Source of the DNA: Bernardetia sp.
GTDB lineage: Bacteria; Bacteroidota; Bacteroidia; Cytophagales; Bernardetiaceae
Reading direction: 5' to 3'
NCBI RefSeq assembly: GCF_020630935.1
Contig: NZ_JAHDIG010000017.1
Coordinates: 1-64,000, forward strand
Length of the DNA: 64,000 nt
Both the position numbers and the translations under genes were made by a program. The notes beneath the pieces are model-generated. The model made no database searches and had not been told where the DNA came from. It saw only the letters and a list, made by a program, of their open reading frames with translations. Of this stretch, positions 1 through 64,000 are shown one piece after another. How positions within the stretch are numbered: the first letter of the stretch is position 1; every line of letters starts with the position of its first letter.

Positions 1-415
1 TAAAATAGTATCTTACAAATGTTTGCAAAAATAAACGCAAAAAAATAAGTCAGTAATAAACTTACTGACTTATTTCAATCAATCCTATCCTAAAAACTAA
101 GCATCTTTTTTAAGAAATTTTGAAATCAAAACTCATTTCTGAAAAGGTGCTTTTCTATTTGCCCTCTTCTTGGCTTTTGTTCTACTCTTTCTTAGAATTT
201 CCTCAAAGTTTTTATAATTAAGTCAAAGACATTAAATCAAATTTCTGTTTCTTTGTCTTAATCGTTATGCTAATATACGTCAAGAATTGATACAAGATTT
301 CTTTCTTCGATATAAACAAAGCACTCATCGGTTAAAAGCCAGATTCATTCGGTAAAGCAAAATCTCAAATTGTAGTTATACTTCTATCTTGCTTCACTCC
401 ACCTTCTAAATTGGT
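1..415. other. Gene-free left end
   Basis: No protein-like reading frame is visible here on either strand. Apart from the perfect hairpin at 43-75, the stretch is AT-rich with a weak inverted pair around 104-154 (AAGCATCTTTT against AAAAGGTGCTT). It lies downstream of elbB, so it is probably the 3' spacer between elbB and a gene left of the window. Confidence 0.5.
43..75. terminator. Bidirectional hairpin terminator
   Basis: A perfect 14-bp stem, AAATAAGTCAGTAA pairing with TTACTGACTTATTT, closes a 5-base loop (TAAAC). It is flanked by an A-run on the left and a T-run on the right, as expected of a bidirectional intrinsic terminator. It lies about 340 bp beyond the stop of elbB, so it may serve a gene outside the window as well. 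Confidence 0.6.
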
Positions 416-1114
416 TTAACTTTCTGTTTGCAGAGCTACCATTTCTACCAGTTTGGCAATCGTTTTTTGAATTCCTTCATTGACTTCACTAATGCTTGCT
501 TCCATCATATAACAAGGCGAAGAAACAATATTATTGGCATCGTCTGAAATTACTTCAGTAACCGAACACATCTCTGGTTTTGCTCCTACTTTTTCCATCT
601 CTCCATTGATATCTGCAATCTGATAAGGCGAGGCTTCCTGTGTTGTTCCTACTGTTAAATTAGCTTCTATACCCGTTCCTTCTAAAGCCTTAGCTACTGT
701 TGTAGGTGACATACACACGGCTGCAATCGGTTTATGTTGCTTTACCATTTCATTTACCAATCTTTTCACATCTGCATTTATTTCTCCGTTTGCTCCTTCA
801 AAAGCCCATTTGGTAAAGTTTTTTGCCACCCCAAAACCTCCTGGCATCACTAAACCATCCATATCATTGGCTGTTATTTCTGCCAAATCTTTTATATTTC
901 CTCGTGCGATACGTGCAGCTTCTGTCAAAACGTTTCGCTTCTCGTTCATTTCCTCACCATTGAGATGATTGATAACATGATGCTGCTCAATATTGGGAGC
1001 AATACAAAAATATTCTACTCCTGCTTGCGAAAGTGCGAGTAAGACTAATACAGATTCTTGAATTTCTGCACCGTCGTAAACGCCAGAACCAGATAATAAA
1101 ACTCCTATTTTCAT
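416..1114 (-). CDS. elbB: ElbB-like isoprenoid biosynthesis glyoxalase (DJ-1/PfpI superfamily)
   Basis: 232 aa, close to the usual ElbB length (about 217-230). The DJ-1/PfpI fold is visible: an N-terminal beta strand (MKIGVLLSGSGVYDGAEI), the MPGGFGVAKNF loop near residue 90, and the nucleophile elbow AAVCMSPTT near residue 132 with the reactive cysteine. Family members have weak glyoxalase activity and were linked genetically to isoprenoid synthesis in E. coli; the physiological role is not settled. Cytoplasmic, no signal peptide. It is monocistronic here: its stop faces the gene-free left end and a REP-carrying insertion element separates its start from the next gene. Confidence 0.9.
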   Translation of the reverse strand: MKIGVLLSGSGVYDGAEIQESVLVLLALSQAGVEYFCIAPNIEQHHVINHLNGEEMNEKRNVLTEAARIARGNIKDLAEITANDMDGLVMPGGFGVAKNFTKWAFEGANGEINADVKRLVNEMVKQHKPIAAVCMSPTTVAKALEGTGIEANLTVGTTQEASPYQIADINGEMEKVGAKPEMCSVTEVISDDANNIVSSPCYMMEASISEVNEGIQKTIAKLVEMVALQTES

Positions 1115-1531
1115 AATTAATAATTTTTAGCTTGTGAGTAGATTTTGATAAAAATAATATTTCAAAAATAAAAAAAATGAACTAGATTATAAAATATAAA
1201 TTTACCTTTAGAGTACTGAACATGAATATAAAAAGTTGTTGGTGTCGCTTTGCTAAAATAACGTAAACTTGGGATTAAAAACCAATCTTAAATGCTTCTC
1301 TATACACTACAAAAACTATTTTAGGTCTGCTCTAACGAGACTGACCTACTTTTAATCAAGGTCAGCCCAAAGGACAGTACTGAAGATTAAAAGAATACCA
1401 TAACTCATTGATAATCATCAAACATAATTCCGAGTTCACGTTAAAATACCAACAAATGGTATATTTCCCTGTTCTGTGCCTCACATAAGAGCAAATATCT
1501 ATGGATGTCCAGTACTTTAATTTACGTTATT
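1115..1531. other. Intergenic spacer filled by repeats
   Basis: No gene. It holds the element at 1260-1442, the split hairpin TTGTTGGT (1236-1243) and ACCAACAA (1448-1455) around it, and an outer pair of related ends: AGTACTGAACATGAATATA near 1213 and a repeat at about 1488-1517 that recurs inverted near 50767-50797. Confidence 0.6.
1260..1442. mobile_element. MITE-like element, copy 1, carrying a REP pair
   Basis: 183-bp non-coding element. Left end AACGTAAACTTGGGATTA, right end TAATTCCGAGTTCACGTT: imperfect 18-bp terminal inverted repeats (perfect in the copy at 41185-41351). The interior is near-identical to that copy for about 100 bp, including the REP hairpins GGTCTGCTCT...GACC (1324-1346) and GGTCAGCCC... 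(1360-1381). It is bounded by AAAAT on both sides (1255-1259, 1443-1447), consistent with a 5-bp target duplication. No transposase inside. Confidence 0.75.
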
Positions 1532-4438
1532 CTATCTAAATAATTTCATATAAAAAACAGTTCCTTCATTGATTTTGCTCTCTATCCATATTTTTCCCAT
1601 TTGTTTCTGCACCGTTCCATTTTTACTCATAACTTCTATAAAGTGAGCCTCCACAATTCTTTTAGTAATGCTAAGTCCTAAGCCTGTTCCTTTTGGTTTT
1701 CTATTGTTTTTATCTCTGATTTGATGAAATTTTTCAAAAATAGAATTTTGGTTTTCATCTGTAATACCTTTTCCATTATCTGAAATAGAAACTTGCCAAA
1801 ATTCTTTTTCCACTTCTGTTTTTATCTTGATTTTATAATTGGGAAAATCTGTATTTGCTATTAAATCTGTTCTTTCCTTCGGAATTTCATTTTTATCAAA
1901 TCTCATGTGATGGATAGCATTCGAAACTAGATTGATAAGAGCCTGCTCAATGCGCTTTTCATCTGCTATTACAATAATTTCTTTTTCTACTTGATTTTCA
2001 AGCAGAAACTCTGTTTCTAACTTTATATTTTTTTCATCTGCTAAAGGTTTCATAATTTTAAAGACTTGTCCTATCAGTTTTCTCAAATCAAACTCTTTCA
2101 TCTCTAATATAAAACCTTCATTTTTTTCGTCATTGTCAAAACTTTCAATGTCCAAAATTTCATTTATCAATAGACTCAATCTTTCACACTCACTTACCAC
2201 ATTTGCTAAAAAACTTTGCCTTTCTTCCTCTTCCAAATCTGGGTTTTGATAAACAATTTCAGACAATGCTCTAATCGCTGTAATAGGTGTTCGAAGTTCG
2301 TGGGTAACTGTTGAAACAAAATCATCTTTTATTCTATCTTGTTCTTTAAGTTTTTTATTTGAGGCTTCCAACTCTCTTGTGAGCCGTTGGAGTTCCATAG
2401 ATTTTTGACGCAGCTCTCGGTTGATGGAAAGCACATCTTGAGATTCTTTTAAAATAGTGATAACTTCTTCCATCGCTACTGTTTCTTGTTCGTGTAGGAG
2501 TGAAGAAACCAATATCCGAGCAGAAGCAGCCCCCACTACACTAGCAAGCATTCGTTCGGCAAATGTCAGCAAACGAGAATCTGCTAAACTGTTTTGTTCT
2601 TGCAATCTTGAAGGGTAACTTTCCTCTTCTTTTGAGTTGGTTTTGTGATAATGGTCTAATAAAAAAGCCGCTCGTTTTTTACCTAAAAAACTATTTAAAA
2701 GCTCTTTTACTTCTGAAAAATAGGCTTTACCTTTCCACAAAACAGCACTTTCAAAACGGTTAGAATATTTAAAAATATCTACAAAAATTTCAGCTTCATT
2801 GCGTTCAGTAGCCGACTGCTTGTTATTTATAGAAATCAAAACATAGAAAAAGCTATTGAGTAAAAGTGACCAAAATACACTTTGAGAAATGGAATCTAAA
2901 CTATCTAGTCCAAAAAGTGCATTCGGATTTAATAATTGTAAAATTATATTATCCGACTCCCAAAAATTTAAAATAAAACCACTTTGGACAAAGGAAGGCA
3001 CAATAAGCGTATATCCCCAAATCAGAAAACCAATAACAATTCCTGCAAAAGCACCTTTTTTTGTTCCCCTTTTCCAAAAAATACCACCAAAAAAGGCAGG
3101 CGCAAGTTGTGCAATGGCAGCAAATGAAACCATTCCGACCGAAACCAAAGAAGAGACTTCTCCTATCACTCTAAAATAAAGATATGCTAAAAATAGAATC
3201 AGTAAAATACCAATTCTACGAAACCACTTTATTGTATTGATAGCCTTGTAATTTGGGTTTTTCCAATCAAAATCAGAAACCCAGTTGGGAAGCATCAAAT
3301 TGTTTGAAATCATTGTGCTAAGGGCTGCCGTTGAGACAATAATCATACTTGTAGCAGCAGAAAAACCTCCCAAATACGAAAATAAAGCCATTGCAGGAAT
3401 ATCAGATGCCAAAGGCAAACTAAGCATAAACATATCTGGATTCATAGCAGCCATCGAATTTTCGAACCATATTTTTCCTCCTAATGCAATCGGCAAGACT
3501 AAAAAATTGATAAGAAAAAGGTACAAAGCAAAAACCCATTTGGCAGAAAGAATATGTTTTTCGTCTTCATTCTCTACTACCGAAACTTGAAACTGGCGAG
3601 GCAAAAGAAAAATGGCTAATGCAGACAAAAGCAAATACCAAAACCATTCGCTACTGCTTTTCTCATGCTGAATGATGGTAAGTTGTTCTAATTTTGGGTC
3701 GGTCGCAACTTTTTCAAAAATAGAAATCACCCCATCAAACATTCCATAAACAATAAAAAGTCCTACGATAAGAAAAGCTACAAGTTTTACTACCGATTCG
3801 AAGGCAATGGCAGCTATCATTCCTCTGTTTTTATTGTCGCTTTGCAAGTTGCGAGTAGTAAAAAGTATCGTAAAAAAACCGAGTAATAGTGTTGCATAAA
3901 ATGCTGTATCAGTTATCCAAAGATTAGGAAAAAATGTTCCTGCCTCTGTTCCTGTCAGAACCTCAATACTTAATGAAATTGCTTTTATCTGTACTGAAAT
4001 ATAAGGTACAATTCCTAGCACACACAAAACGGTTATTAACCTTCCTAATGCTACACTTTTTCCATAACGTGCTGAAATAAAATCAGCAAGAGTTGTAATT
4101 CCTTTTGCCTTACTAATCCTGATTATTTTCCTCAAAACAAACCACCAAAGGGGAATGGTTAGTAAAACACCGATATAAGTTGTCAGAAAACCCAAACCAG
4201 AAGTAGCAGCCTGTCCTACACTTCCATAAAATGTCCAAGCAGTGCAATATACCCCCATTGAAAGCGCATATATAAAGGGTTTTAAGTAAGTTGTTTTTGA
4301 CTTTTGGACTTTTTGCTTTTTATCTTGATATTTATTTTTCCAAAATAACAAACTACTATATTCTGTACGAAAAGCTATACCGAACAGAATGGCTAAATAA
4401 ATAATAGAAATAAGAAATAATAAAAGTTCGGAATACAC
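1532..4438 (-). CDS. Sodium:solute symporter/sensor histidine kinase fusion (CbrA-like)
   Basis: About 968 aa from the GTG at 4436-4438. Roughly residues 1-550 form a multi-TM sodium:solute symporter domain (GVYCTAWTFYGSVG, LLPRQFQVSVVENEDE). A linker and coiled coil follow (about 650-690), then HisKA with the phospho-histidine in TVTHELRTPITAI and HATPase_c with N box (NLVSNAIHH), DNGKGI and GTGLGLSI. This is the architecture of CbrA-type sensors, which couple substrate transport or sensing to phosphorylation. An upstream TTG (4486) keeps the frame open, but those 16 codons translate an intergenic repeat (YHLSLTIYHS), so I prefer the GTG. It lies divergent from an orphan receiver gene, its likely partner, and next to a symporter operon. 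Confidence 0.85.
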   Translation of the reverse strand: MYSELLLFLISIIYLAILFGIAFRTEYSSLLFWKNKYQDKKQKVQKSKTTYLKPFIYALSMGVYCTAWTFYGSVGQAATSGLGFLTTYIGVLLTIPLWWFVLRKIIRISKAKGITTLADFISARYGKSVALGRLITVLCVLGIVPYISVQIKAISLSIEVLTGTEAGTFFPNLWITDTAFYATLLLGFFTILFTTRNLQSDNKNRGMIAAIAFESVVKLVAFLIVGLFIVYGMFDGVISIFEKVATDPKLEQLTIIQHEKSSSEWFWYLLLSALAIFLLPRQFQVSVVENEDEKHILSAKWVFALYLFLINFLVLPIALGGKIWFENSMAAMNPDMFMLSLPLASDIPAMALFSYLGGFSAATSMIIVSTAALSTMISNNLMLPNWVSDFDWKNPNYKAINTIKWFRRIGILLILFLAYLYFRVIGEVSSLVSVGMVSFAAIAQLAPAFFGGIFWKRGTKKGAFAGIVIGFLIWGYTLIVPSFVQSGFILNFWESDNIILQLLNPNALFGLDSLDSISQSVFWSLLLNSFFYVLISINNKQSATERNEAEIFVDIFKYSNRFESAVLWKGKAYFSEVKELLNSFLGKKRAAFLLDHYHKTNSKEEESYPSRLQEQNSLADSRLLTFAERMLASVVGAASARILVSSLLHEQETVAMEEVITILKESQDVLSINRELRQKSMELQRLTRELEASNKKLKEQDRIKDDFVSTVTHELRTPITAIRALSEIVYQNPDLEEEERQSFLANVVSECERLSLLINEILDIESFDNDEKNEGFILEMKEFDLRKLIGQVFKIMKPLADEKNIKLETEFLLENQVEKEIIVIADEKRIEQALINLVSNAIHHMRFDKNEIPKERTDLIANTDFPNYKIKIKTEVEKEFWQVSISDNGKGITDENQNSIFEKFHQIRDKNNRKPKGTGLGLSITKRIVEAHFIEVMSKNGTVQKQMGKIWIESKINEGTVFYMKLFR

Positions 4439-4690
4439 GAAATTGGAATGATAAATTGTTAGTGATAAATGATAAGTGTAGCTCAAAAGGCTTGCCTTTG
4501 ACTAACTCTACATAACTATTTTAGAGATTAATATTAGCAAAATAAGAAAAACAGTTTTATACAAACGACGTTATTCGAAAGATAATGTTAAATGTGAGAT
4601 ACTGCAATAAAATCTGTGTCTTATCAGTTTAATCCGTATTATCCGTGTTCCATAAATACACAACTTCCCAAAAACTAAAAGACAAAAACA

Positions 4691-5047
4691 ATGAAAAGAA
4701 TTTTAATAGCCGATGATGAGCCCAATATTTTACTTTCCCTTGATTTTTTGATGCGAAAAAATGGATATGAAGTTTTTATAGCACGAGATGGAAAAGAAGC
4801 CGTTGATATTATTCAAGATAAAAAACCACAGGCTGTAATTTTAGATATTATGATGCCAGAAATGGATGGTTATGAAGTCTGCCAGTTTATCCGAAAAGAC
4901 GAAGACCTAAAACATATAAAAGTTATTTTCTTAACAGCCAAAACCCAGCCTGCCGACATTGCAAAAGGTTTAACAATGGCAGATTCCTATATTACAAAAC
5001 CGTTTTCTACGAAGGATATTGTAAAGGAGGTAGAGTCTTTAATTTAA
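4691..5047 (+). CDS. Single-domain response regulator (CheY-like receiver)
   Basis: 118 aa, a stand-alone receiver with no output domain. The acidic pocket is D8/D9, the phospho-acceptor D52 in VILDIMMPEMDG, the switch threonine T82 and the conserved lysine K103 in ITKPF. It is divergent from the symporter-kinase fusion, with about 250 bp between starts, so it probably accepts phosphate from that kinase. Without a DNA-binding domain it must act through a protein partner. The nearby zinc-ribbon/HTH protein at 9352-9774 is one speculative candidate. Confidence 0.9.
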   Translation: MKRILIADDEPNILLSLDFLMRKNGYEVFIARDGKEAVDIIQDKKPQAVILDIMMPEMDGYEVCQFIRKDEDLKHIKVIFLTAKTQPADIAKGLTMADSYITKPFSTKDIVKEVESLI

Positions 5048-5108
5048 GAAAAAAGAAAAACCATCTTAAAAAGATGGCTCTTCAATGGTTTCCGACCTTC
5101 ACATCGTT

Positions 5109-5297
5109 TCAGCGTTTCCATTGATAAATCAAAATGATTAAAAGAATAACTGAAACAAACCACACACCAAATAGATAGAAAAAAGCAGTCGGAACACTCT
5201 CTACCCATTTTATCTTATTGAACATTCCCAGTATGGGCTGATTGAAAAGAACAATCATTAGTGTAGTCAGTATCAATAAATTTCGTGAGAATTTCAT
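5109..5297 (-). CDS. Small two-TM membrane protein of the symporter locus
   Basis: 62 aa with two hydrophobic segments (LLILTTLMIVLF near residues 7-18 and FFYLFGVWFVSVILLIILIY near 39-58) and a short basic end (QWKR). No family recognised. It follows the symporter gene on the same strand after a 138-bp spacer containing matched inverted repeats. Its location between symporter and sensor kinase suggests an accessory subunit, which is inference only. Confidence 0.6.
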   Translation of the reverse strand: MKFSRNLLILTTLMIVLFNQPILGMFNKIKWVESVPTAFFYLFGVWFVSVILLIILIYQWKR

Positions 5298-5308
5298 AAT
5301 TCAATTAG

Positions 5309-5428
5309 CAGTTACCAGTAATGAGTAACCAGTTAAATACAGTTTTTTGATAAAGTAAACTCTTCTTACTGTTTTTTTATATTATTCCAAGTAAATGGTA
5401 TTAGCTGATAACTGTAAACTGGTAACTG
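5309..5428. repeat. Spacer bounded by 11-bp inverted repeats
   Basis: CAGTTACCAGT at 5309-5319 and its exact reverse complement ACTGGTAACTG at 5418-5428 bound the spacer between the small membrane protein and the symporter gene. Both sit in GTAACCAGTTA/GATAACTG-rich sequence. Two other spacers in the window show the same arrangement with different words. Confidence 0.6.
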
Positions 5429-5435
5429 AAAAATT

Positions 5436-7208
5436 TTAATGGTCTATGGCAGCTCCAGCCCCACGAGGCAGACGAATATCTTCCACAATATCTTGTACCT
5501 CTTGAGGAGGTGCAGGAGTAAATTGTGCAATCGCAACCGAAACAATAACATTCAAGACCATTCCTAATGTTCCTATTCCTTCAGGAGAAATTCCGAAGAG
5601 CCAATTTTCTGCAACATTCAGTTCTGGAGAAATAAATTTGAAATAAACAATATAGGCGATTGTAAAGGCAAGACCAACCACCATTCCAGCAATCGCACCT
5701 TCTTTGTTCATTCGTTTATAAAAAATTCCCATCACAATCGCAGGGAAGAAAGACGCTGCTGCCAGTCCGAAGGCAAAGGCTACTACTTGTGCTACAAATC
5801 CAGGAGGATAGATTCCAAAAAGTCCTGCAATTGTTACAGCTACGGCTGCTGCAACACGGGCTGCTATAAGTTCACCTTTTTCAGAAATATTTGGCATCAC
5901 TACTTTTTTCAAAAGGTCGTGCGAAACAGAAGAAGAGATTACCAAAAGAAGTCCTGCTGCTGTAGAAAGTGCTGCTGCTAATCCACCTGCTCCAATAAGT
6001 GCCACCACCCAATTAGGAAGACCTGCAATTTCTGGATTGGCAAGTACCATAATATCTCTATCAATGTAAAGCTCATTTTTTGAAGAAGGGTCTGGATTAG
6101 CAATTACTAGCTGTCCGTGTTTTCCTTTTTGTCCTTCTACGAATTCTGGTTTTCCTGTTACAGCATTTCCTGCTACATACTGAATTTTTCCATCGTCGTT
6201 TTTATCTACCCAACCCAAAAGCCCTGTTTTTTCCCAGTTGCTTATCCAAGCTGGCATTGCAGCATATTCTTTGTTACTAACCGTTTCAATAAGATTTGTA
6301 CGAGCAAAAGCAGCAAGAGCAGGTGCAGTAGTATAAAGTAATGCAATAAAAATAAGTGCATAACCACCCGAAATACGAGCGTCTTTTACACGAGGAACTG
6401 TGAAGAAACGTACAATTACGTGTGGAAGTCCAGCCGTTCCTACCATTAGAGCTGCTGTAATGAAAAATACATCTATTGTACTTTTCTTGCCGTCGGTATA
6501 AGCTGTAAAACCTAATTCTTGATTCAGACCATCTAATTTATCTAATAAATATACATCACTTCCAGCTACTGTTCCTCCAAAACCTAATTGTGGAATCGGA
6601 TTTCCTGTTACTTGTATAGAAATAAAAATTACAGGTACTAAAAAGGCAAACATCAAAACACAGTATTGTGCTACTTGTGTATAAGTGATTCCTTTCATTC
6701 CTCCCAAAACAGCATAGAAAAATACGATACACATTCCAATCACTACGCCCCATTCAACAGAAACTTCTAAGAAACGAGCAAATACAACTCCTACACCACG
6801 CATCTGACCAGCCACATACGTAAACGAAACAAAAAGCGCACAAACAACAGCTACCAAACGTGCTGTATCTGAATAATATCTATCTCCTACAAAATCTGGT
6901 ACAGTAAATTTTCCAAACTTTCTGAGATAAGGAGCCAAGACGAGTGCTAAAAGTACATAACCTCCTGTCCAACCCATTAAGTAAACCGAACCATCGTATC
7001 CACTAAATGAAATAATCCCTGCCATAGAGATAAACGAAGCTGCTGACATCCAGTCTGCTGCTGTTGCCATTCCGTTAGCGAGTGGCGAAACGCCTCCTCC
7101 AGCTACATAAAATTCTTTTGTAGAACCAGCTCTTGACCATATTGCAATCCCAATGTAAAGGGCAAAAGTCAAGCCTACCAATATATATGTCCAAACTTGA
7201 ATACTCAT
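5436..7208 (-). CDS. VC_2705-type sodium/solute symporter large subunit (ActP-like, probable acetate permease)
   Basis: 590 aa, about 13 TM helices, SSS family. N-terminal signature features include EFYVAGGGVSPLANGMATAADWMSA. A periplasmic-type insert near residues 315-390 carries an EF-hand-like loop, DKNDDGKIQ, seen in VC_2705-like members that work with a DUF4212 small subunit. That subunit is encoded 145 bp upstream on the same strand. The substrate is inferred as acetate or a related short carboxylate because acs lies 4 kb away and the family is related to ActP. The gene ends with a soluble tail (PPQEVQDIVEDIRLP). Confidence 0.88.
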   Translation of the reverse strand: MSIQVWTYILVGLTFALYIGIAIWSRAGSTKEFYVAGGGVSPLANGMATAADWMSAASFISMAGIISFSGYDGSVYLMGWTGGYVLLALVLAPYLRKFGKFTVPDFVGDRYYSDTARLVAVVCALFVSFTYVAGQMRGVGVVFARFLEVSVEWGVVIGMCIVFFYAVLGGMKGITYTQVAQYCVLMFAFLVPVIFISIQVTGNPIPQLGFGGTVAGSDVYLLDKLDGLNQELGFTAYTDGKKSTIDVFFITAALMVGTAGLPHVIVRFFTVPRVKDARISGGYALIFIALLYTTAPALAAFARTNLIETVSNKEYAAMPAWISNWEKTGLLGWVDKNDDGKIQYVAGNAVTGKPEFVEGQKGKHGQLVIANPDPSSKNELYIDRDIMVLANPEIAGLPNWVVALIGAGGLAAALSTAAGLLLVISSSVSHDLLKKVVMPNISEKGELIAARVAAAVAVTIAGLFGIYPPGFVAQVVAFAFGLAAASFFPAIVMGIFYKRMNKEGAIAGMVVGLAFTIAYIVYFKFISPELNVAENWLFGISPEGIGTLGMVLNVIVSVAIAQFTPAPPQEVQDIVEDIRLPRGAGAAIDH

Positions 7209-7353
7209 AATAATTAATGTTTTTTTTGTGATGTGTGTTATAATATTCTGTCATTGGTGTTCTCACCAACAACGGCTAGTCCCTCTGACAAGAGGGGAGA
7301 AAAATCATAAGCCCTATTTTGATAGTAGTCTGAATTTGTATTTCATTTACCAT

Positions 7354-7623
7354 TTATTTCTCATCTACATCAAATTCTTTATCTAATTTGTTCATTAGCC
7401 AAACATAAACAAAAATCAAGACGACGAAAATATAAATAGAACCCTGCTGGGCAAACCAAAAACCAAGTTTAAAACCTCCTATTCTGATAGTATTGAGCAC
7501 ATCGGCAAACAAAATTCCGGCGCCATAGGAAACTAAAAACCAAATAGTGAGAAGGATAGCCAAATAGGAAAGGTTTTTTTTCCAATACGCATCCATGAGT
7601 TTTTTTTGATTGTTATCTTTCAT
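7354..7623 (-). CDS. DUF4212 symporter small subunit
   Basis: 89 aa with two TM helices (LSYLAILLTIWFLVSYGAGI near 19-38 and a second near 63-80, IYIFVVLIFVYVWLMNKLD). It matches the DUF4212 pattern: YWKKNL near the N-terminus, FWFAQQGSIY before the second helix and an acidic end (DKEFDVDEK). Members are encoded directly before a large SSS permease, as here. Inner-membrane partner of the 5436-7208 product. Confidence 0.88.
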   Translation of the reverse strand: MKDNNQKKLMDAYWKKNLSYLAILLTIWFLVSYGAGILFADVLNTIRIGGFKLGFWFAQQGSIYIFVVLIFVYVWLMNKLDKEFDVDEK

Positions 7624-7652
7624 AGTTATTTCAGTTACCAGTTGTGAGTAAA

Positions 7653-7817
7653 CAGTTAGCAGTTTTTTCTTATGCTTACCTCAACTGCTTTAGTTAAAGT
7701 GTAGAATTAGAGTAAAAATAGAGTTAAGTTGTAATGTAAAATAGTTCTTATGTTAGCTTGTAAAAAATTACCTCCTCTGTATTTAACTGGTTAGTGATAA
7801 CTTTTTACTGCTAACTG
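7653..7817. repeat. Spacer bounded by 11-bp inverted repeats
   Basis: CAGTTAGCAGT at 7653-7663 and its exact reverse complement ACTGCTAACTG at 7807-7817 bound the spacer between the DUF4212 gene and the porin gene; the right copy touches the porin stop codon. The word differs from the 5309/5418 pair (GTTAGC instead of GTTACC), so the two arms match each other better than the neighbouring family members. Confidence 0.6.
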
Positions 7818-7818
7818 A

Positions 7819-9129
7819 CTAAAGCCAAATGTGCGTTTGAAGGATAATCTCTCCTCTTGAACCATCTAGGTTTCCTGCTGCATAAACAGGACGCTGCGAA
7901 TATTGAAGTGTTATTTTGGCATGATGTCCATTTATAAAATAATTTGCTCCAATATCAAATTGTGAAGAAGGGTCGTTGAGAGCTTCAAAATTTTTGTAAG
8001 TGTAGGCTGCGAAGGGCTGAAACTGTGTTCCATTTTGGAATTTTTTGAAAGCATAACCTGCCTGTGTATAGAAAATTGAACCTGTTCCGATAGTAGGTTG
8101 GGCATTGCCTCCAGTAGAAATATTCATAATTCCTACATTACGAAGATAATTGTCTCCAAAATTGTAATTATAAAAAGCAGAATAGGCTGTAACTCCTCCA
8201 CTTCCTAAAGGCATGTCTAGGAAAGCATCTACAGCAAAAAGTGAAATATTTTGTAGTTCTGCTTCTGCTTCTCCTGCTTGTTTTACACCAGTTGCTTCTG
8301 GGTGATAATGAAAACCTGCTCCAATATTAAAGATTTTCTTTGCCCCCATATATGTTCCAACAAAATAAGGTAGTTTATTTGATTCTTTATCAAAAAATTG
8401 GTAGTTGAAATAACCTTGTACAGCTAAATTATCGTTCAAAACATTTCTTGCTACGCCATCATCAGCTAGTTCTTCAGACAGCCCTCCTGCTGCAAAAGGT
8501 TTATTTAGAGCTATTCGGTAATCAAAACCTCCGATTTTTCCTTTGGCATAGACTCCAAACTGACGAGCAAACTGGTCTGTAAGTTCAATTGTTGCCCAGT
8601 TGAAAATAGGAGCATCAACAGCCAAAAAATTAAGAGTACTGGCATTTGTCATTCTTGAAATACCATTCCAGTAATGAAGTCCACTGCCCAAATATAGTTC
8701 ATCAGCAACTTTAAACTCTGTCCAAGCGTCGTGCATAAAGATTTGTGGTTTTTTTCCTGTTGCACCATTAATTCCTCCATTTCTAAACGTCTGATTATTG
8801 AGTCCAAAATGAGTAAGAATCAGAAAACGAGGAGAAATCTGTGCAAACATCAGCACACGGGAACGACGAAGACCAATATCAAAAGAATTATCGGAAGGTT
8901 GTCCTGTAATATCTAAACTGTTTGGGTTGTTTTGTGTAGAGCGCACCCAGAACTGATGCCAAGTTAGGAAACGTATATATTTGTTTCCACTATCATCTAA
9001 TTTAAGTGTAAGAGGCTTGTAGGAATGGTCAATCTCTTTTTTTTCAGTTTCTTCTTGCGCAAATGTAATTTGGTTAAAGCTCAATAAAACCAAACAAAAC
9101 ACAAGCATTTTGAGTTTTAATAGTTTCAT
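7819..9129 (-). CDS. Outer-membrane porin-like beta-barrel protein
   Basis: 436 aa. Signal peptide MKLLKLKMLVFCLVLLSFNQ then ITFAQ|EE. The mature part alternates hydrophobic and polar residues with aromatic girdles (FLTWHQFWVR, FGLNNQTFRN, LYLGSGLHYWNG) and ends in ILQTHIWL, a typical barrel C-terminus, so an outer-membrane barrel is likely. It resembles phosphate-selective-porin/OprP-like proteins of Bacteroidota in general style, without a firm family match. It is co-directional with the symporter genes, which suggests it admits the same substrate. Confidence 0.72.
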   Translation of the reverse strand: MKLLKLKMLVFCLVLLSFNQITFAQEETEKKEIDHSYKPLTLKLDDSGNKYIRFLTWHQFWVRSTQNNPNSLDITGQPSDNSFDIGLRRSRVLMFAQISPRFLILTHFGLNNQTFRNGGINGATGKKPQIFMHDAWTEFKVADELYLGSGLHYWNGISRMTNASTLNFLAVDAPIFNWATIELTDQFARQFGVYAKGKIGGFDYRIALNKPFAAGGLSEELADDGVARNVLNDNLAVQGYFNYQFFDKESNKLPYFVGTYMGAKKIFNIGAGFHYHPEATGVKQAGEAEAELQNISLFAVDAFLDMPLGSGGVTAYSAFYNYNFGDNYLRNVGIMNISTGGNAQPTIGTGSIFYTQAGYAFKKFQNGTQFQPFAAYTYKNFEALNDPSSQFDIGANYFINGHHAKITLQYSQRPVYAAGNLDGSRGEIILQTHIWL

Positions 9130-9351
9130 TTTATAATAGGTTTGTGTGTATTAAGAAATTTTATTTTGTGTTGTTTGCTTCCTCAATGATACGCACAAGC
9201 CTATCTACTTCCCAAACTATAGATAGTTTTTTGTTAAAAAGAGATACTTAAAAAAAATAATAAATTAAAAATGGTTAGTGATAAATAAAAATACAAGACT
9301 TTACTTTTAATTTAAGTGCATTTCATTCATCACTCACAATTCATCATTTCA

Positions 9352-9774
9352 TTAAAACCGTTCCCACTTAATTACCATAAATTTATCTCCTAAGGGTGTA
9401 ATGAGCATACTAGAGTTTGAAAGCGCATCTCTTTGCGCTAAAAAATCTAACATCTCACTATGTTTGAGAATTTTATAAGTAGGACGATATTCTCTCATTT
9501 TGGGACGTACGATTTTGTATTCCCTAACCCAGTTCATAACTGAAACATGACTAACTCCGATAATGCGTTCAATCTCTCGGTAAGAAAGTCCTTCTAAATA
9601 GAGTTGTAGAGCTTTTATAACATAATAACTATCTATTCGTTTTCCCTCTTTTTGAACAGTAAAATAGTAGTTGCAGGTCTTGCAAAGGAAACGTTGTTTG
9701 CTTCGTATTTTTCCACTCTTTATAACCCCATTACTTTGGCAGCGTGGACAATCGGGAAGTTGGTAAGGATTCAT
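9352..9774 (-). CDS. InsA-like zinc-ribbon/HTH DNA-binding protein
   Basis: 140 aa. The N-terminal zinc ribbon has CPRC (near residues 9-12) and CKTC (near 31-34), followed by a helix-turn-helix around residues 55-88 (LEGLSYREIERIIGVSHVSVMNWV). This is the layout of the IS1-family InsA protein, which binds IS ends and represses. There is no InsB-type DDE transposase and no IS end nearby, and the C-terminal 50 residues are unlike InsA. It precedes the porin gene on the same strand by about 220 bp. I infer a domesticated regulator, possibly of this uptake locus; a remnant IS is the alternative. Confidence 0.7.
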   Translation of the reverse strand: MNPYQLPDCPRCQSNGVIKSGKIRSKQRFLCKTCNYYFTVQKEGKRIDSYYVIKALQLYLEGLSYREIERIIGVSHVSVMNWVREYKIVRPKMREYRPTYKILKHSEMLDFLAQRDALSNSSMLITPLGDKFMVIKWERF

Positions 9775-9900
9775 TTTTAAAAGTATTTGTGTGTATTATT
9801 TTCTGAAAATACAAAAAAAAAGTAGCTATACAAAAGTTACATTGCATAGCTATCTATAATTAGCATACCTATATTAATTTAGCAGTAAATTATTTTTGCT

Positions 9901-10791
9901 TTATTCTCTGAGTTTTTTCATTGTTGGAAAAGGAATATAAGTATCATCATTTTCTACTTTTGGAAATTTTTTGTTTTGCCAGTCTTCTTTTGCTTTTTTC
10001 AAACGTTCCTTACTATGAGAAACAAAATTCCAAGACAGATAACGTTCTTCTGGCAGAGGTTCTCCACCAAAGAGTAAAAGCTGAGTGTCTTTATCTAAAC
10101 AGATTTCGCATTCTTCGTCTGTTTTGCTAATTAGCATTTGTCCTGCCTCTACTTTCTGCCCTTCACTTGTGATAGAACCTCTTACGATAACAAAGGCAAC
10201 TTCTCCTTTTAGTTGGTTTCTTAAGTCAATGGTAGTTTCTTTATGTGCATAAATATCAACCATAAAAAGAGAAGAATATCCTTGAAGTGGTGCAGATTTT
10301 CCAAAAGCATTTCCAGCAGGCAGTTTGAAAGTAACATTATTTTCCTTCCAAGTGGGAATTTGGGAACTTTCAAAAAAATCAAAACGAGGTTCTATTTCTT
10401 CTTTGTCTTTTGGCAAAGCAACCCAAATCTGATACCCATGCATAGAAAAAATTTCTCTTGTTCGTTGGTTTTGTGGAGTTCTTTCCGTGTGCGTAACACC
10501 TTTTCCTGCTGTCATAAAACCGACATCGCCTGCCTTTATGACTTGAACGCTCCCTGTGCTGTCTCTATGTTCTATTTCTCCTTCAAAGAGATAGGTAAGG
10601 GTGCTAAGTCCAATATGTGGATGTTGGTTTACATCTAAGTACGTTCCATTCCCAAATTTTGCAGGTCCCATGTGGTCTATAAATGTAAAAGCACCAACCT
10701 GTCTTTTTTGGCGAAAGGGGAGTAACCTACCCACCATAAAATTACCAAGGTCGGCTTGGCGTTCATCTACTAAAAGTTTGTTATTTGCCAT
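9901..10791 (-). CDS. Pirin family protein
   Basis: 296 aa, the usual pirin length. The bicupin metal site is visible in HPHIGLSTLTYLFEGEIEHRDS (quoted in part: HPHIGL and EIEHRD) and in GKGVTHTER. Cupin two includes PLPEERYLSWNFVSH near the C-terminus. Pirins are iron-binding cytosolic proteins, some with quercetinase activity and some with regulatory roles; which applies here cannot be told. Divergent from acs, with 281 bp between starts. Confidence 0.88.
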   Translation of the reverse strand: MANNKLLVDERQADLGNFMVGRLLPFRQKRQVGAFTFIDHMGPAKFGNGTYLDVNQHPHIGLSTLTYLFEGEIEHRDSTGSVQVIKAGDVGFMTAGKGVTHTERTPQNQRTREIFSMHGYQIWVALPKDKEEIEPRFDFFESSQIPTWKENNVTFKLPAGNAFGKSAPLQGYSSLFMVDIYAHKETTIDLRNQLKGEVAFVIVRGSITSEGQKVEAGQMLISKTDEECEICLDKDTQLLLFGGEPLPEERYLSWNFVSHSKERLKKAKEDWQNKKFPKVENDDTYIPFPTMKKLRE

Positions 10792-11001
10792 ATTCTTTGA
10801 ACGATAAATGATTAATTGTAAAGTATTTATTCAGCGAAGCTAATTATAAACAATAAAAGGCGTTCTATGTAAAAATCAATACTTTATACTGCAATATGTC
10901 ATATTTTTAGAATTTATTTTTGATAAAGCATAACTATACATCGCTAAAATAATATATTTATTTAGGTAATCTGTTTTTATTTTTAGTAGATTGAGATATG
11001 A

Positions 11002-11033
11002 AAAAGCAGGGTTAGACTCAGTTACCTGCTTTT
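11002..11033 (+). promoter_or_regulatory. Hairpin in the acs leader
   Basis: AAAAGCAGG (11002-11010) pairs perfectly with CCTGCTTTT (11025-11033) around a 14-base loop, 40 bp before the acs start codon. It lies in a divergent promoter region, so it is not an ordinary gene-end terminator. It could be an attenuator or operator. The T-run is short, so termination would be weak. Confidence 0.35.
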
Positions 11034-11072
11034 GATTCTTTAATTACACACCTAATAAAAATACACACAATC

Positions 11073-12977
11073 ATGAGAATCAGAACCTTAGAAGATTACA
11101 CTACAGCTTATAGAAAAAGTGTAGAAAACCCAACACGTTTTTGGGAAGAAATAGCAGAAACTTTTGCTTGGCATAAGAAATGGGACAATGTATTGGATTA
11201 TAATTTTGAAGATTATTCTGTAAAATGGTTTGAAGGTGCAAAGTTCAACATCACAGAAAACTGCCTAGACCGTCATTTGCTTACAAAAGGAGATAAAGTA
11301 GCTTTGATATGGGAACCCAACAGTCCAGATGAAGACGAAATAGAATTTACGTATAAACAATTACATGAAAAAGTATGTCAGTTTGCCAATGTTTTAAAAA
11401 ATAACGGAGTAGAAAAAGGAGATAGAGTTGTTTTGTATATGCCTATGGTTCCCGAATTGGCGATAGGTGTTTTGGCGTGTGCTAGAATTGGAGCAATTCA
11501 TTCAGTAGTTTTTGCAGGATTTTCGTCTTCGGCTTTGGCAGACAGAATCAACGACGCACAAGCAAAAGTAGTTTTGAGTTCGGATGGAAATTTTAGAGGA
11601 AAAAGAACTTTTGATGTTAAAAATGTAGTAGATGAAGCCTTAGAAACTTGTCCTTCTATTGAAAAACAAATTGTTTTGAAGCGTACTGAATCGGAAATTA
11701 CCATGAAAGAAGGTAGAGATATTTGGTGGCACGAAGAATTAGAAAAAGCTGACTCATTTTGCCCTGCAACAATTATAGATGCTGAAGACCCATTATTTAT
11801 TCTTTATACTTCGGGTTCTACTGGAAAACCAAAAGGTGTTGTTCATCACGCTGGTGGATATATGGTTTATACTAAATATAGTTTTGAGAATGTTTTTCAA
11901 CTTCAAGATAATGATGTTTATTGGTGTACGGCTGATATTGGTTGGATTACAGGGCATTCTTATATTGTCTATGCACCACTTTTGGCTGGAACAACAACTA
12001 TGATGTTTGAAGGAGTACCTACATTTCCAGATGCAGGTCGTTTTTGGGAAATTGTAGATAAATACAAGGTTTCTATTTTTTATACTGCTCCTACAGCAAT
12101 TCGTGCGCTACAAGCAAAAGGTTTAGAATACGTAGAAAAATACAACTTATCTTCTTTGAGAGTATTGGGAACGGTAGGCGAACCTATCAATGAAGAAGCA
12201 TGGCATTGGTATCATCAGCATATTGGAAAAGGAAATTGTCCGATTGTAGATACGTGGTGGCAGACCGAAACAGGAGGAATGATGATTTCAAACATGGCTG
12301 GGGTTACACCAAATAAACCTACTTGCGCTACTCTTCCTCTTCCTGGTATTCAGCCAGTACTTTTGGATGCAGATGGAAACGAAATCAAAGGAAATAATGT
12401 AGAAGGAAACCTATGTATCAAGCATCCTTGGCCAAGTATATTACGAACTACGTATGGCGACCATGAGCGTTGCAAACAAACCTACTTTTCTACGTATAAA
12501 GGCTACTACTTTACAGGTGATGGCTGTAAAAGAGACCACGATGGAATGTACAGAATATTAGGACGTGTAGATGACGTGATTAATGTCTCTGGACACCGAA
12601 TGGGAACAGCAGAAGTAGAAGATGCTATCAATCAGCACGAAGATGTCATCGAATCGGCAGTAGTAGGCTATCCACACGAAATAAAAGGACAAGGCATTTA
12701 TGCTTTTGTTATTTGTGATGAAAACACATCCAAATCGGAAGAAGAGCTGAAAGCTGAAATTTTAAAAACTGTTTCTCAACACATTGGAGCGATTGCCAAG
12801 CCAGAAAAAATACAGATTGTTTCAGGGCTTCCAAAAACTCGTTCTGGAAAAATTATGAGACGTATTCTTCGTAAAGTAGCCGAAGGAGATATTTCTAACT
12901 TAGGAGATACTTCTACACTTCTTGACCCATCGGTAGTAGATGAAATTAAAGAAGGAGCAGGTTTAGTTTCAGCGTAA
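11073..12977 (+). CDS. acs: Acetyl-CoA synthetase
   Basis: 634 aa, within the usual Acs range (about 630-650). It converts acetate, ATP and CoA to acetyl-CoA via acetyl-AMP. Adenylation motifs are visible: LYTSGSTGKPKGVVHHAGGY (near residues 246-265), DTWWQTETGGMM (near 395-406), YYFTGDGC and GRVDDVINVSGHRMGTAEVE, and the acetylatable lysine in TRSGKIMRRILRK near the C-terminus. Cytoplasmic. It completes the probable acetate route porin, DUF4212/SSS permease, Acs. A sirtuin at 50878, whose family reactivates acetylated Acs, lies elsewhere in the window. Confidence 0.97.
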   Translation: MRIRTLEDYTTAYRKSVENPTRFWEEIAETFAWHKKWDNVLDYNFEDYSVKWFEGAKFNITENCLDRHLLTKGDKVALIWEPNSPDEDEIEFTYKQLHEKVCQFANVLKNNGVEKGDRVVLYMPMVPELAIGVLACARIGAIHSVVFAGFSSSALADRINDAQAKVVLSSDGNFRGKRTFDVKNVVDEALETCPSIEKQIVLKRTESEITMKEGRDIWWHEELEKADSFCPATIIDAEDPLFILYTSGSTGKPKGVVHHAGGYMVYTKYSFENVFQLQDNDVYWCTADIGWITGHSYIVYAPLLAGTTTMMFEGVPTFPDAGRFWEIVDKYKVSIFYTAPTAIRALQAKGLEYVEKYNLSSLRVLGTVGEPINEEAWHWYHQHIGKGNCPIVDTWWQTETGGMMISNMAGVTPNKPTCATLPLPGIQPVLLDADGNEIKGNNVEGNLCIKHPWPSILRTTYGDHERCKQTYFSTYKGYYFTGDGCKRDHDGMYRILGRVDDVINVSGHRMGTAEVEDAINQHEDVIESAVVGYPHEIKGQGIYAFVICDENTSKSEEELKAEILKTVSQHIGAIAKPEKIQIVSGLPKTRSGKIMRRILRKVAEGDISNLGDTSTLLDPSVVDEIKEGAGLVSA

Positions 12978-12983
12978 ACGCAA

Positions 12984-13454
12984 AGTGATAAGTTGTAGGT
13001 GGTAAGTGATAGGAAATAATGTCATTTGATTGTATATTGTACTTTATCCACCTACAACTTTTACAAATGAATAATCCGATAAAAGATAGAAGTTTCAAAA
13101 TTTGCTGTTCGTATTATCAAGCTATATAAGTTCTTGAAAGATGAGAAAAAAGAGTATGTTTTGTCGAAACAGCTATTACGAAGTGGTACGAGTATCGGAG
13201 CGATGATAAGAGAAGCCGAGCACGCAGAAACAAAAAAAGATTTTATACATAAAATGGCAATCGCTCAAAAAGAAAGCAATGAAACCTTGTACTGGTTAGA
13301 GTTACTAAGTGAAACAGATTACCTTTCTACTGAACAGTTTGAGAGTATTCATAAGGATGCAAAATCAATAATGAGTATTGTTACCACTATCATCAAAAAC
13401 ACAAAAAAAGAACTTGAAGAGGAATACATAACTTACCACTTACAACTTATCACT
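12984..13454. repeat. 24-bp inverted repeats enclosing a four-helix-bundle gene
   Basis: The left arm at 12984-13007 begins AGTGATAAGTTGTA and ends GTGGTAAGT. The right arm at 13431-13454 is its reverse complement with 23 of 24 positions matching. The left arm starts 7 bp after the acs stop and the right arm ends at the stop codon of the opposing lipoprotein gene, so the pair encloses the whole spacer and the decayed gene within it. Confidence 0.75.
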
Positions 13455-13574
13455 CAAAGTTTCAGTTCATTATCATTCGGAATTTCATACTCCTTACAAT
13501 CTTTTATAACAGATTTATATGCTGAATCAGAGATATTTACCCACTTTTGTGTTCCAAAATTCTTAAAGAAGTAA
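13067..13574 (+). pseudogene. Frameshifted four-helix-bundle protein (23S rRNA intervening-sequence type)
   Basis: ATG at 13067 starts MNNPIKDRSFK, then the frame runs into TAA. Reading one base later from 13101 gives FAVRIIKLYKFLKDEKKEY and continues into the open frame LSKQLLRSGTSIGAMIREAEHAE. This is the PF05635-type signature (RS..SI.A.I.EA). One extra A in the AAAA run at 13097-13100 explains the break. The 3' end also lacks a stop at the usual length (about 120 aa) and reads through the right inverted repeat into the opposing gene up to 13574. Either a decayed copy or a sequencing indel; the lost stop favours decay. Confidence 0.8.
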
Positions 13575-13981
13575 CGTTTGTCTATACTCTCCAAAAAAAA
13601 CTCCTCCATTTCATAATATGAATTATAGAGTGTGTCATTTGTAACAGAATCAATCGTTTGAATTTGTTTATAGTTTTTTTCTATGCCACGTAGATAAATT
13701 GTTTTGTTACAATAAGCAATCTTTTTAGGCTCTTGGCTTTTTGTCCCTTTCCATTCAATTTCATCATCTGTCAGATAAAGTTTATACTTAAAACTGTGAG
13801 TAGTTCCGTAATTGTGTTTTGTGATAAGCCTAATACTGGTGGTTTCTCTATTTGTTTTTTCTACTTTCAGGTGTTTTCCATTCTCTAAAATTTTACTTTC
13901 TGTCTCAACACTCTCCTCAATGCGACGTTCGCAGCCCAATGCTGTAAAAACAAATATAATTAGTACAATTCCTTTTCTCAT
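13454..13981 (-). CDS. Hypothetical lipoprotein
   Basis: 175 aa. N-terminal lipoprotein signal MRKGIVLIIFVFTALGCERR with lipobox ALGC, so the mature protein begins at Cys17 and is probably periplasmic or outer-membrane anchored. The remainder is polar with several beta-strand-like segments (FKYKLYLTDDEIEW, KTIYLRGIEK). No family recognised. Its 3' end abuts the right arm of the inverted repeat at 13431-13454. Confidence 0.65.
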   Translation of the reverse strand: MRKGIVLIIFVFTALGCERRIEESVETESKILENGKHLKVEKTNRETTSIRLITKHNYGTTHSFKYKLYLTDDEIEWKGTKSQEPKKIAYCNKTIYLRGIEKNYKQIQTIDSVTNDTLYNSYYEMEEFFLESIDKRYFFKNFGTQKWVNISDSAYKSVIKDCKEYEIPNDNELKL

Positions 13982-14151
13982 TTTGTTCTCTTTTATGAAT
14001 TTTAATAACTAAGCTCCAACATCAATTTAACTAAAAAATCGCTATTCATTAGAATAAAAGCTCATGAATTATACGTAAAAACTCGTTAAGATATGTTGAG
14101 CAACAATTATTGAATAAATCACTTACAACTTAGCACCTATCACTTACCATT

Positions 14152-14919
14152 TCATAAAAGTCCTAGTTTTTCCATCAAATCTTCTTTTTTAGATTTCGAA
14201 ACAGGCAGTAAAGTATTGTCTTCTAAAGTTATACTCCCTCCACTTTTTCCTTTCTTGTAAAGACTAACACAATCTAAATTGATAATATGACTTTGGTGGA
14301 TTCTGATAAAAAGTGAAGGATTAAGGCTGCTCTCTAAGTCCTTAATCGTCTTGGAAACCAAAACCTGTTTTCCATCTTTGCAAAAAATATGCGTATAATT
14401 TTTATCAGCTTCTAGGCGAATAATATCTTTTTGAGCTACAATATGTACGCCTTCGGCTGTGGGAAGTGGGATTTTTTCTTTTGAAATAGGATTTTGAAGC
14501 TGCTCTGATAAGGCTTGCAATTGTTGGTTTAGATGGTTATTTTGATTTTTTCCTTTATCATAAAATCGTTTTTTATATTTTTCTAATGCATCTACCAAAT
14601 CATCTTCATCAATCGGCTTTAGGAGGTAATCACAGGCACTAGCACGAAAGGCTTGAATGGCAAATTGATTATACGCTGTTGTGAAAATAAGATCAAAAGG
14701 AATATTTTCCCACTGTTTTAAAAACTCAAAACCACTCATTTCTGGCATTTCAATATCTAAAAAACATAAATCTATTTCGTTTTTTCTTAGAAATTCTGTT
14801 GCCTTAATTGGATTATCAAAAACTTCAATGACTTCTATTCCTTCGCAAAACTCTTCTAGCTGCCACTTCAAAGTCTGCAAAGCTAATTTTTCGTCATCTA
14901 TTAAAATGGATTGTATCAT
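14152..14919 (-). CDS. LytTR family response regulator
   Basis: 255 aa. Receiver domain residues 1-120 with D8/D9 and phospho-acceptor D55 in LCFLDIEMPEMSGFE; LytTR DNA-binding domain about 155-250 (IRLEADKNYTHIFCKDG, FIRIHQSHIINLDCV). It starts 2 bp after the stop of the TPR kinase gene, so the two form a cognate LytS/LytTR-type pair. Target genes cannot be read from the sequence; the secreted protein gene upstream in the same operon is one possibility. Confidence 0.93.
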   Translation of the reverse strand: MIQSILIDDEKLALQTLKWQLEEFCEGIEVIEVFDNPIKATEFLRKNEIDLCFLDIEMPEMSGFEFLKQWENIPFDLIFTTAYNQFAIQAFRASACDYLLKPIDEDDLVDALEKYKKRFYDKGKNQNNHLNQQLQALSEQLQNPISKEKIPLPTAEGVHIVAQKDIIRLEADKNYTHIFCKDGKQVLVSKTIKDLESSLNPSLFIRIHQSHIINLDCVSLYKKGKSGGSITLEDNTLLPVSKSKKEDLMEKLGLL

Positions 14920-14921
14920 TT

Positions 14922-16937
14922 TTACTCTCCCTTATTTTTTAAAGGTAATTTAAGTTCTACTCTTGTTCCGATAGGATTTTGCTCTTCGTCTTTCAAATCT
15001 ATAAATTTCAAAGGTTCAAAATCACATTTATTTTTAGAAAAAAATTCGATACGCTTTCTAGTAATTTCTATTCCATAAGAAGTATGATTTTTAGTAAGCT
15101 CTTTGTCTTGATTTGATTGCCTTCCCACACCATTATCCTCAATGGAAACTAGCAAGTTTTGATTTTTCTCTGTGATTTGAATGGTAAGCTCATTTTTTCT
15201 AGGGTTATTTCGGAAGCCGTGCCAAATTGAATTTTCTACAAAAGGCTGAATCAGAATCGGTGGAATAATAATGTTTTCAGTTTTTAATCCTCCTTCTATA
15301 AAAATAGAATGTTCAAACTCATCTCTAAAACGCAGTTTTTCCAGTAAAATATAAAGTTCTAAAGTTTCCAGTTCTTCTTTGAGTGACACTACTTTTCTTT
15401 GACTATTTTCCAAAACTAAACGAACCAGCTTTGAAAATTTGGAAATATAAATGGCTGCTTTCCTATTTTCTTCTTTGATAATTAGTCCTTTGATACTATT
15501 TAGGGAATTAAAGATAAAATGTGGGTTCATTTGCGCTCTAAATGCTGCTGATTGAGCCTCAGAAAGCTGCCGAAGTTGTTTTTCCTTGGCTGCTAATCTC
15601 GTTTTTTTACTCTGGTAAAGAAAAAATAAAAATCCACCCACAAGCAATGCCAAAACCACAGAAAAGATAGATACCCAACGAGCTAGTTTTGCTTCATTTT
15701 CTTGTTCTTGTAGTTCATTACTAAGTTTCAAAACCTTAATCTGATTTTCCTTTTCCTTCACTTCAAACCTAACAAGCTGTGATTTGACGAGTTTCTGATT
15801 TCTAGCCTTCATCAAATCATATTTGAGTTCCATTGCTTTTTCTTGATAGAAAAGTGCCTTTTTATATCTTCCTTGCCTTTTGAGTTCTTGAACATAAAAC
15901 TTGTACCCCAAACTTAGTTGCTCTTGCATCTTTCGCTTTTCGGCTTCTCTAATAAGTTTTTCAAGATTTATTTTTTTAGAATAATTTGAATCAATAGAAA
16001 CTCGTAAAAATGTTCCTCCTAAATATTCTTCATAGTCGCCCACTTGTACAGATTTGGTAATTACGCTATCCAACATCTGGATTGCTTGTACTGTATCTTT
16101 TGTGGCGATAAAATACTTAGATTTTAACTTATAGAGATAAACGATTGTATTTTGGTCAGATAAAGTTCTGTAACAGTTTTCGGCTTCTTGAATATAAAAA
16201 TAACAAGAATCTAACTTATCTTGATGGTAAAATAAATTTCCAAGGCTCGTTAGAGTAACGCATCGCATCGGAGGGTCTTTTATATTGGTATAGGAAAGGG
16301 CTTTTCTATATGCTTTTTGAGCAGCCTGAAAATCGTAATAAAACTCATTGAGATAACCTATTGCACGAAGAGAATGAGAAATTGAAACTGAATCCTTTGT
16401 AAGAAGTGTAATCTGATACGAGCTATCTAAATAAGTTAAGGCTTTGTCAAATTTAGATTTAGTTTTGTATTCTATACCAATATTAAAATAAAGGTTACTA
16501 ATCTGAATACTGTCTTTCGCTTTTTTAGCATATTCCATTCCCTCTTTATAAATCATTATCGCTGAATCTGGATTACCCAAAGAAGCTAAATTTTGACCAA
16601 AACTATTGTAGGCTTCTATTTTTTTCAATATTGGAAAATCAAAAGGCATTAGTTGGATTGCCTGCTGCATTGCTTCGCTACTCTTATAAATGTCCTCTAA
16701 ATAATAATAAGCGTCGCTACGGATAATATGCAAATGTGCCTTATCAGTTTCAGAAAGATGAGAGGGAGAGGCTAGAATAGAATCACAGGTAGTGAGTGCC
16801 TGTTTTGGAGATTCATCTAAGATGAGATAAATTTTTTCGATTTCTTTGGGCAATAAAAAAGGCTGTGCCTTAGCATTTCCGAACAGAAAAACCAAAACAC
16901 AAACCCAGATTATTTTTTTAGAAAATAGAATTTTCAA
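14922..16937 (-). CDS. TPR-containing LytS-type sensor histidine kinase
   Basis: 671 aa. Signal peptide (VCVLVFLFGNAKAQ), a periplasmic region of TPR-like helical repeats about 30-390, one TM segment near 417-440 (WVSIFSVVLALLVGGFLFFLY), then His_kinase (PF06580) with AAFRAQMNPHFIFNSLNSIK (the phospho-histidine is in NPHF) and HATPase (ENSIWHG, DNGVGR). TPR/His_kinase sensors are common in Bacteroidota and the signal is generally unknown. Immediately upstream of its LytTR regulator. A short CACACAC-TTTA-GTGTGTG hairpin (16968-16985) precedes its start. Confidence 0.92.
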   Translation of the reverse strand: MKILFSKKIIWVCVLVFLFGNAKAQPFLLPKEIEKIYLILDESPKQALTTCDSILASPSHLSETDKAHLHIIRSDAYYYLEDIYKSSEAMQQAIQLMPFDFPILKKIEAYNSFGQNLASLGNPDSAIMIYKEGMEYAKKAKDSIQISNLYFNIGIEYKTKSKFDKALTYLDSSYQITLLTKDSVSISHSLRAIGYLNEFYYDFQAAQKAYRKALSYTNIKDPPMRCVTLTSLGNLFYHQDKLDSCYFYIQEAENCYRTLSDQNTIVYLYKLKSKYFIATKDTVQAIQMLDSVITKSVQVGDYEEYLGGTFLRVSIDSNYSKKINLEKLIREAEKRKMQEQLSLGYKFYVQELKRQGRYKKALFYQEKAMELKYDLMKARNQKLVKSQLVRFEVKEKENQIKVLKLSNELQEQENEAKLARWVSIFSVVLALLVGGFLFFLYQSKKTRLAAKEKQLRQLSEAQSAAFRAQMNPHFIFNSLNSIKGLIIKEENRKAAIYISKFSKLVRLVLENSQRKVVSLKEELETLELYILLEKLRFRDEFEHSIFIEGGLKTENIIIPPILIQPFVENSIWHGFRNNPRKNELTIQITEKNQNLLVSIEDNGVGRQSNQDKELTKNHTSYGIEITRKRIEFFSKNKCDFEPLKFIDLKDEEQNPIGTRVELKLPLKNKGE

Positions 16938-16993
16938 AAGAGATAAATTTGATGATTAATTATGTAGCACACACTTTAGTGTGTGAAGATAAG

Positions 16994-17143
16994 TCAAGAT
17001 ACAAAACGCTTCCCAAACTTGAACCATCCAAAAGCTCCTACAATCAGTGATAACACCACAACATACGCCCAAGTGGGTATTCCTCCACTTTCTGAATTAG
17101 GGTTATCTACATCTGTATCTTTCTGTCCAGACTTTTCAGAAGT
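16994..17143 (-). other. In-frame continuation after TGA: linker and C-terminal membrane anchor
   Basis: Directly after the TGA stop (17144-17146) of the secreted protein gene, the same frame stays open for 49 codons to TGA 16994-16996. The translation has a charged, Gly/Ser-rich linker (TSEKSGQKDTDVDNPNSESG), then a TM helix (WAYVVVLSLIVGAFGW) and a basic end (KFGKRFVS). This is a textbook C-terminal anchor that chance sequence would rarely produce. With it, the protein would be 390 codons and its end would lie 56 bp from the start of the kinase gene. Confidence 0.75.
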
Positions 17144-18166
17144 TCAGCCTTCGGCTAGAGCTTTTATAGCTACATATTCTACTTTGTATCTCGGACAAGT
17201 ATTACAATGACTATCAAAACGTAGTTTTGTCCAGCTTCCACTAGAATAGTCTGAAATCCAGTTATAGCCAGTCAAAGAGTTCATTCCATCTCCATCTTTA
17301 TCTGCCCAAACAGCATACGCTGATATTTTACGGTATTTTTGTCCATTTAGAGAATACGTTCCTTCTTTCCAGTCTGCATCTAAGATTCCAATATAAAGAG
17401 GTTTTTCTTTAAATTCGTTTTCGAAAGCAACAGCGAGTTCTTTCAAAATCTGTTCTTTATTACCTCCTTGCCATTTGTCTTTTGGAAGTGGTGCAGCGTA
17501 TTTGAAGGCGAGATTTTTCTTATCTTCTGCTGTAAGGGTAATTTCGAATTCTCCAGTAGCGACAGGCTCAGTATGTTTGTCTTCTGTCATGCTGTGTCCG
17601 TAGAGTTCTATTTTTACATTATGTGTACCCTCTTCCAAATCTAGTAACGCTAATGTAAATGCTCTTGCCGAAATGTTACGATTTCCATACTTTAACTCTT
17701 CATCATTTTCTTTCGGCAACAAAAAGTGTCTCCACGTCGTCCATTCTTTGAAGGAAGCCATATTTTGTAAATCTAGTTCGGTGTAGTAGTATATATCACG
17801 TCCATTCATTTTGGGTTGCATATCTCCAAAAGTACGTTTAAACTCTACTGGCTTTCCATCGATAGTCATTTTGTAGCCATTTACCATCAGAGCATACTCT
17901 GTATCTCCATTTTGATAAGGCGTATTGGCAAGTGATTTGGCAAGATATATTTTTGAATAAATTGGCTCATCTGCACTAAATGAAGTTTTGAATTTTGATG
18001 GATTTTCATTTTTGAAATTAAGTGCTGTTGGGTCAGAGGCAAAGACAATTTTTCCAACATATTTTGAATGCGTCTCGGAAGTCATGCCTTGGTCTTGTGC
18101 TTGTAGGTGATTCATAGAGAATAAAAATAAAGCAAGTGAAAAAAGATGTTTTGAAATGTATTTCAT
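17144..18166 (-). CDS. Secreted protein of unknown function, interrupted by TGA before a membrane anchor
   Basis: 340 aa up to the first stop. Signal peptide LFSLALFLFSMNHLQAQ, then a soluble region with a repeated beta pattern; EYALMVNGYKMTIDGKPVEF and LDLEEGTHNVKIELYGHSM look like Ig-like or jelly-roll strands. A CNTCPRYKVEY motif lies near the C-terminus. No family recognised. The frame continues past TGA into a linker and TM anchor (16994-17143), so the ancestral product was probably membrane-anchored; the present product may be released. It lies upstream of, and co-directional with, the TPR kinase and LytTR regulator, as an accessory or ligand-binding component might. Confidence 0.65.
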   Translation of the reverse strand: MKYISKHLFSLALFLFSMNHLQAQDQGMTSETHSKYVGKIVFASDPTALNFKNENPSKFKTSFSADEPIYSKIYLAKSLANTPYQNGDTEYALMVNGYKMTIDGKPVEFKRTFGDMQPKMNGRDIYYYTELDLQNMASFKEWTTWRHFLLPKENDEELKYGNRNISARAFTLALLDLEEGTHNVKIELYGHSMTEDKHTEPVATGEFEITLTAEDKKNLAFKYAAPLPKDKWQGGNKEQILKELAVAFENEFKEKPLYIGILDADWKEGTYSLNGQKYRKISAYAVWADKDGDGMNSLTGYNWISDYSSGSWTKLRFDSHCNTCPRYKVEYVAIKALAEG

Positions 18167-18298
18167 ACTATTTTTAAGTTTGATGACATTTCAAATATCT
18201 CAAAACCTTATTTTTTCTTCAAACTACATGAATATTTGGCTACTTTAAGTAAATATTCAAACCCTATAAATGAATATCTAGTTTTGGCTATGTTCATA

Positions 18299-18332
18299 AA
18301 AAAAGCAACTTCTAAAAAAAGTTGCTTTTTTC
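18299..18332. terminator. Hairpin terminator
   Basis: AAAAAGCAACTT pairs with AAGTTGCTTTTT around a short A-rich loop, followed by a T-run on the plus strand and bordered by A's on the other side. It lies between two divergent starts (18166 minus and 18496 plus), which is an unusual place. It may be a leftover or an upstream transcription block. Confidence 0.5.
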
Positions 18333-18495
18333 TTTTCCAACAATTAAAAAAAGTAATTAAAATTACTATTTAAGAACTAGATGAGAGAATCAGTGTTTAG
18401 GTTGCTTTTTAAAAGAATATTTGATTTTGATTGTATCTCAAGTTATATTAGAGTAAAAAAACAGCTCATCTTTGAAAATACTAAAACAAAAAACA

Positions 18496-20112
18496 ATGTC
18501 ATATACTACTCTAACTAAATTAAGGGCATTTCTATCCTTATTTTTTATTTTGCTCTTTTATTTTTCTGCTAATGCTCAAATACAAGTTATTGACCATACT
18601 GAAATTACAACCAAATCAGAACAAGGTTCTGATTTTTCTGATTATACAGCCATAACTCTTGGCAAAGATGGACTATTGGTATCACTTACCCATTTTGTTA
18701 AGTTTAAGAAAGAAATTCTGATTGCTAAGTACGATACTGCGTTTCAAAATATATGGGAGCAAAAACATACTTTGAAAGGAGAGGACAAAATTGCCCATTA
18801 TACCATCTCAGATAATTTCATTTATTATTTAATAGATAAGCAACGTTATGAGTACGAAATATTGAGAATAAATACTGATGATGGAACAATGAAAATTATC
18901 ACTTATGAAAAAATACTCAAAGCAACCTATTCAGAAATATGTGCTTCTAAAAATGTTATTCTTTTAGGAGGCGAAGCAGAAAACAACCCAGTGGTACTTC
19001 ATTTAGATATAGAAACAGGGAAACAGCAATTGTTACCCTCATTAGTACATAAAAACACATATTTGGCTGGTTTAGAAATAGATACGAAAAATGATGTTAT
19101 TTTGGCGATTGTAGCAGGAAAATATAGTTCTTATAAGTATTCTTTCTTTTATTTTTATAGCCTTGATGCAAAACTACGCTACAATGTAACCCTTCCAGAT
19201 AATAAAGATTACAACTTACAAACTTATCGCCCCTTAATAACAGGAAAAGATGAAGTGCTAGTTTTTGGAACATACTCTACTCCAAAATGGAAACGCTCAC
19301 AGGGAATTTATAGCCTCAAAATAGAAAATAAAAAAGAAAATGGGTTTCGCTTCTATGATTTTTCGTACTTGAATAATTTTTTCAATAACCTAAGTGAGAA
19401 AAGGCAAAAGAAAATGAAGGAAAAAGTAAGAAGAGCAAGAAAGAAAAAATCTCCTATACGCTATGCTAACGATTATTTTATTAGTCCCTTAAAAGTAGAA
19501 GAAGACCGTATTTATCTATCTTTAGAAGGTTACAATCCTGTTTATCAAAATAATAATGCTATTCCTAATGGCATGATGGCAGGAAACCCTTATTTTGGAA
19601 GAGGTTCTCGTGTATATAATAACAGAATAGGAAATCGTAATATGTGGCAAAATACCAATAGCTCTAATGTAATAGTTAACTATAAATATGAGCAAGGCAT
19701 GGTATGCAGTTTTGATAAGGAAGGTAAACTTCTTTGGGACAACCAGTTTGATTTTGACGACTTTGAAACCAATAAAATATTTCCTTTTTTCTCTTATAGT
19801 GTGCGAAACGATACAGTAGCTCTTTTCAGATTAGATGAAGAAGAACTGTTTTACAAACAAAGTGTAAAAAGTAAAGAACAATCTCTTATTTCAGAATATG
19901 AAGTACCGAGAAGAGATAGCTTAGATAGAGTTATTGACCGTTCAGATGAAATTTTGATGCACTGGTACGATGATACGTATCTAGTTTCTGGCTATCAAAC
20001 AGTTAGAAATGAAATGTATAGCCCTGCTCGTCGTAAGGTATTCTATTTTACTCGTTTGCGCTATCCTTTTTCAATGGCAGAAGTAAATAAAAAAGAAGAA
20101 GAGGAGGATTAA
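18496..20112 (+). CDS. Secreted protein of unknown function
   Basis: 538 aa from ATG 18496; a TTG at 18472 would add 8 residues before the signal peptide and is less likely. Signal peptide LSLFFILLFYFSANAQ. The body has repeated beta-strand segments with aromatic/aspartate blade patterns (DGLLVSLTHFVKFKKEILIAKYD, quoted only as its start DGLLVSLTHF), suggestive of a propeller-like fold. A basic stretch RQKKMKEKVRRARKKK lies near residue 310. No family recognised. It precedes rnpA by about 50 bp. Confidence 0.6.
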   Translation: MSYTTLTKLRAFLSLFFILLFYFSANAQIQVIDHTEITTKSEQGSDFSDYTAITLGKDGLLVSLTHFVKFKKEILIAKYDTAFQNIWEQKHTLKGEDKIAHYTISDNFIYYLIDKQRYEYEILRINTDDGTMKIITYEKILKATYSEICASKNVILLGGEAENNPVVLHLDIETGKQQLLPSLVHKNTYLAGLEIDTKNDVILAIVAGKYSSYKYSFFYFYSLDAKLRYNVTLPDNKDYNLQTYRPLITGKDEVLVFGTYSTPKWKRSQGIYSLKIENKKENGFRFYDFSYLNNFFNNLSEKRQKKMKEKVRRARKKKSPIRYANDYFISPLKVEEDRIYLSLEGYNPVYQNNNAIPNGMMAGNPYFGRGSRVYNNRIGNRNMWQNTNSSNVIVNYKYEQGMVCSFDKEGKLLWDNQFDFDDFETNKIFPFFSYSVRNDTVALFRLDEEELFYKQSVKSKEQSLISEYEVPRRDSLDRVIDRSDEILMHWYDDTYLVSGYQTVRNEMYSPARRKVFYFTRLRYPFSMAEVNKKEEEED

Positions 20113-20163
20113 TGGTTAATGCTTAATGGTTAATGGTGCAAGACTGTGTCTTGATTTAATTTA

Positions 20164-20568
20164 TTGTGTTTAGAGCAAAACAAAAACCTAAAATTTAATT
20201 TGCAAACTTTTTCAAAAAAAGAGCGTCTATCTTCTATTAAAGATATAGAAATGCTTTTCAAAAAAGGGAATTCATTGTTTGTCTTTCCTCTCAAATTGAT
20301 TTTTATTAAAAAAACACTAGATGAAGATAAAAAACTTCAGCCTGCTCGTTTGCTCATTTCTGTTCCTAAACGAAATTTCAAAAAAGCAGTAGATAGAAAC
20401 CGTATCAAAAGACAAATTCGGGAAGGTTATCGCTTGCAAAAAGCAAATTTTGACTTATCTCATATAGATAGTTTTGCCTTTGTTTGTGTTGCAAAAGAAC
20501 ACATAGATTCAAAATTTTTACACAAACGTATTGCTAAGCTCTTGAAAATGCTAGAAAATGAAAAATAG
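20164..20568 (+). CDS. rnpA: Ribonuclease P protein component
   Basis: 134 aa, usual size. It binds the RNase P RNA and assists 5' maturation of tRNAs. The RnpA signature is clear: FSKKERLSSIKDIEMLFKKG at the N-terminus and the basic RNR helix FKKAVDRNRIKRQIREGYR (near residues 73-91). The only start before the conserved N-terminus is TTG at 20164. No rpmH lies next to it, as is often the case in Bacteroidota. Confidence 0.93.
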   Translation: MCLEQNKNLKFNLQTFSKKERLSSIKDIEMLFKKGNSLFVFPLKLIFIKKTLDEDKKLQPARLLISVPKRNFKKAVDRNRIKRQIREGYRLQKANFDLSHIDSFAFVCVAKEHIDSKFLHKRIAKLLKMLENEK

Positions 20569-20657
20569 CTATTCAAACATAATTAGCGTAGGTCAGTCTT
20601 TTTAGATATACAAATAGAAAGACTATTTTTACTTCCCATCTCATGGTATAAAAAAGA

Positions 20658-21518
20658 TTACTCTTTAACAATTTCTTTATTTTTTGGAGAGTTGGGGCGT
20701 GCTATTGGTCGGACTAAATCAGCTATTCTTTGTGCTACTTTTTTAGAAGCCTTATCTGTATGACGTGTAAAATACACTTTTTTTATTCTATATTTTTTAC
20801 TTAAAGGATTTTTCTTTTCTTTCATCAAGAAGAAAATTCCTTTTTTGTGGCGAGTTTCTTTATTTTGATAAATGATTCTTTTAATATTTTTCCACTTCCC
20901 CTCTTCTTCTTCTACTCCAAACATTCCATAATTTTTAATTTGAAATGTTTGATTTTTTTTATCGAAAGTTACTATTTGATAACGCCCACTGACAGCTAAA
21001 AACAGAAGAGCTAAAAATGAAAATCCTGATACAACTCCCCAGTAGCCCATATACCAATCCCAAGTACTAAGCGATGGATGATTATTTGTGATAAAATTAT
21101 TAAAGTTTTTACTGAGCAATTCGGGTGTAAAGGCAACACTAGAAATTTTGCGTAAGGGATAGCGTGTTTGTTGTGAAGTTACAAAAGTAGGGTTGTAATG
21201 CACTGTCATATCAGAGTTATCTTCAAGTGATGAAAAATAACCTTTGTCCATTCTAATAATATCAGAGAGAAGCAACGAATCAGTAGTAAAACCATTTTTG
21301 AAATCAAAATGAACAATATAGCAGCGATTTTTGGGTGTTAGTTTACTTCTCTTACCCGATTTTGCTTGTAAATTTCTTTCACATTTTAGAGAGATATATT
21401 CAAACCCCATATAAAAACTAACTAACAAAGCTATTATGAAAAATCCAGTCCAAACTAAACCAATAGCCATTTTGCTTTTTACCTTTAAAAATGAATCTGT
21501 TTCTGTTACTTTATACAT
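20658..21518 (-). CDS. Two-TM membrane protein of unknown function
   Basis: 286 aa from ATG at 21516-21518; an upstream TTG at 21608 would add 30 residues of non-hydrophobic sequence, which I reject. TM1 near 17-40 (MAIGLVWTGFFIIALLVSFYMG), TM2 near 165-187 (GVVSGFSFLALLFLAVSG), an extracytoplasmic domain between them and a basic cytoplasmic C-terminus (RHKKGIFFLMKEKKNPLSKK). It loosely resembles DUF3592-type proteins; I do not claim that family. Convergent with rnpA. Confidence 0.6.
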   Translation of the reverse strand: MYKVTETDSFLKVKSKMAIGLVWTGFFIIALLVSFYMGFEYISLKCERNLQAKSGKRSKLTPKNRCYIVHFDFKNGFTTDSLLLSDIIRMDKGYFSSLEDNSDMTVHYNPTFVTSQQTRYPLRKISSVAFTPELLSKNFNNFITNNHPSLSTWDWYMGYWGVVSGFSFLALLFLAVSGRYQIVTFDKKNQTFQIKNYGMFGVEEEEGKWKNIKRIIYQNKETRHKKGIFFLMKEKKNPLSKKYRIKKVYFTRHTDKASKKVAQRIADLVRPIARPNSPKNKEIVKE

Positions 21519-21679
21519 AAATATATAGACTAAACAATTATATAAAACCTTGTTATCTGAAAAACTTTGTAGTGAAGTGATTGTTTTGTAACAACTTACT
21601 TCTGCCAAAGTTAAAGATAAAATAAATTGCAGCGAATATAATTTTTAAGAATAGCTTTATATTTTTCAGACAAAAAAGT

Positions 21680-21687
21680 TATATTTG
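21680..21687 (+). promoter_or_regulatory. Candidate -7 promoter element (TATATTTG)
   Basis: TATATTTG fits the Bacteroidota TAnnTTTG -7 consensus and lies 41 bp before the ATG of the TPR/SpoIIE gene. No convincing TTTG is seen about 20 bp upstream; CTTTA is the nearest resemblance. Confidence 0.35.
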
Positions 21688-21728
21688 AATAGAATATCCC
21701 AAACTTCAATATCTACCCAGCTGCAATA

Positions 21729-23594
21729 ATGCGTAATTATTATCTACTTGTCCTCTTATTGTTTTCTTGTATATTTTCTCTTAAAGCACAATTTGTAACA
21801 AACGACGGTCAGAAACTTACTGTTGAAATGTGTGTAGAAAAATCGAAAGAACGTGAAAATCAAGGAGATTACAGAGGAGCAAGCGACTTTCTCAATAAAG
21901 CTGCCCTCATTCACTGGGATAACAAAGAACTTCAACCAGCCATTACCTATTTTCAACAGTCTTTAGGCTTTAATAGAAAGGTAAACAATCAGAGTGGAAT
22001 GTATGGTATTTATAGCAATCTTGCTACTATTTATGCCGACTTAGAAAAATTTGACTCTGCTCTTATTTTCTTTGAAAAAACATTAGAAGGCAGAAAAAAA
22101 CAAGGTGCAAAAGAGCCTATCATTTCTGCACAAATCAATACGGCTGTTATCTTAAACAATTTGAAAAGACACCAAGAAGCTGCTCAACATCTTTTAGATG
22201 GATTGGAAATAGCAAAAGAAAGTTTGGATTTAGAACAAATGCGTAGTATTTATGGAATGCTTGCCGAAACGTATGAAAAAGAAGGAAATCAAGCCAAGCA
22301 AATGGAATATTTTAATTTGTATAGAAATTTTCACGAAATGTCGCAACAGCGCAAAATGGCTGTTGTGAGTGCAGAAGCCGATAAAGCACGCCTACAAGCT
22401 GCTCTAGCCGAAGCAGAAAAGCAAAGAGCAGATTTAGAAATTGCTCTCAAAAATTCCAAACTCAAAGAGCAGGAAAAAAGTATTGAAACCAAAAATAAAG
22501 CACTAGACAAACTAGAATCCAACTTTACCAAACAAGAACTTGCCTTTAAAGTATTGCAACAAGAGACAGACTTAAAAGATGCCAAATTTGCACAAGAACA
22601 AGCTGAAAACGAACAAAAAATTGCCACTCAAAGGCTTTATATTGGAGGAATTGCAGGTATTTTACTGCTTGCTTTAGTTGGAATTGGTTTTATTTATAGA
22701 AGCCAACAAGAAAAGAAAAAGGCAAATCTTATCTTACAAGAAAAAAACGACGAGATTAGCTTCCAACAAGCTCAAATTTTAGAACAAAATCATGAATTAG
22801 CCATTGCTGTTAATGAGATTGAGCATAAAAATGAACAGATTACCTCAAGTATCACGTATGCCCAACGCATACAAAAGGCTATTCTTCCCAATGTAGTGCA
22901 TATTCAGAATGCCTTGCCTAAATCCTTTGTTTTTTTCCGTCCTCGTGATATTGTAAGTGGAGATTTTTATTTTTTCCATCACTTTAAAGAAGAACAAAAA
23001 ACTATTCTTGCAGCCGTAGATTGTACAGGACATGGCGTTCCGGGGGCTTTTATGTCTATGATAGGAAATGAGATTTTGAGTAGGGTTGTAGCCGAAAATA
23101 ATATTACTTCCCCAGCCGAAATTCTCAATCGTTTGAATAAAGGTATTACCACAGCTCTACACAAAGACGAGACGAATATCCATGATGGAATGGATTTAGC
23201 CCTTGTTACCATAGATAAAAAAGCAAACACACTCACTTTTGCAGGAGCAAAGAATCCTATTTTTTATATTCAAAACGATGCTATGAATGTGATAAAAGGC
23301 GACAAAATGCCTATTGGAGGTTCAGATAAAGAACATAAAAGCGACTTTACAGAACATGTAATTGATATTTCTACTCCTACCACATTCTATATTTTTTCTG
23401 ATGGTTTTCAAGACCAATTTGGAGGAGCGCAAGGACGTAAATTTATGGTTAAGAATTTCAGAAACTTGCTTTTAGAGATTCATTCAAAAGACTTTCCAGA
23501 ACAAAAACAAATTCTTTCACAAACTTTCAAAGATTGGATAGGCAAAGAACACAAACAAATTGATGATGTACTTGTGATTGGAGGAAGAGTTTAA
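21729..23594 (+). CDS. TPR sensor with SpoIIE (PP2C-type) phosphatase domain
   Basis: 621 aa. Signal peptide (LLVLLLFSCIFSLKAQ), TPR repeats about 35-205, a coiled coil about 205-300 (KARLQAALAEAEKQRADLEI), TM near 306-328 (LYIGGIAGILLLALVGIGFIY), a second coiled coil, then a SpoIIE domain about 385-620. Metal-binding and catalytic motifs are present: RDIVSGDFYFF, AVDCTGHGVPGAFMS, DGMDLALV and YIFSDGFQDQFGG. Such proteins are taken to sense a periplasmic signal and dephosphorylate a Ser/Thr-phosphorylated antagonist; no such partner is encoded nearby. Stop codons of this gene and the convergent 23598 gene are 3 bp apart. Confidence 0.9.
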   Translation: MRNYYLLVLLLFSCIFSLKAQFVTNDGQKLTVEMCVEKSKERENQGDYRGASDFLNKAALIHWDNKELQPAITYFQQSLGFNRKVNNQSGMYGIYSNLATIYADLEKFDSALIFFEKTLEGRKKQGAKEPIISAQINTAVILNNLKRHQEAAQHLLDGLEIAKESLDLEQMRSIYGMLAETYEKEGNQAKQMEYFNLYRNFHEMSQQRKMAVVSAEADKARLQAALAEAEKQRADLEIALKNSKLKEQEKSIETKNKALDKLESNFTKQELAFKVLQQETDLKDAKFAQEQAENEQKIATQRLYIGGIAGILLLALVGIGFIYRSQQEKKKANLILQEKNDEISFQQAQILEQNHELAIAVNEIEHKNEQITSSITYAQRIQKAILPNVVHIQNALPKSFVFFRPRDIVSGDFYFFHHFKEEQKTILAAVDCTGHGVPGAFMSMIGNEILSRVVAENNITSPAEILNRLNKGITTALHKDETNIHDGMDLALVTIDKKANTLTFAGAKNPIFYIQNDAMNVIKGDKMPIGGSDKEHKSDFTEHVIDISTPTTFYIFSDGFQDQFGGAQGRKFMVKNFRNLLLEIHSKDFPEQKQILSQTFKDWIGKEHKQIDDVLVIGGRV

Positions 23595-23597
23595 AAA

Positions 23598-26500
23598 TCA
23601 AACCCTAGCCATCAGAAAAGTAATATCATCTCGTTGAGTTTCATTTCCTTGATGGCTATCTATAAAAGATTCTATGTTTTGCTTTTGAGTCGCTAAATCT
23701 TGATGTTTTACCTTATCTATAAACCCAAATACATTTTGGCTACCAATACGTTCCATAGTTGAGTTATTTTGGTCAGCTATGCCATCTGTAAAAAGATAGA
23801 TGAGTTCATTTTTCTCTATCTCAATTATTTCTTGTTCGAAAGTCCTGACATTTTCTTTCTGCCTGCCTCCTACCGATTTTCGTGTTCCCCTAATGATTTT
23901 CAGCATTCCTTTTTGCGTGTAATACATAGGGCGTTTTGCTCCTGAATACACAATTTTGAAAGTTCCATCTTTGTTTTCTATAACCAAACAAACCGAAATA
24001 TCCATTCCATCTTGATTTACCATTACGTTTTCGTCTAGTTTGTCCTGTCTTAAAAGTGTTCTTATTCCTTCATGAAGTTCTTTCAAAATAAATTTAGGCT
24101 CTATTATCTGTCTTTGATTTACAATTTCATTGAGAAGTCCATTTCCAATCAAGGACATAAAAGCTCCTGGAACGCCGTGTCCTGTACAGTCTGAAACTGC
24201 CAAAATTCTAGCTGTTACTTTGTCTTTCAAACTTTCATTAAAAAATGTTGTATTTTCTAATTGTTTTTTTGTTAGTTCTATCTTAGAAAACCAGTAAAAA
24301 TCTCCAGACACACCACTTGCAGGGCGATAAATAACTTCACACTCTGAAAAATTGTGATACATTGTATTGTGTACAGACAAAACAGATTGCTGGATAGTTT
24401 GAGCATAGCGAATGCTGTCAGTTAGTTTTTCATTTATACTGTGTGTTTGTGCATTAGCTATATCTAGTTGAGTATATGTTTCTGCATTTTTCAATGCAAT
24501 AGAAATATAAGTAGCCAGCGACTTTAAAATAGTAACATGTCTGTTCGTATAGGCATTTTTTTCAAAACTCTGAACGGTCAGTACTCCTATTTTTCTTATT
24601 TCTCCTTTATCTAAAATAGAAAGTGGAACATATAAAATAGACTGTGGTTCTTCGCCTTCTATAAGCTCTCCCAATTCAGAAATATATTTACCATATTCTT
24701 TTTCTAAATCATTGATAAAAACAACTTCTTGTTTTTTCAAAGCCCAGTTTCCAATTCCTTCTACATCTATTTTCTCACTATGGTCTGGTAAAATTTTACC
24801 TTTTTCGATATAGCCTGTATAATAAAGTTCGTTTTTTTCTTTTCTATAGAGTCCAATTCCAAAACCCTCTACTGGCATAATACTTTGAATACGTTCATAT
24901 ATTTGTCTTATCACTTCTTTGAGTTCTAACACAGAAGTAATCTCTTGACCGATAGTGGTAAGTATATTCAGATTTTGATAAGACGTTTCTAAATTATCAT
25001 TGAGTTGTTTTAAAGAGTTATTTTGTTTTTCAATCTCATCACGTTGTGCCAAAATTTCTTCTTGTTGTTGCTCTAGTTCTTCATTTTTCACCAAAATTTC
25101 TTGATTTTTTCCGTGTAAATCATCATTTATAGACACTAACTCCTCATTTTTTACTTTTATTTCTGCTGTACGTTCCTTTACAGTTTGCTCTAATTTTAGA
25201 TTACGTTTTTCTATTTGTGCTATTCTATTTTTATATAATAAATATCCTACAGTCAAAACAATCAAAGGCGCAACTATCAAAAACCACCATGTCTTGTAGA
25301 AAGGAGGTGTTACTTTTATAAAAATAGATTTCTCCTCACTCCAAACTCCGTCTGCATTGGTTGCTTTTATTTTGAATGTATATTTTCCTGCTGGCAAACT
25401 TGTATAAGTAGCAAATTTTCTATCAGCATCTGTATAGTGCCAATTTTCATCATATTCTTCCATTTTGTAGGCAAAATGAGTTTTTTGAGGAAGAAAATAA
25501 TTAAGTGCTGTAAAATCAAACTCTATAACCCTATCTTGATGTGATAAAATAATTTCTTTTACTTGATTGATAGATTTTTCTAATGGAGAATCTTTATGAA
25601 GCGAATCTCTAACTACAACACTTTTACCGAAAAGTTTGAAGCCTGTAAATGCCATTTTTGGAGCAATGCTGTTTCTCTTTAAATAATTGGGATGAAAAGC
25701 ATTGAACCCTTCCTTTCCTCCCATAAAAATTACGCCATTGGGCAGGCGAGTAAGCGCACCACGTTTGAAGTCATTAGACTGAAGTCCGTCTAGTTTGTTA
25801 TAGTTAGTAAATTGTGATTGTCTTTTGTTTTTCTGTGTTTTGTTAAAAAAAGAAAGACCCTTATTGGTAGTCAGCCATAGATTACCATTTGTATCTTCTT
25901 CAATGGCTTGAATTACATCAGAAGGAAGTCCATTTTTTTCTGTTAGATGTTCGAAACTAAAACTATTGTTATCTTCATTATTGAGCCAATTCAAACCTCC
26001 ATTTGTTCCTATCCAAAGTGTATTGTTTTTATCTTCAAAAATTGCATTGATTTGATTGTGGCTAATCGAATTTGATTTCTCAACTTCGTTCAATATCCTT
26101 TTAAAATTGTTTTTTTCTTTATCATAGAGGTGTAGTCCATTTCTTGTTCCTACCCAAAGTCTATTTTTAGAATCTTGCAAAACTGCCGTAACGTAGCCAT
26201 CATTCAATGAAGTAGAATCATTAGATTGTGGAAAAAAATGCTCAAAATCTTGTGTTTCTTTATCATATTTTGCCAGTCCGTAGAGCATTCCTACCCAAAT
26301 ATTCCCTTCCTTGTCTTCTCCTAATGCTGTTATTTTATTTCCTTTTAATGCTTCAGGACGGTTTCTGTCCGTTTCAAAAACGGTTACATTACTTTTTTGA
26401 GTTTTTGTATTTGTTTCTAGCTTGGCTAACCCTTGCCACGTTCCGACCCAAAGTGTATTATCTTTCGCTCTCAATAATGTCGTGATAAGTCCATCCAAAA

Positions 26501-27767
26501 CTGGAGGTATTTTTTTGCCTACCAAATAATCTATTGAAGTGATTTTTTGATACTCATTTTCAAATTTTATTTTTTCTAGTCCTTTTTCCGTAGCAAACCA
26601 AAGCACAGAGTCATTTTCATATTCAATATCCCAAACCTCTGAACCTTTAAAAACTTCTGTGTTTCCTTTCCAAAGTCTAAATTGTTGATTTTGAGGAGAA
26701 AAATACTCTATTCCCTCCGAATAAAGTCCAAGCCATATTCCTCCCATAGCATCAGCGTAGATATCCCAAGCTAAGGCTTCCTTCAAACCAAACTCAAAAT
26801 CTTCTACTCCATATTTTGTAATGAAATTACCTTCTTTGTCGTATTTGAAAACTCCAGCTCCGAAGGTAGAACACCAAATATTTCCCTCTGTGTCTTGTGC
26901 TGCTGCTGTGATAGGTGGTGTATAGATTTTCTTTACAAACTGCTCCTTTTCTGTATCAAAAATATAAATTCCTTCGTCCCACGTCAGAATCCAAAGTCTA
27001 TTTTTTTTGTCTAAAAACAACTTTGAAATACTTGCCTTTCCGTCGTCATTAGAAAAGTAAAAATTTTTGAAAGATTTTTTTTCTCTATCAAAAAGTTGTA
27101 AGATAGTAGTAGCCACCCAAACTTTATTCTGAGGGTCTATTTTGATAGCAGAAACTTCATTGCTATAAAGCGATGTACTATCTTTTTCATCATTTAAAAA
27201 TGTATCAAACTCTCCTTTCTCTACATCTAATACTTGTAAACCTCCACGCTTTGTTCCTATCCAAACGAATTCCTGCCCTTTATCTTGTTCCACTGCAAGT
27301 GCTTGAACTGTAACATCTGAAAGGGTATTATCCTTTCGTTGTATCTTTCTATTAATAGCAACAGGATAATGATGAAACACTTTACTTTGATAATCAAAAT
27401 AGTTTAAACCTCCATTATTTGTTCCAAGCCATATCTTTTCTGTCTCTTTATTTGGGTTGATACTTTGTGCCATTGCTAAAATGTATGTATCTGAAAGCCC
27501 TTTTGAGATTCCACCTTCTAGGGTAGGCGCACTTTTGTAACTTTGGAAAGAATAAGCATCAAAACGGCTTAATCCGTCTCTTGTTCCAAACCACATAAAC
27601 CCATTTGAATCTTGCAAAATACATTTTACGCTATTATTTGAAAGTCCGTTGTCGGTGGAGTATTGTGTAAACAAAACAGATGGGCGCACAGGAGAAGCTG
27701 TGCTTTCTTGTGCAAAAGCAACAGAACTGCACACCAATAGGAATACTACGACAAACAAAAAACGCAT
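23598..27767 (-). CDS. Two-component-propeller/GAF/SpoIIE hybrid receptor
   Basis: 1389 aa. Signal peptide (VVVFLLVCSSVAFAQ). About fourteen propeller repeats cover residues 30-740 (patterns such as GLSNNSVKCILQDSNGFMWF and NNTLWIGTNGGLNWL), followed by a Y_Y_Y domain about 750-830 (FAYKMEEYDENWHY), TM near 838-858 (WWFLIVAPLIVLTVGYLLY), a long coiled coil, a GAF domain about 960-1110 and a SpoIIE domain about 1140-1389 (ILAVSDCTGHGVPGAFMS, YLFTDGIADQNN). This is a hybrid of a periplasmic propeller sensor with a phosphatase output instead of a kinase. It shares its output domain with the convergent neighbour. Confidence 0.92.
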   Translation of the reverse strand: MRFLFVVVFLLVCSSVAFAQESTASPVRPSVLFTQYSTDNGLSNNSVKCILQDSNGFMWFGTRDGLSRFDAYSFQSYKSAPTLEGGISKGLSDTYILAMAQSINPNKETEKIWLGTNNGGLNYFDYQSKVFHHYPVAINRKIQRKDNTLSDVTVQALAVEQDKGQEFVWIGTKRGGLQVLDVEKGEFDTFLNDEKDSTSLYSNEVSAIKIDPQNKVWVATTILQLFDREKKSFKNFYFSNDDGKASISKLFLDKKNRLWILTWDEGIYIFDTEKEQFVKKIYTPPITAAAQDTEGNIWCSTFGAGVFKYDKEGNFITKYGVEDFEFGLKEALAWDIYADAMGGIWLGLYSEGIEYFSPQNQQFRLWKGNTEVFKGSEVWDIEYENDSVLWFATEKGLEKIKFENEYQKITSIDYLVGKKIPPVLDGLITTLLRAKDNTLWVGTWQGLAKLETNTKTQKSNVTVFETDRNRPEALKGNKITALGEDKEGNIWVGMLYGLAKYDKETQDFEHFFPQSNDSTSLNDGYVTAVLQDSKNRLWVGTRNGLHLYDKEKNNFKRILNEVEKSNSISHNQINAIFEDKNNTLWIGTNGGLNWLNNEDNNSFSFEHLTEKNGLPSDVIQAIEEDTNGNLWLTTNKGLSFFNKTQKNKRQSQFTNYNKLDGLQSNDFKRGALTRLPNGVIFMGGKEGFNAFHPNYLKRNSIAPKMAFTGFKLFGKSVVVRDSLHKDSPLEKSINQVKEIILSHQDRVIEFDFTALNYFLPQKTHFAYKMEEYDENWHYTDADRKFATYTSLPAGKYTFKIKATNADGVWSEEKSIFIKVTPPFYKTWWFLIVAPLIVLTVGYLLYKNRIAQIEKRNLKLEQTVKERTAEIKVKNEELVSINDDLHGKNQEILVKNEELEQQQEEILAQRDEIEKQNNSLKQLNDNLETSYQNLNILTTIGQEITSVLELKEVIRQIYERIQSIMPVEGFGIGLYRKEKNELYYTGYIEKGKILPDHSEKIDVEGIGNWALKKQEVVFINDLEKEYGKYISELGELIEGEEPQSILYVPLSILDKGEIRKIGVLTVQSFEKNAYTNRHVTILKSLATYISIALKNAETYTQLDIANAQTHSINEKLTDSIRYAQTIQQSVLSVHNTMYHNFSECEVIYRPASGVSGDFYWFSKIELTKKQLENTTFFNESLKDKVTARILAVSDCTGHGVPGAFMSLIGNGLLNEIVNQRQIIEPKFILKELHEGIRTLLRQDKLDENVMVNQDGMDISVCLVIENKDGTFKIVYSGAKRPMYYTQKGMLKIIRGTRKSVGGRQKENVRTFEQEIIEIEKNELIYLFTDGIADQNNSTMERIGSQNVFGFIDKVKHQDLATQKQNIESFIDSHQGNETQRDDITFLMARV

Positions 27768-27896
27768 AGTAAGAAAATAATATGAAGCAAAAATATGAGT
27801 TTATCAGATGCTTTATGAAGTTACTAATTTAGATAAAATTAACTTTCTTAACTGTTTAAGCTAGGCATCTCTAAATGAAAATACAAATTTTCCCAT

Positions 27897-27946
27897 AAAA
27901 AAACTATTCTTGAGGTCAAAATATTAGACAAAATCAAGAATAGTTT
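27897..27946 (-). terminator. Terminator after dinD
   Basis: AAACTATTCTTGA (27901-27913) pairs perfectly over 13 bp with TCAAGAATAGTTT (27934-27946) around a 20-base loop. On the minus strand the stem is followed by a run of T's, so it terminates dinD transcription. Confidence 0.65.
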
Positions 27947-27975
27947 AGATAAAATAAATTTCTGCTATTATTTCC

Positions 27976-28836
27976 CTATTGCTTTTTCTTCTTACCAAGT
28001 GTTATTTTAAAACCGAAAAGTGTTGTTTCTTCGTCTTTCAGCTTGTCTCTAACTTTTTTGAGGTCTTCTTCCATCGGCAAGTCTTCTGGTTTTATGCCTG
28101 TTTCTTTTTCAAAGGCTTCCCTAATGGTCTGATTCGAATTTTTATGAGTTTCTTTGATAGATTCTTCTCCTCTAATTTTGGGGTCTGTTCCCACCTTAAA
28201 TTTTGTAAATAGAGTAGCTAAGTTTTTAGAACCAATGGTTACGGCTGGCATAAAATCAGAAACATTCCTTTCTTGAGGAATTTCGTTTTGTTCTTTGAGT
28301 TCTTTGGGCGAAGTCCCTCCAAAAAGTGTTTTGTCGCCTTCATTTCTGATGCGTTGAAAGCCAGCTTTGCTTACACCTCTTTCATCGGCAAGCTGATAGA
28401 GTTCGTACTCATTTTTTGCCAAAATTCGGCGTTGGCGCAAACGCTCTCTGTTTTGGATTTCTTCCTCCAAAAGCTCGGCTTTTCTAGTTTGTAAGGCAAA
28501 ATAAGTTTGAGCAAAAGCTACTTCTTGTTTGCGAGCATCTCCATTTTGAGCAATTAGATAACAAGCATAACGAGAAAGCAAATAGTCCATTTTCATACGG
28601 CTACTTACTCCTGTCTTTACTTTTTTATCTTTTCTCAAAAAATGAAAATCTACATCTTGTTCACTATTTATACAAGCTGTTTGTGCTTTGGCAATAGCAC
28701 GTTCGAAGTTTTCCCACTTCGAATATTTCAATAACTTTTGAAGCGTTCGGGCAGACCAAACTTCATTTCCATTGCCGTCTTTGAGTGCAGCATTTTCAAA
28801 AGCCGATTTGAGTACCGTGATATTTTGATTATCCAT
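27976..28836 (-). CDS. dinD: DNA damage-inducible protein D family (DinD)
   Basis: 286 aa, usual DinD length. The BRO-N-like N-terminal region has the DinD pattern EVWSARTLQKLLKYSKWENFE (begins EVWSARTLQKL) followed by AIAKAQTAC near residue 45, DVDFHFLRKDKKV and LSRYACYLIAQNGDARK. The C-terminal half is charged (RNEGDKTLFGG, TGIKPEDLPMEEDLKKVRDK). E. coli DinD inhibits RecA-mediated strand exchange and is SOS-induced; I see no recognisable SOS box here. Single gene, with its own terminator. Confidence 0.9.
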   Translation of the reverse strand: MDNQNITVLKSAFENAALKDGNGNEVWSARTLQKLLKYSKWENFERAIAKAQTACINSEQDVDFHFLRKDKKVKTGVSSRMKMDYLLSRYACYLIAQNGDARKQEVAFAQTYFALQTRKAELLEEEIQNRERLRQRRILAKNEYELYQLADERGVSKAGFQRIRNEGDKTLFGGTSPKELKEQNEIPQERNVSDFMPAVTIGSKNLATLFTKFKVGTDPKIRGEESIKETHKNSNQTIREAFEKETGIKPEDLPMEEDLKKVRDKLKDEETTLFGFKITLGKKKKQ

Positions 28837-29214
28837 AATTTAAGAAGATTGATAAATGTTGTAAAATTCAGTTTCGTACGCCATTCTTCCAAAATAGAAT
28901 AATGGAACTACTCTAAACCTTGTCGTCAAGCTAGAAGCCTAACCTACATATTGCTAATATTACTATCTAATATACAAAAATTTTAGCTAAAATCATAGTA
29001 TTTCTTTATTTTTAAACAAGACTTTATCTTAAAGGTTTTTTCTGTAAAATTAGAAAACAAATTGAAATTTTGTACTTTTATAAAGACATAATTCTGAACC
29101 TTCAACGAGCCTATAAGCGTCGTTAAGGATAAAAAATTAGCTAAGCTGATTTTCCAATTTGTAATTAGCTTAGCTGCTTCAATAGGTCGTAATTAAATAA
29201 TTCGTAATTGACTA
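28837..29214. other. Divergent spacer with a palindromic pair
   Basis: No gene. It contains AGCTAAGCT (29139-29147) pairing with AGCTTAGCT (29167-29175), and a CGTAATTAAATAATTCGTAATT word directly before the ATG at 29215 (GTAATT repeated). It must hold the promoters for dinD and the downstream gene, but no convincing TAnnTTTG was identified. Confidence 0.4.
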
Positions 29215-31323
29215 ATGGATACTTTCAAACTATTTTTTCGCCGTTTTTTATATGTACTTGGCTTTTTTGCTGTCATTTTTTTGGGTGTCATAATTTTTTG
29301 GCTTTTCAAAGGGATTCCTATTGTGTCTCTTGACCCTTTCAATTATGTTCCATCCAGTGCAATGTACATTTTAGAAACAGACGAACCTATTGAGAGTTGG
29401 GAAGATATAAGCAGTTCTCATCTTTGGAAACATCTTCAAAAACAACCCTATTTTGCTGAACTTACAAAAGATGCTATTTCCTTAGATACGCTCATTCACC
29501 AAAATAGAGAAATTGTAGATTTATTAGGAAAAAGACAAGTTTTGGTATCCTCTCACATTCATAAACAAGGAGATTACGATTTTTTATTTATTGTTGATTT
29601 AAAACGAGAAATAAATTCAGTAGCTCAAAAAATTATAGGAAAAGTAATGCTGAGTGTGGAAGATTCATCTAATTATGAATACAAAGAAAACCAAATCTAT
29701 CTCATAAAAAATACAGTAGATAATTCGCAATGGGCAATTTCGGTAAGAAAACATTTACTTCTTTGTTCACAAACACCAGCTTTGGTAGAAGCTGCTTTAG
29801 ATGCAAGAGAAGACCCTAATAATTTTGAAAATAATCGTCGTTTTAAGAAAGTCGTATCAAAAACATCCTCTCAAAATATAGGAAATTTGTATATCAATTA
29901 TGATTTGATGGATGAGTTCTTAGGGCTTTATACAGAAGAATCCAACCCCTATTTGAATGATATATCAGAAGCTCTGTTTTTCTCTGGGCTAAATTTGGAT
30001 TTAGAACAAATAGGCGAAGCTGATGACCCGAATGCTTCTACTTTGGTAAAAATGGTTGGTTCAACTGTTATCAATGATTCGGTTCCTTCACATGTGAGTG
30101 CGCTCTTGCGCTCAGGTAGTAGCGATATTACGGCAGCAAGGGTAGTTCCACAGCGTTCGGCATTTTACTTTAGTGTAAATTTTGATGATTTTTTGAGTTA
30201 TTATGACAAGTTTACGGAAGTTTTGCAGCAAAACCCTGAAGAATATCAAGAGTATCAAAATCAGATACGTACGGTTGAAAGAATTTTAGATATTGATGTA
30301 AGAGAGAATTTCTTTTCTTGGATTGGTTCAGAAATGGCTCTTATTCAGACAGAAGCCACACAAAATGTAGATAAAAAAGATGAGTATGCACTTGTTTTGA
30401 AGACAAAATCTATATCAGAAGCTACAGCACAGCTAGAATTTATTGGAGAAAAAATCCGTAAAAGAACGCCTGTAAAAGTAGTGGTTTCTGAACACCGAGG
30501 ACATAAAATAAGTATGCTTGCCGTTAAAGGGTTTTTCAAACTCGTAATGGGGAAATATTTTGATAAGATAGAAAAGCCTTATTTTACTTTTATTGAAGAC
30601 TATGTTATTTTTAGCAACAGTCCTAAAACGCTAAAAAATTTGATTGATGATTATGAAATGGGACTTACACTTGCTAAATCAGCTTCTTTTCAAAAATTTT
30701 TCAAAGAATTTGAGGAAGATAATTCCAACTTTTTTGCTTATGTAAATATGATGGCTGCTCGTCCACTATTAAAACGTTCGTTGGACAAAGAAACTTGGAC
30801 AACTCTACAACAAAATGAAGATTATATTATTTCTCAGCCTCATTGGGGCTTTCAGCTTCGCCGAGATGAAACGCTTTTTTATGATACTCGCTTAGTAACA
30901 GTCTATGAAACACCCGAAACGGTACGGAAAAACTACCAACTAGCACAAGAAAAACGTAGTGAATTATTAAAACAACTCAATAGCAAAAATATTTTAGAAA
31001 AAATGTTTGGGTCAGAAGAAAAAATAGACCTTTTTGAGCAGCTTCAAACCATTCCAGAGTCCGAACTTATACAACTAGACGAAAATACGAGAAAACGACG
31101 CTTGATAGTTCAAACCAAAGATGATACTCGCTATGAATACGAAGTGGAAGGAACCATCAAAAATGGAATCTATCGTGAATACAAAGCTGGTAAACTTATC
31201 ATTGAAGGCTATTATAAAAATGACAAACGAGATGGAAAGTGGCGTTTTTATGACCAAAAAGGCAAATTAAAAGAGCGAAAACGCTATAAAGATGGAGAAG
31301 AAAGCAAATTTTCGTTGTTTTAG
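29215..31323 (+). CDS. Membrane-anchored protein with DUF3352-like body and MORN-like tail
   Basis: 702 aa. N-terminal TM anchor near residues 10-35 (FLYVLGFFAVIFLGVIIFWLF) with a short cytoplasmic start, then a large extracytoplasmic body that starts VPSSAMYILETDEPIESW, resembling DUF3352-type proteins. The C-terminal 70 residues form MORN-like strands: GTIKNGIYREYKAGKLIIEG, GYYKNDKRDGKWRFYDQKG. MORN-variant repeats occur in many Bacteroidota surface proteins. Function unknown. The start is the ATG directly after the repeat-rich spacer. Confidence 0.6.
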   Translation: MDTFKLFFRRFLYVLGFFAVIFLGVIIFWLFKGIPIVSLDPFNYVPSSAMYILETDEPIESWEDISSSHLWKHLQKQPYFAELTKDAISLDTLIHQNREIVDLLGKRQVLVSSHIHKQGDYDFLFIVDLKREINSVAQKIIGKVMLSVEDSSNYEYKENQIYLIKNTVDNSQWAISVRKHLLLCSQTPALVEAALDAREDPNNFENNRRFKKVVSKTSSQNIGNLYINYDLMDEFLGLYTEESNPYLNDISEALFFSGLNLDLEQIGEADDPNASTLVKMVGSTVINDSVPSHVSALLRSGSSDITAARVVPQRSAFYFSVNFDDFLSYYDKFTEVLQQNPEEYQEYQNQIRTVERILDIDVRENFFSWIGSEMALIQTEATQNVDKKDEYALVLKTKSISEATAQLEFIGEKIRKRTPVKVVVSEHRGHKISMLAVKGFFKLVMGKYFDKIEKPYFTFIEDYVIFSNSPKTLKNLIDDYEMGLTLAKSASFQKFFKEFEEDNSNFFAYVNMMAARPLLKRSLDKETWTTLQQNEDYIISQPHWGFQLRRDETLFYDTRLVTVYETPETVRKNYQLAQEKRSELLKQLNSKNILEKMFGSEEKIDLFEQLQTIPESELIQLDENTRKRRLIVQTKDDTRYEYEVEGTIKNGIYREYKAGKLIIEGYYKNDKRDGKWRFYDQKGKLKERKRYKDGEESKFSLF

Positions 31324-31932
31324 GCTCTAATCCAATGTATTATAATTAATTGATTATCAGTAACTATTTCGATACTGACCTATCAATCTGACCTTAATTA
31401 TGTTAGAACAGATAAAAAACATCAAATTATTCAAAGTAAGGAACTGCTTGAGTTTTAGATTCAATATTTTTTTCTTGTAATTATTAAAGGTCATCACGTT
31501 TTTTGATTATTAACGATTTACTAAAAATCAAATCGTTTTTATTTCTTCATAGTGTTGCAAAACCTAACACTGAACTTGTTTAAGAATGGTTTTCTAGCGC
31601 AAGATTCCATCTTGTGCTTACCGTTTCGTCAGCATATGCTGACGAACTGAAAGTCGGCGTAGTCTAAAAAGTGCGTCCAAGCAGAATGCTTGAACGAGAA
31701 ATAATAAATAAAATTTACTCTATACTTCATTCAAGCTACTTTTTTCCATTGGCTTCGCCGACTTTCAGGTCTTAAACAACTTCTATGAAGAAATGAACTT
31801 TACAGAATTAATCGTGATAAGGTTTATTAGACTCCCAGCCCTGTATTTCATATTTTGTATATCATAAAAAACACAACTGGAAGTCAAATATATCAGCTTA
31901 TATTATAAAATATAATTTAAAATAAACAAAAA
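31324..31932. other. 609-bp convergent spacer with a palindrome-rich repeat
   Basis: No gene. It holds a degenerate REP-like word near 31376-31396 (CTGACCT...CTGACCTTAA), the hairpin-rich repeat at 31588-31706 that is also found inverted at 41554-41650, and a 13-bp long-range inverted pair, CTGAAAGTCGGCG (31647-31659) with CGCCGACTTTCAG (31756-31768). Confidence 0.5.
31588..31768. repeat. Palindrome-rich dispersed repeat (family B, copy 1)
   Basis: Begins GGTTTTCTAGC and carries three local palindromes in a row: CAAGAT-TCC-ATCTTG, the perfect 18-mer CGTCAGCATATGCTGACG, and CAAGCAGAATGCTTG, followed by AACGAGAAATAATAA. The same order recurs on the other strand at 41554-41650. The 13-bp arms at 31647 and 31756 extend the structured region to the right in this copy only. 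Confidence 0.65.
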
Positions 31933-33468
31933 CTACTCCCACTCAATTGTAGCAGGTGGTTTTGAACTAATATCATACACCACACGATTTACTCCTCTTA
32001 CATTATTGATGATTTTGTTTGAAATATCAGCCAAAAAATCGTAAGGCAAATGACACCAATCAGCAGTCATTCCATCCAAACTTGTAACAGCACGCAGCGC
32101 AACTACATTTTCATAAGTGCGCTCATCGCCCATTACGCCCACAGAATTTACAGGTAACAAAATAGAACCTGCCTGCCAAACCTCATCGTACAAACCTGTT
32201 TCTTTCAAACCATTTATAAAAATAGCATCTACTTCTTGCAAAATATCAACTCTATCAGCAGAAACTGCTCCCAAAATACGGATAGCAAGTCCCGGACCAG
32301 GGAAAGGATGGCGTTTCAAAATCAAATCATCAATACCTAATTCTCTTCCTACTCTTCTTACTTCATCTTTAAACAAATCACGTAAAGGCTCTACAATTTT
32401 CAGATTCATTTTTTCTGGCAAACCTCCAACGTTGTGATGCGATTTGATAGTTGCTGAAGGTCCTTTCACAGAAACAGATTCAATCACGTCTGGATAAATT
32501 GTTCCTTGTCCAAGCCATTTTACATCTTGAATACGTTTTGCTTCTTCATCAAAAACTTCAATAAATGTAAAACCAATAGCTTTTCGTTTGTCTTCTGGGT
32601 CAGTTTTATCTTTAAGTTTATGGTAAAAACGCTCCTTTGAATCTACACCTTTGACATTTAAGCCCATTTTGTGGTAGGTTTCCAAAACTTGCTCAAACTC
32701 TCCTTTTCTTAAAAGTCCGTTATCTACAAAAATGCCATGCAGGTTTTCGCCAATCGCTTTGTGTAAAAGTACAGCTGCTACTGTCGAATCTACTCCCCCC
32801 GAAAGAGCCAAAACTACTTTGTCGTTTCCTAATTGTTCTTTTAAAGATTGGATGGTTTCCTCTACAAAAGCTGCTGGAGTCCAATCTTGTGAGCATTTAC
32901 AAATGCTGACTAAGAAATTTTCTAAGATTTTTTTGCCATCAGTAGAATGTGTTACCTCTGGGTGAAATTGTAAGCCATAAGTAGGTTCGCCTTTAAAATG
33001 ATAGGCTGCTACTGGAATGCTTGCCGTTTTGGCAATGACTTCGATAGTGTCTGGAAGAGAATAAATACTGTCTCCGTGCGACATCCAAATTTGAGAATCT
33101 GCTATACCTTCCAAAAGTGGATTTTCTACTACTGGGATGAGCTTTGCTCTGCCATACTCACGAGTTTGAGAGCGTTTTACTTCGCCCTCGTTGGTATGAG
33201 CTAAAAGTTGCGCTCCATAACAAACTGCCAAAATTGGAAATTTTTTGCGCCATTCTGAAATCTGTGGTACTCTAGGCGAATCTTCTTGATGCACCGAATA
33301 CGGACTTCCTGAGAGAATAATTCCCTTTACTTCTTTCTCATCAATTTGAGGAATATTATTAAAAGGGTGTATCTCACAGAATACGTTAAGTTCACGAACA
33401 CGACGAGCGATAAGCTGTGTATATTGCGAACCAAAATCTAGGATGATAATTTTTTCTTGCATACGCAA
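31933..33468 (-). CDS. guaA: GMP synthase (glutamine-hydrolysing)
   Basis: 511 aa, the standard length. It aminates XMP to GMP using glutamine. The class I amidotransferase domain (about 1-190) has the nucleophile in ILAVCYGAQ and the His/Glu pair in [10 protein letters not shown]. The ATP-pyrophosphatase domain has [19 protein letters not shown], and the C-terminal dimerisation domain ends [17 protein letters not shown]. Cytoplasmic, single gene, convergent with 29215 gene. Confidence 0.98.
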
Positions 33469-33715
33469 AGGTAAGAAAAGCCTTTTTTTCTAAAAACCTT
33501 AATTATAAACAAAAAGCGTATTGGTAGATTAAATTACGATTAACAATGCACAATCAAACTTTGTGTGTCTAATTTACGTTAAAGAAAGCATAGTATTTGG
33601 TAGTTGCTTAGAAAAAGTGTATTTTGATACATATTTAATTCAAAAAAACTGCTATTAGCTACAAAATTCAGTTTGTAATCAATTCTTATTTTAAAAATAA
33701 ATCAACTCTATATCT

Positions 33716-35326
33716 ATGGAAAATTTCTTATATCCCTTAGCGTATGGTGGACTTCTGCTCTCAGCAGCCGTTTATTTCTTCTTGAAAGAACGCCAACACG
33801 CAGCAGGTTTTGCTAGAAACAGTTTCTTTGTTTCTGGTCTTTTGTATTTTCTTTCATTGTTTTTCAATGATGGAGGAATTATGTACGACCTTTTAGGCGT
33901 TCTGACACCAGATTTAGCTATTCTGACTGTTGTTATCCTTATCTTCAACCGTCTTGCGCCTCGTCCTAAGATTCTTTATTTCTCTATTTTTGCTGTAATT
34001 GCTGGCTTGAAATTATTTTTCTTTGATGCTAGTAGAGAAGCAGTGGTAAATTACTTTACAAGTGAGGACACACAAGTAGAATCAAATGAAGTAATTATTG
34101 AGAAGGTAATCATAGGCGAGAAAGAAGAAGCTGTTATTCCTTCAAATCTTAGCCAAAACGGAGAACTTCTTTTAGACTTAAATATGGCAGATAAAGATGC
34201 TATTGTTCCAGTTTTGGAAAAATATAATCTTTCTATTCGTAGAGCATTTCCAGAGTTACAGCACGATGAGTATTCAGAGTTAGAAGAATATTATGTAGTT
34301 GATATTCCTACTTTCCAACTCAAAAATATGGATGCTATTATTGGCGACCTAAAAGGTTCTGGCGCAGTAGATTATTTAGAAAACAACGAAATTTTAGAGC
34401 TTCCAAATAACCCAACAACTGCTTTTGATGTAACTCCAAACAAGCCTTCTTTTGGAATCAACGACCCTAGCGTAAAAGACCTTTGGGGGTTTGAAAAAAT
34501 GGGTGTTGCACAGATGTACGCTACTTTAAAAGAACAAAAACCTAAGAAAAAAGCTAAAATTGTTATTCTTGACACAGGCGTAGAGGCAGACCACGAAGAT
34601 ATTACAGATAATTACCTTTCTATTGAAAAGAAAAGTGATTACGACAAATTAGGACACGGAACACACTGTGCAGGAATTGCAGCAGCCGTTACTAACAATG
34701 GAAAAGGTATTGCTTCTTTCTCTCCTAATTCAGAGTTTGTAAGTGTTTCTAGTATTAAAGTATTGAATGATGCTGGTTTTGGTTCGCAAGAATCTGTTAT
34801 TGGTGGAATCATCAAAGCAGCAGACCAAGGAGCGGATGTAATTTCACTTTCTTTGGGAGGTCCTTCAAACGACGCTCATCAGAAAGCGTATTCAGAGGCT
34901 GTAAAATATGCCAATAAAGCAGGTGCTATCGTAGTAGTAGCAGCAGGAAATTCTAACAAAAATGCAAAAGATTTTTCTCCAGCCAATGCAGAAGGTGTGA
35001 TTACAGTTTCAGCGATTGCTCCAGATTTGAGTATTGCACCGTTTTCTAATCACGTACAGGATATGAAAATGGGAATTGCAGCACCGGGGGTAAAGATTTT
35101 TTCTACCTATCCTAAAGGAACATACAAATTCTTGAACGGAACTTCAATGGCAACACCTTATGTAGCAGGTCTTTTGGGCGTAATGAAGTCATTAAATCCA
35201 GAACTTGACACAAAAGCAGCCTATGAAATCTTGAACAGTACAGGAAAAGAATTAGAAGCTGGCGACAAGGCTGGTAACTTTATTCAAGCAGACAAAGCTG
35301 TAAGTGCCATTTTGGAAGATGAGTAA
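33716..35326 (+). CDS. Membrane-anchored subtilisin-like serine protease (S8)
   Basis: 536 aa. Three to four TM segments in the first 110 residues (LAYGGLLLSAAVYFFL, SFFVSGLLYFLSLFF, LAILTVVILIFNRL, ILYFSIFAVIAGLKLFFF), then a propeptide-like region about 135-235 and an S8 catalytic domain about 240-530. The triad is Asp in IVILDTGVEADHED, His in LGHGTHCAGIAAAV and Ser in FLNGTSMATPYVAG, with the oxyanion Asn in VVAAGNSNK. The protease domain probably faces the periplasm. A membrane-anchored S8 with a multi-TM N-terminus is less common than the secreted form. Confidence 0.9.
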   Translation: MENFLYPLAYGGLLLSAAVYFFLKERQHAAGFARNSFFVSGLLYFLSLFFNDGGIMYDLLGVLTPDLAILTVVILIFNRLAPRPKILYFSIFAVIAGLKLFFFDASREAVVNYFTSEDTQVESNEVIIEKVIIGEKEEAVIPSNLSQNGELLLDLNMADKDAIVPVLEKYNLSIRRAFPELQHDEYSELEEYYVVDIPTFQLKNMDAIIGDLKGSGAVDYLENNEILELPNNPTTAFDVTPNKPSFGINDPSVKDLWGFEKMGVAQMYATLKEQKPKKKAKIVILDTGVEADHEDITDNYLSIEKKSDYDKLGHGTHCAGIAAAVTNNGKGIASFSPNSEFVSVSSIKVLNDAGFGSQESVIGGIIKAADQGADVISLSLGGPSNDAHQKAYSEAVKYANKAGAIVVVAAGNSNKNAKDFSPANAEGVITVSAIAPDLSIAPFSNHVQDMKMGIAAPGVKIFSTYPKGTYKFLNGTSMATPYVAGLLGVMKSLNPELDTKAAYEILNSTGKELEAGDKAGNFIQADKAVSAILEDE

Positions 35327-35377
35327 ATTATGATTTTGTCGTTGATGGAGACACCAACAACAGCAGAAATAAAGAAT

Positions 35378-35414
35378 AAGCCTATTCAATTTTTATGATT
35401 GGATGGGCTTTTTT
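35378..35414 (+). terminator. Terminator after the subtilase gene
   Basis: AAGCCTATTCAAT pairs with ATTGGATGGGCTT (11 of 13, remaining pairs G-U) around TTTTATG and is followed by TTTTTT. It overlaps an upstream ATG (35395) of the next frame, which supports the later start at 35443 for that gene. Confidence 0.65.
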
Positions 35415-35442
35415 AGTACAAAAACAATTATTCAAATGCAAT

Positions 35443-36213
35443 ATGAATGAACTAAAAGAAATAATTGAAAGAGCTTATTCTGTTTTTGAAAACTATACAG
35501 TTTCAAAACCTATTGATGCCTGTACGATTTGTTGTGTGTATGAAGAAGAAGAAAAACACTTATTAGAAACACCTGTAAGAGAAATTAATATAGATGCTTT
35601 AACATCCTATCAAGATGCAGGAAGAGGAGAACTGGAAGGTGGAAAGCTAGAAGAAACCAAATATTTCCTCCCTCGTTATTTAGAACTGATAGCAAACTTT
35701 AAATACCCAACCCATTCAGCAGAGCTTTCTCTAACTCGTGTTGGACGTTTTTCAAAAGAAAACTGGACAAAGGAAGAATGGGAACTACTCAATAATTATA
35801 TGACTACTTTTTTTGACTACTATTTGTCGGTTTATCCTTTAAAAGATGCTGAAAAGGTAGATTCTATTTTAGTAATGTTTGATACTGCAAAACTTGACGT
35901 ATCAGTCTTATTAGAAAATTGGCTAAAAAATATTTCTGAAACAAGTGCATTTCATTTTTCTGAAATTATAGTTTACCAAGAGTTTCATAACCTTTTTTCA
36001 TCGAAAGAGCTAGTTGAAAAAGTAACCATTTGGATGAACTCCAAAAGAGTATTGAAATCTTTTTCTGATGTCATAGAAAATATAATTTTGAGTCCAAGTA
36101 AAGAATGGCAGGAAATTATAAAGGATAATCCAAAATACTATATGAACCAGTTGAATTGGAGTTATGAAGTCATACAACAGAGAATAAATATTTCTAAACC
36201 AACTTTGTCATAA
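35443..36213 (+). CDS. Hypothetical cytosolic protein
   Basis: 256 aa from ATG 35443; the earlier ATG at 35395 lies inside the terminator hairpin of the previous gene. No signal peptide or TM. A Cys-rich spot (DACTICCVYEEEEKHLL) near residue 25 could bind metal; the remainder looks all-alpha (WTKEEWELLNNYMTTFFDYYL). No family recognised. It lies between a terminator and a REP element, just before the restriction-modification gene, so it may be part of the accessory patch. Confidence 0.55.
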   Translation: MNELKEIIERAYSVFENYTVSKPIDACTICCVYEEEEKHLLETPVREINIDALTSYQDAGRGELEGGKLEETKYFLPRYLELIANFKYPTHSAELSLTRVGRFSKENWTKEEWELLNNYMTTFFDYYLSVYPLKDAEKVDSILVMFDTAKLDVSVLLENWLKNISETSAFHFSEIIVYQEFHNLFSSKELVEKVTIWMNSKRVLKSFSDVIENIILSPSKEWQEIIKDNPKYYMNQLNWSYEVIQQRINISKPTLS

Positions 36214-36217
36214 TTTT

Positions 36218-36266
36218 TGGTCTGCTCTAACGAGACTGACCTAAATCAATTAAGGTCAGTACCGAC
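36218..36266. repeat. Truncated REP pair
   Basis: GGTCTGCTCTAACGAGACTGACC-type hairpin one (36219-36241) is intact, but hairpin two is shortened to GGTCAGTACCGAC, lacking the CCCGAAAGGG core. It lies 6 bp after the stop of the hypothetical gene. Confidence 0.75.
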
Positions 36267-36281
36267 TATATAATAGCCAAC

Positions 36282-36322
36282 AAAAAAAGTAATTACTTCA
36301 TTGCAAAGTAATTACTTTTTTT
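36282..36322. terminator. Strong bidirectional terminator
   Basis: AAAAAAAGTAATTACTT pairs over 17 bp with AAGTAATTACTTTTTTT around CATTGCA, with A- and T-runs on the two sides. It separates the hypothetical gene from the restriction-modification gene, so the latter has its own promoter in the remaining 50 bp or reads through. Confidence 0.7.
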
Positions 36323-36374
36323 ATAGATTTATTTCAAAATGAAATCAAAACTTTTGTTCTTGAAATAGTTTATA

Positions 36375-39300
36375 ATGAAAATTACCGAAAAGCCAAGCAA
36401 AGCCCTTCATCCTGCCTACCGAAAAATAAGTGTTACAAGAAATGAAATAAATTCATTTAAAACCTCGCTCAATACGTGTTTGGAACACATCCGAATAAGT
36501 GATGAGAAGAACGAAAGTGAAGAAAATATCAAAGGGTATATAAAACCCTTTTTGAAAGAAGTATTTTATGAGGAATATCTCATCAATACAAAAGATAAAA
36601 TTGACTTGGCGATTTATGCAGGGAAAGATGCAACGAGTAATGTTAGTGTGCTGATAGAAGCCAAAAGACCAAGCAACAAAAGCGAGTTTTTGAAAAAAGA
36701 CAACCTCAATAGAAAAGCCTTACAAGAACTTTTGCTCTACTACCTTAGAGAGCGAGTAACTTTAGAAAATAACCAAATTAAACACCTTATTGCCACCAAC
36801 GGCTACGAATGGTATTTTTTCAAAGGAGAAGATTTTTACAATACGTTTTATAAAAATAAAAAACTACTCAAAGAATATAATCAGTTCTTGTCAGGACAAA
36901 AAGATTCTAGCAAAAACGACCTTTTCTACAACGAAATTGCTAAAAAATACATTGAAGAAGTAAAAGAAGAACTGCCTTTTCTTTACATCGATATTCGAAA
37001 GGATTTTCAAGAGCTTTTAGATATTCAAAATACAGACGATGATAAGCTCGTTTCGCTCTACAAAGTTTTTTCTCCGATTCATCTTCTAGCGCAAGCCTAT
37101 GGAAACGACAGTAACCAACTCAACAAACAGTTTTACTACGAACTTCTACACCTTATCGGTTTGGAAGAAGTCAAAGAAAAAGGCAAAAAAGTAATTCAGC
37201 GCAAGCAAAAAGCAGATAGAAACGATGGCTCACTCCTAGAGACGACCATTTATATTTTAGAAGATAGAGATTATCTAAGGAAAGTAAACCAACTTAAAAA
37301 CTACGGAAAAGATAAAGAAGAACAGCTTTTTAATGTCGCTTTAGAGCTTTCTCTGACGTGGATAAACCGAATTTTGTTTCTCAAACTCTTGGAAGCACAG
37401 CTCGTAACCTACAACCAAGATGAGAAATATAAGTTTCTGCATACAGATTTTGTCAAAGATTTTGATGACTTGGAAGAACTCTTTTTTTCGGCGTTGGCAA
37501 AGAAAATAGAAGACCGAAACGAGCGTATCAAAGAAAAATACAATCATATTCCCTATCTGAATAGTTCGCTTTTCGAACCCAATACGTTAGAAGATTCGGC
37601 GTTACAGATTTCAAATTTGAAAGAACTGGAGCTAGAACTCTACGAAAAAACCGTTCTAAAAGACAATTTAAAACGCCTTACAGGAACTTTGCCTGTCTTG
37701 GAATATATTTTCAAGTTTTTGGAAGCCTACGATTTTAGTGGAGAAACAGGCGAAAAAGTAGATGAGAGCAACCAAAATAAAACGCTTATTTCGGCTTCGG
37801 TTTTGGGGCTTATTTTTGAAAAAATAAATGGGTATAAAGATGGCTCTTTCTATACACCTGCCTATATTACGATGTATATGGCAAAACAAACGCTTCGTAG
37901 AGCCGTCGTGGAAAAATTTAATACACATTACGCTTGGAAATGCAACGATTTTGAAGCTCTGCAAGAAGATTTGAAAGACTATATTCGAAATGGAGACAGA
38001 GAAGCCATACGAAAAGAAGCCAATCAAATCATTAATTCACTCAAAATATGCGACCCTGCTGTGGGTTCTGGGCACTTTTTAGTCAGTGTTTTGAATGAGC
38101 TTATCGCCATAAAAAGTGAGCTTGGTGTTTTGATTGATAAAGACGGCAAACGCCTAAACGCTTATATTGAGATTGATAACGACGAGCTAGTGGTGGAAGA
38201 CGAAAACGAAACCATTTTTGCTTACCAACCCAAAAATAAAAATAGCCAAAGGCTACAAGAAACACTCTTTCACGAGAAACAAACGCTGATAGAAAACTGC
38301 TTGTTTGGTGTGGACATCAACCCCAATTCTGTCAAAATATGTAGGCTTAGGCTTTGGATAGAACTTTTAAAAAATGCCTATTACACCGAAGAAAATCAGC
38401 TTCAAACGCTGCCCAATATTGACATCAATATCAAGACTGGAAACTCTTTGATAAGCCGTTTTGAGCTAGACGAAGATTTGAAAAATGCCTTCAAGAGCAA
38501 AGAAAATCCGTATAGCCTAGAAGATTACAAAAATGCCGTAGAGGAATACAAAAACACCAAAAACAAAGACCGAAAAAGAGAAATTGTAAAGATAATTGAT
38601 ACTATCAAATCTGCCTTTACAGGAACGCTAGATAGTAAGTTTAAGAAAAAAATAGCCACAGCAAGGGGAAAGCTAGAGCAAAAACAAACCGAAGTACAGA
38701 ACCTAGAAGCCTTTGGAGAAAAACCAAGCAAAAAACTAAAAACCGAACTCAAAAAAGCCAAACTCACGCTACAAAAAGTACAAGACGAAAAAGAATCTAT
38801 TCTCAACAACATCATCTATCAAAATGCTTTCGAATGGCGTTTTGAGTTTCCAGAAGTATTAGATAAAAATGGAAAGTTTGTAGGCTTTGACGTTGTGATT
38901 GGGAATCCTCCTTATACTGTTGTAGAGAGAACTCGTAACACAACATTAGAACCCTATAAAAATATATTAGAATACTCTAAACTTACTAACAGATATGAAG
39001 AAGTCTTAGGGGGAAAATTAAATTTATATCGTCTATTTATCAAACTATCACATGATATTTCAAAAACAAACTCTTATTTAAGCATGATTATACCTCTTAG
39101 TTTAGTTGGAGATAATAGTTTGGAATCAACAAGAAGATTTATCTTTGATAGTTGTGAGTATTTGAACTTAGATTGTTTTCCTCAAAAAGATAATGCTTCT
39201 TTACGAGTTTTTGAAGATGCAAAGGTTTCAACTTTAATTCTTCTTAGCAAGAAAATAAAAAAGAGGGTAAATGATTCTAGTATCTTAGTAAATACCTATC

Positions 39301-40118
39301 CTCATAATTCTTTTTCAGATAAACCAAAAAGCTACTTAACTTCTGTTGAAAAAATAATTGAATTTGACAGCTTTAAAGTTTGCATTCCTCTATTAAATCA
39401 GACACAATGGAATTTGCTTACAAAACTACATCAACATCCACCAATAAGGGAAAATGAAAGTATCATAGTCAGAAGAGGTGAAATAAATCAAACAGTTTAC
39501 AGAGAATATATTACAGATAAAAAAAGTGAGTCTAATGCTAATTTAATCAAGGGAGTGGAAATCTCTCAGTATAAAATCAATTTAAAACTAAGTCAAGGAA
39601 AGAAAGAGTATTTAAATGAGGAGCAATTTTTCAAAGATGGCAAAAATAATCCTTTAATCAATGTAAGACGCATAAGTACCCAAAGAATTACTGGTACAGA
39701 TGAAAAGTTAAGATTAGTGGCTACAATAGCTCCTCTTAAATCTTACCTAGCTGATTCTACTAACTCCATACACATAGAAAAGCAATCTTTTTTCAAATTA
39801 GAATTTGTATTAGGATTATTAAACTCAAAAGTATTTCAATGGCGATTTAAAGCCACATCTAGTAATAATAATGTCAGTACAACAGAAATTCAATCTTTAC
39901 CTATTCCAAAAACTCCAAACAAAGAAACCCAAACCCAAATAGAAGAAAAAGTAACTCAAATATTATCGCTTAAACAATCCAATCCATCAACCGACACGAG
40001 CGAGTTAGAAAATGAAATTGATATTTTGGTGTACAAGCTGTATGATTTGAGCTATGAAGAAGTGTTGCTGATTGATACTGATTTTGGATGGAGTGAGCAG
40101 GAGTATAACTCAAAATAA
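36375..40118 (+). CDS. Type IIG restriction-modification enzyme (Eco57I-like, nuclease and N6-adenine methylase in one chain)
   Basis: 1247 aa. The N-terminal PD-(D/E)xK-type nuclease shows D77 in KIDLAIYAG and E95-x-K97 in VLIEAKRP. A helical connector follows, then an N6-adenine MTase with motif I DPAVGSGHFLVSVL (D560) and motif IV VIGNPPYTVV (N844). A coiled insert about 730-820 lies between them, and a C-terminal target recognition domain about 860-1200. One chain would both modify and cut. The recognition-domain stretch (about 38930-39920) looks more AT-rich than the rest, as after module exchange. The stop codon directly abuts the REP array. No separate S, R or BREX genes are present, so a stand-alone system is favoured. 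Confidence 0.88.
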   Translation: MKITEKPSKALHPAYRKISVTRNEINSFKTSLNTCLEHIRISDEKNESEENIKGYIKPFLKEVFYEEYLINTKDKIDLAIYAGKDATSNVSVLIEAKRPSNKSEFLKKDNLNRKALQELLLYYLRERVTLENNQIKHLIATNGYEWYFFKGEDFYNTFYKNKKLLKEYNQFLSGQKDSSKNDLFYNEIAKKYIEEVKEELPFLYIDIRKDFQELLDIQNTDDDKLVSLYKVFSPIHLLAQAYGNDSNQLNKQFYYELLHLIGLEEVKEKGKKVIQRKQKADRNDGSLLETTIYILEDRDYLRKVNQLKNYGKDKEEQLFNVALELSLTWINRILFLKLLEAQLVTYNQDEKYKFLHTDFVKDFDDLEELFFSALAKKIEDRNERIKEKYNHIPYLNSSLFEPNTLEDSALQISNLKELELELYEKTVLKDNLKRLTGTLPVLEYIFKFLEAYDFSGETGEKVDESNQNKTLISASVLGLIFEKINGYKDGSFYTPAYITMYMAKQTLRRAVVEKFNTHYAWKCNDFEALQEDLKDYIRNGDREAIRKEANQIINSLKICDPAVGSGHFLVSVLNELIAIKSELGVLIDKDGKRLNAYIEIDNDELVVEDENETIFAYQPKNKNSQRLQETLFHEKQTLIENCLFGVDINPNSVKICRLRLWIELLKNAYYTEENQLQTLPNIDINIKTGNSLISRFELDEDLKNAFKSKENPYSLEDYKNAVEEYKNTKNKDRKREIVKIIDTIKSAFTGTLDSKFKKKIATARGKLEQKQTEVQNLEAFGEKPSKKLKTELKKAKLTLQKVQDEKESILNNIIYQNAFEWRFEFPEVLDKNGKFVGFDVVIGNPPYTVVERTRNTTLEPYKNILEYSKLTNRYEEVLGGKLNLYRLFIKLSHDISKTNSYLSMIIPLSLVGDNSLESTRRFIFDSCEYLNLDCFPQKDNASLRVFEDAKVSTLILLSKKIKKRVNDSSILVNTYPHNSFSDKPKSYLTSVEKIIEFDSFKVCIPLLNQTQWNLLTKLHQHPPIRENESIIVRRGEINQTVYREYITDKKSESNANLIKGVEISQYKINLKLSQGKKEYLNEEQFFKDGKNNPLINVRRISTQRITGTDEKLRLVATIAPLKSYLADSTNSIHIEKQSFFKLEFVLGLLNSKVFQWRFKATSSNNNVSTTEIQSLPIPKTPNKETQTQIEEKVTQILSLKQSNPSTDTSELENEIDILVYKLYDLSYEEVLLIDTDFGWSEQEYNSK

Positions 40119-40400
40119 GTTCAGCCCGAAAGGGCAGTACCGATAGTTTGTAACGGTCTGCTCTGTGAGACTGACCTTACAGATACAATAAGGTCAGCAC
40201 AAAAGGGCAGTATCGATAGTTTTCTGTAACGGTCTACTCTGTGAGACTGACCTTACAGATAAAATAAGGTCAGCCCGAAAGGGCAGCACCGATAGTTTTC
40301 TGTAACGGTCTTCTACGAGACTGACCTTACAGATAAAATAAGGTCAGCCCGAAAGGGCAGCACCGATAGTTTGTAACGGTCTGCTCTGCGAGACTGACCT
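40119..40400. repeat. Four-unit tandem REP array
   Basis: Four units with periods of 73, 76 and 74 bp. Each contains a GCCCGAAAGGGC stem-loop (GAAA loop; degenerate in unit 2), a spacer CGATAGTTT(TC)TGTAACG and a second hairpin, GGTCTGCTCTGTGAGACTGACC-type. Unit 2 reads CAAAAGGG and unit 3 lost two bases in the second hairpin. The array begins 1 bp after the restriction-modification stop and ends about 30 bp before the RAYT start. It is not a CRISPR: units are near-identical throughout. Confidence 0.9.
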
Positions 40401-40431
40401 AACAAAAAAACTAACTCAAAATAAAAATACT

Positions 40432-41022
40432 ATGCACATAGAGTCAGATACACTTTATCACATTTATAATCAAGGGAATAACAGAGAATCAACATTTTTG
40501 GAGAGAGAAGATTATATTTTCTTTCTTCGTAAAGTAAGGGAAAGAGTTTTACCTTTTTGTGAGATTGTAAACTACTGCTTGATGCCAAATCATTTTCATT
40601 TTTTAGTGAATACAAATCAGAATTCTGTTGAGGAAGTAAAGTTAGGAAACCTTCGCCTTACAAAACTGAGTAACGGTTTTAGATTACTTACCAATCAATA
40701 CACTATATATTTCAACAACAAATACAAACGAACAGGGTCTTTATTTCGCCAGAAGACAAAAGGTAAGGACTTAGAACTAAGTAAAAAAGGAAATTATCCG
40801 TTTACTTGTTTTCACTATATTCATCAAAATCCAATACAAGCAAATCTGTGTTTGAAAATGGAGGAATGGGAATTTAGTTCTTTCAGAGACTATTTGAATG
40901 TTCGTAATGGTTCTTTGATTACCAAAAAAATTGCTTATAATTTGATAGATATTAGTCAAGAGAATTTTTATAAAGAGTCTTATCAAATTATTGACGACAA
41001 CGATATAGACCATCTTTATTAA
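40432..41022 (+). CDS. REP-associated tyrosine transposase (RAYT, Y1/IS200-like)
   Basis: 196 aa, typical of RAYTs. N-terminal HIYNQGNNRESTF, the HUH motif in MPNHFHFLV (near residues 56-62), and a C-terminal catalytic region with FTCFHYIHQNPIQANL, where a tyrosine in HYIHQNP-type context is the expected nucleophile, then WEFSSFRDYL. RAYTs are single-copy, domesticated HUH endonucleases that act on REP hairpins. Here four REP units lie immediately upstream and a partial REP (41031-41054) immediately downstream, so this is the probable mover of the family spread over the window. Confidence 0.92.
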   Translation: MHIESDTLYHIYNQGNNRESTFLEREDYIFFLRKVRERVLPFCEIVNYCLMPNHFHFLVNTNQNSVEEVKLGNLRLTKLSNGFRLLTNQYTIYFNNKYKRTGSLFRQKTKGKDLELSKKGNYPFTCFHYIHQNPIQANLCLKMEEWEFSSFRDYLNVRNGSLITKKIAYNLIDISQENFYKESYQIIDDNDIDHLY

Positions 41023-41184
41023 CAGAAACTCGGTCTGCTCTAGTGAGATATTCCTTATTCTTTTGGTTTATAATGGTTCGTTCCTATGGAGATTACCATC
41101 CTTTGTTGCATTTCTATGGCTACCAATAGAACGCCCTTATAGAGCTATTTTTGACCTCGTTAGAGATGATTGCATTGGTAGTCT

Positions 41185-41351
41185 AACGTGAACTCGGGAT
41201 TAAAAACCAATCTTAAGTGCTTCTCTATACACTACAGAAACTATTTTCGGTCTGCTCTAACGAGACTGACCTACTTTTAATCAAGGTCAGCCAAAAGGGC
41301 AGTACCGAAGATTATATTGATAATCAATAAATGTAATCCCGAGTTCACGTT
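41185..41351. mobile_element. MITE-like element, copy 2, with perfect 18-bp terminal inverted repeats
   Basis: 167 bp. Left end AACGTGAACTCGGGATTA (41185-41202) and right end TAATCCCGAGTTCACGTT (41334-41351) are exact reverse complements. The interior carries a REP pair (41249-41308) with the same flanks as copy 1 at 1260-1442. No coding capacity. No obvious target duplication at this copy (GTCT against AATT). Confidence 0.85.
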
Positions 41352-41553
41352 AATTACAAAAATATTATCCTTTGATTTGTAAGTGTCGGAAGAACGAGAT
41401 TATTTTTTTCAAGCTATCCAAAAACTTGTCAAAATTCTTTTTCTACTTTTGAATAGATAAAAATTAGTTCAAATTGCTACTATTGATGTTTACAAAGCAT
41501 CATATTAAGAAGTTATTTAAGAAAAAAGTACCTTTAATTAGGCATAGAATGGG

Positions 41554-41650
41554 TTTATCTTATTGTTTCTCGTTCAAGCATTATGCTTGGATGCATTTTT
41601 TTGTCAGCATATACTGACGAAAAAGTAAGCACAAGATGGGCTAGAAAACC
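41554..41650. repeat. Palindrome-rich dispersed repeat (family B, copy 2, inverted)
   Basis: Reverse-complement orientation of the repeat at 31588-31706: TTGTTTCTCGTTCAAGCA...GTCAGCATATACTGACGA...GTAAGCACAAGATGGGCTAG. It lacks the CAAGATTCC arm of copy 1, so the first hairpin is collapsed. Confidence 0.65.
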
Positions 41651-41733
41651 CGTGATACATTAATTTGGAGCATTTTAGAGGTGTCTTAAAGGTTGGAACA
41701 GGAAAATAATACTGAATGAAGCTGTATTTTTCC

Positions 41734-42663
41734 CTACGCAATTTCTTTCAACCACTCAAACATTCCTTCAAAGGCTTTTTCTCTCACAGGTGTAGGAGAT
41801 AAAAAAATATCGTGCATCGCATCTTTTACCTCCAACAACCTCACTTTGCTTCCCAAATTACTTCCTCTACTTTTTATATCTTCTACATCTAATACAATAT
41901 CGTTTTGATACGCTTTTTCTGAAAAACGAGACATTTTTTTAGAAGAAGACGAGTGCATTACCAATACAGGAATTTGAAGATTAGAATATTTGCGTAGTCT
42001 TTCGTGTCCTTCATAGATAGCTAATAGCCATTTGAAATACGTGGGAAACCCTTGTGTATATTTCCAATCTAAATTAAAATTCCATTCTCCTTTGTATTTT
42101 TTGTGAATACTTTGTACATAAACAGGCGACAGCGTATTTCTTATATAAGCATAATCTGAAAATAAATTTAGCGTATTGGAAGCTGCCAAAATAATATTTT
42201 TCATAAACTCACCTTCATAAAAATCTAAGAAAGGCGAATTAAGAATTAGTCCAGTTATTTTAGCTTTTTCTTCTCCAAAATTGGCGTAGTTGGCAGCAAC
42301 AAGCCCTCCTGTTGAGTGTCCGAAAAGATAAATATCAGATGAATTTGTTTCATAAACTTGATTGACTGCCAAAGATATTTCTTCAAAATATTCTGTTATG
42401 GATTTGCAGTAGTTTTCTCTCTGATGTGAAAGCCATGAGCGTCCATATTTTCGGAGGTCTAGAGCATAAAAATCAAATCCGTTCTCTATAAATTTCTCAG
42501 CCACATGAGGATGAAAAAAATAATCGATATAGCCATGAATATAAATCACGCTTTTTCGATTGCCTGTATTATGGTTACAAGAAACAAGCGTTGCCACTAC
42601 TTTTCCTTCGTAGTCGTCTGCCAAATCTATGATTTGAGAAGTGAAATCTTTTTCTAAGTTCAT
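41734..42663 (-). CDS. Alpha/beta hydrolase (S33/monoacylglycerol-lipase-like)
   Basis: 309 aa. HG oxyanion motif YIHGYIDYFFHPHVAE (near residue 43), nucleophile elbow LFGHSTGGLVAANYA (Ser near 117), a candidate acid in PVLVMHSSSSKK..., and catalytic His in EVKDAMHDIFLS near 288. No signal peptide, so cytosolic. The layout is that of serine-aminopeptidase S33/lysophospholipase-like hydrolases; the substrate cannot be inferred. Flanked by repeat-rich spacers on both sides. Confidence 0.82.
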   Translation of the reverse strand: MNLEKDFTSQIIDLADDYEGKVVATLVSCNHNTGNRKSVIYIHGYIDYFFHPHVAEKFIENGFDFYALDLRKYGRSWLSHQRENYCKSITEYFEEISLAVNQVYETNSSDIYLFGHSTGGLVAANYANFGEEKAKITGLILNSPFLDFYEGEFMKNIILAASNTLNLFSDYAYIRNTLSPVYVQSIHKKYKGEWNFNLDWKYTQGFPTYFKWLLAIYEGHERLRKYSNLQIPVLVMHSSSSKKMSRFSEKAYQNDIVLDVEDIKSRGSNLGSKVRLLEVKDAMHDIFLSPTPVREKAFEGMFEWLKEIA

Positions 42664-43204
42664 ATTTTTAAAAATGCCTCTGTTATTTTACCCTGTATCC
42701 ATTTAAAAACGTATTTTACAAAGTTACAAAATCTAGCAAACAGTAATTGTTTTAGGGTGTACGATAAATTTCCCTTCTCGTAAAACATTCAATATTTCGT
42801 TGCGCTGCAACTTGTGTTTTACATAAAAGCTAATAAAAACGTATTTTTTATAAAAAAACATAGAAAAAGTTGCAGCGCAACGAAATGTAAAGGATATTTT
42901 TTTGATATAAAACAAAAAGGGATTTTCGTCATCCCCCCTAGTTTTAGCTAAAAAAACGATTTATCGGTTTGCTCTATGAGACTGACCTTATTAATAATTA
43001 CTTCAATTTCAAAAATTTACTGAATTTTGTTACTTTTCCTAAAAAGTTGGATTACAGAACATACAGAATCAATTTTTAAATAAAGAGACAAATTTATTTT
43101 CTTATTGGTCTATATTCTGTAAATTTACCATCACAAATAAAATTGACCCAAACACACTAGCTATATTTAAAATACATAGCTCATACTAAAAATTTACAGA
43201 ACTT
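42664..43204. other. 541-bp divergent spacer
   Basis: No gene; a 60-codon minus-strand frame here is the translation of the palindromic element 42753-42940. The right part carries a REP half at 42964-42987 (CGGTTTGCTCTATGAGACTGACC-type) and AT-rich sequence before pdhB, whose promoter must lie here. Confidence 0.5.
42753..42940. mobile_element. Second MITE-like palindromic element (family C)
   Basis: Ends TAGGGTGTACGATAAATT (left) and ATTTTCGTCATCCCCCCTA (right) are imperfect inverted repeats. Inside lies a perfect 20-bp inverted pair with a 53-base loop: ATTTCGTTGCGCTGCAACTT (42794-42813) and its complement (42867-42886). The left 78 bp recur at 50483-50560. Confidence 0.65.
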
Positions 43205-44185
43205 ATGCGAGTAATTCAGTTTAGAGAAGCCCTACGTGAAGCCATGAGCGAAGAAATGCGAAGAGACAAAAGCGTTTTTTTGATGGGAGAAGAAGTAGCA
43301 GAATACAATGGAGCTTACAAAGTCAGCCAAGGAATGTTGGACGAGTTTGGAGCAAAACGTGTTATTGATACCCCTATCGCAGAACTTGGTTTTGCAGGTA
43401 TTGGAGTTGGGGCAGCCATGAACGGATTGCGTCCGATTATAGAGTTTATGACCTTCAACTTTTCATTAGTTGCCATAGACCAAGTAATTAATTCAGCAGC
43501 CAAAACATTAGCGATGTCGGGTGGGCAATATGGCGCACCGATTGTTTTTCGTGGTCCAACAGGAAATGCAGGGCAGTTAGGCGCACAGCATTCCCAAAAC
43601 TTTGAGAATTGGTATGCCAACACACCAGGCTTGAAGGTAGTTGTTCCAGCAAATCCGTATGATGCAAAAGGCTTACTCAAATCGTCTATTCGTGATAATG
43701 ACCCTGTGATTTTTATGGAGTCTGAGATGATGTATGGCGATAAAGGCGAAGTTCCAGAAGAAGAATATCTCATTCCACTAGGAAAAGCTGATATTAAGCG
43801 TGAAGGAACAGACGTAACAGTGGTTTCTTTTGGAAAAATCTTGAAAGTAGCTCAGCAAGCTGCCGAAGAATTAGAAAAAGAAGGCATTTCGGTAGAAATT
43901 GTAGATTTAATGTCTGTTCGTCCGATAGATTACAAAACAGTCATTGAGTCTGTGAAGAAAACCAACCGTTTGGTAATTGTAGAGGAGGCTTGGCCACTAG
44001 GTTCTATTGCTACTGACATTACCTATAATGTTCAACGCCACGCCTTTGACTATTTGGATGCTCCAATTCGCAGAGTAAACTCTATGGACGTTCCTTTGAG
44101 TTATGCTCCAACGCTTATTGAGGCTGTACTACCAAATGTAAAACGTACTGTGGAGGCGATTAAAGATGTAACTTATGTTAGCTAG
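43205..44185 (+). CDS. pdhB: Pyruvate dehydrogenase E1 component, beta subunit
   Basis: 326 aa, usual length for E1-beta. It acts with E1-alpha and thiamine diphosphate to decarboxylate pyruvate and acylate the lipoyl domain of E2. Visible family features include GEEVAEYNGAYKVSQGM, the GFAGIGVGAAMNGLRPI stretch, the Glu-bearing EFMTFNFSLVAIDQ, HSQNFENWYANTPGLKVVVP and SVRPIDYKTVIESV. No E1-alpha or E2 gene is adjacent, so the complex is split in this genome; a branched-chain E1-beta is the less likely alternative. Confidence 0.93.
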   Translation: MRVIQFREALREAMSEEMRRDKSVFLMGEEVAEYNGAYKVSQGMLDEFGAKRVIDTPIAELGFAGIGVGAAMNGLRPIIEFMTFNFSLVAIDQVINSAAKTLAMSGGQYGAPIVFRGPTGNAGQLGAQHSQNFENWYANTPGLKVVVPANPYDAKGLLKSSIRDNDPVIFMESEMMYGDKGEVPEEEYLIPLGKADIKREGTDVTVVSFGKILKVAQQAAEELEKEGISVEIVDLMSVRPIDYKTVIESVKKTNRLVIVEEAWPLGSIATDITYNVQRHAFDYLDAPIRRVNSMDVPLSYAPTLIEAVLPNVKRTVEAIKDVTYVS

Positions 44186-44279
44186 TCTTTCTGAAGCCAA
44201 AAAATATTTTGATTTATCAATAAAATAACGAAATTTACAGCATTATACTGTATTCAAAATTTATTTATTTCTTTTCAAC

Positions 44280-44903
44280 ATGAAAAAACGAACCATTTTT
44301 ACTCTTTTATTTTGGATTTGTGCTGTTGCACTTGGCTATGCTCTTGTAGATAATATCAAGACAACGATAGAACAACAACAAGAAATTGTAGAATCTGAAG
44401 CAAGAGTTATCGAACGCCTCAAACTTATTCGTGAGGCACAAAAAACCTATCAACTTCGCTATGGCAGATATGCTACTGAATGGGATTCTTTAGAGCAATT
44501 TATGAAAGAAGGCGTTATCTACAACGTCAGCAAAAGAGAAATCGTAATTCCTAAAGACAAAATCCGTACTCTTGAAACATACTATTTAGGAGATAGTATT
44601 CGTGTTGTTTATGATACGCTCGGTACTACACCAGCTATCAATAGCGTTTTTGAAAATGGAGTTCCTACTTTCAACCTAGACAGCATGGAATATATTCCAG
44701 GTAAAGGAGATAAACAGTTTAAAATGTTTGTAGAGAAAAAACCAACAGGAAAAACAGATATTTTGGCAGATTATATTGAAGTAATTGACCCTTATCCAGT
44801 AAACCCTGAGCGTTCAGACGAAAATACAAATCGTCGTACAAAATTCTTACGTTTTGGTTCTCTCAACGAAGTTTCTACTGTCGGTAACTGGGAAGATAAA
44901 TAA
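44280..44903 (+). CDS. Hypothetical membrane-anchored protein with pilin-like helix
   Basis: 207 aa. One N-terminal TM (TIFTLLFWICAVALGYALV near residues 5-23) followed by a long helix (ARVIERLKLIREAQKTYQLR) and YGRYATEWDSLEQFM. This resembles the N-terminal helix and first turn of pseudopilins, but no prepilin cleavage motif precedes the TM. The remainder is beta-rich. No family recognised. It follows pdhB by 94 bp and is followed by a terminator, so it may be co-transcribed with pdhB. Confidence 0.6.
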   Translation: MKKRTIFTLLFWICAVALGYALVDNIKTTIEQQQEIVESEARVIERLKLIREAQKTYQLRYGRYATEWDSLEQFMKEGVIYNVSKREIVIPKDKIRTLETYYLGDSIRVVYDTLGTTPAINSVFENGVPTFNLDSMEYIPGKGDKQFKMFVEKKPTGKTDILADYIEVIDPYPVNPERSDENTNRRTKFLRFGSLNEVSTVGNWEDK

Positions 44904-44935
44904 ACTAAAGAAAATAATTTTGTAAGTTTTTCTAT

Positions 44936-44974
44936 AAAGCGATTACTAATTTGATGTTGGTAATCGCTTTTTTT
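44936..44974 (+). terminator. Terminator after the pdhB-downstream gene
   Basis: AAAGCGATTAC (44936-44946) pairs perfectly with GTAATCGCTTT (44960-44970) and is followed by TTTTTTT on the plus strand. Confidence 0.75.
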
Positions 44975-45067
44975 ATACAAATGAGTTTTTTTTAGCTCTA
45001 AGCTCTTAGTTTACGTTAGAGAAAATAGAGATACTTCTCTTTTTTGAAACATCAGAATTTAAAAATT

Positions 45068-46147
45068 ATGAACACTACTTTTCTTCAAAGTTTAAAAATA
45101 AACAAGCAATTTTTACTCCTTTCTATTCCTCTGTTTCTCTTAGCAGGACTTGTTTATCTGATACATTCTCCTTATTTCCTATCTCAATCTGAGAGTTTCA
45201 TTATGGCTATAAGTGTAGATTTTGTAATTACTATTCCTATCATCTATTTTTTAGTGATACGAAAGACAAAAATCCCAAACTTTACAGCCATTACCCTAAT
45301 GATTATAGGTCTATTTTTAGGGCTTTATGTTTTACCTCAAGACAATCAAATTTATTTACAAGGATTTAAAGAGTATTTCTTTCCTTTTGTAGAATTAGGA
45401 ATTTTGAGTATCGTAATATGGAAGGTAAGAACTGCCATCAAAAAATATAAGAGTATAGCTGCTGAAAGCTCAAAAACAACTTCATTCGATTTCTTTACTG
45501 TTTTGAAAAATAGCTGTGAGGAAATTCTACCCAAACTACCTGCTTCTTTATTGGCTACCGAAGTAGCTGTCATTTATTATTCAATAATCAATTGGAAAAA
45601 AACTGAAATACATCCTGCTAAAGAGTTTACCTACCACAAAAATAGTGGAACAGTTGGGCTTTTGGGAGCATTGGTTTTTATTATTGCTGTTGAAACGATT
45701 GCTCTTCATTTGCTTTTAGCAGAATGGAATCTAGTTGTTGCGTGGGTACTTACTATTTTGAGTATTTATACAGGCTTTCAGATAATGGCATTTGCCAAAT
45801 CTTTTTCAAAAAGACCTATTTTGATAGAAAATGACACCTTATATTTGCGTTACGGAATAATGAGCGAAACAGAAATTAAGATAGAAAATATTGTTTCAAT
45901 AGAAACTTCTGAAAAACCACTAGAAGAACTCATTGAAACAGAAGTAGCAGGCGATAAAGAAAAAAGGAAACTCTATCAAAAATTATCTCCTTTGAGTGAG
46001 CTTGAGGCTCATAATGTGGTTATTCGTTTAAATAAAAAAGCCAAAATAAAAGGAGTTTATGGAATGAATAAAGAAGCTAAAACTTTGGCATTGTTTGTAG
46101 ATAAAAAACAGGATTTTGTAGAAGCTATCCAAAACCAAATACGTTAG
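45068..46147 (+). CDS. Polytopic membrane protein of unknown function
   Basis: 359 aa from ATG 45068; a TTG at 45044 would add 8 residues before it. About six TM segments: near 16-36 (LLLSIPLFLLAGLVYLI), 45-65, 72-90, 100-120 and two around 195-245 (LLGALVFIIAVETIALHLLL, VVAWVLTILSIYTGF). A soluble C-terminal domain about 265-359 (LRYGIMSETEIKIENIVSIE) looks PH-like. No family recognised. Terminators bound the gene on both sides, so it is probably monocistronic. Confidence 0.65.
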   Translation: MNTTFLQSLKINKQFLLLSIPLFLLAGLVYLIHSPYFLSQSESFIMAISVDFVITIPIIYFLVIRKTKIPNFTAITLMIIGLFLGLYVLPQDNQIYLQGFKEYFFPFVELGILSIVIWKVRTAIKKYKSIAAESSKTTSFDFFTVLKNSCEEILPKLPASLLATEVAVIYYSIINWKKTEIHPAKEFTYHKNSGTVGLLGALVFIIAVETIALHLLLAEWNLVVAWVLTILSIYTGFQIMAFAKSFSKRPILIENDTLYLRYGIMSETEIKIENIVSIETSEKPLEELIETEVAGDKEKRKLYQKLSPLSELEAHNVVIRLNKKAKIKGVYGMNKEAKTLALFVDKKQDFVEAIQNQIR

Positions 46148-46153
46148 ATAAAA

Positions 46154-46185
46154 ACAAAAGGACAAAGCCAACTTTGTCCTTTTGT
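46154..46185. terminator. Hairpin terminator
   Basis: ACAAAAGGACAAAG and CTTTGTCCTTTTGT form a perfect 14-bp stem with loop CCAA directly after the stop of the polytopic membrane protein gene. It also faces the convergent PepSY gene. Confidence 0.7.
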
Positions 46186-46302
46186 TGATACTATTTCAAA
46201 AAGTAGTACACCTTATCAGTCAGTTTTGTAAGGTTCATTTCTCCATAAAGTTGGATTTACAAACCCAACTCTATGTAACTCCAGTGAATACATCAGAATA
46301 AA

Positions 46303-47517
46303 CTATTCCATTTTTTTCACAAACATGACCTTTCTCTTCTTATGTCTTTGCCACCAAATCATAAAACCTGTAACGGGCAAGGATGCACAGATAAGAGAAA
46401 CGAAAAAAGCTAATATTTTTCCTCCTAATCCCAAAATTGCACCGACATGAATATCATAATTGGCTGCAATTACTTTTTCTCCAAAATTCTTCTCCTTGTG
46501 AGGACGGTTATAAAGCATTTCTCCTGAATTTTCATCAAAGAAAACTTCATTGTTGATATAATAAACTCCTTTTTTTTGTTGAATATAGATGGAAAAAGCT
46601 GGATGCGAATGCTCGTCTAAATGCTCATGTCCTAAATCAATACTATATCCATAGGCTTTAGGATACAATTTTTCGACTTGTGTTGCTATTTTATCTGGAG
46701 TGGTTGCTGTTCGTTCTGTTTTTGGAGATGTTGTTTTGTATTCTGAAAAATCAGGATATTGTGTAAGTCCACCCGAAAAGACAAGATATATCAAAGCTCT
46801 AACAAAGAAAAAGGCATAAAATGAGCCTGTAATCGCAATTATGATTCCGATAAAAGAAGCATAAAACCCTAAAATATTATGCAAATCATAATTAAACTTT
46901 TTCCAATTCTTTAGATTTTTTTTAGGAAACCAAAAACGCTGTTTTCTCGCTTTTTTATTTTTGGGCCACCAAATTATAATTCCTGTAATCAGCATTCCAA
47001 TGAATAGTAAAGTAGCAATTCCGACCACCCAACTTCCAATAGGACGTGCTAGTAATAATGAAAAATGGATAGCTAACACAATTCCAAAAAAGCCATTTTT
47101 TTCATCATAAATACCTAAAACTTCTCCTGTATAAGGATTAACATACACTGATTTATAGATAATAAATTCATCAAAATAATTCCAAGTAGTTTCAGGATTT
47201 TTTTCATAATAGTAAAATCTATAGCTTTCATTTCTATCAATTGGAATATTTACCCAGTGTACAGGATATTTTTCTTGTGTATATTCATTTACTTTTTTTT
47301 CTAGTATATGAATAGGTAATACTTGTTTTTTATCTATGTTGGCTTCATTATGAAACATAGCATCTTTTCGCAAAATGTCTTGAATTTCATCTTTGAATAC
47401 ATACAAACAACCTGTAACAGAGATGATAAAAATGATACTTCCAATAGCCAAGCCAGCCCATAGATGAAATTTCCTTACCCACTTTTTGAATATTTTCTTT
47501 CTATTTGGTAACGCCAT
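46303..47517 (-). CDS. PepSY-associated TM protein (iron-uptake-linked)
   Basis: 404 aa with about five TM helices: FHLWAGLAIGSIIFIISVTGCLYVF near residue 16-40 (begins FHLWAGL), further helices around 160, 200 and 360. The layout of PepSY-TM (PF03929) proteins is evident: KWVRKFHLWAG, LLARPIGSWVVGIATLLFIG, VTGFMIWWQRHKKRK at the end, and FDENSGEMLYNRPH. It lies 77 bp after a TonB-dependent receptor on the same strand. This arrangement is common in iron-regulated operons, where the protein may act as a reductase for siderophore iron. Confidence 0.9.
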   Translation of the reverse strand: MALPNRKKIFKKWVRKFHLWAGLAIGSIIFIISVTGCLYVFKDEIQDILRKDAMFHNEANIDKKQVLPIHILEKKVNEYTQEKYPVHWVNIPIDRNESYRFYYYEKNPETTWNYFDEFIIYKSVYVNPYTGEVLGIYDEKNGFFGIVLAIHFSLLLARPIGSWVVGIATLLFIGMLITGIIIWWPKNKKARKQRFWFPKKNLKNWKKFNYDLHNILGFYASFIGIIIAITGSFYAFFFVRALIYLVFSGGLTQYPDFSEYKTTSPKTERTATTPDKIATQVEKLYPKAYGYSIDLGHEHLDEHSHPAFSIYIQQKKGVYYINNEVFFDENSGEMLYNRPHKEKNFGEKVIAANYDIHVGAILGLGGKILAFFVSLICASLPVTGFMIWWQRHKKRKVMFVKKME

Positions 47518-47594
47518 AATTAGAGTTAAATTAAAACAACTAAACTATCTAAAGGCATTGCTTTAGATAGTTTAGAAAGAATAGAATAATAAGA

Positions 47595-49946
47595 TTAAAA
47601 TTTGTAGGCAACAGCTAAACGCCAATTTCTTGGAGCTTCAGCTTGATAATAATAGAAAGTTCCATAAGGAGCACCACTATATAAATATTCATCAAGTACA
47701 TTGTATATATTGAGTGTAACTTGTAAATCATCATTTCCCCAAAAAATACCTGCATCTACTTTTTTATAATCACCAAGAGATTGTTGATTTGGAGCAGAAG
47801 CCCATCCCCATGTAGTTCTATCAGCAAGTATCGTTGCACCTAAAGACAATCCTGCGCCTTTCAACAGTCCTGTTTGCTGTGTGTAAGCAATCCATGTATT
47901 TGCTGTATGCTTTGCATATCCTGGAACAAGGTCTCCTTCTTTCAGTGATTCTACATTTGATTTTGTAATTAGATTTTCAGTTAGGGCATAATTTAAAGTA
48001 AGATTCAAGCCTTTAATTATTTCTCCTCTCAAATCAAACTCAATTCCTCTTGATTCTGATTCTCCTTTTATAATAGAATACTGTTCAGTTGGAGCATTGT
48101 TAGGGTCGCTTATCAACTCATTTTTCTTAGTGATTTGATAGAGTGATAATGTAGTTGTCCATTTTTTATCAAACCAATCTCTTTTTATTCCTAACTCTAA
48201 ATTATTTCCTGTAATAGGCTTAATTTTATCTCCATTTCTCAAAATGCCAGACTGAGGAACAAAACTTTGGTCGTACAAAGCATACACTGAAGTATGCTCA
48301 TCAACCGAACCACTAATACCAATTCTTGGAGTCCACTGACTAGCTTTTTGTTCTGCACCACCATAACTTGACTGCGAAATATCTGTAAAACGAGTAGCCA
48401 AAGTAAGACGGATTTTGTCGTCTAAAAATCCTAATTCATCTTGAAGATATATTCCTGAGTATTGTAAATTGATTCTTCCATAAGGATTCGAACGTATTTC
48501 TAATGGTTGTGATAAATCAAAATCAGGATAACCATTTGTTACAGGTTGGTAGCCTTCTGCTGTCATTGAGAAATAATTATCACCTGTTTCTAATTGATGC
48601 GACTGATTCCAATCTGCCATATACTCTTTTGTTCCTACATCTAAAGCACCAACTAATTTATGACTTACGCTACCTGTCATAACTTTACCATTAACATAAA
48701 CTTGTGCAAATTTCATGATATTGCTAGATTCAAATAAACTCACATTACGCTGAACTAAATCTTTTTGTACAGCTCCAGCCCACATGCTTTGTCCGACTTG
48801 ATAGCTATTTATATAGGTAGTTTGTGCTGTGATTTTCCAATCTTTTCTAAATTCGTGTTGAAAATTTACATTGAAAGTTTGGTCATCAACAAGACTTGGC
48901 TCTAATCCAGAATCTCCTAAAGTGGTTTTGGCAGGATATGTTGCGTAGCCTTCTGTACTGAAAATATAAGATGCTCCAATGTTAGACATTTTTGCTTTCT
49001 GATAAATATATTCGGCAGTAAGTTTCGTTTTTGAATTGAAATCATAACGCAGTGAAGGAGCAACAATGTATCTGTCATTGTATTCATAATCTCTAAATGA
49101 GTTTTTATTTTGCCCCATTACATTGAGCCTTGCAGATAATTTGTTAGTAATTTTTGTATCTACATCTGCTTCAGCACGAAATAGATTATAACTACCTGTT
49201 GTAAAACGCACCGAACCATTAAAATCATCTCCTGTTGGTTTTTTGGTAACAATATTATAAATACCACTTGGTTCGCCACTTGACATCATAAAACCAGCAG
49301 GTCCTTTTACAAACTCTATTCGTTCTACATAGCTCATATCTTCTGTCAAAGGTCCCCAACTTGAGGTAATATTTACACCATTGAAAAAGGCAGAAGCACG
49401 ACTCCCTCTCATATTGACACGAGCGTAAACATCGCCCCAATGCTCCAAACGCATAGTTCCACTTACATTACGCAACAAACCATCACTCAGACTTAATACA
49501 ATTTGATTGTCTAAATCTTTTCTTTGTATGACTTGAATATTTTGAGGTAGTTTTTCAATTTCTGTTTGTAATCTTAATGAAGTAGAAACTTTTGACTTTG
49601 ATTTTTCAGAAGATGCTGTTACTGAAACTTCATCAAGATTGCCTGTAGATTCTTCAACAGTAAAGTTTAAAGTGATTGTTTGGTTAGCTTCAACTGAAAT
49701 CGCTTTTGAAATAGGTTTGATAGTAATCCCTGCAATTTTTAAAGTGTGATTGCCAACTTCTACGTTTTTAATTTCATAGAATCCGACAGCATTAGTAGTT
49801 GTTCCAATACTTGTGCCTTCTAAGTAAACATTGACTGCTACGGCAGGTGTTCCATCATTTAGTTGGATAGCGCCGTTTATAGAACTTTGTGCAAACAGTA
49901 ATGTGTTTAGCAAAATTGTGAACAAAAAGGTAAAAATAATTTTCAT
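47595..49946 (-). CDS. TonB-dependent siderophore receptor
   Basis: 783 aa from ATG at 49944-49946; 13 further upstream codons are open but precede the signal peptide. Signal MKIIFTFLFTILLNTLLFAQ, a carboxypeptidase-regulatory-like domain (INGAIQLNDGTPAVAVNVYL) about 22-105, a plug about 120-240 (QNIQVIQRKDLDN, SYVERIEFVKGPAGFMMSSG, GIYNIVTKKPTG), then a 22-strand barrel to YKF. The plug style is that of FhuA/FecA-like siderophore receptors. Substrate unknown. With the PepSY protein it forms an iron-acquisition pair. Confidence 0.93.
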   Translation of the reverse strand: MKIIFTFLFTILLNTLLFAQSSINGAIQLNDGTPAVAVNVYLEGTSIGTTTNAVGFYEIKNVEVGNHTLKIAGITIKPISKAISVEANQTITLNFTVEESTGNLDEVSVTASSEKSKSKVSTSLRLQTEIEKLPQNIQVIQRKDLDNQIVLSLSDGLLRNVSGTMRLEHWGDVYARVNMRGSRASAFFNGVNITSSWGPLTEDMSYVERIEFVKGPAGFMMSSGEPSGIYNIVTKKPTGDDFNGSVRFTTGSYNLFRAEADVDTKITNKLSARLNVMGQNKNSFRDYEYNDRYIVAPSLRYDFNSKTKLTAEYIYQKAKMSNIGASYIFSTEGYATYPAKTTLGDSGLEPSLVDDQTFNVNFQHEFRKDWKITAQTTYINSYQVGQSMWAGAVQKDLVQRNVSLFESSNIMKFAQVYVNGKVMTGSVSHKLVGALDVGTKEYMADWNQSHQLETGDNYFSMTAEGYQPVTNGYPDFDLSQPLEIRSNPYGRINLQYSGIYLQDELGFLDDKIRLTLATRFTDISQSSYGGAEQKASQWTPRIGISGSVDEHTSVYALYDQSFVPQSGILRNGDKIKPITGNNLELGIKRDWFDKKWTTTLSLYQITKKNELISDPNNAPTEQYSIIKGESESRGIEFDLRGEIIKGLNLTLNYALTENLITKSNVESLKEGDLVPGYAKHTANTWIAYTQQTGLLKGAGLSLGATILADRTTWGWASAPNQQSLGDYKKVDAGIFWGNDDLQVTLNIYNVLDEYLYSGAPYGTFYYYQAEAPRNWRLAVAYKF

Positions 49947-50295
49947 GGTTTTGTTTTTATTTAGACTGATTAAAAATAACAACACAAAACTAGCAAATAA
50001 TTTTATTCACGCAAAACAAAACTATATTAATTTGACAGCTTCTTTTTTTAGATTAAAGTGAAAATGTTGAGTATAAGCTATTTGATGTATATTTTTTTTA
50101 TCAAATTTTTGCCTAGAGTGATGTGGCTATACATGCAGAATAAATAATACAACAACTTTTTAGAGTTGATTTAGCAGGACTTTTGGTAGATGCAAAAAGA
50201 AACAGAGAGCAGTAGCAGATTTTGAATTGTAATGCAGGGTTAAAACTTTACAAAGGATTTATTTTGCTACTTGATTATATCAAAATTAAACTATG

Positions 50296-50344
50296 TCGGT
50301 ACTGCCCTAAGTAGAAAATAAGGTCAGCCTTGTAGAACAGAGCA
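50296..50344. repeat. Degenerate REP pair, inverted
   Basis: Reads CGGTACTGCCCTAAGTAG then AATAAGGTCAGCCTTGTAG...AGAGC, matching the REP pair in reverse orientation with several mutations in both stems. Confidence 0.5.
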
Positions 50345-50482
50345 AAAATATTAGGGTAAAACAGCTTTTACTTTGGTATTATATAAACTTTAAAAGAAGG
50401 TAATTCACTAGAAGATTGGACGTGTAAGTAAGTCTCTTGTTTACTCTATCAGAGATTTTTTAAATATCTAGACAAAAGAAAT

Positions 50483-50560
50483 GGGGTGTACGACAAATTT
50501 CCCTGCTTGCAAAACATTCAATATTTCGTTGCTCTGTAACTTGTGTTTTCATAAAGAAAC
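50483..50560. repeat. Half copy of element C
   Basis: Shares GGGTGTACGA(C/T)AAATTTCCC and AAAACATTCAATATTTCGTTGC with the left half of the element at 42753-42940. The right half and its terminus are missing. Confidence 0.65.
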
Positions 50561-50630
50561 ATCAGCTATATTATACCTAAAATAAGTACTCGGACATATT
50601 TAGTTTATACTGTTCTTTATTGTAAAAATA

Positions 50631-50653
50631 CTGCTCTGTGTGTCACAGAGCAG
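50631..50653. repeat. Perfect hairpin without T-run
   Basis: CTGCTCTGTG and CACAGAGCAG are exact complements around TGT. The core CTCTGTG...GAG resembles hairpin one of the REP family (CTCTGTGAG), so it may be a rearranged REP. Confidence 0.5.
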
Positions 50654-50766
50654 GGGTAAAGTATTCTAAATCAAAATAATCTTTATTGGACTTGATTGAA
50701 GAGTATAAATAGGAGGTAAGAATAAGATTGACTTTTGTTACTTACTAATTGAAAATAATCTTTGCC

Positions 50767-50797
50767 TAAAGTACTGGACATCCATAGATATTTGCTG
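50767..50797. repeat. Dispersed 30-bp repeat, second copy
   Basis: Runs TAAAGTACTGGACATCCATA and on to GATATTTGCT; its reverse complement is at 1488-1517 with all 30 positions alike. At 1213 a diverged copy of the same end is present. Confidence 0.6.
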
Positions 50798-50877
50798 TCG
50801 TTTTGAGAAGTTTATCCTCATTGACGGCTGCATTTTGAGCATCAACGACGGTTATTTTTTCATTCTTAAACAACTTC

Positions 50878-51576
50878 CTAATATGTATAATCTCTCATCA
50901 ACATAGCTTCTAATTTTTTCATTCCTTTAGTGGCAACTTCTTCGATAAAATGAAGATTAGGCAAAGGATTGACAGCAGGAATTTTGGGGTCTATGATGTA
51001 TTTTGGAGCTTGGCGAGGAGCATACTCAATCAAGCCAGCAGCAGGATAGACTAAGAGCGAAGTTCCTACCACAACAAAAATATCTGCTCCCATAGCTTCC
51101 ATAACAGCCTCTTCCATCATCGGTACTGGCTCTCCAAACCAAACAATATAAGGACGCATTTGATGTCCTTTCGGACATTTTTCTCCCATTTTTTGTTCCC
51201 ATCCGTTCATCTTAACAACATAAGATTCATCTACGGAGCTTCTTGCTTTCATAAGTTCTCCGTGCAAGTGTAAGACATGAGAAGAACCTGCTCGTTCGTG
51301 CAAATCATCTACATTTTGAGTAATGATGGTTACATCAAAGTTTCGTTCAAGTTGTGCCAATATCTTATGTGCTTCGTTGGGCTGTGCGTCTAATAATCCT
51401 TTTCTGCGTTCGTTGTAAAATTGTAATACTTTTTCTGGATTTGCTTTCCACCCTTCTGGAGAAGCTACTTCTTCTACTCGGTGTCCTTCCCAAAGCCCAT
51501 CAGAAGCTCTAAAGGTAGCAATTCCACTTTCTGCGCTCACACCAGCACCTGTCAAGACTACAATTTTTTTACGCAT
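50878..51576 (-). CDS. cobB: Sirtuin NAD-dependent deacylase (class III, CobB-like)
   Basis: 232 aa from ATG at 51574-51576; an in-frame extension to 51645 is not conserved-looking. Rossmann NAD motifs VLTGAGVSAESGIATFRA and TQNVDDLHERAG, and catalytic His in LHLHGE. The Y-x2-R pair in QFYNERRKG marks class III (desuccinylase/demalonylase-capable). Only one Cys remains in the small domain (GEKCPKGHQMRP), so the four-Cys zinc site is missing, as in some Bacteroidota sirtuins. It may deacylate Acs, encoded at 11073. Cytoplasmic. Confidence 0.92.
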   Translation of the reverse strand: MRKKIVVLTGAGVSAESGIATFRASDGLWEGHRVEEVASPEGWKANPEKVLQFYNERRKGLLDAQPNEAHKILAQLERNFDVTIITQNVDDLHERAGSSHVLHLHGELMKARSSVDESYVVKMNGWEQKMGEKCPKGHQMRPYIVWFGEPVPMMEEAVMEAMGADIFVVVGTSLLVYPAAGLIEYAPRQAPKYIIDPKIPAVNPLPNLHFIEEVATKGMKKLEAMLMRDYTY

Positions 51577-51720
51577 AGTTATCGATGAATAGGATTTATA
51601 AGAAATATAAGATTTTAAATTGCGAAACTTTCTGAACATGTACAAACTTGTTTTGTGCCAATTATAAGCAAGATTGGAAACCGTCGTTGAGAATAAAATT
51701 AGAGTTACAACACTTAAAAA

Positions 51721-54267
51721 TTATTCCTTGTTTGGTGTTAAGCTATTTTTTATTCCCAATCCAAAACTTACCAATACAACAAGCAAAACAAGCCAAGAAG
51801 AAATTTGAGTAATTGTTGCACCTATTCTATAAGAATCGGATTCAAATGTAAAGACAATTTTATGCTTTCCTTTTGGAATTTCTAATCCACGCAATACATA
51901 ATTTACAGATACAATATTTGCTTCTTTTCCATCAATGGTTGCTATCCAGCCTTTTGGATAATAAATTTCTGAAAATACTGCAAAACCATCGTTCTGATTG
52001 TTGCTCTCATATTCCAATACTTTAGAATCATATTTTGTCATTTTGATAGTAGCTGTACTATCTTTTTCAAAATTGGTGGTAGAAACTTCAAATTTAGATT
52101 TATCTAAAATAGCAACTTCACTCAAATCTATTTCTTGTTTAGTTGTTGCACTGACAAGAGCAGTCATTTCTTCATCTGGATTATTTACTTGCTTTATTTT
52201 TGAGACAAACCAAGCTGTTCCGAAAGCATTAGTATTATAGAGCATTTGCTCTTTCTGCATTCCATAGGTAACATAACGAGCGTTGAGCATATTCAACACA
52301 GGAGTTTTAGAAAAATCTGGTCGTCTTTGGGCTTGCAAAGAAGACATAACGTATGTCTGTTCTTGCCCTAAAGGGCGTTCCATCAAATCTTGATAACGTT
52401 GCATTTTAGCAGCAAAATAACCTCCCAAAGAACGGTGGAAATAAGATGTACGTGATTCCTGTTGAATATTTTGAATAAATACAACTCTATATCCCAAATC
52501 TTTATCTTTAAAAATTTCTGTATCAACTGGTGCAGCTTGCATACTTGCTTGTGCATTACCTTCTGAAAACTTAGAAGATGGCAAGTAATCTTTTCCTATC
52601 AAAAATACATCTCCAATTGCTAAAAGAGTAATAAGAGCAAAAGCTGCCATAGCAGGTATTGTCTTTTTGATGTACAAATAAATTGCTCCTGCTACCAAAA
52701 CTATCAAAAACAGCGAACGGAAAGCACTAGAACGAATCATTGAAATACGGTCTTGGCGAACTAAATCGGCTAATTGTCCGAGTTGAGCATCAGTTGCAGC
52801 ACTCACATTCATACTTCCAGAGTAGAGCAAAATCAAGACACACAAACCTGCAGTAATTCCAGTAGCAATAAAAAGATTTTTTAAAAATACATTTTCCTTA
52901 GTATCATTATTTTTTGATAGTACAGTTTTGTCTTCTTTACCTGCTAAGAAATAGTTACTCAATCGTTCACTTATTGCTCTAAAAGCTAAAGTCGTCATGA
53001 GTAAAATAGTCAGTGCAAGTGCCATCGAAACAGAACGAAATTTATTAAACCCAGGAATATAGTCAAATAGAAAATAATTCAGTGTAGCAAAATTGTCTCC
53101 CCAAGCAAGCATTGCCATAAAAAGCGCAGCTCCTAAAATCCACCATTTTTCACGACCATCTAAAACTACCATTCCCCATACAAACAAAAAGCACAATACA
53201 GCACCTGCATAAATTGGCGCAGCCGTAAAAGGTTGGTCTCCATGATAAAGTGGCAAAGGCAATTCTTCCAACTGTTTTTCAGAATATTGTCCTCGCAAAG
53301 CATTATAGGTTTTAGAATCTTTATCCAAAATTTCAGAAGATGAGCCTCCATACAAATAAGGAACAAGCAGTGTAAAAGTCTCTCCAATCCCTTGACTCCA
53401 ACTAAAAGCATAATCTTTACTTAGTCCTTCGTTACTTTGCGATTGACTATTTGGGTCTTTGTTAGTTTTATCAACTGTTAATTCTGTTCCTCCACGAGTA
53501 GAATAAGGGCTGTATTCCATAGTTGTCATTATCTTTCCTGCATTTACAGCGACTCCTAACCCAAAAGCAACAATTAGAAACCCTGCTTGCTTTACAAACT
53601 CTAGTATTTTACCGTTTTTAGAGGAAAAAATCAGTTCATTGATTCCAAAAATCAAACAAATAAATCCTAAATAATACGTTATCTGATAATGACTTGCCTT
53701 TACTTCTAATGCCATCCCTAGTGCTGTGAGCGCAAATCCTAGCCAATATTTTCTATCAAAAGTTAGCTTCATTCCTCCTAAAATAAGCGCAGCATACGCA
53801 ATCGCCCAAAGTTTGGTAATATGTCCTACCTCTATTAAGATAAGGTTGTAGGTTGTAAGAGCAAAAACAACTCCTCCAACAGCACTCCAAAGAGGTTTGG
53901 TTCTGAAACACAACAACATAATATAAGTACAAAACATTGTCAGAAACAGAAGATGAGCAGCCATTTGCTCTGGTATTCCTCCTCGTAAAATAGCCTCAAA
54001 AACAGGCAGCGCACCATACGGAAAAATAGGATAGGTCATATAAGCTGGCATACCAGAAAACATACGTCCATTCCACATAGAAGGCTCTCCATTTTCTCTC
54101 AAATATTTGGAATTTTCTTGTACCATTCCTTGATATTGCATCATATCGCTTTGTCTAAGCGATTCGCCATCTACAAATTCAGGGTAGAAATAAGTAAGCG
54201 TGATAAAATAAAAAGCCAAGATGGCAAACAAATGAGGTAAAAGACGAGCAAAAGAAAAGTTTTTCAT
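51721..54267 (-). CDS. YfhO family polytopic membrane protein
   Basis: 848 aa from ATG 54267; the preceding TTG codon adds nothing. About 12-13 TM helices in the first 550 residues (LLPHLFAILAFYFITLTYF at the N-terminus, ALALTILLMTTLAFRAI and others), a periplasmic region with QAQRRPDFSKTPVLNMLNAR, then FSEIYYPKGWIATIDGK and a final TM helix (WLVLLVVLVSFGLGI). YfhO proteins are GT-C-like and implicated in lipoteichoic-acid glycosylation in Gram-positives. In Bacteroidota the acceptor is unknown. Confidence 0.9.
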   Translation of the reverse strand: MKNFSFARLLPHLFAILAFYFITLTYFYPEFVDGESLRQSDMMQYQGMVQENSKYLRENGEPSMWNGRMFSGMPAYMTYPIFPYGALPVFEAILRGGIPEQMAAHLLFLTMFCTYIMLLCFRTKPLWSAVGGVVFALTTYNLILIEVGHITKLWAIAYAALILGGMKLTFDRKYWLGFALTALGMALEVKASHYQITYYLGFICLIFGINELIFSSKNGKILEFVKQAGFLIVAFGLGVAVNAGKIMTTMEYSPYSTRGGTELTVDKTNKDPNSQSQSNEGLSKDYAFSWSQGIGETFTLLVPYLYGGSSSEILDKDSKTYNALRGQYSEKQLEELPLPLYHGDQPFTAAPIYAGAVLCFLFVWGMVVLDGREKWWILGAALFMAMLAWGDNFATLNYFLFDYIPGFNKFRSVSMALALTILLMTTLAFRAISERLSNYFLAGKEDKTVLSKNNDTKENVFLKNLFIATGITAGLCVLILLYSGSMNVSAATDAQLGQLADLVRQDRISMIRSSAFRSLFLIVLVAGAIYLYIKKTIPAMAAFALITLLAIGDVFLIGKDYLPSSKFSEGNAQASMQAAPVDTEIFKDKDLGYRVVFIQNIQQESRTSYFHRSLGGYFAAKMQRYQDLMERPLGQEQTYVMSSLQAQRRPDFSKTPVLNMLNARYVTYGMQKEQMLYNTNAFGTAWFVSKIKQVNNPDEEMTALVSATTKQEIDLSEVAILDKSKFEVSTTNFEKDSTATIKMTKYDSKVLEYESNNQNDGFAVFSEIYYPKGWIATIDGKEANIVSVNYVLRGLEIPKGKHKIVFTFESDSYRIGATITQISSWLVLLVVLVSFGLGIKNSLTPNKE

Positions 54268-54339
54268 CAAGAATTGAGAAATGATACTATTTTAAAATTT
54301 CATTTTTTATCCTACAAATATAGAATATTTTATACACAA

Positions 54340-54370
54340 AAAAACCTTTACTCAACAAGTAAAGGTTTTT
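54340..54370. terminator. Terminator after the giant secreted protein gene
   Basis: AAAAACCTTTACT and AGTAAAGGTTTTT pair perfectly over 13 bp around CAACA; on the minus strand a run of T's follows. It ends transcription of the 54399 gene before yfhO. Confidence 0.75.
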
Positions 54371-54398
54371 CATATTATTATTTAGTTGACTAACTAAA

Positions 54399-57300
54399 TT
54401 ATTCAATAACAATTTTCTTAATTACAGTTCCTTGTTCTGTTTCGATAGTAAGTGCATACATTCCTGCTGCATACTCACTCAAATCAAGCGTTTGAAGTGT
54501 AGAAACTTCACTAGCTGTAATGGTTTTATTTTCCAAGATACGACCAATGTTATCAGTAACAGTAAAAGTAACATCAGAAGTAATTGAACTAGAAAGTTGG
54601 ATTCTAAAAATACCTGTTTCACTTGGGTTTGGATAAACAATAGTCTCTACATCAATTATATCATCCTCTCCAGTAACAGGGTCAACAGGAACTGAATAAT
54701 AAATAGTACGAGTAGTTCCTTCACAACCTGTGTCAAAGGTTACACGAGCAGAATAACTTCCTGATTCAGTAGGAGTAAAACTTGTTTGTCCTGCAAGTGC
54801 AGTATTTTCTTCACCATTGAAAACCCAAACTACATCACTGATTGGTGTAACCGATTCTACACTCAAGACATCATCTACATTACGTAAATATACAGGCTCT
54901 ACACGAGTACGAGTGATTGTGATTGGTTCTGAAAGAACAACACAGTTATTTTGTGATGCTTGTACTCTGTATTCTCCAGCAGTAGATGTAACATATTCAG
55001 TTCCTACTCTATTTCTAAGAACTCTACCATTTCTCATCCAAGTATATGTAATACCTTGCTCTGGATTCTCTACGGTAAGTGTAACTTCTTCTCCTGGACA
55101 GAATACTGTTTGAGAAGCTGTAAAAGATACATCTGAATTGATGGCATTCATTTCAACTGTAATTTCATCTGTTGAAGTACAACCTAATTGAGTTACAGTA
55201 AGTGTATAAACTCCAGACTGAGAAACAGCAAGAGAAGTTTCATTTCCAAGTACTACATTTTCTCTTGTCCACTCATAAGTAGCATCTGTACCTGCATCAG
55301 CAGCACTAATTGTAATTTCTGTTTCACAAGAACGAACAATAGCACCTTCATTGATACTTGCAAGTGGGCTATAATTTAACTTCACAGAAGTAATATCTGA
55401 TGTTGCAGAACAGCCATTAAGTGTAACTTGTACGCTATATTTTCCAGAGTTTGTAGTTTCATACGTTGGAACATCAGTTGTTGCAATAGCAAAACCATTG
55501 ATAAGCCAAGTATAAGATGCTCCTGTTACTTCTTCAGCAGTTAGTATTCCTGTAGTAGCACAAGAGAAAATACTATCTTCTAAAATATTAGCTGTCGGTA
55601 TTGGATTTACATTTACTGTAATTGCTGTACGCTCACTTTCATTTCCGTTGCTTACTAAACTTACATAGAATGTTGTTGCTTGTGTAATGGTTGGCGTTGT
55701 AATGGTTGCATTATCTGTTTCTAATAAAGGTGTTGTAGAAGTAGAATCTGCATACAGACGGTATATTACTCCTGTTGAAGCAACTTTGATTGTACCACTA
55801 GCACCACTACAAGCATTTGTTACAGAAACCAAAGAAGGAGCTGCAGGAAGTGTTCTTGCATTTGTTTGTGCAGGGTCAGACTGACGAGCTCCGTTTGTAG
55901 CTACCAATCTGTACGAATAGAATGTATCTGCATTAAGTCCAGTATCTTCATAAGAAGTAACTGCTCCTAAAGTTGCAACAACTGTATTTCCTCTGTAAAG
56001 AATATAACCTGTTGCACCATTTACGGCTGTCCAAGTTAGGTTGATTTGAGAAGTAGAAACTGCAACTGCTCTAAAGTTAGTTGGCGTAGAAACTATTGGA
56101 GTAGAACCTCCACCTCCTCCAGTAGCAGCAGCCGTAGAAAAGTTCCATTCACCAGCCACAAAACCAGCAAAGTCAGCACCTGTACCAGCTTCTTCTACTG
56201 CACCATTATCGATAAGAACATCGTAAGCCGTTGCATTAGACAGGTTAGCAGTCAAGTCTATCGTCAATTCGTCATTTGTAATTGTTACTGTTGCATCAGC
56301 ATTTCCAGCAATAGGGAAAGTGATTGGAGTTGTTCCATCAGTAACAGTAATATTTCCTGTTCCAGCTTGTATATTTCTATCAAAAGTAGCTACAAGATTT
56401 GTTGTTGTTGCTACGTTAGTCGCATCATCAGCAGGAGAGAGTGTAACTACTGTTGGTGGTGTTGGAGGTGGTGGTAAAGTAGTTGCATCTGTATAAACCC
56501 ATTCAGAGAAATTAGTAGCAGACTCTTCTGCACGAACACGGAAGAAATATTGTGTACTTGGATTTAACCCTGTAACTACTGAATTGATACTACCTGCTGC
56601 AAAAGGTGAACCTGTAATGGCAGTCCAACCTGTTGTTCCATCTAATGACATTTCTACCACATAGCTAGTTTCAATATTTGAATTATCTGCCCAGTCAAGT
56701 GTAATTTGAGTAGAACTGTTTGCAGTCGCTGTAAATGTACAAGATGCTAAAGGTACAATTTCCAAACGAGTAGAAACTAAGAAGTGGTCTGAAACTGTAC
56801 TTGTATAATCTCCATCATAAAACTCATAACCTACGTTTACAGAGTTAGGAATATAGCCAGCAGCCAATTCATTAGATACTGTAATGTGGTCAATCATATT
56901 TTCACGGAAAGCATAAGAACGACGACCAGCCAAACTCAATGCCTCTGAAAGAATTGTATATTCACTAGGGCGAGTAGTATAGGCGTCAAAAGAAGTAAGA
57001 GTAGAAGGAATATCAGCTACTGTTACATCTACATCATCATTATAGTCTCCAGCCAATACTATTTTTCTTCCAGCAAGCATGCTATTGTTGCGAATAGAAT
57101 CTTCAAGTACTGTTACATCATAACGACGCATATCGTATCTTCCTTGTGCATCGCTAGAGTTGTTTGCACGTCCGTGTATAACAATGAAATCAACTTCTTC
57201 ACTAGAACCGTTCAAGGTAACGTTGGCACGCATCCAAAATGGCAAACGTCCACTTGCCCAAAGACGACTTTTATCAGCATCAGGGAATCCACTAATGGCA

Positions 57301-59804
57301 GAAGCATCTCCACCATTATAGCTAGGATGGATACTTTGAAGCATTGCATAGCTAAATATAGGCTGAATTACGTTAGTTTTATACAAGAAACCTACCCTTT
57401 GTGAAGTTGAGTTGGCAGGTGGGTTAGATACAAAATCAGAGAATAATACATCCCAAGTATCAGAAGTTTCTGCTGTTAGTTCAGTAGCTAATTGCTGTAT
57501 TAAAGGTATATCTACAATTTCTACCAAAGTATATATATCAGCATTGTTTTGTTTGATAATTACCTTAACACTATCTTTCTGAACATCATCTGCTTGCGCT
57601 CCAGCAGGACTATTTCCTTCATCTCCAAACCATTCGATATTGAATGTAGAAACTTCTAGTGTTTTAGAAAGTGCAATACAAGAAGTTATAGTAGAGTTGG
57701 CAGGAGATTCATAAGGTGTTGTACAAGGCAAATCTGCTCTGAAACGAGGTAATAACTGTGGTGCAGTTTGATAATACCCTATAACTCCTGTAACATTACA
57801 AACTGATGGTTGTGTATAATTTACATCACCTGTCAAATCTGTATCATTATCAATACGAACATCTCCAGAATTTGCTCCATTTGTTACAGTATAGTTTGAA
57901 TTTCCAAAAAGTAAGTCTCCTGGTTGTGGGAATACTGCATTTTGAATAGTAACTAACTCTCCTCTATGTGCATCTAACTGGTCTAGTGTAATTACTTGAG
58001 GTGTTACTGGCGTTCCTGCACCCAAATCTGTTACAGAAGTTACATTACTGAGCTGAATCTGATTTTGGAAACTAGAACGAGTAGCTTGAATTCTAAGGCT
58101 TTGACCGATAGGGTATGTTCCATCGTGAAGCCCAGAAGCATTATCAAAAACAGCAATACCACCTGTTGCATCTTGAATAAATGCAGGACCATTAAACTGG
58201 TCAGCAGCTGTCAGAACTCCTTCAATAACAACTACTTCTCCATCAGGACGAGAACGAGCTACAGCTATTGTCATCAAACTTGGAGGCACACTTCCTGTTA
58301 CAGCTACATTTTGAGTAGTTGCTCCAGTGCTTGCATTGGTAATATCTCCACTATGTGAAGTACCAGCAGTAGGATTATAACGAACAAAAATATCTACATT
58401 CCCAGCATTCGCTGTTGCAAAAGGAACAGTAACACTACCTCCAAATCCAGCTCCAGTTGTGAGTGATACCTCAAAGTGTGTAGGAGCAGTAACTGTAATA
58501 TCAGTCGTTAAGTTTGTTCCACTTACTTGGTAAGACTGCTCTGCTGATGGCGTATTTAGTGCCGTTGTAGTAAATGCTGTAAGTGGTGTTCCTGTAACTG
58601 TAATCGTTGCAGTAGGAGCAACAGGACAATGAGAACCTAAACCATCAAAAGTGTCATTTGCAAATCCATCCCATTCTGTAGAAGGGTCAAAAACATCTGT
58701 TTCATCAGTATCCCCTGTAGTGATACCACACTTACGACGAATTGTGTTGTTAGCAGTAGAAACCAAGCCTGTTCCCCACTCTCCACTAGGTCTAAAGCCT
58801 ACTTGTCCAATCACATCTATTACTGTTCCGTTTTCTCTCAATACGACAGCATCATCCCCATTATAAAAAGTAACATTACTTGTAATATCTGCTACTCCTG
58901 TTATTGCAGCAACTGCACCAGCATTTGCTATCACATACGTTGCTCCTGCTGCTAATGTACCTGTCAGATCTAAAGAGTTTTGAATACTTGTACTACCATT
59001 TGTATAAAGTTCTACTCTATAATTAGATAAATCTACGATAGAACCTGTTGGGTTATAAATCTCAAGAGCTTTATTGCTACTAGAGCCTTCTATATATTCT
59101 GAGAAAAATAACGTAGGAGTAACAGCTAAAGTAACCGAAACATTATCTAAAGCAAACTCATCTCTAGCTCCACCACCAGAAACATCATCTCCTGTCCATC
59201 TAACATAAAGAAAATCTCCAGCAGCAATGTTTAGTCCTGTTATAGTAGTTGTTCTTGCTTCTGTTTGCCACCCTAAAGCATCTGATGCATCAGGAGAAGT
59301 AAAATCTAAAGCTGTAACGTCTGTATAAGTAACATCATCTGAAGAATAAGAAAAATTAAATGAGTTATCACGTGGTTGATCGTTATTGTAGAAAATATCA
59401 TAAGAAACAATAACAGATGTAAGCACTGCTCCTGTATTATTTTCTATTTTGGCTACCATACTTCCAGGTGTAAAATCGCTACTTCCAGGTTGAACTCCTA
59501 AAGTAGTATTTCCTCCACCTACATCAAAAGAATATATTCCACCAGTATTTTCACTTCCTGTTGAAGTGCCTCTAGCAAAATCTCCACTTGTTTGAGTTCC
59601 TCCGAAGTTAAGAGTTCCTCCATTAAATCCTGTAACTATCCAAACATCAGAATCTAACTGTCCTGCTGCTGGTGTGGGAGCAAATCCACTCCCTTGAAAG
59701 CTTGTAAAATTCTCTGTAAAGGGAATTTGTGCATACGCTTGCATACTTATTCCTCCTAGAAAAAATAAGAATGGGAGTATTTTTTTTAGTAATGCTGTTC
59801 GCAT
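54399..59804 (-). CDS. Giant T9SS-exported multidomain protein with nuclease/phosphatase domain
   Basis: 1801 aa. Signal peptide (LPFLFFLGGISMQAYAQ), a beta-sandwich about 30-225, a lamin-tail domain about 228-350 (FFSEYIEGSSSNKALEIYNP), an OB-fold-like region about 510-640 (GEVVVIEGVLTAADQF), and an endonuclease/exonuclease/phosphatase domain about 715-1045 with EVSTFNIEWFGDEG, VIHGRANNSSDAQGRYD, KIVLAGDYNDD and SDHFLVS. Then follow fibronectin III, an SbsA-like Ig domain (VVTLSPADDATNVATTTNLV), a second FN3, several Ig-like repeats (FCPGEEVTLTVEN) and a C-terminal T9SS sorting domain (VYPNPSETGIFRIQL...). Like ExeM/NucH-type nucleases it may degrade extracellular DNA; surface-attached or secreted. 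Confidence 0.9.
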   Translation of the reverse strand: MRTALLKKILPFLFFLGGISMQAYAQIPFTENFTSFQGSGFAPTPAAGQLDSDVWIVTGFNGGTLNFGGTQTSGDFARGTSTGSENTGGIYSFDVGGGNTTLGVQPGSSDFTPGSMVAKIENNTGAVLTSVIVSYDIFYNNDQPRDNSFNFSYSSDDVTYTDVTALDFTSPDASDALGWQTEARTTTITGLNIAAGDFLYVRWTGDDVSGGGARDEFALDNVSVTLAVTPTLFFSEYIEGSSSNKALEIYNPTGSIVDLSNYRVELYTNGSTSIQNSLDLTGTLAAGATYVIANAGAVAAITGVADITSNVTFYNGDDAVVLRENGTVIDVIGQVGFRPSGEWGTGLVSTANNTIRRKCGITTGDTDETDVFDPSTEWDGFANDTFDGLGSHCPVAPTATITVTGTPLTAFTTTALNTPSAEQSYQVSGTNLTTDITVTAPTHFEVSLTTGAGFGGSVTVPFATANAGNVDIFVRYNPTAGTSHSGDITNASTGATTQNVAVTGSVPPSLMTIAVARSRPDGEVVVIEGVLTAADQFNGPAFIQDATGGIAVFDNASGLHDGTYPIGQSLRIQATRSSFQNQIQLSNVTSVTDLGAGTPVTPQVITLDQLDAHRGELVTIQNAVFPQPGDLLFGNSNYTVTNGANSGDVRIDNDTDLTGDVNYTQPSVCNVTGVIGYYQTAPQLLPRFRADLPCTTPYESPANSTITSCIALSKTLEVSTFNIEWFGDEGNSPAGAQADDVQKDSVKVIIKQNNADIYTLVEIVDIPLIQQLATELTAETSDTWDVLFSDFVSNPPANSTSQRVGFLYKTNVIQPIFSYAMLQSIHPSYNGGDASAISGFPDADKSRLWASGRLPFWMRANVTLNGSSEEVDFIVIHGRANNSSDAQGRYDMRRYDVTVLEDSIRNNSMLAGRKIVLAGDYNDDVDVTVADIPSTLTSFDAYTTRPSEYTILSEALSLAGRRSYAFRENMIDHITVSNELAAGYIPNSVNVGYEFYDGDYTSTVSDHFLVSTRLEIVPLASCTFTATANSSTQITLDWADNSNIETSYVVEMSLDGTTGWTAITGSPFAAGSINSVVTGLNPSTQYFFRVRAEESATNFSEWVYTDATTLPPPPTPPTVVTLSPADDATNVATTTNLVATFDRNIQAGTGNITVTDGTTPITFPIAGNADATVTITNDELTIDLTANLSNATAYDVLIDNGAVEEAGTGADFAGFVAGEWNFSTAAATGGGGGSTPIVSTPTNFRAVAVSTSQINLTWTAVNGATGYILYRGNTVVATLGAVTSYEDTGLNADTFYSYRLVATNGARQSDPAQTNARTLPAAPSLVSVTNACSGASGTIKVASTGVIYRLYADSTSTTPLLETDNATITTPTITQATTFYVSLVSNGNESERTAITVNVNPIPTANILEDSIFSCATTGILTAEEVTGASYTWLINGFAIATTDVPTYETTNSGKYSVQVTLNGCSATSDITSVKLNYSPLASINEGAIVRSCETEITISAADAGTDATYEWTRENVVLGNETSLAVSQSGVYTLTVTQLGCTSTDEITVEMNAINSDVSFTASQTVFCPGEEVTLTVENPEQGITYTWMRNGRVLRNRVGTEYVTSTAGEYRVQASQNNCVVLSEPITITRTRVEPVYLRNVDDVLSVESVTPISDVVWVFNGEENTALAGQTSFTPTESGSYSARVTFDTGCEGTTRTIYYSVPVDPVTGEDDIIDVETIVYPNPSETGIFRIQLSSSITSDVTFTVTDNIGRILENKTITASEVSTLQTLDLSEYAAGMYALTIETEQGTVIKKIVIE

Positions 59805-60107
59805 AAAGTTAATGTTAATAAATTATGAATAAAATAGAAAATAGTCTAGTACAGAACTCCAAAAACTATATTTATCAATACAGTATTATTCCAAAATAAA
59901 TTATTTTATATAATCTAAAGTATGGCATTGAGCGTGTTTTGATAGATATTACGAGAAAGAAAGGGATGGAAATCTGCTTGAACTTATTATTTACAAAATT
60001 AACTACCTTATGTTACTTCATTGTGAACAAACAAAAGAGATTCTGCAAAGTGTAAGAAAAAGAGCAAGTTCGTCTATTTGTTAGCTTATTGTCTAATAAA
60101 ACTAGCC
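59805..60107. other. 303-bp spacer
   Basis: AT-rich, no gene. It holds the 5' region of the giant secreted protein gene on the minus strand. No palindromic repeat or convincing promoter element was recognised. Confidence 0.4.
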
Positions 60108-61418
60108 CTAAACTTTAGTAACTCTTAAAACAATTTTTTCATCAGACGAGTAAGAAGTAATGGTAGTAAAAAATAAAAACTCGTCTTTTCCCTCCGAAAT
60201 TTGAAACTGTTTTCGAAGCTCTTTTACAGACATAGGAAAATTGCGAGTTACGACATTGAAACTGCCTTTACCAAATTTTCTTTTGACTTCTTTCTTAGAA
60301 AACGATACAATCTCTTTTATTTCAAATATTTTCCCTATAAAATCATCATTTAGTTTATCAGAAGTATATAAATGTGTGTTGGTAGAAAATTTATAAAGTT
60401 TATATTTTTGAGAAATACTTTTAAATGCTCCTGCTTTTAAAACGGCAACATTTGGTTCATATAAAAAAGATTTGACTTGATTTTCAGTAGAATAATCAAT
60501 AAAAATATCCTCTTCCTCTTGCAAAGAAGACTTAAAACTAGAAAAATCAAGCCCATCTATTTTTTTTTCTTTGCTGTTTTTTCCGTGTAAGTTTATAGCA
60601 TTTATTGAAATTTCCTTAACAGGAATACTACTTTCATTACTAACAAGCTGATACAGAACCTCTTTACACTCGTTTTGCAGTGCCACGACCTCTACATTTT
60701 CTACTCCCTCTAGCCTTCCCAAGACAAGTTGAATGTCTAAAAGAGGAGCCGTTTTGAGTAGCCATTTTTTTCCTGTATTTTTAAATCTTCTCCACACCTC
60801 TACCATATTTGGCTGACAATCTTCTAGTAAAAAGACTTTTTTCTGTACATTATCTCTGCGAGCAGGGTCAAGATAAATCCAATCAAATACTTTTTGTTCT
60901 TGTTTTGCTTTCTCTAAAAAAACTTCTGAATCCCCACAAATAACTTCAATATTTTTAGCTCCCAAAACTTCAAAATTATGCTTTGCCAAACTAGCAAGTA
61001 GCTCATTTTGCTCTATGTAAATAACCTTTCCTACTTTTTGAGAAAAATAAAAACTATCTACTCCCATTCCTCCAGTCAAATCCACAAGTATTTTATCTTT
61101 TAAATTATCTCCATCTTGCAACAATAAATGAGCTTTATATTCTGCTGTGGTTTCAGAGGAAGCCTGTTCGATAGAAAGCGAAGGAGGAAAAAGAATTTTA
61201 TCAGTAGTGTGCCAAAGATAAAGTTTTTGCTTTGATTTTTGAAGTGATTTGATTTGATTACCAATTTCTATTCTCAAATCTTGGTATTTTTTGGGTAAAT
61301 TTAGTAGGGTTTGAGTAACTTCTTTGTCTTTGTGAGTTTCTATAAACTGCTGTATATCTTCTTGTAAGAATAAATTGTAGTTGGGATAGTTTTCAGAGAG
61401 AGATACTGCTGGTGTCAT
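60108..61418 (-). CDS. Class I SAM-dependent methyltransferase with THUMP-like domain
   Basis: 436 aa. The SAM-binding motif is VDLTGGMGVDSFYFSQKVGK (near residue 113), motif II IYIEQNELLASLAKHNFEVLG (starts IYIEQNELL), and the catalytic-style motif WIYLDPARRDN. A C-terminal THUMP-like region includes KRKFGKGSFNVVTRNFPMSV. The family occurs widely in Bacteroidota, sometimes listed as a THUMP-like domain protein; an RNA substrate is suspected, unproven. Cytosolic, single gene. Confidence 0.82.
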   Translation of the reverse strand: MTPAVSLSENYPNYNLFLQEDIQQFIETHKDKEVTQTLLNLPKKYQDLRIEIGNQIKSLQKSKQKLYLWHTTDKILFPPSLSIEQASSETTAEYKAHLLLQDGDNLKDKILVDLTGGMGVDSFYFSQKVGKVIYIEQNELLASLAKHNFEVLGAKNIEVICGDSEVFLEKAKQEQKVFDWIYLDPARRDNVQKKVFLLEDCQPNMVEVWRRFKNTGKKWLLKTAPLLDIQLVLGRLEGVENVEVVALQNECKEVLYQLVSNESSIPVKEISINAINLHGKNSKEKKIDGLDFSSFKSSLQEEEDIFIDYSTENQVKSFLYEPNVAVLKAGAFKSISQKYKLYKFSTNTHLYTSDKLNDDFIGKIFEIKEIVSFSKKEVKRKFGKGSFNVVTRNFPMSVKELRKQFQISEGKDEFLFFTTITSYSSDEKIVLRVTKV

Positions 61419-61487
61419 AGAAGCAAAAATATAAATGGTTGGTTACACAAAAATAAATCAAATCTGTTCTCTATTCAAAAAAATAAT

Positions 61488-61555
61488 TGCAACTTAGTTG
61501 CATTTGTAAAAATCCAGTTTTATATTTGCCTTTCTAATTTTGCAACAATGTTGCA
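61488..61555 (+). promoter_or_regulatory. Promoter between two identical operator-like palindromes
   Basis: TGCAAC-TTA-GTTGCA (61488-61502) and TGCAAC-AAT-GTTGCA (61541-61555) are perfect 6-3-6 palindromes extended by TTT on the right. Between them lies TATATTTG (61521-61528), a good -7 element of the TAnnTTTG type, with TTG (61498-61500) 20 bp upstream as the -33 element. The layout, one palindrome over -33 and one just after +1, is that of a repressor blocking RNA polymerase. Confidence 0.65.
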
Positions 61556-61593
61556 TTTAAAACCTCATTATATTTTATAATTTTTTATTCACT

Positions 61594-62163
61594 ATGATTT
61601 TATCAAATAGAATTTTTCCTGTTTTAGCCTTATTATTTGCTAGTTTGTTTGTTTTTTCTTCTTGTGAAAAAGACGACCCAGAAATAGCCAACGAAGAAGA
61701 ACTCATTACAACCCTTACCTATACACTTACACCAGTAAATGGAGGTGATGCAGTAATACTTTCTTTCAAAGACTTAGATGGTGATGGAGGCAATGCTCCA
61801 ATTATTACAACAAGTTCAGCATTGAGAGCTAATACAACATATAATGGAACATTAGATTTATTAAATGAAGCAGAATCTCCTGCAGAAAACATAACAGAAG
61901 AAATTGCAGAAGAAGATGACGAACATCAATTCTTTTTTCAAGCCAACGGAGCAAATATCACAGTAGAATATACTGATACAGACGGTACAAATCCTGTTGG
62001 ATTAGAAACAAGAGTAACTACTGGAGAAGCATCTTCTGGAACGCTTACAGTAATTCTTCGCCATGAGCCAGCAAAAGATGCAGCAGGCGTAGCAAATGGA
62101 GATATTACTAACGCAGGTGGAGAAACTGATATTGAAGTTAGCTTTAATGTAACAGTAGAGTAA
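61594..62163 (+). CDS. Small surface lipoprotein, type 1 periplasmic binding-fold-like
   Basis: 189 aa. Lipoprotein signal with lipobox FSSC (RIFPVLALLFASLFVFSSC), then an acidic start (EKDDPEIANEEEL). The mature domain is beta-rich: TTLTYTLTPVNGGDAVILSF, FKDLDGDGGNAP, YNGTLDLLNEAESP, a conserved-looking EEDDEHQFFF stretch and LTVILRHEP. This resembles lipoproteins found with TonB-dependent receptors in Bacteroidota. Its promoter holds the paired palindromes at 61488-61555, so it is probably repressed by one regulator. Metal or nutrient binding is inferred only. Confidence 0.75.
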   Translation: MILSNRIFPVLALLFASLFVFSSCEKDDPEIANEEELITTLTYTLTPVNGGDAVILSFKDLDGDGGNAPIITTSSALRANTTYNGTLDLLNEAESPAENITEEIAEEDDEHQFFFQANGANITVEYTDTDGTNPVGLETRVTTGEASSGTLTVILRHEPAKDAAGVANGDITNAGGETDIEVSFNVTVE

Positions 62164-62188
62164 GTTTAATCTACACTTTTATAAGACT

Positions 62189-62228
62189 AAACCCACACGA
62201 AAAACTGTCTAGTTTTTCGTGTGGGTTT
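62189..62228 (+). terminator. Strong terminator after the lipoprotein gene
   Basis: AAACCCACACGAAAAACT pairs perfectly over 18 bp with AGTTTTTCGTGTGGGTTT around GTCT and is followed by a T-run. Confidence 0.85.
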
Positions 62229-62251
62229 TTGTTTCAGTAAGACGCTTTTAA

Positions 62252-62298
62252 GCTCGTTGACAGTATAGTTATGAAAGCAACCATCACTGACAACGAGA
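62252..62298. repeat. Imperfect inverted repeat
   Basis: CTCGTTGACAGT (left) and ACTGACAACGAG (right) pair at 11 of 12 positions across a loop of about 20 bases, between the two terminators. Its role is unknown. Confidence 0.45.
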
Positions 62299-62306
62299 TA
62301 AAAAAA

Positions 62307-62334
62307 GTAGGAATAACGCATCCGTTATCCCTAC
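62307..62334 (-). terminator. Terminator of the hydrolase-fusion gene
   Basis: GTAGG(A)ATAACG pairs with CGTTAT(C)CCTAC around CATC with one mismatch; on the minus strand the stem is followed by TTTTTTT. It lies 13 bp after the stop at 62348. Confidence 0.65.
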
Positions 62335-62347
62335 AAAATTAAAAGTA

Positions 62348-64000
62348 TCAAACATTCTTATCCAAAAATGCAACAACGTGATGCCATACATCTCGGTCAG
62401 CATTTTTTCCAATGACACAATCTTGGTGTCCGTAGCCTTCTATAACGTGGCGTTCGTAGTGCTGTTCTGGATTTAGATTTTTCAGACGGTTGTAGGTTCT
62501 TTCGGTTGCTTCTGGAACAAAAACTTCATTTTTCTCTCCGTGAACAAAGCACATCGGAATATTTAGTCTTTCCTTTGCGTGAGGAAGATAAACGTCGTTT
62601 CCTTCGGCATCTTTGAGTTCTTTTTCTCTTGCCATAAGTGTAAGCTGTTCGTAAGTGGTCATATTGGTTACACCAAACATCTCGTGGAAGGAATCAAATG
62701 TTTTTTCATCGATATTTTCTTTTTCGTAGAGCGTAGAAAACATAAATGTAACTCGGTTGGCAATAGGGTCGTTAGTTTCAGAACCCAAAACAGAAGAATA
62801 GGCTTTTACGGCTGTATTCAAGGCTTTATCTAACCAGCCTGCATTCGTATCTGTGTAAGCTGTCATGGTTTCTATGCCCAAACTTTTTAGAAGTGTCGGT
62901 ACACGAGCAGCAGCTTTGAGTTTGATTTGGTCGCCTCCAATAATATCTGTCGCCACTTGGAAACATACCATCGAACGTACACCCTTCAAACCAGCCAACA
63001 TTGCCATTACTCCAGTAATTGCGCCCACACAGTGCGTAAAGAGTTGAATGTCTTTCTCTCCAGTAATTTTCAAAATTTTGTCCACACAAGCAGGAAAATC
63101 TCTAAGTGCAATATCATCGGCTGTGCATTGGTCTTTAGCTGAAGGTAGCGCAATACTGGTGCGATATTCCATTACCCAAACATCGTAACCGTGAGCGCAA
63201 AGATATTCTACCAAGTTGGTATCTAGCGTATCAATATCAAAAATATTTCCCGACACGCTAAACCCATGGGCAAGCATAACTGAACCTTTATTTACACCAT
63301 TTTCTAAGGCTTTTTTATTTCTTCCATCGTAGCGAGTAAGCAAAAGATGGACACCATCAGAAGTTTTGACAGGGTAGAGTTGTGGTTCTGGCGCACGCAA
63401 AGGACGTTTTTTTCGTGGTGGCGCACTTGGATTGAAGGCAGAATCTTTTGCCAAAACACCTCCATACGTATCGTAAAGATTGCCAGCAAAGTATTTTCCG
63501 AAGCTGTATAATGCTTTCAATTTTTCAGTAGCCGTATCAGCATGTAAGGCTTTCATCGTAGTCATTTGTTTGATGAAATCTGTCAAATGAACATGAATAA
63601 CCCCCTGTGATTTGATATACTTTGCATCTTTTTCTATCAATTCTCTTGGAATACCTTCTGTATCTGCATAAACGGTGGTATAAAGCGTAGTGGTATCGCT
63701 CCAAGCATCAAATCCTTTTCCGTCTCTGATAGTTTTGTAACCTTCAAAGTAATAACTTTCTCCACTCGGATTAAATAATTTTGCCTTGTAGAGCATTCGT
63801 TTGGTTTCCATTTCACCTTCATAATCTATAAAAAGTTGGAAACTTCCTTCTGTTATTAAAAGTGGGTCGGCTGAAAGAGATGGAGCTTCTACTGTTCCGA
63901 CCATTCTTGAGAGGTGTTCTTTTTCATGAAGCATTTTTTCTAAATCTTCACAGATGACAGTCAGTGTAATTTTAAACTCTTGATTTTTAGACTTTCCTAA
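62348..64000 (-). CDS. C-terminal part of a GMC-oxidoreductase/alpha-beta-hydrolase fusion (cut by window edge)
   Basis: The frame is open from 62348 to the window edge (551 codons). The ATG at 63934 is internal: upstream codons read GKSKNQEFKITLTVICEDLE without a stop. The N-terminal part has the GMC-fusion feature YYFEGYKTIRDGKGFDAWSD and TTTLYTTVYA, the C-terminal part an alpha/beta-hydrolase with LAHGFSVSGN, nucleophile-type LFTHCVGAITGVMAM (Cys where Ser is usual) and a final GYGHQDCVIG His. The FAD-binding cholesterol-oxidase-like N-terminal domain lies outside the window. Steroid or lipid oxidation is inferred from family resemblance only. Confidence 0.72.
   Translation of the reverse strand, partial: LGKSKNQEFKITLTVICEDLEKMLHEKEHLSRMVGTVEAPSLSADPLLITEGSFQLFIDYEGEMETKRMLYKAKLFNPSGESYYFEGYKTIRDGKGFDAWSDTTTLYTTVYADTEGIPRELIEKDAKYIKSQGVIHVHLTDFIKQMTTMKALHADTATEKLKALYSFGKYFAGNLYDTYGGVLAKDSAFNPSAPPRKKRPLRAPEPQLYPVKTSDGVHLLLTRYDGRNKKALENGVNKGSVMLAHGFSVSGNIFDIDTLDTNLVEYLCAHGYDVWVMEYRTSIALPSAKDQCTADDIALRDFPACVDKILKITGEKDIQLFTHCVGAITGVMAMLAGLKGVRSMVCFQVATDIIGGDQIKLKAAARVPTLLKSLGIETMTAYTDTNAGWLDKALNTAVKAYSSVLGSETNDPIANRVTFMFSTLYEKENIDEKTFDSFHEMFGVTNMTTYEQLTLMAREKELKDAEGNDVYLPHAKERLNIPMCFVHGEKNEVFVPEATERTYNRLKNLNPEQHYERHVIEGYGHQDCVIGKNADRDVWHHVVAFLDKNV

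What the first reader, a model, noticed from the sequence alone, without database searches (positions are those of the whole stretch)
17144..17146. In-frame TGA followed by a linker and a membrane anchor
The secreted-protein frame stops at TGA after LAEG, yet continues for 49 codons in the same frame as TSEKSGQKDT..., a TM helix and a basic end, then TGA. The tail has the ordered features of a real C-terminal anchor. If read through, the gap to the kinase gene shrinks from about 200 to 56 bp. Possibilities: a recent nonsense mutation, programmed readthrough giving released and anchored forms, or a base-call error. A selenocysteine role is unlikely because the position lies in a linker.
Basis: partly seen in the sequence, partly recalled or inferred. 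Interest (0 to 1): 0.65.

Follow-up and report, generated by a model that had tools for sequence, protein, structure and literature searches.

The report
Secreted-protein gene interrupted before membrane anchor
A gene for an uncharacterised secreted protein in a Bacteroidota bacterium is cut by one in-frame stop codon just before a genuine-looking membrane anchor, most likely by a recent nonsense mutation or a base error, which is worth checking but probably ordinary.

Summary
On the minus strand a 340-aa exported protein (17147-18166) stops at TGA 17144-17146. The frame stays open for exactly 49 codons (17143-16997; hydrophilic linker, membrane helix, basic end), then TGA, 56 bp before a histidine-kinase ORF. 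The tail is not chance. Among 1,112 genes of the same genome it is the most coding-like free downstream extension, and none of 10,590 simulated open runs of that length matched its score. A stem-loop of the kind enriched after real stops follows the second TGA, not the first. So the two parts were very probably one ORF. No orthologue was found in the genus, and about 45 distant homologues lack the anchor, so tail conservation cannot be tested. UGA reassignment is not supported (TGA ends 9% of genes), and no tRNA-Sec passes its cut-off. A recent nonsense mutation or a base-call error explains the data with the fewest assumptions. Programmed readthrough is not excluded: UGA-A is a leaky context, and a prophage tRNA-Trp here has a 4-bp anticodon stem, a type shown to raise UGA readthrough in E. 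coli. Nothing positive supports it. Reads or a second strain would decide.

The parts
17147..18166 (-). ORF of a 340-aa exported protein (N-terminal signal peptide), member of an unnamed Bacteroidota family; no Pfam match and no NCBIfam match above cut-off
   Evidence: distant homologues
17144..17146 (-). in-frame TGA, followed by A (UGA-A)
16997..17143 (-). 49-codon open continuation: about 21-residue hydrophilic linker, membrane helix, basic end; coding-like
   Evidence: coding score; simulation
16994..16996 (-). second TGA, probable original end of the ORF
   Evidence: stem-loop follows it
16968..16985 (-). 7-bp perfect stem, 4-nt loop (CACACAC-TAAA-GTGTGTG), 8 nt after the second TGA; z = -3.05; no T-run, so not a canonical intrinsic terminator
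   Evidence: one search reports no terminator-like site here
14922..16937 (-). TPR plus His_kinase (PF06580) sensor, downstream in the same direction
14152..14919 (-). response regulator with LytTR DNA-binding domain

Best explanation
The locus once encoded, or in the living cell still encodes, one ORF of about 390 codons: signal peptide, exported domain, short hydrophilic linker and C-terminal membrane anchor. A single-base change at the domain-linker junction now reads TGA. The change is either a recent nonsense mutation, so the strain makes only a released, anchorless protein and the tail is a fresh relic, or an error in the draft assembly. Shown: the stop, the open frame, the coding-like tail and the stem-loop after the second stop. 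Inferred: that the two parts were continuous, and that the change is recent, because the tail has not yet decayed.
For: The tail has the top coding score of 1,112 free extensions, lies at the 76th percentile of coding windows, and is matched by 0 of 10,590 simulated open runs. It begins directly after the TGA, in frame, with no spacer and with no ATG, GTG or TTG before the membrane segment, so it is not a separate gene with a usual start. A stem-loop follows the second TGA and not the first; such hairpins follow 4.1% of real stops, against 0.18% inside coding sequence and 1.5% upstream of genes. None of the other 92 TGA-ended genes tested in this genome shows a comparable coding tail, which fits an isolated lesion. 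The genome is a 153-contig draft, so a base error is possible.
Against: No orthologue with a sense codon at the site was found. About 45 distant homologues lack the anchor and mostly end at or close to the domain end, so the anchor would be an addition peculiar to this lineage. The TGA sits close to where the family's proteins naturally end.
Confidence: 0.6

Rival explanations
1. Gene end plus relic. The first TGA is the natural family stop, and the tail is the leftover 3' end of another gene whose front was deleted, joined in frame by accident.
For: Complete homologues without a further domain end at or near the domain end with no anchor. The query matches the family model to position 280 of 286, with only about 11 residues left before the TGA.
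Against: It needs a deletion with zero spacer and the right frame (about one in three), and the coding-like signal starts within a few codons of the TGA. No source gene for the tail was found in 19 related genomes or in the genome-contig scan.
Confidence: 0.2
2. Programmed or leaky UGA readthrough: most ribosomes stop and release a soluble protein, and a minority insert Trp and make an anchored form.
For: UGA followed by A is prone to misreading by tRNA-Trp in E. coli (PMC5289835). The linker would probably tolerate any residue. The genome carries a second tRNA-Trp(CCA) with a C27:A43 mismatch, a 4-bp anticodon stem; a 4-bp-stem tRNA-Trp raised UGA readthrough about 2.5-fold when overexpressed in E. 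coli (PMC13092985).
Against: No unusual RNA structure around the stop (z = -0.46). The 4-bp-stem tRNA lies in a prophage, so expression in the host is doubtful. No other gene shows the pattern and TGA is a normal stop here (9%). There is no conservation to show selection.
Confidence: 0.12
3. Chance: the open 49-codon run with a hydrophobic stretch means nothing.
For: Open runs this long follow about 2.6% of stops by simulation, and about a quarter of those contain a helix-like hydrophobic stretch.
Against: 0 of 10,590 such simulated runs reach the coding score, and it ranks first of 1,112 real ones.
Confidence: 0.04
4. Recoding of UGA: selenocysteine, or a genome-wide UGA-to-Trp code.
For: The codon is UGA.
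Against: No UCA-anticodon tRNA appears among those typed. TGA ends 134 of 1,484 genes. The position is a linker.
Confidence: 0.02

Closest known systems
Genes interrupted by a single nonsense mutation or by a draft-assembly base error
   Same: One in-frame stop, no frameshift, the same frame continues with full coding character to a second stop followed by a stem-loop
   Different: The reads that would separate mutation from error, and an intact copy, were not available
Programmed stop-codon readthrough giving C-terminally extended isoforms with a new localisation (e.g. PMC4207609, fungi and animals)
   Same: A leaky-type UGA followed by an in-frame extension carrying a localisation signal
   Different: No conservation, no stimulatory structure detected, no expression data; here a bacterial protein with a membrane anchor
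4-bp anticodon-stem tRNA-Trp(CCA) that reads UGA (PMC13092985)
   Same: The genome carries one with the outermost anticodon-stem pair open (C27:A43), A9 and G24 unchanged, besides a normal 5-bp tRNA-Trp
   Different: It sits in a prophage tRNA cluster, and the genome uses TGA as an ordinary stop

Membership tests
Nonsense-interrupted gene or base-call error | Coding character continues in the same frame beyond the stop | tested here: met
Nonsense-interrupted gene or base-call error | Orthologues have an amino acid at the position | not testable with these tools
   no orthologue found:
Nonsense-interrupted gene or base-call error | Raw reads support (mutation) or contradict (error) the base | not testable with these tools
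   no reads held
Programmed stop-codon readthrough | Leaky stop and following base | tested here: met
   UGA-A; context rule from PMC5289835
Programmed stop-codon readthrough | Stimulatory structure or motif downstream | tested here: not met
   z = -0.46; known sequence motifs were not scanned systematically
Programmed stop-codon readthrough | Stop and tail conserved together across species | tested here: not met
   no orthologue found; 0 of about 45 homologues have the anchor
Selenoprotein | tRNA-Sec in the genome | tested here: not met
   none over cut-off; the top hits are ordinary tRNAs; genome 97% complete
UGA = Trp code | TGA absent as a stop, or frequent inside genes | tested here: not met
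   TGA ends 134 of 1,484 genes
Unnamed exported Bacteroidota family (alignment A1) | N-terminal H-x-K-[NY]-V-G-K-[IV]-[VL]-[FW]-like motif and C-terminal domain detected by profile | tested here: met
   profile hit over model positions 4-280 of 286 (the query is itself a member of A1); independent single-sequence matches E = 6.6e-10 to 1e-9

The most novel reading that the evidence does not exclude
The UGA is a functional leaky stop: the cell makes mostly a released form and a minority membrane-anchored form of a protein encoded beside a sensor-kinase/LytTR pair, and the ratio rises when a prophage expresses its 4-bp-anticodon-stem tRNA-Trp.
Probability: 0.05. Interest if true: 0.8.

Novelty: new member of a known kind. 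Interest (0 to 1): 0.27.

Why it matters
If it is a mutation or error, it is a small correction: the annotated protein lacks its real C-terminus, and automatic annotation would miss the anchor. If the readthrough reading were true, it would be a bacterial protein split into soluble and anchored forms by a leaky UGA, in an organism that also carries an unpaired-stem tRNA-Trp. That would make a proposed but physiologically untested effect of such tRNAs directly testable.

Tried and rejected
Searched for orthologues in the genus, order, class and phylum and in 84,980 species, in viral contigs and in plasmids: only distant homologues. The best tail matches in related genomes that I inspected were chance: one antisense to a peptidase gene, two in the membrane region of a 301-aa transporter-like protein, one in an unrelated frame. 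Tail as a separate small gene: no ATG, GTG or TTG in frame before the membrane segment. Selenocysteine and an altered code: rejected. Structure prediction without an alignment was too poor to use (mean pLDDT 38), so no fold search was run. A profile search of genome contigs failed because no stretch was conserved enough. The short inverted repeat with GGC just before the TGA (AGCC-GAA-GGCT) could be an Illumina error motif; papers on it were listed but not read, so it carries no weight.

Full report
Observation. The minus-strand ORF 17144-18166 encodes a 340-aa protein with a signal peptide. It ends at TGA 17144-17146. The same frame stays open for exactly 49 codons to a second TGA at 16996-16994, encoding TSEKSGQKDTDVDNPNSESGGIPTWAYVVVLSLIVGAFGWFKFGKRFVS.

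Is it more than chance? Length alone is not: in this AT-rich genome 14 of 1,112 genes with a free downstream region have at least 49 open codons, and 2.6% of simulated extensions do. About one is therefore expected among the genes of a window this size. Codon content is different. A codon log-odds model was trained on 1,484 ORFs and on intergenic sequence of the same genome. It gives the tail +16.3 bits, against a mean of 11.0 (sd 7.7) for real coding windows (76th percentile) and about -8 for shadow frames, of which 0.8% reach it. It is the highest of all 1,112 free extensions. Some of the next long ones look like ordinary small downstream genes. In a third-order Markov simulation of downstream sequence, none of 10,590 open runs of at least 49 codons reached it. 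Caution: the linker supplies most of the score (13.9 bits) and the membrane segment little (2.4), and one antisense frame is open with +9.8.

Second line of evidence. A 7-bp perfect stem-loop (16985-16968) starts 8 nt after the second TGA and the region folds better than shuffles (z = -3.05). Hairpins of that grade near the stop follow 4.1% of genes here, but occur in 0.18% of coding windows and 1.5% of upstream regions; none follows the first TGA. It lacks a T-run and is not a canonical terminator. It points modestly to the second TGA as the original 3' end.

Relatives. The protein has no Pfam match and no NCBIfam match above cut-off. No orthologue was found in 39 genomes, the other 38 being relatives that include six other species of its genus, and no close relative in the genome-contig scans for domain or tail. 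The flanking gene at 18472-20112 is 75-78% identical in five of the six congeners searched, but in the two inspected (L054, L055) the segment beside it lacks this gene and the kinase pair. The segment therefore looks species-specific. Distant homologues exist across Bacteroidota, and the genome has one paralogue (contig C62). In about 45 homologues the protein ends at or within about 25 residues of the domain end, or carries a different C-terminal domain. None has a C-terminal membrane anchor of this kind. The same data leave room for the rival that the first TGA is the natural end and the tail is a relic. Zero spacer, correct frame and coding signal from the first few codons on make that less likely.

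Recoding. No tRNA-Sec passes the Rfam threshold; the best hits are ordinary tRNAs. TGA ends 9% of genes, and none of the other 92 TGA-ended genes with a free downstream region shows a comparable coding tail. A local stimulatory structure is not evident (z = -0.46). UGA-A is a context prone to misreading by tRNA-Trp (PMC5289835), and UGA is the leakiest stop in E. coli reporters (PMC11126739).

A side finding bears on readthrough. Besides a normal tRNA-Trp (C22), the genome has a second tRNA-Trp(CCA) in a six-tRNA cluster on C42, whose neighbours look like phage structural genes, a terminase-like ORF and an integrase-like ORF (by inspection). Its anticodon stem has a C27:A43 mismatch and so only four pairs, with A9 and G24 unchanged (sequence). 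A tRNA-Trp with such a stem raised UGA readthrough in E. coli when overexpressed. The published survey found the strictly defined form together with a normal tRNA-Trp in only 62 genomes (PMC13092985). Cluster relatives in three congeners keep a five-pair stem. This gives a conceivable, not demonstrated, route to readthrough.

Verdict. Most likely this was one ORF with a C-terminal anchor, now interrupted by a single-base nonsense change that is recent or is an error in a 153-contig draft. Programmed readthrough is possible but unsupported. Function of the protein: an exported, probably once anchored protein encoded next to a TPR-His_kinase/LytTR pair; a partnership with that pair is a guess from position only. 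The genus is probably Bernardetia-like (Cytophagales): this is inferred from my own knowledge of genome sizes and gene content, not from a named record.

Noticed in passing
G000:C42:33732-33802 (L165 433-504; [quoted passage not shown] related clusters in congeners G002, G003 and G006 have a 5-bp stem.
   Followed up: partly
L257 (G184:C36:18006-18632): A distant family member has an in-frame TGA within the domain where a relative (L255, G406) has Trp (GTCTVW versus GTCTV-stop); probably a pseudogene.
   Followed up: no
L041, L072, L073, L075, L077, L078 and similar loci: The N-terminal part of this unnamed family occurs fused to what looks like a serine-hydrolase (beta-lactamase-like) domain in other Bacteroidota; domain call from memory of motifs, not tested.
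   Followed up: no
L049 8201-9589 (G000:C62): The only paralogue found in the genome also lies a few kb from a TPR-histidine-kinase and LytTR-like regulator pair, with no membrane tail.
   Followed up: partly
L171 (G000:C19:37180-37263): ARAGORN reports a tRNA with a four-base anticodon (gcag), and nearby an unusually short tRNA-Leu(CAA).
   Followed up: no
L168 (G000:C24:13900-14400): tRNA-Gln(TTG) followed by a second copy with a repeated internal segment, reported as intron-bearing; looks like a tandem partial duplication.
   Followed up: no
window 13134-13574 +: 23S rRNA-intervening-sequence-type protein (PF05635), convergent and overlapping with the 13454-13981 ORF on the other strand.
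   Followed up: no
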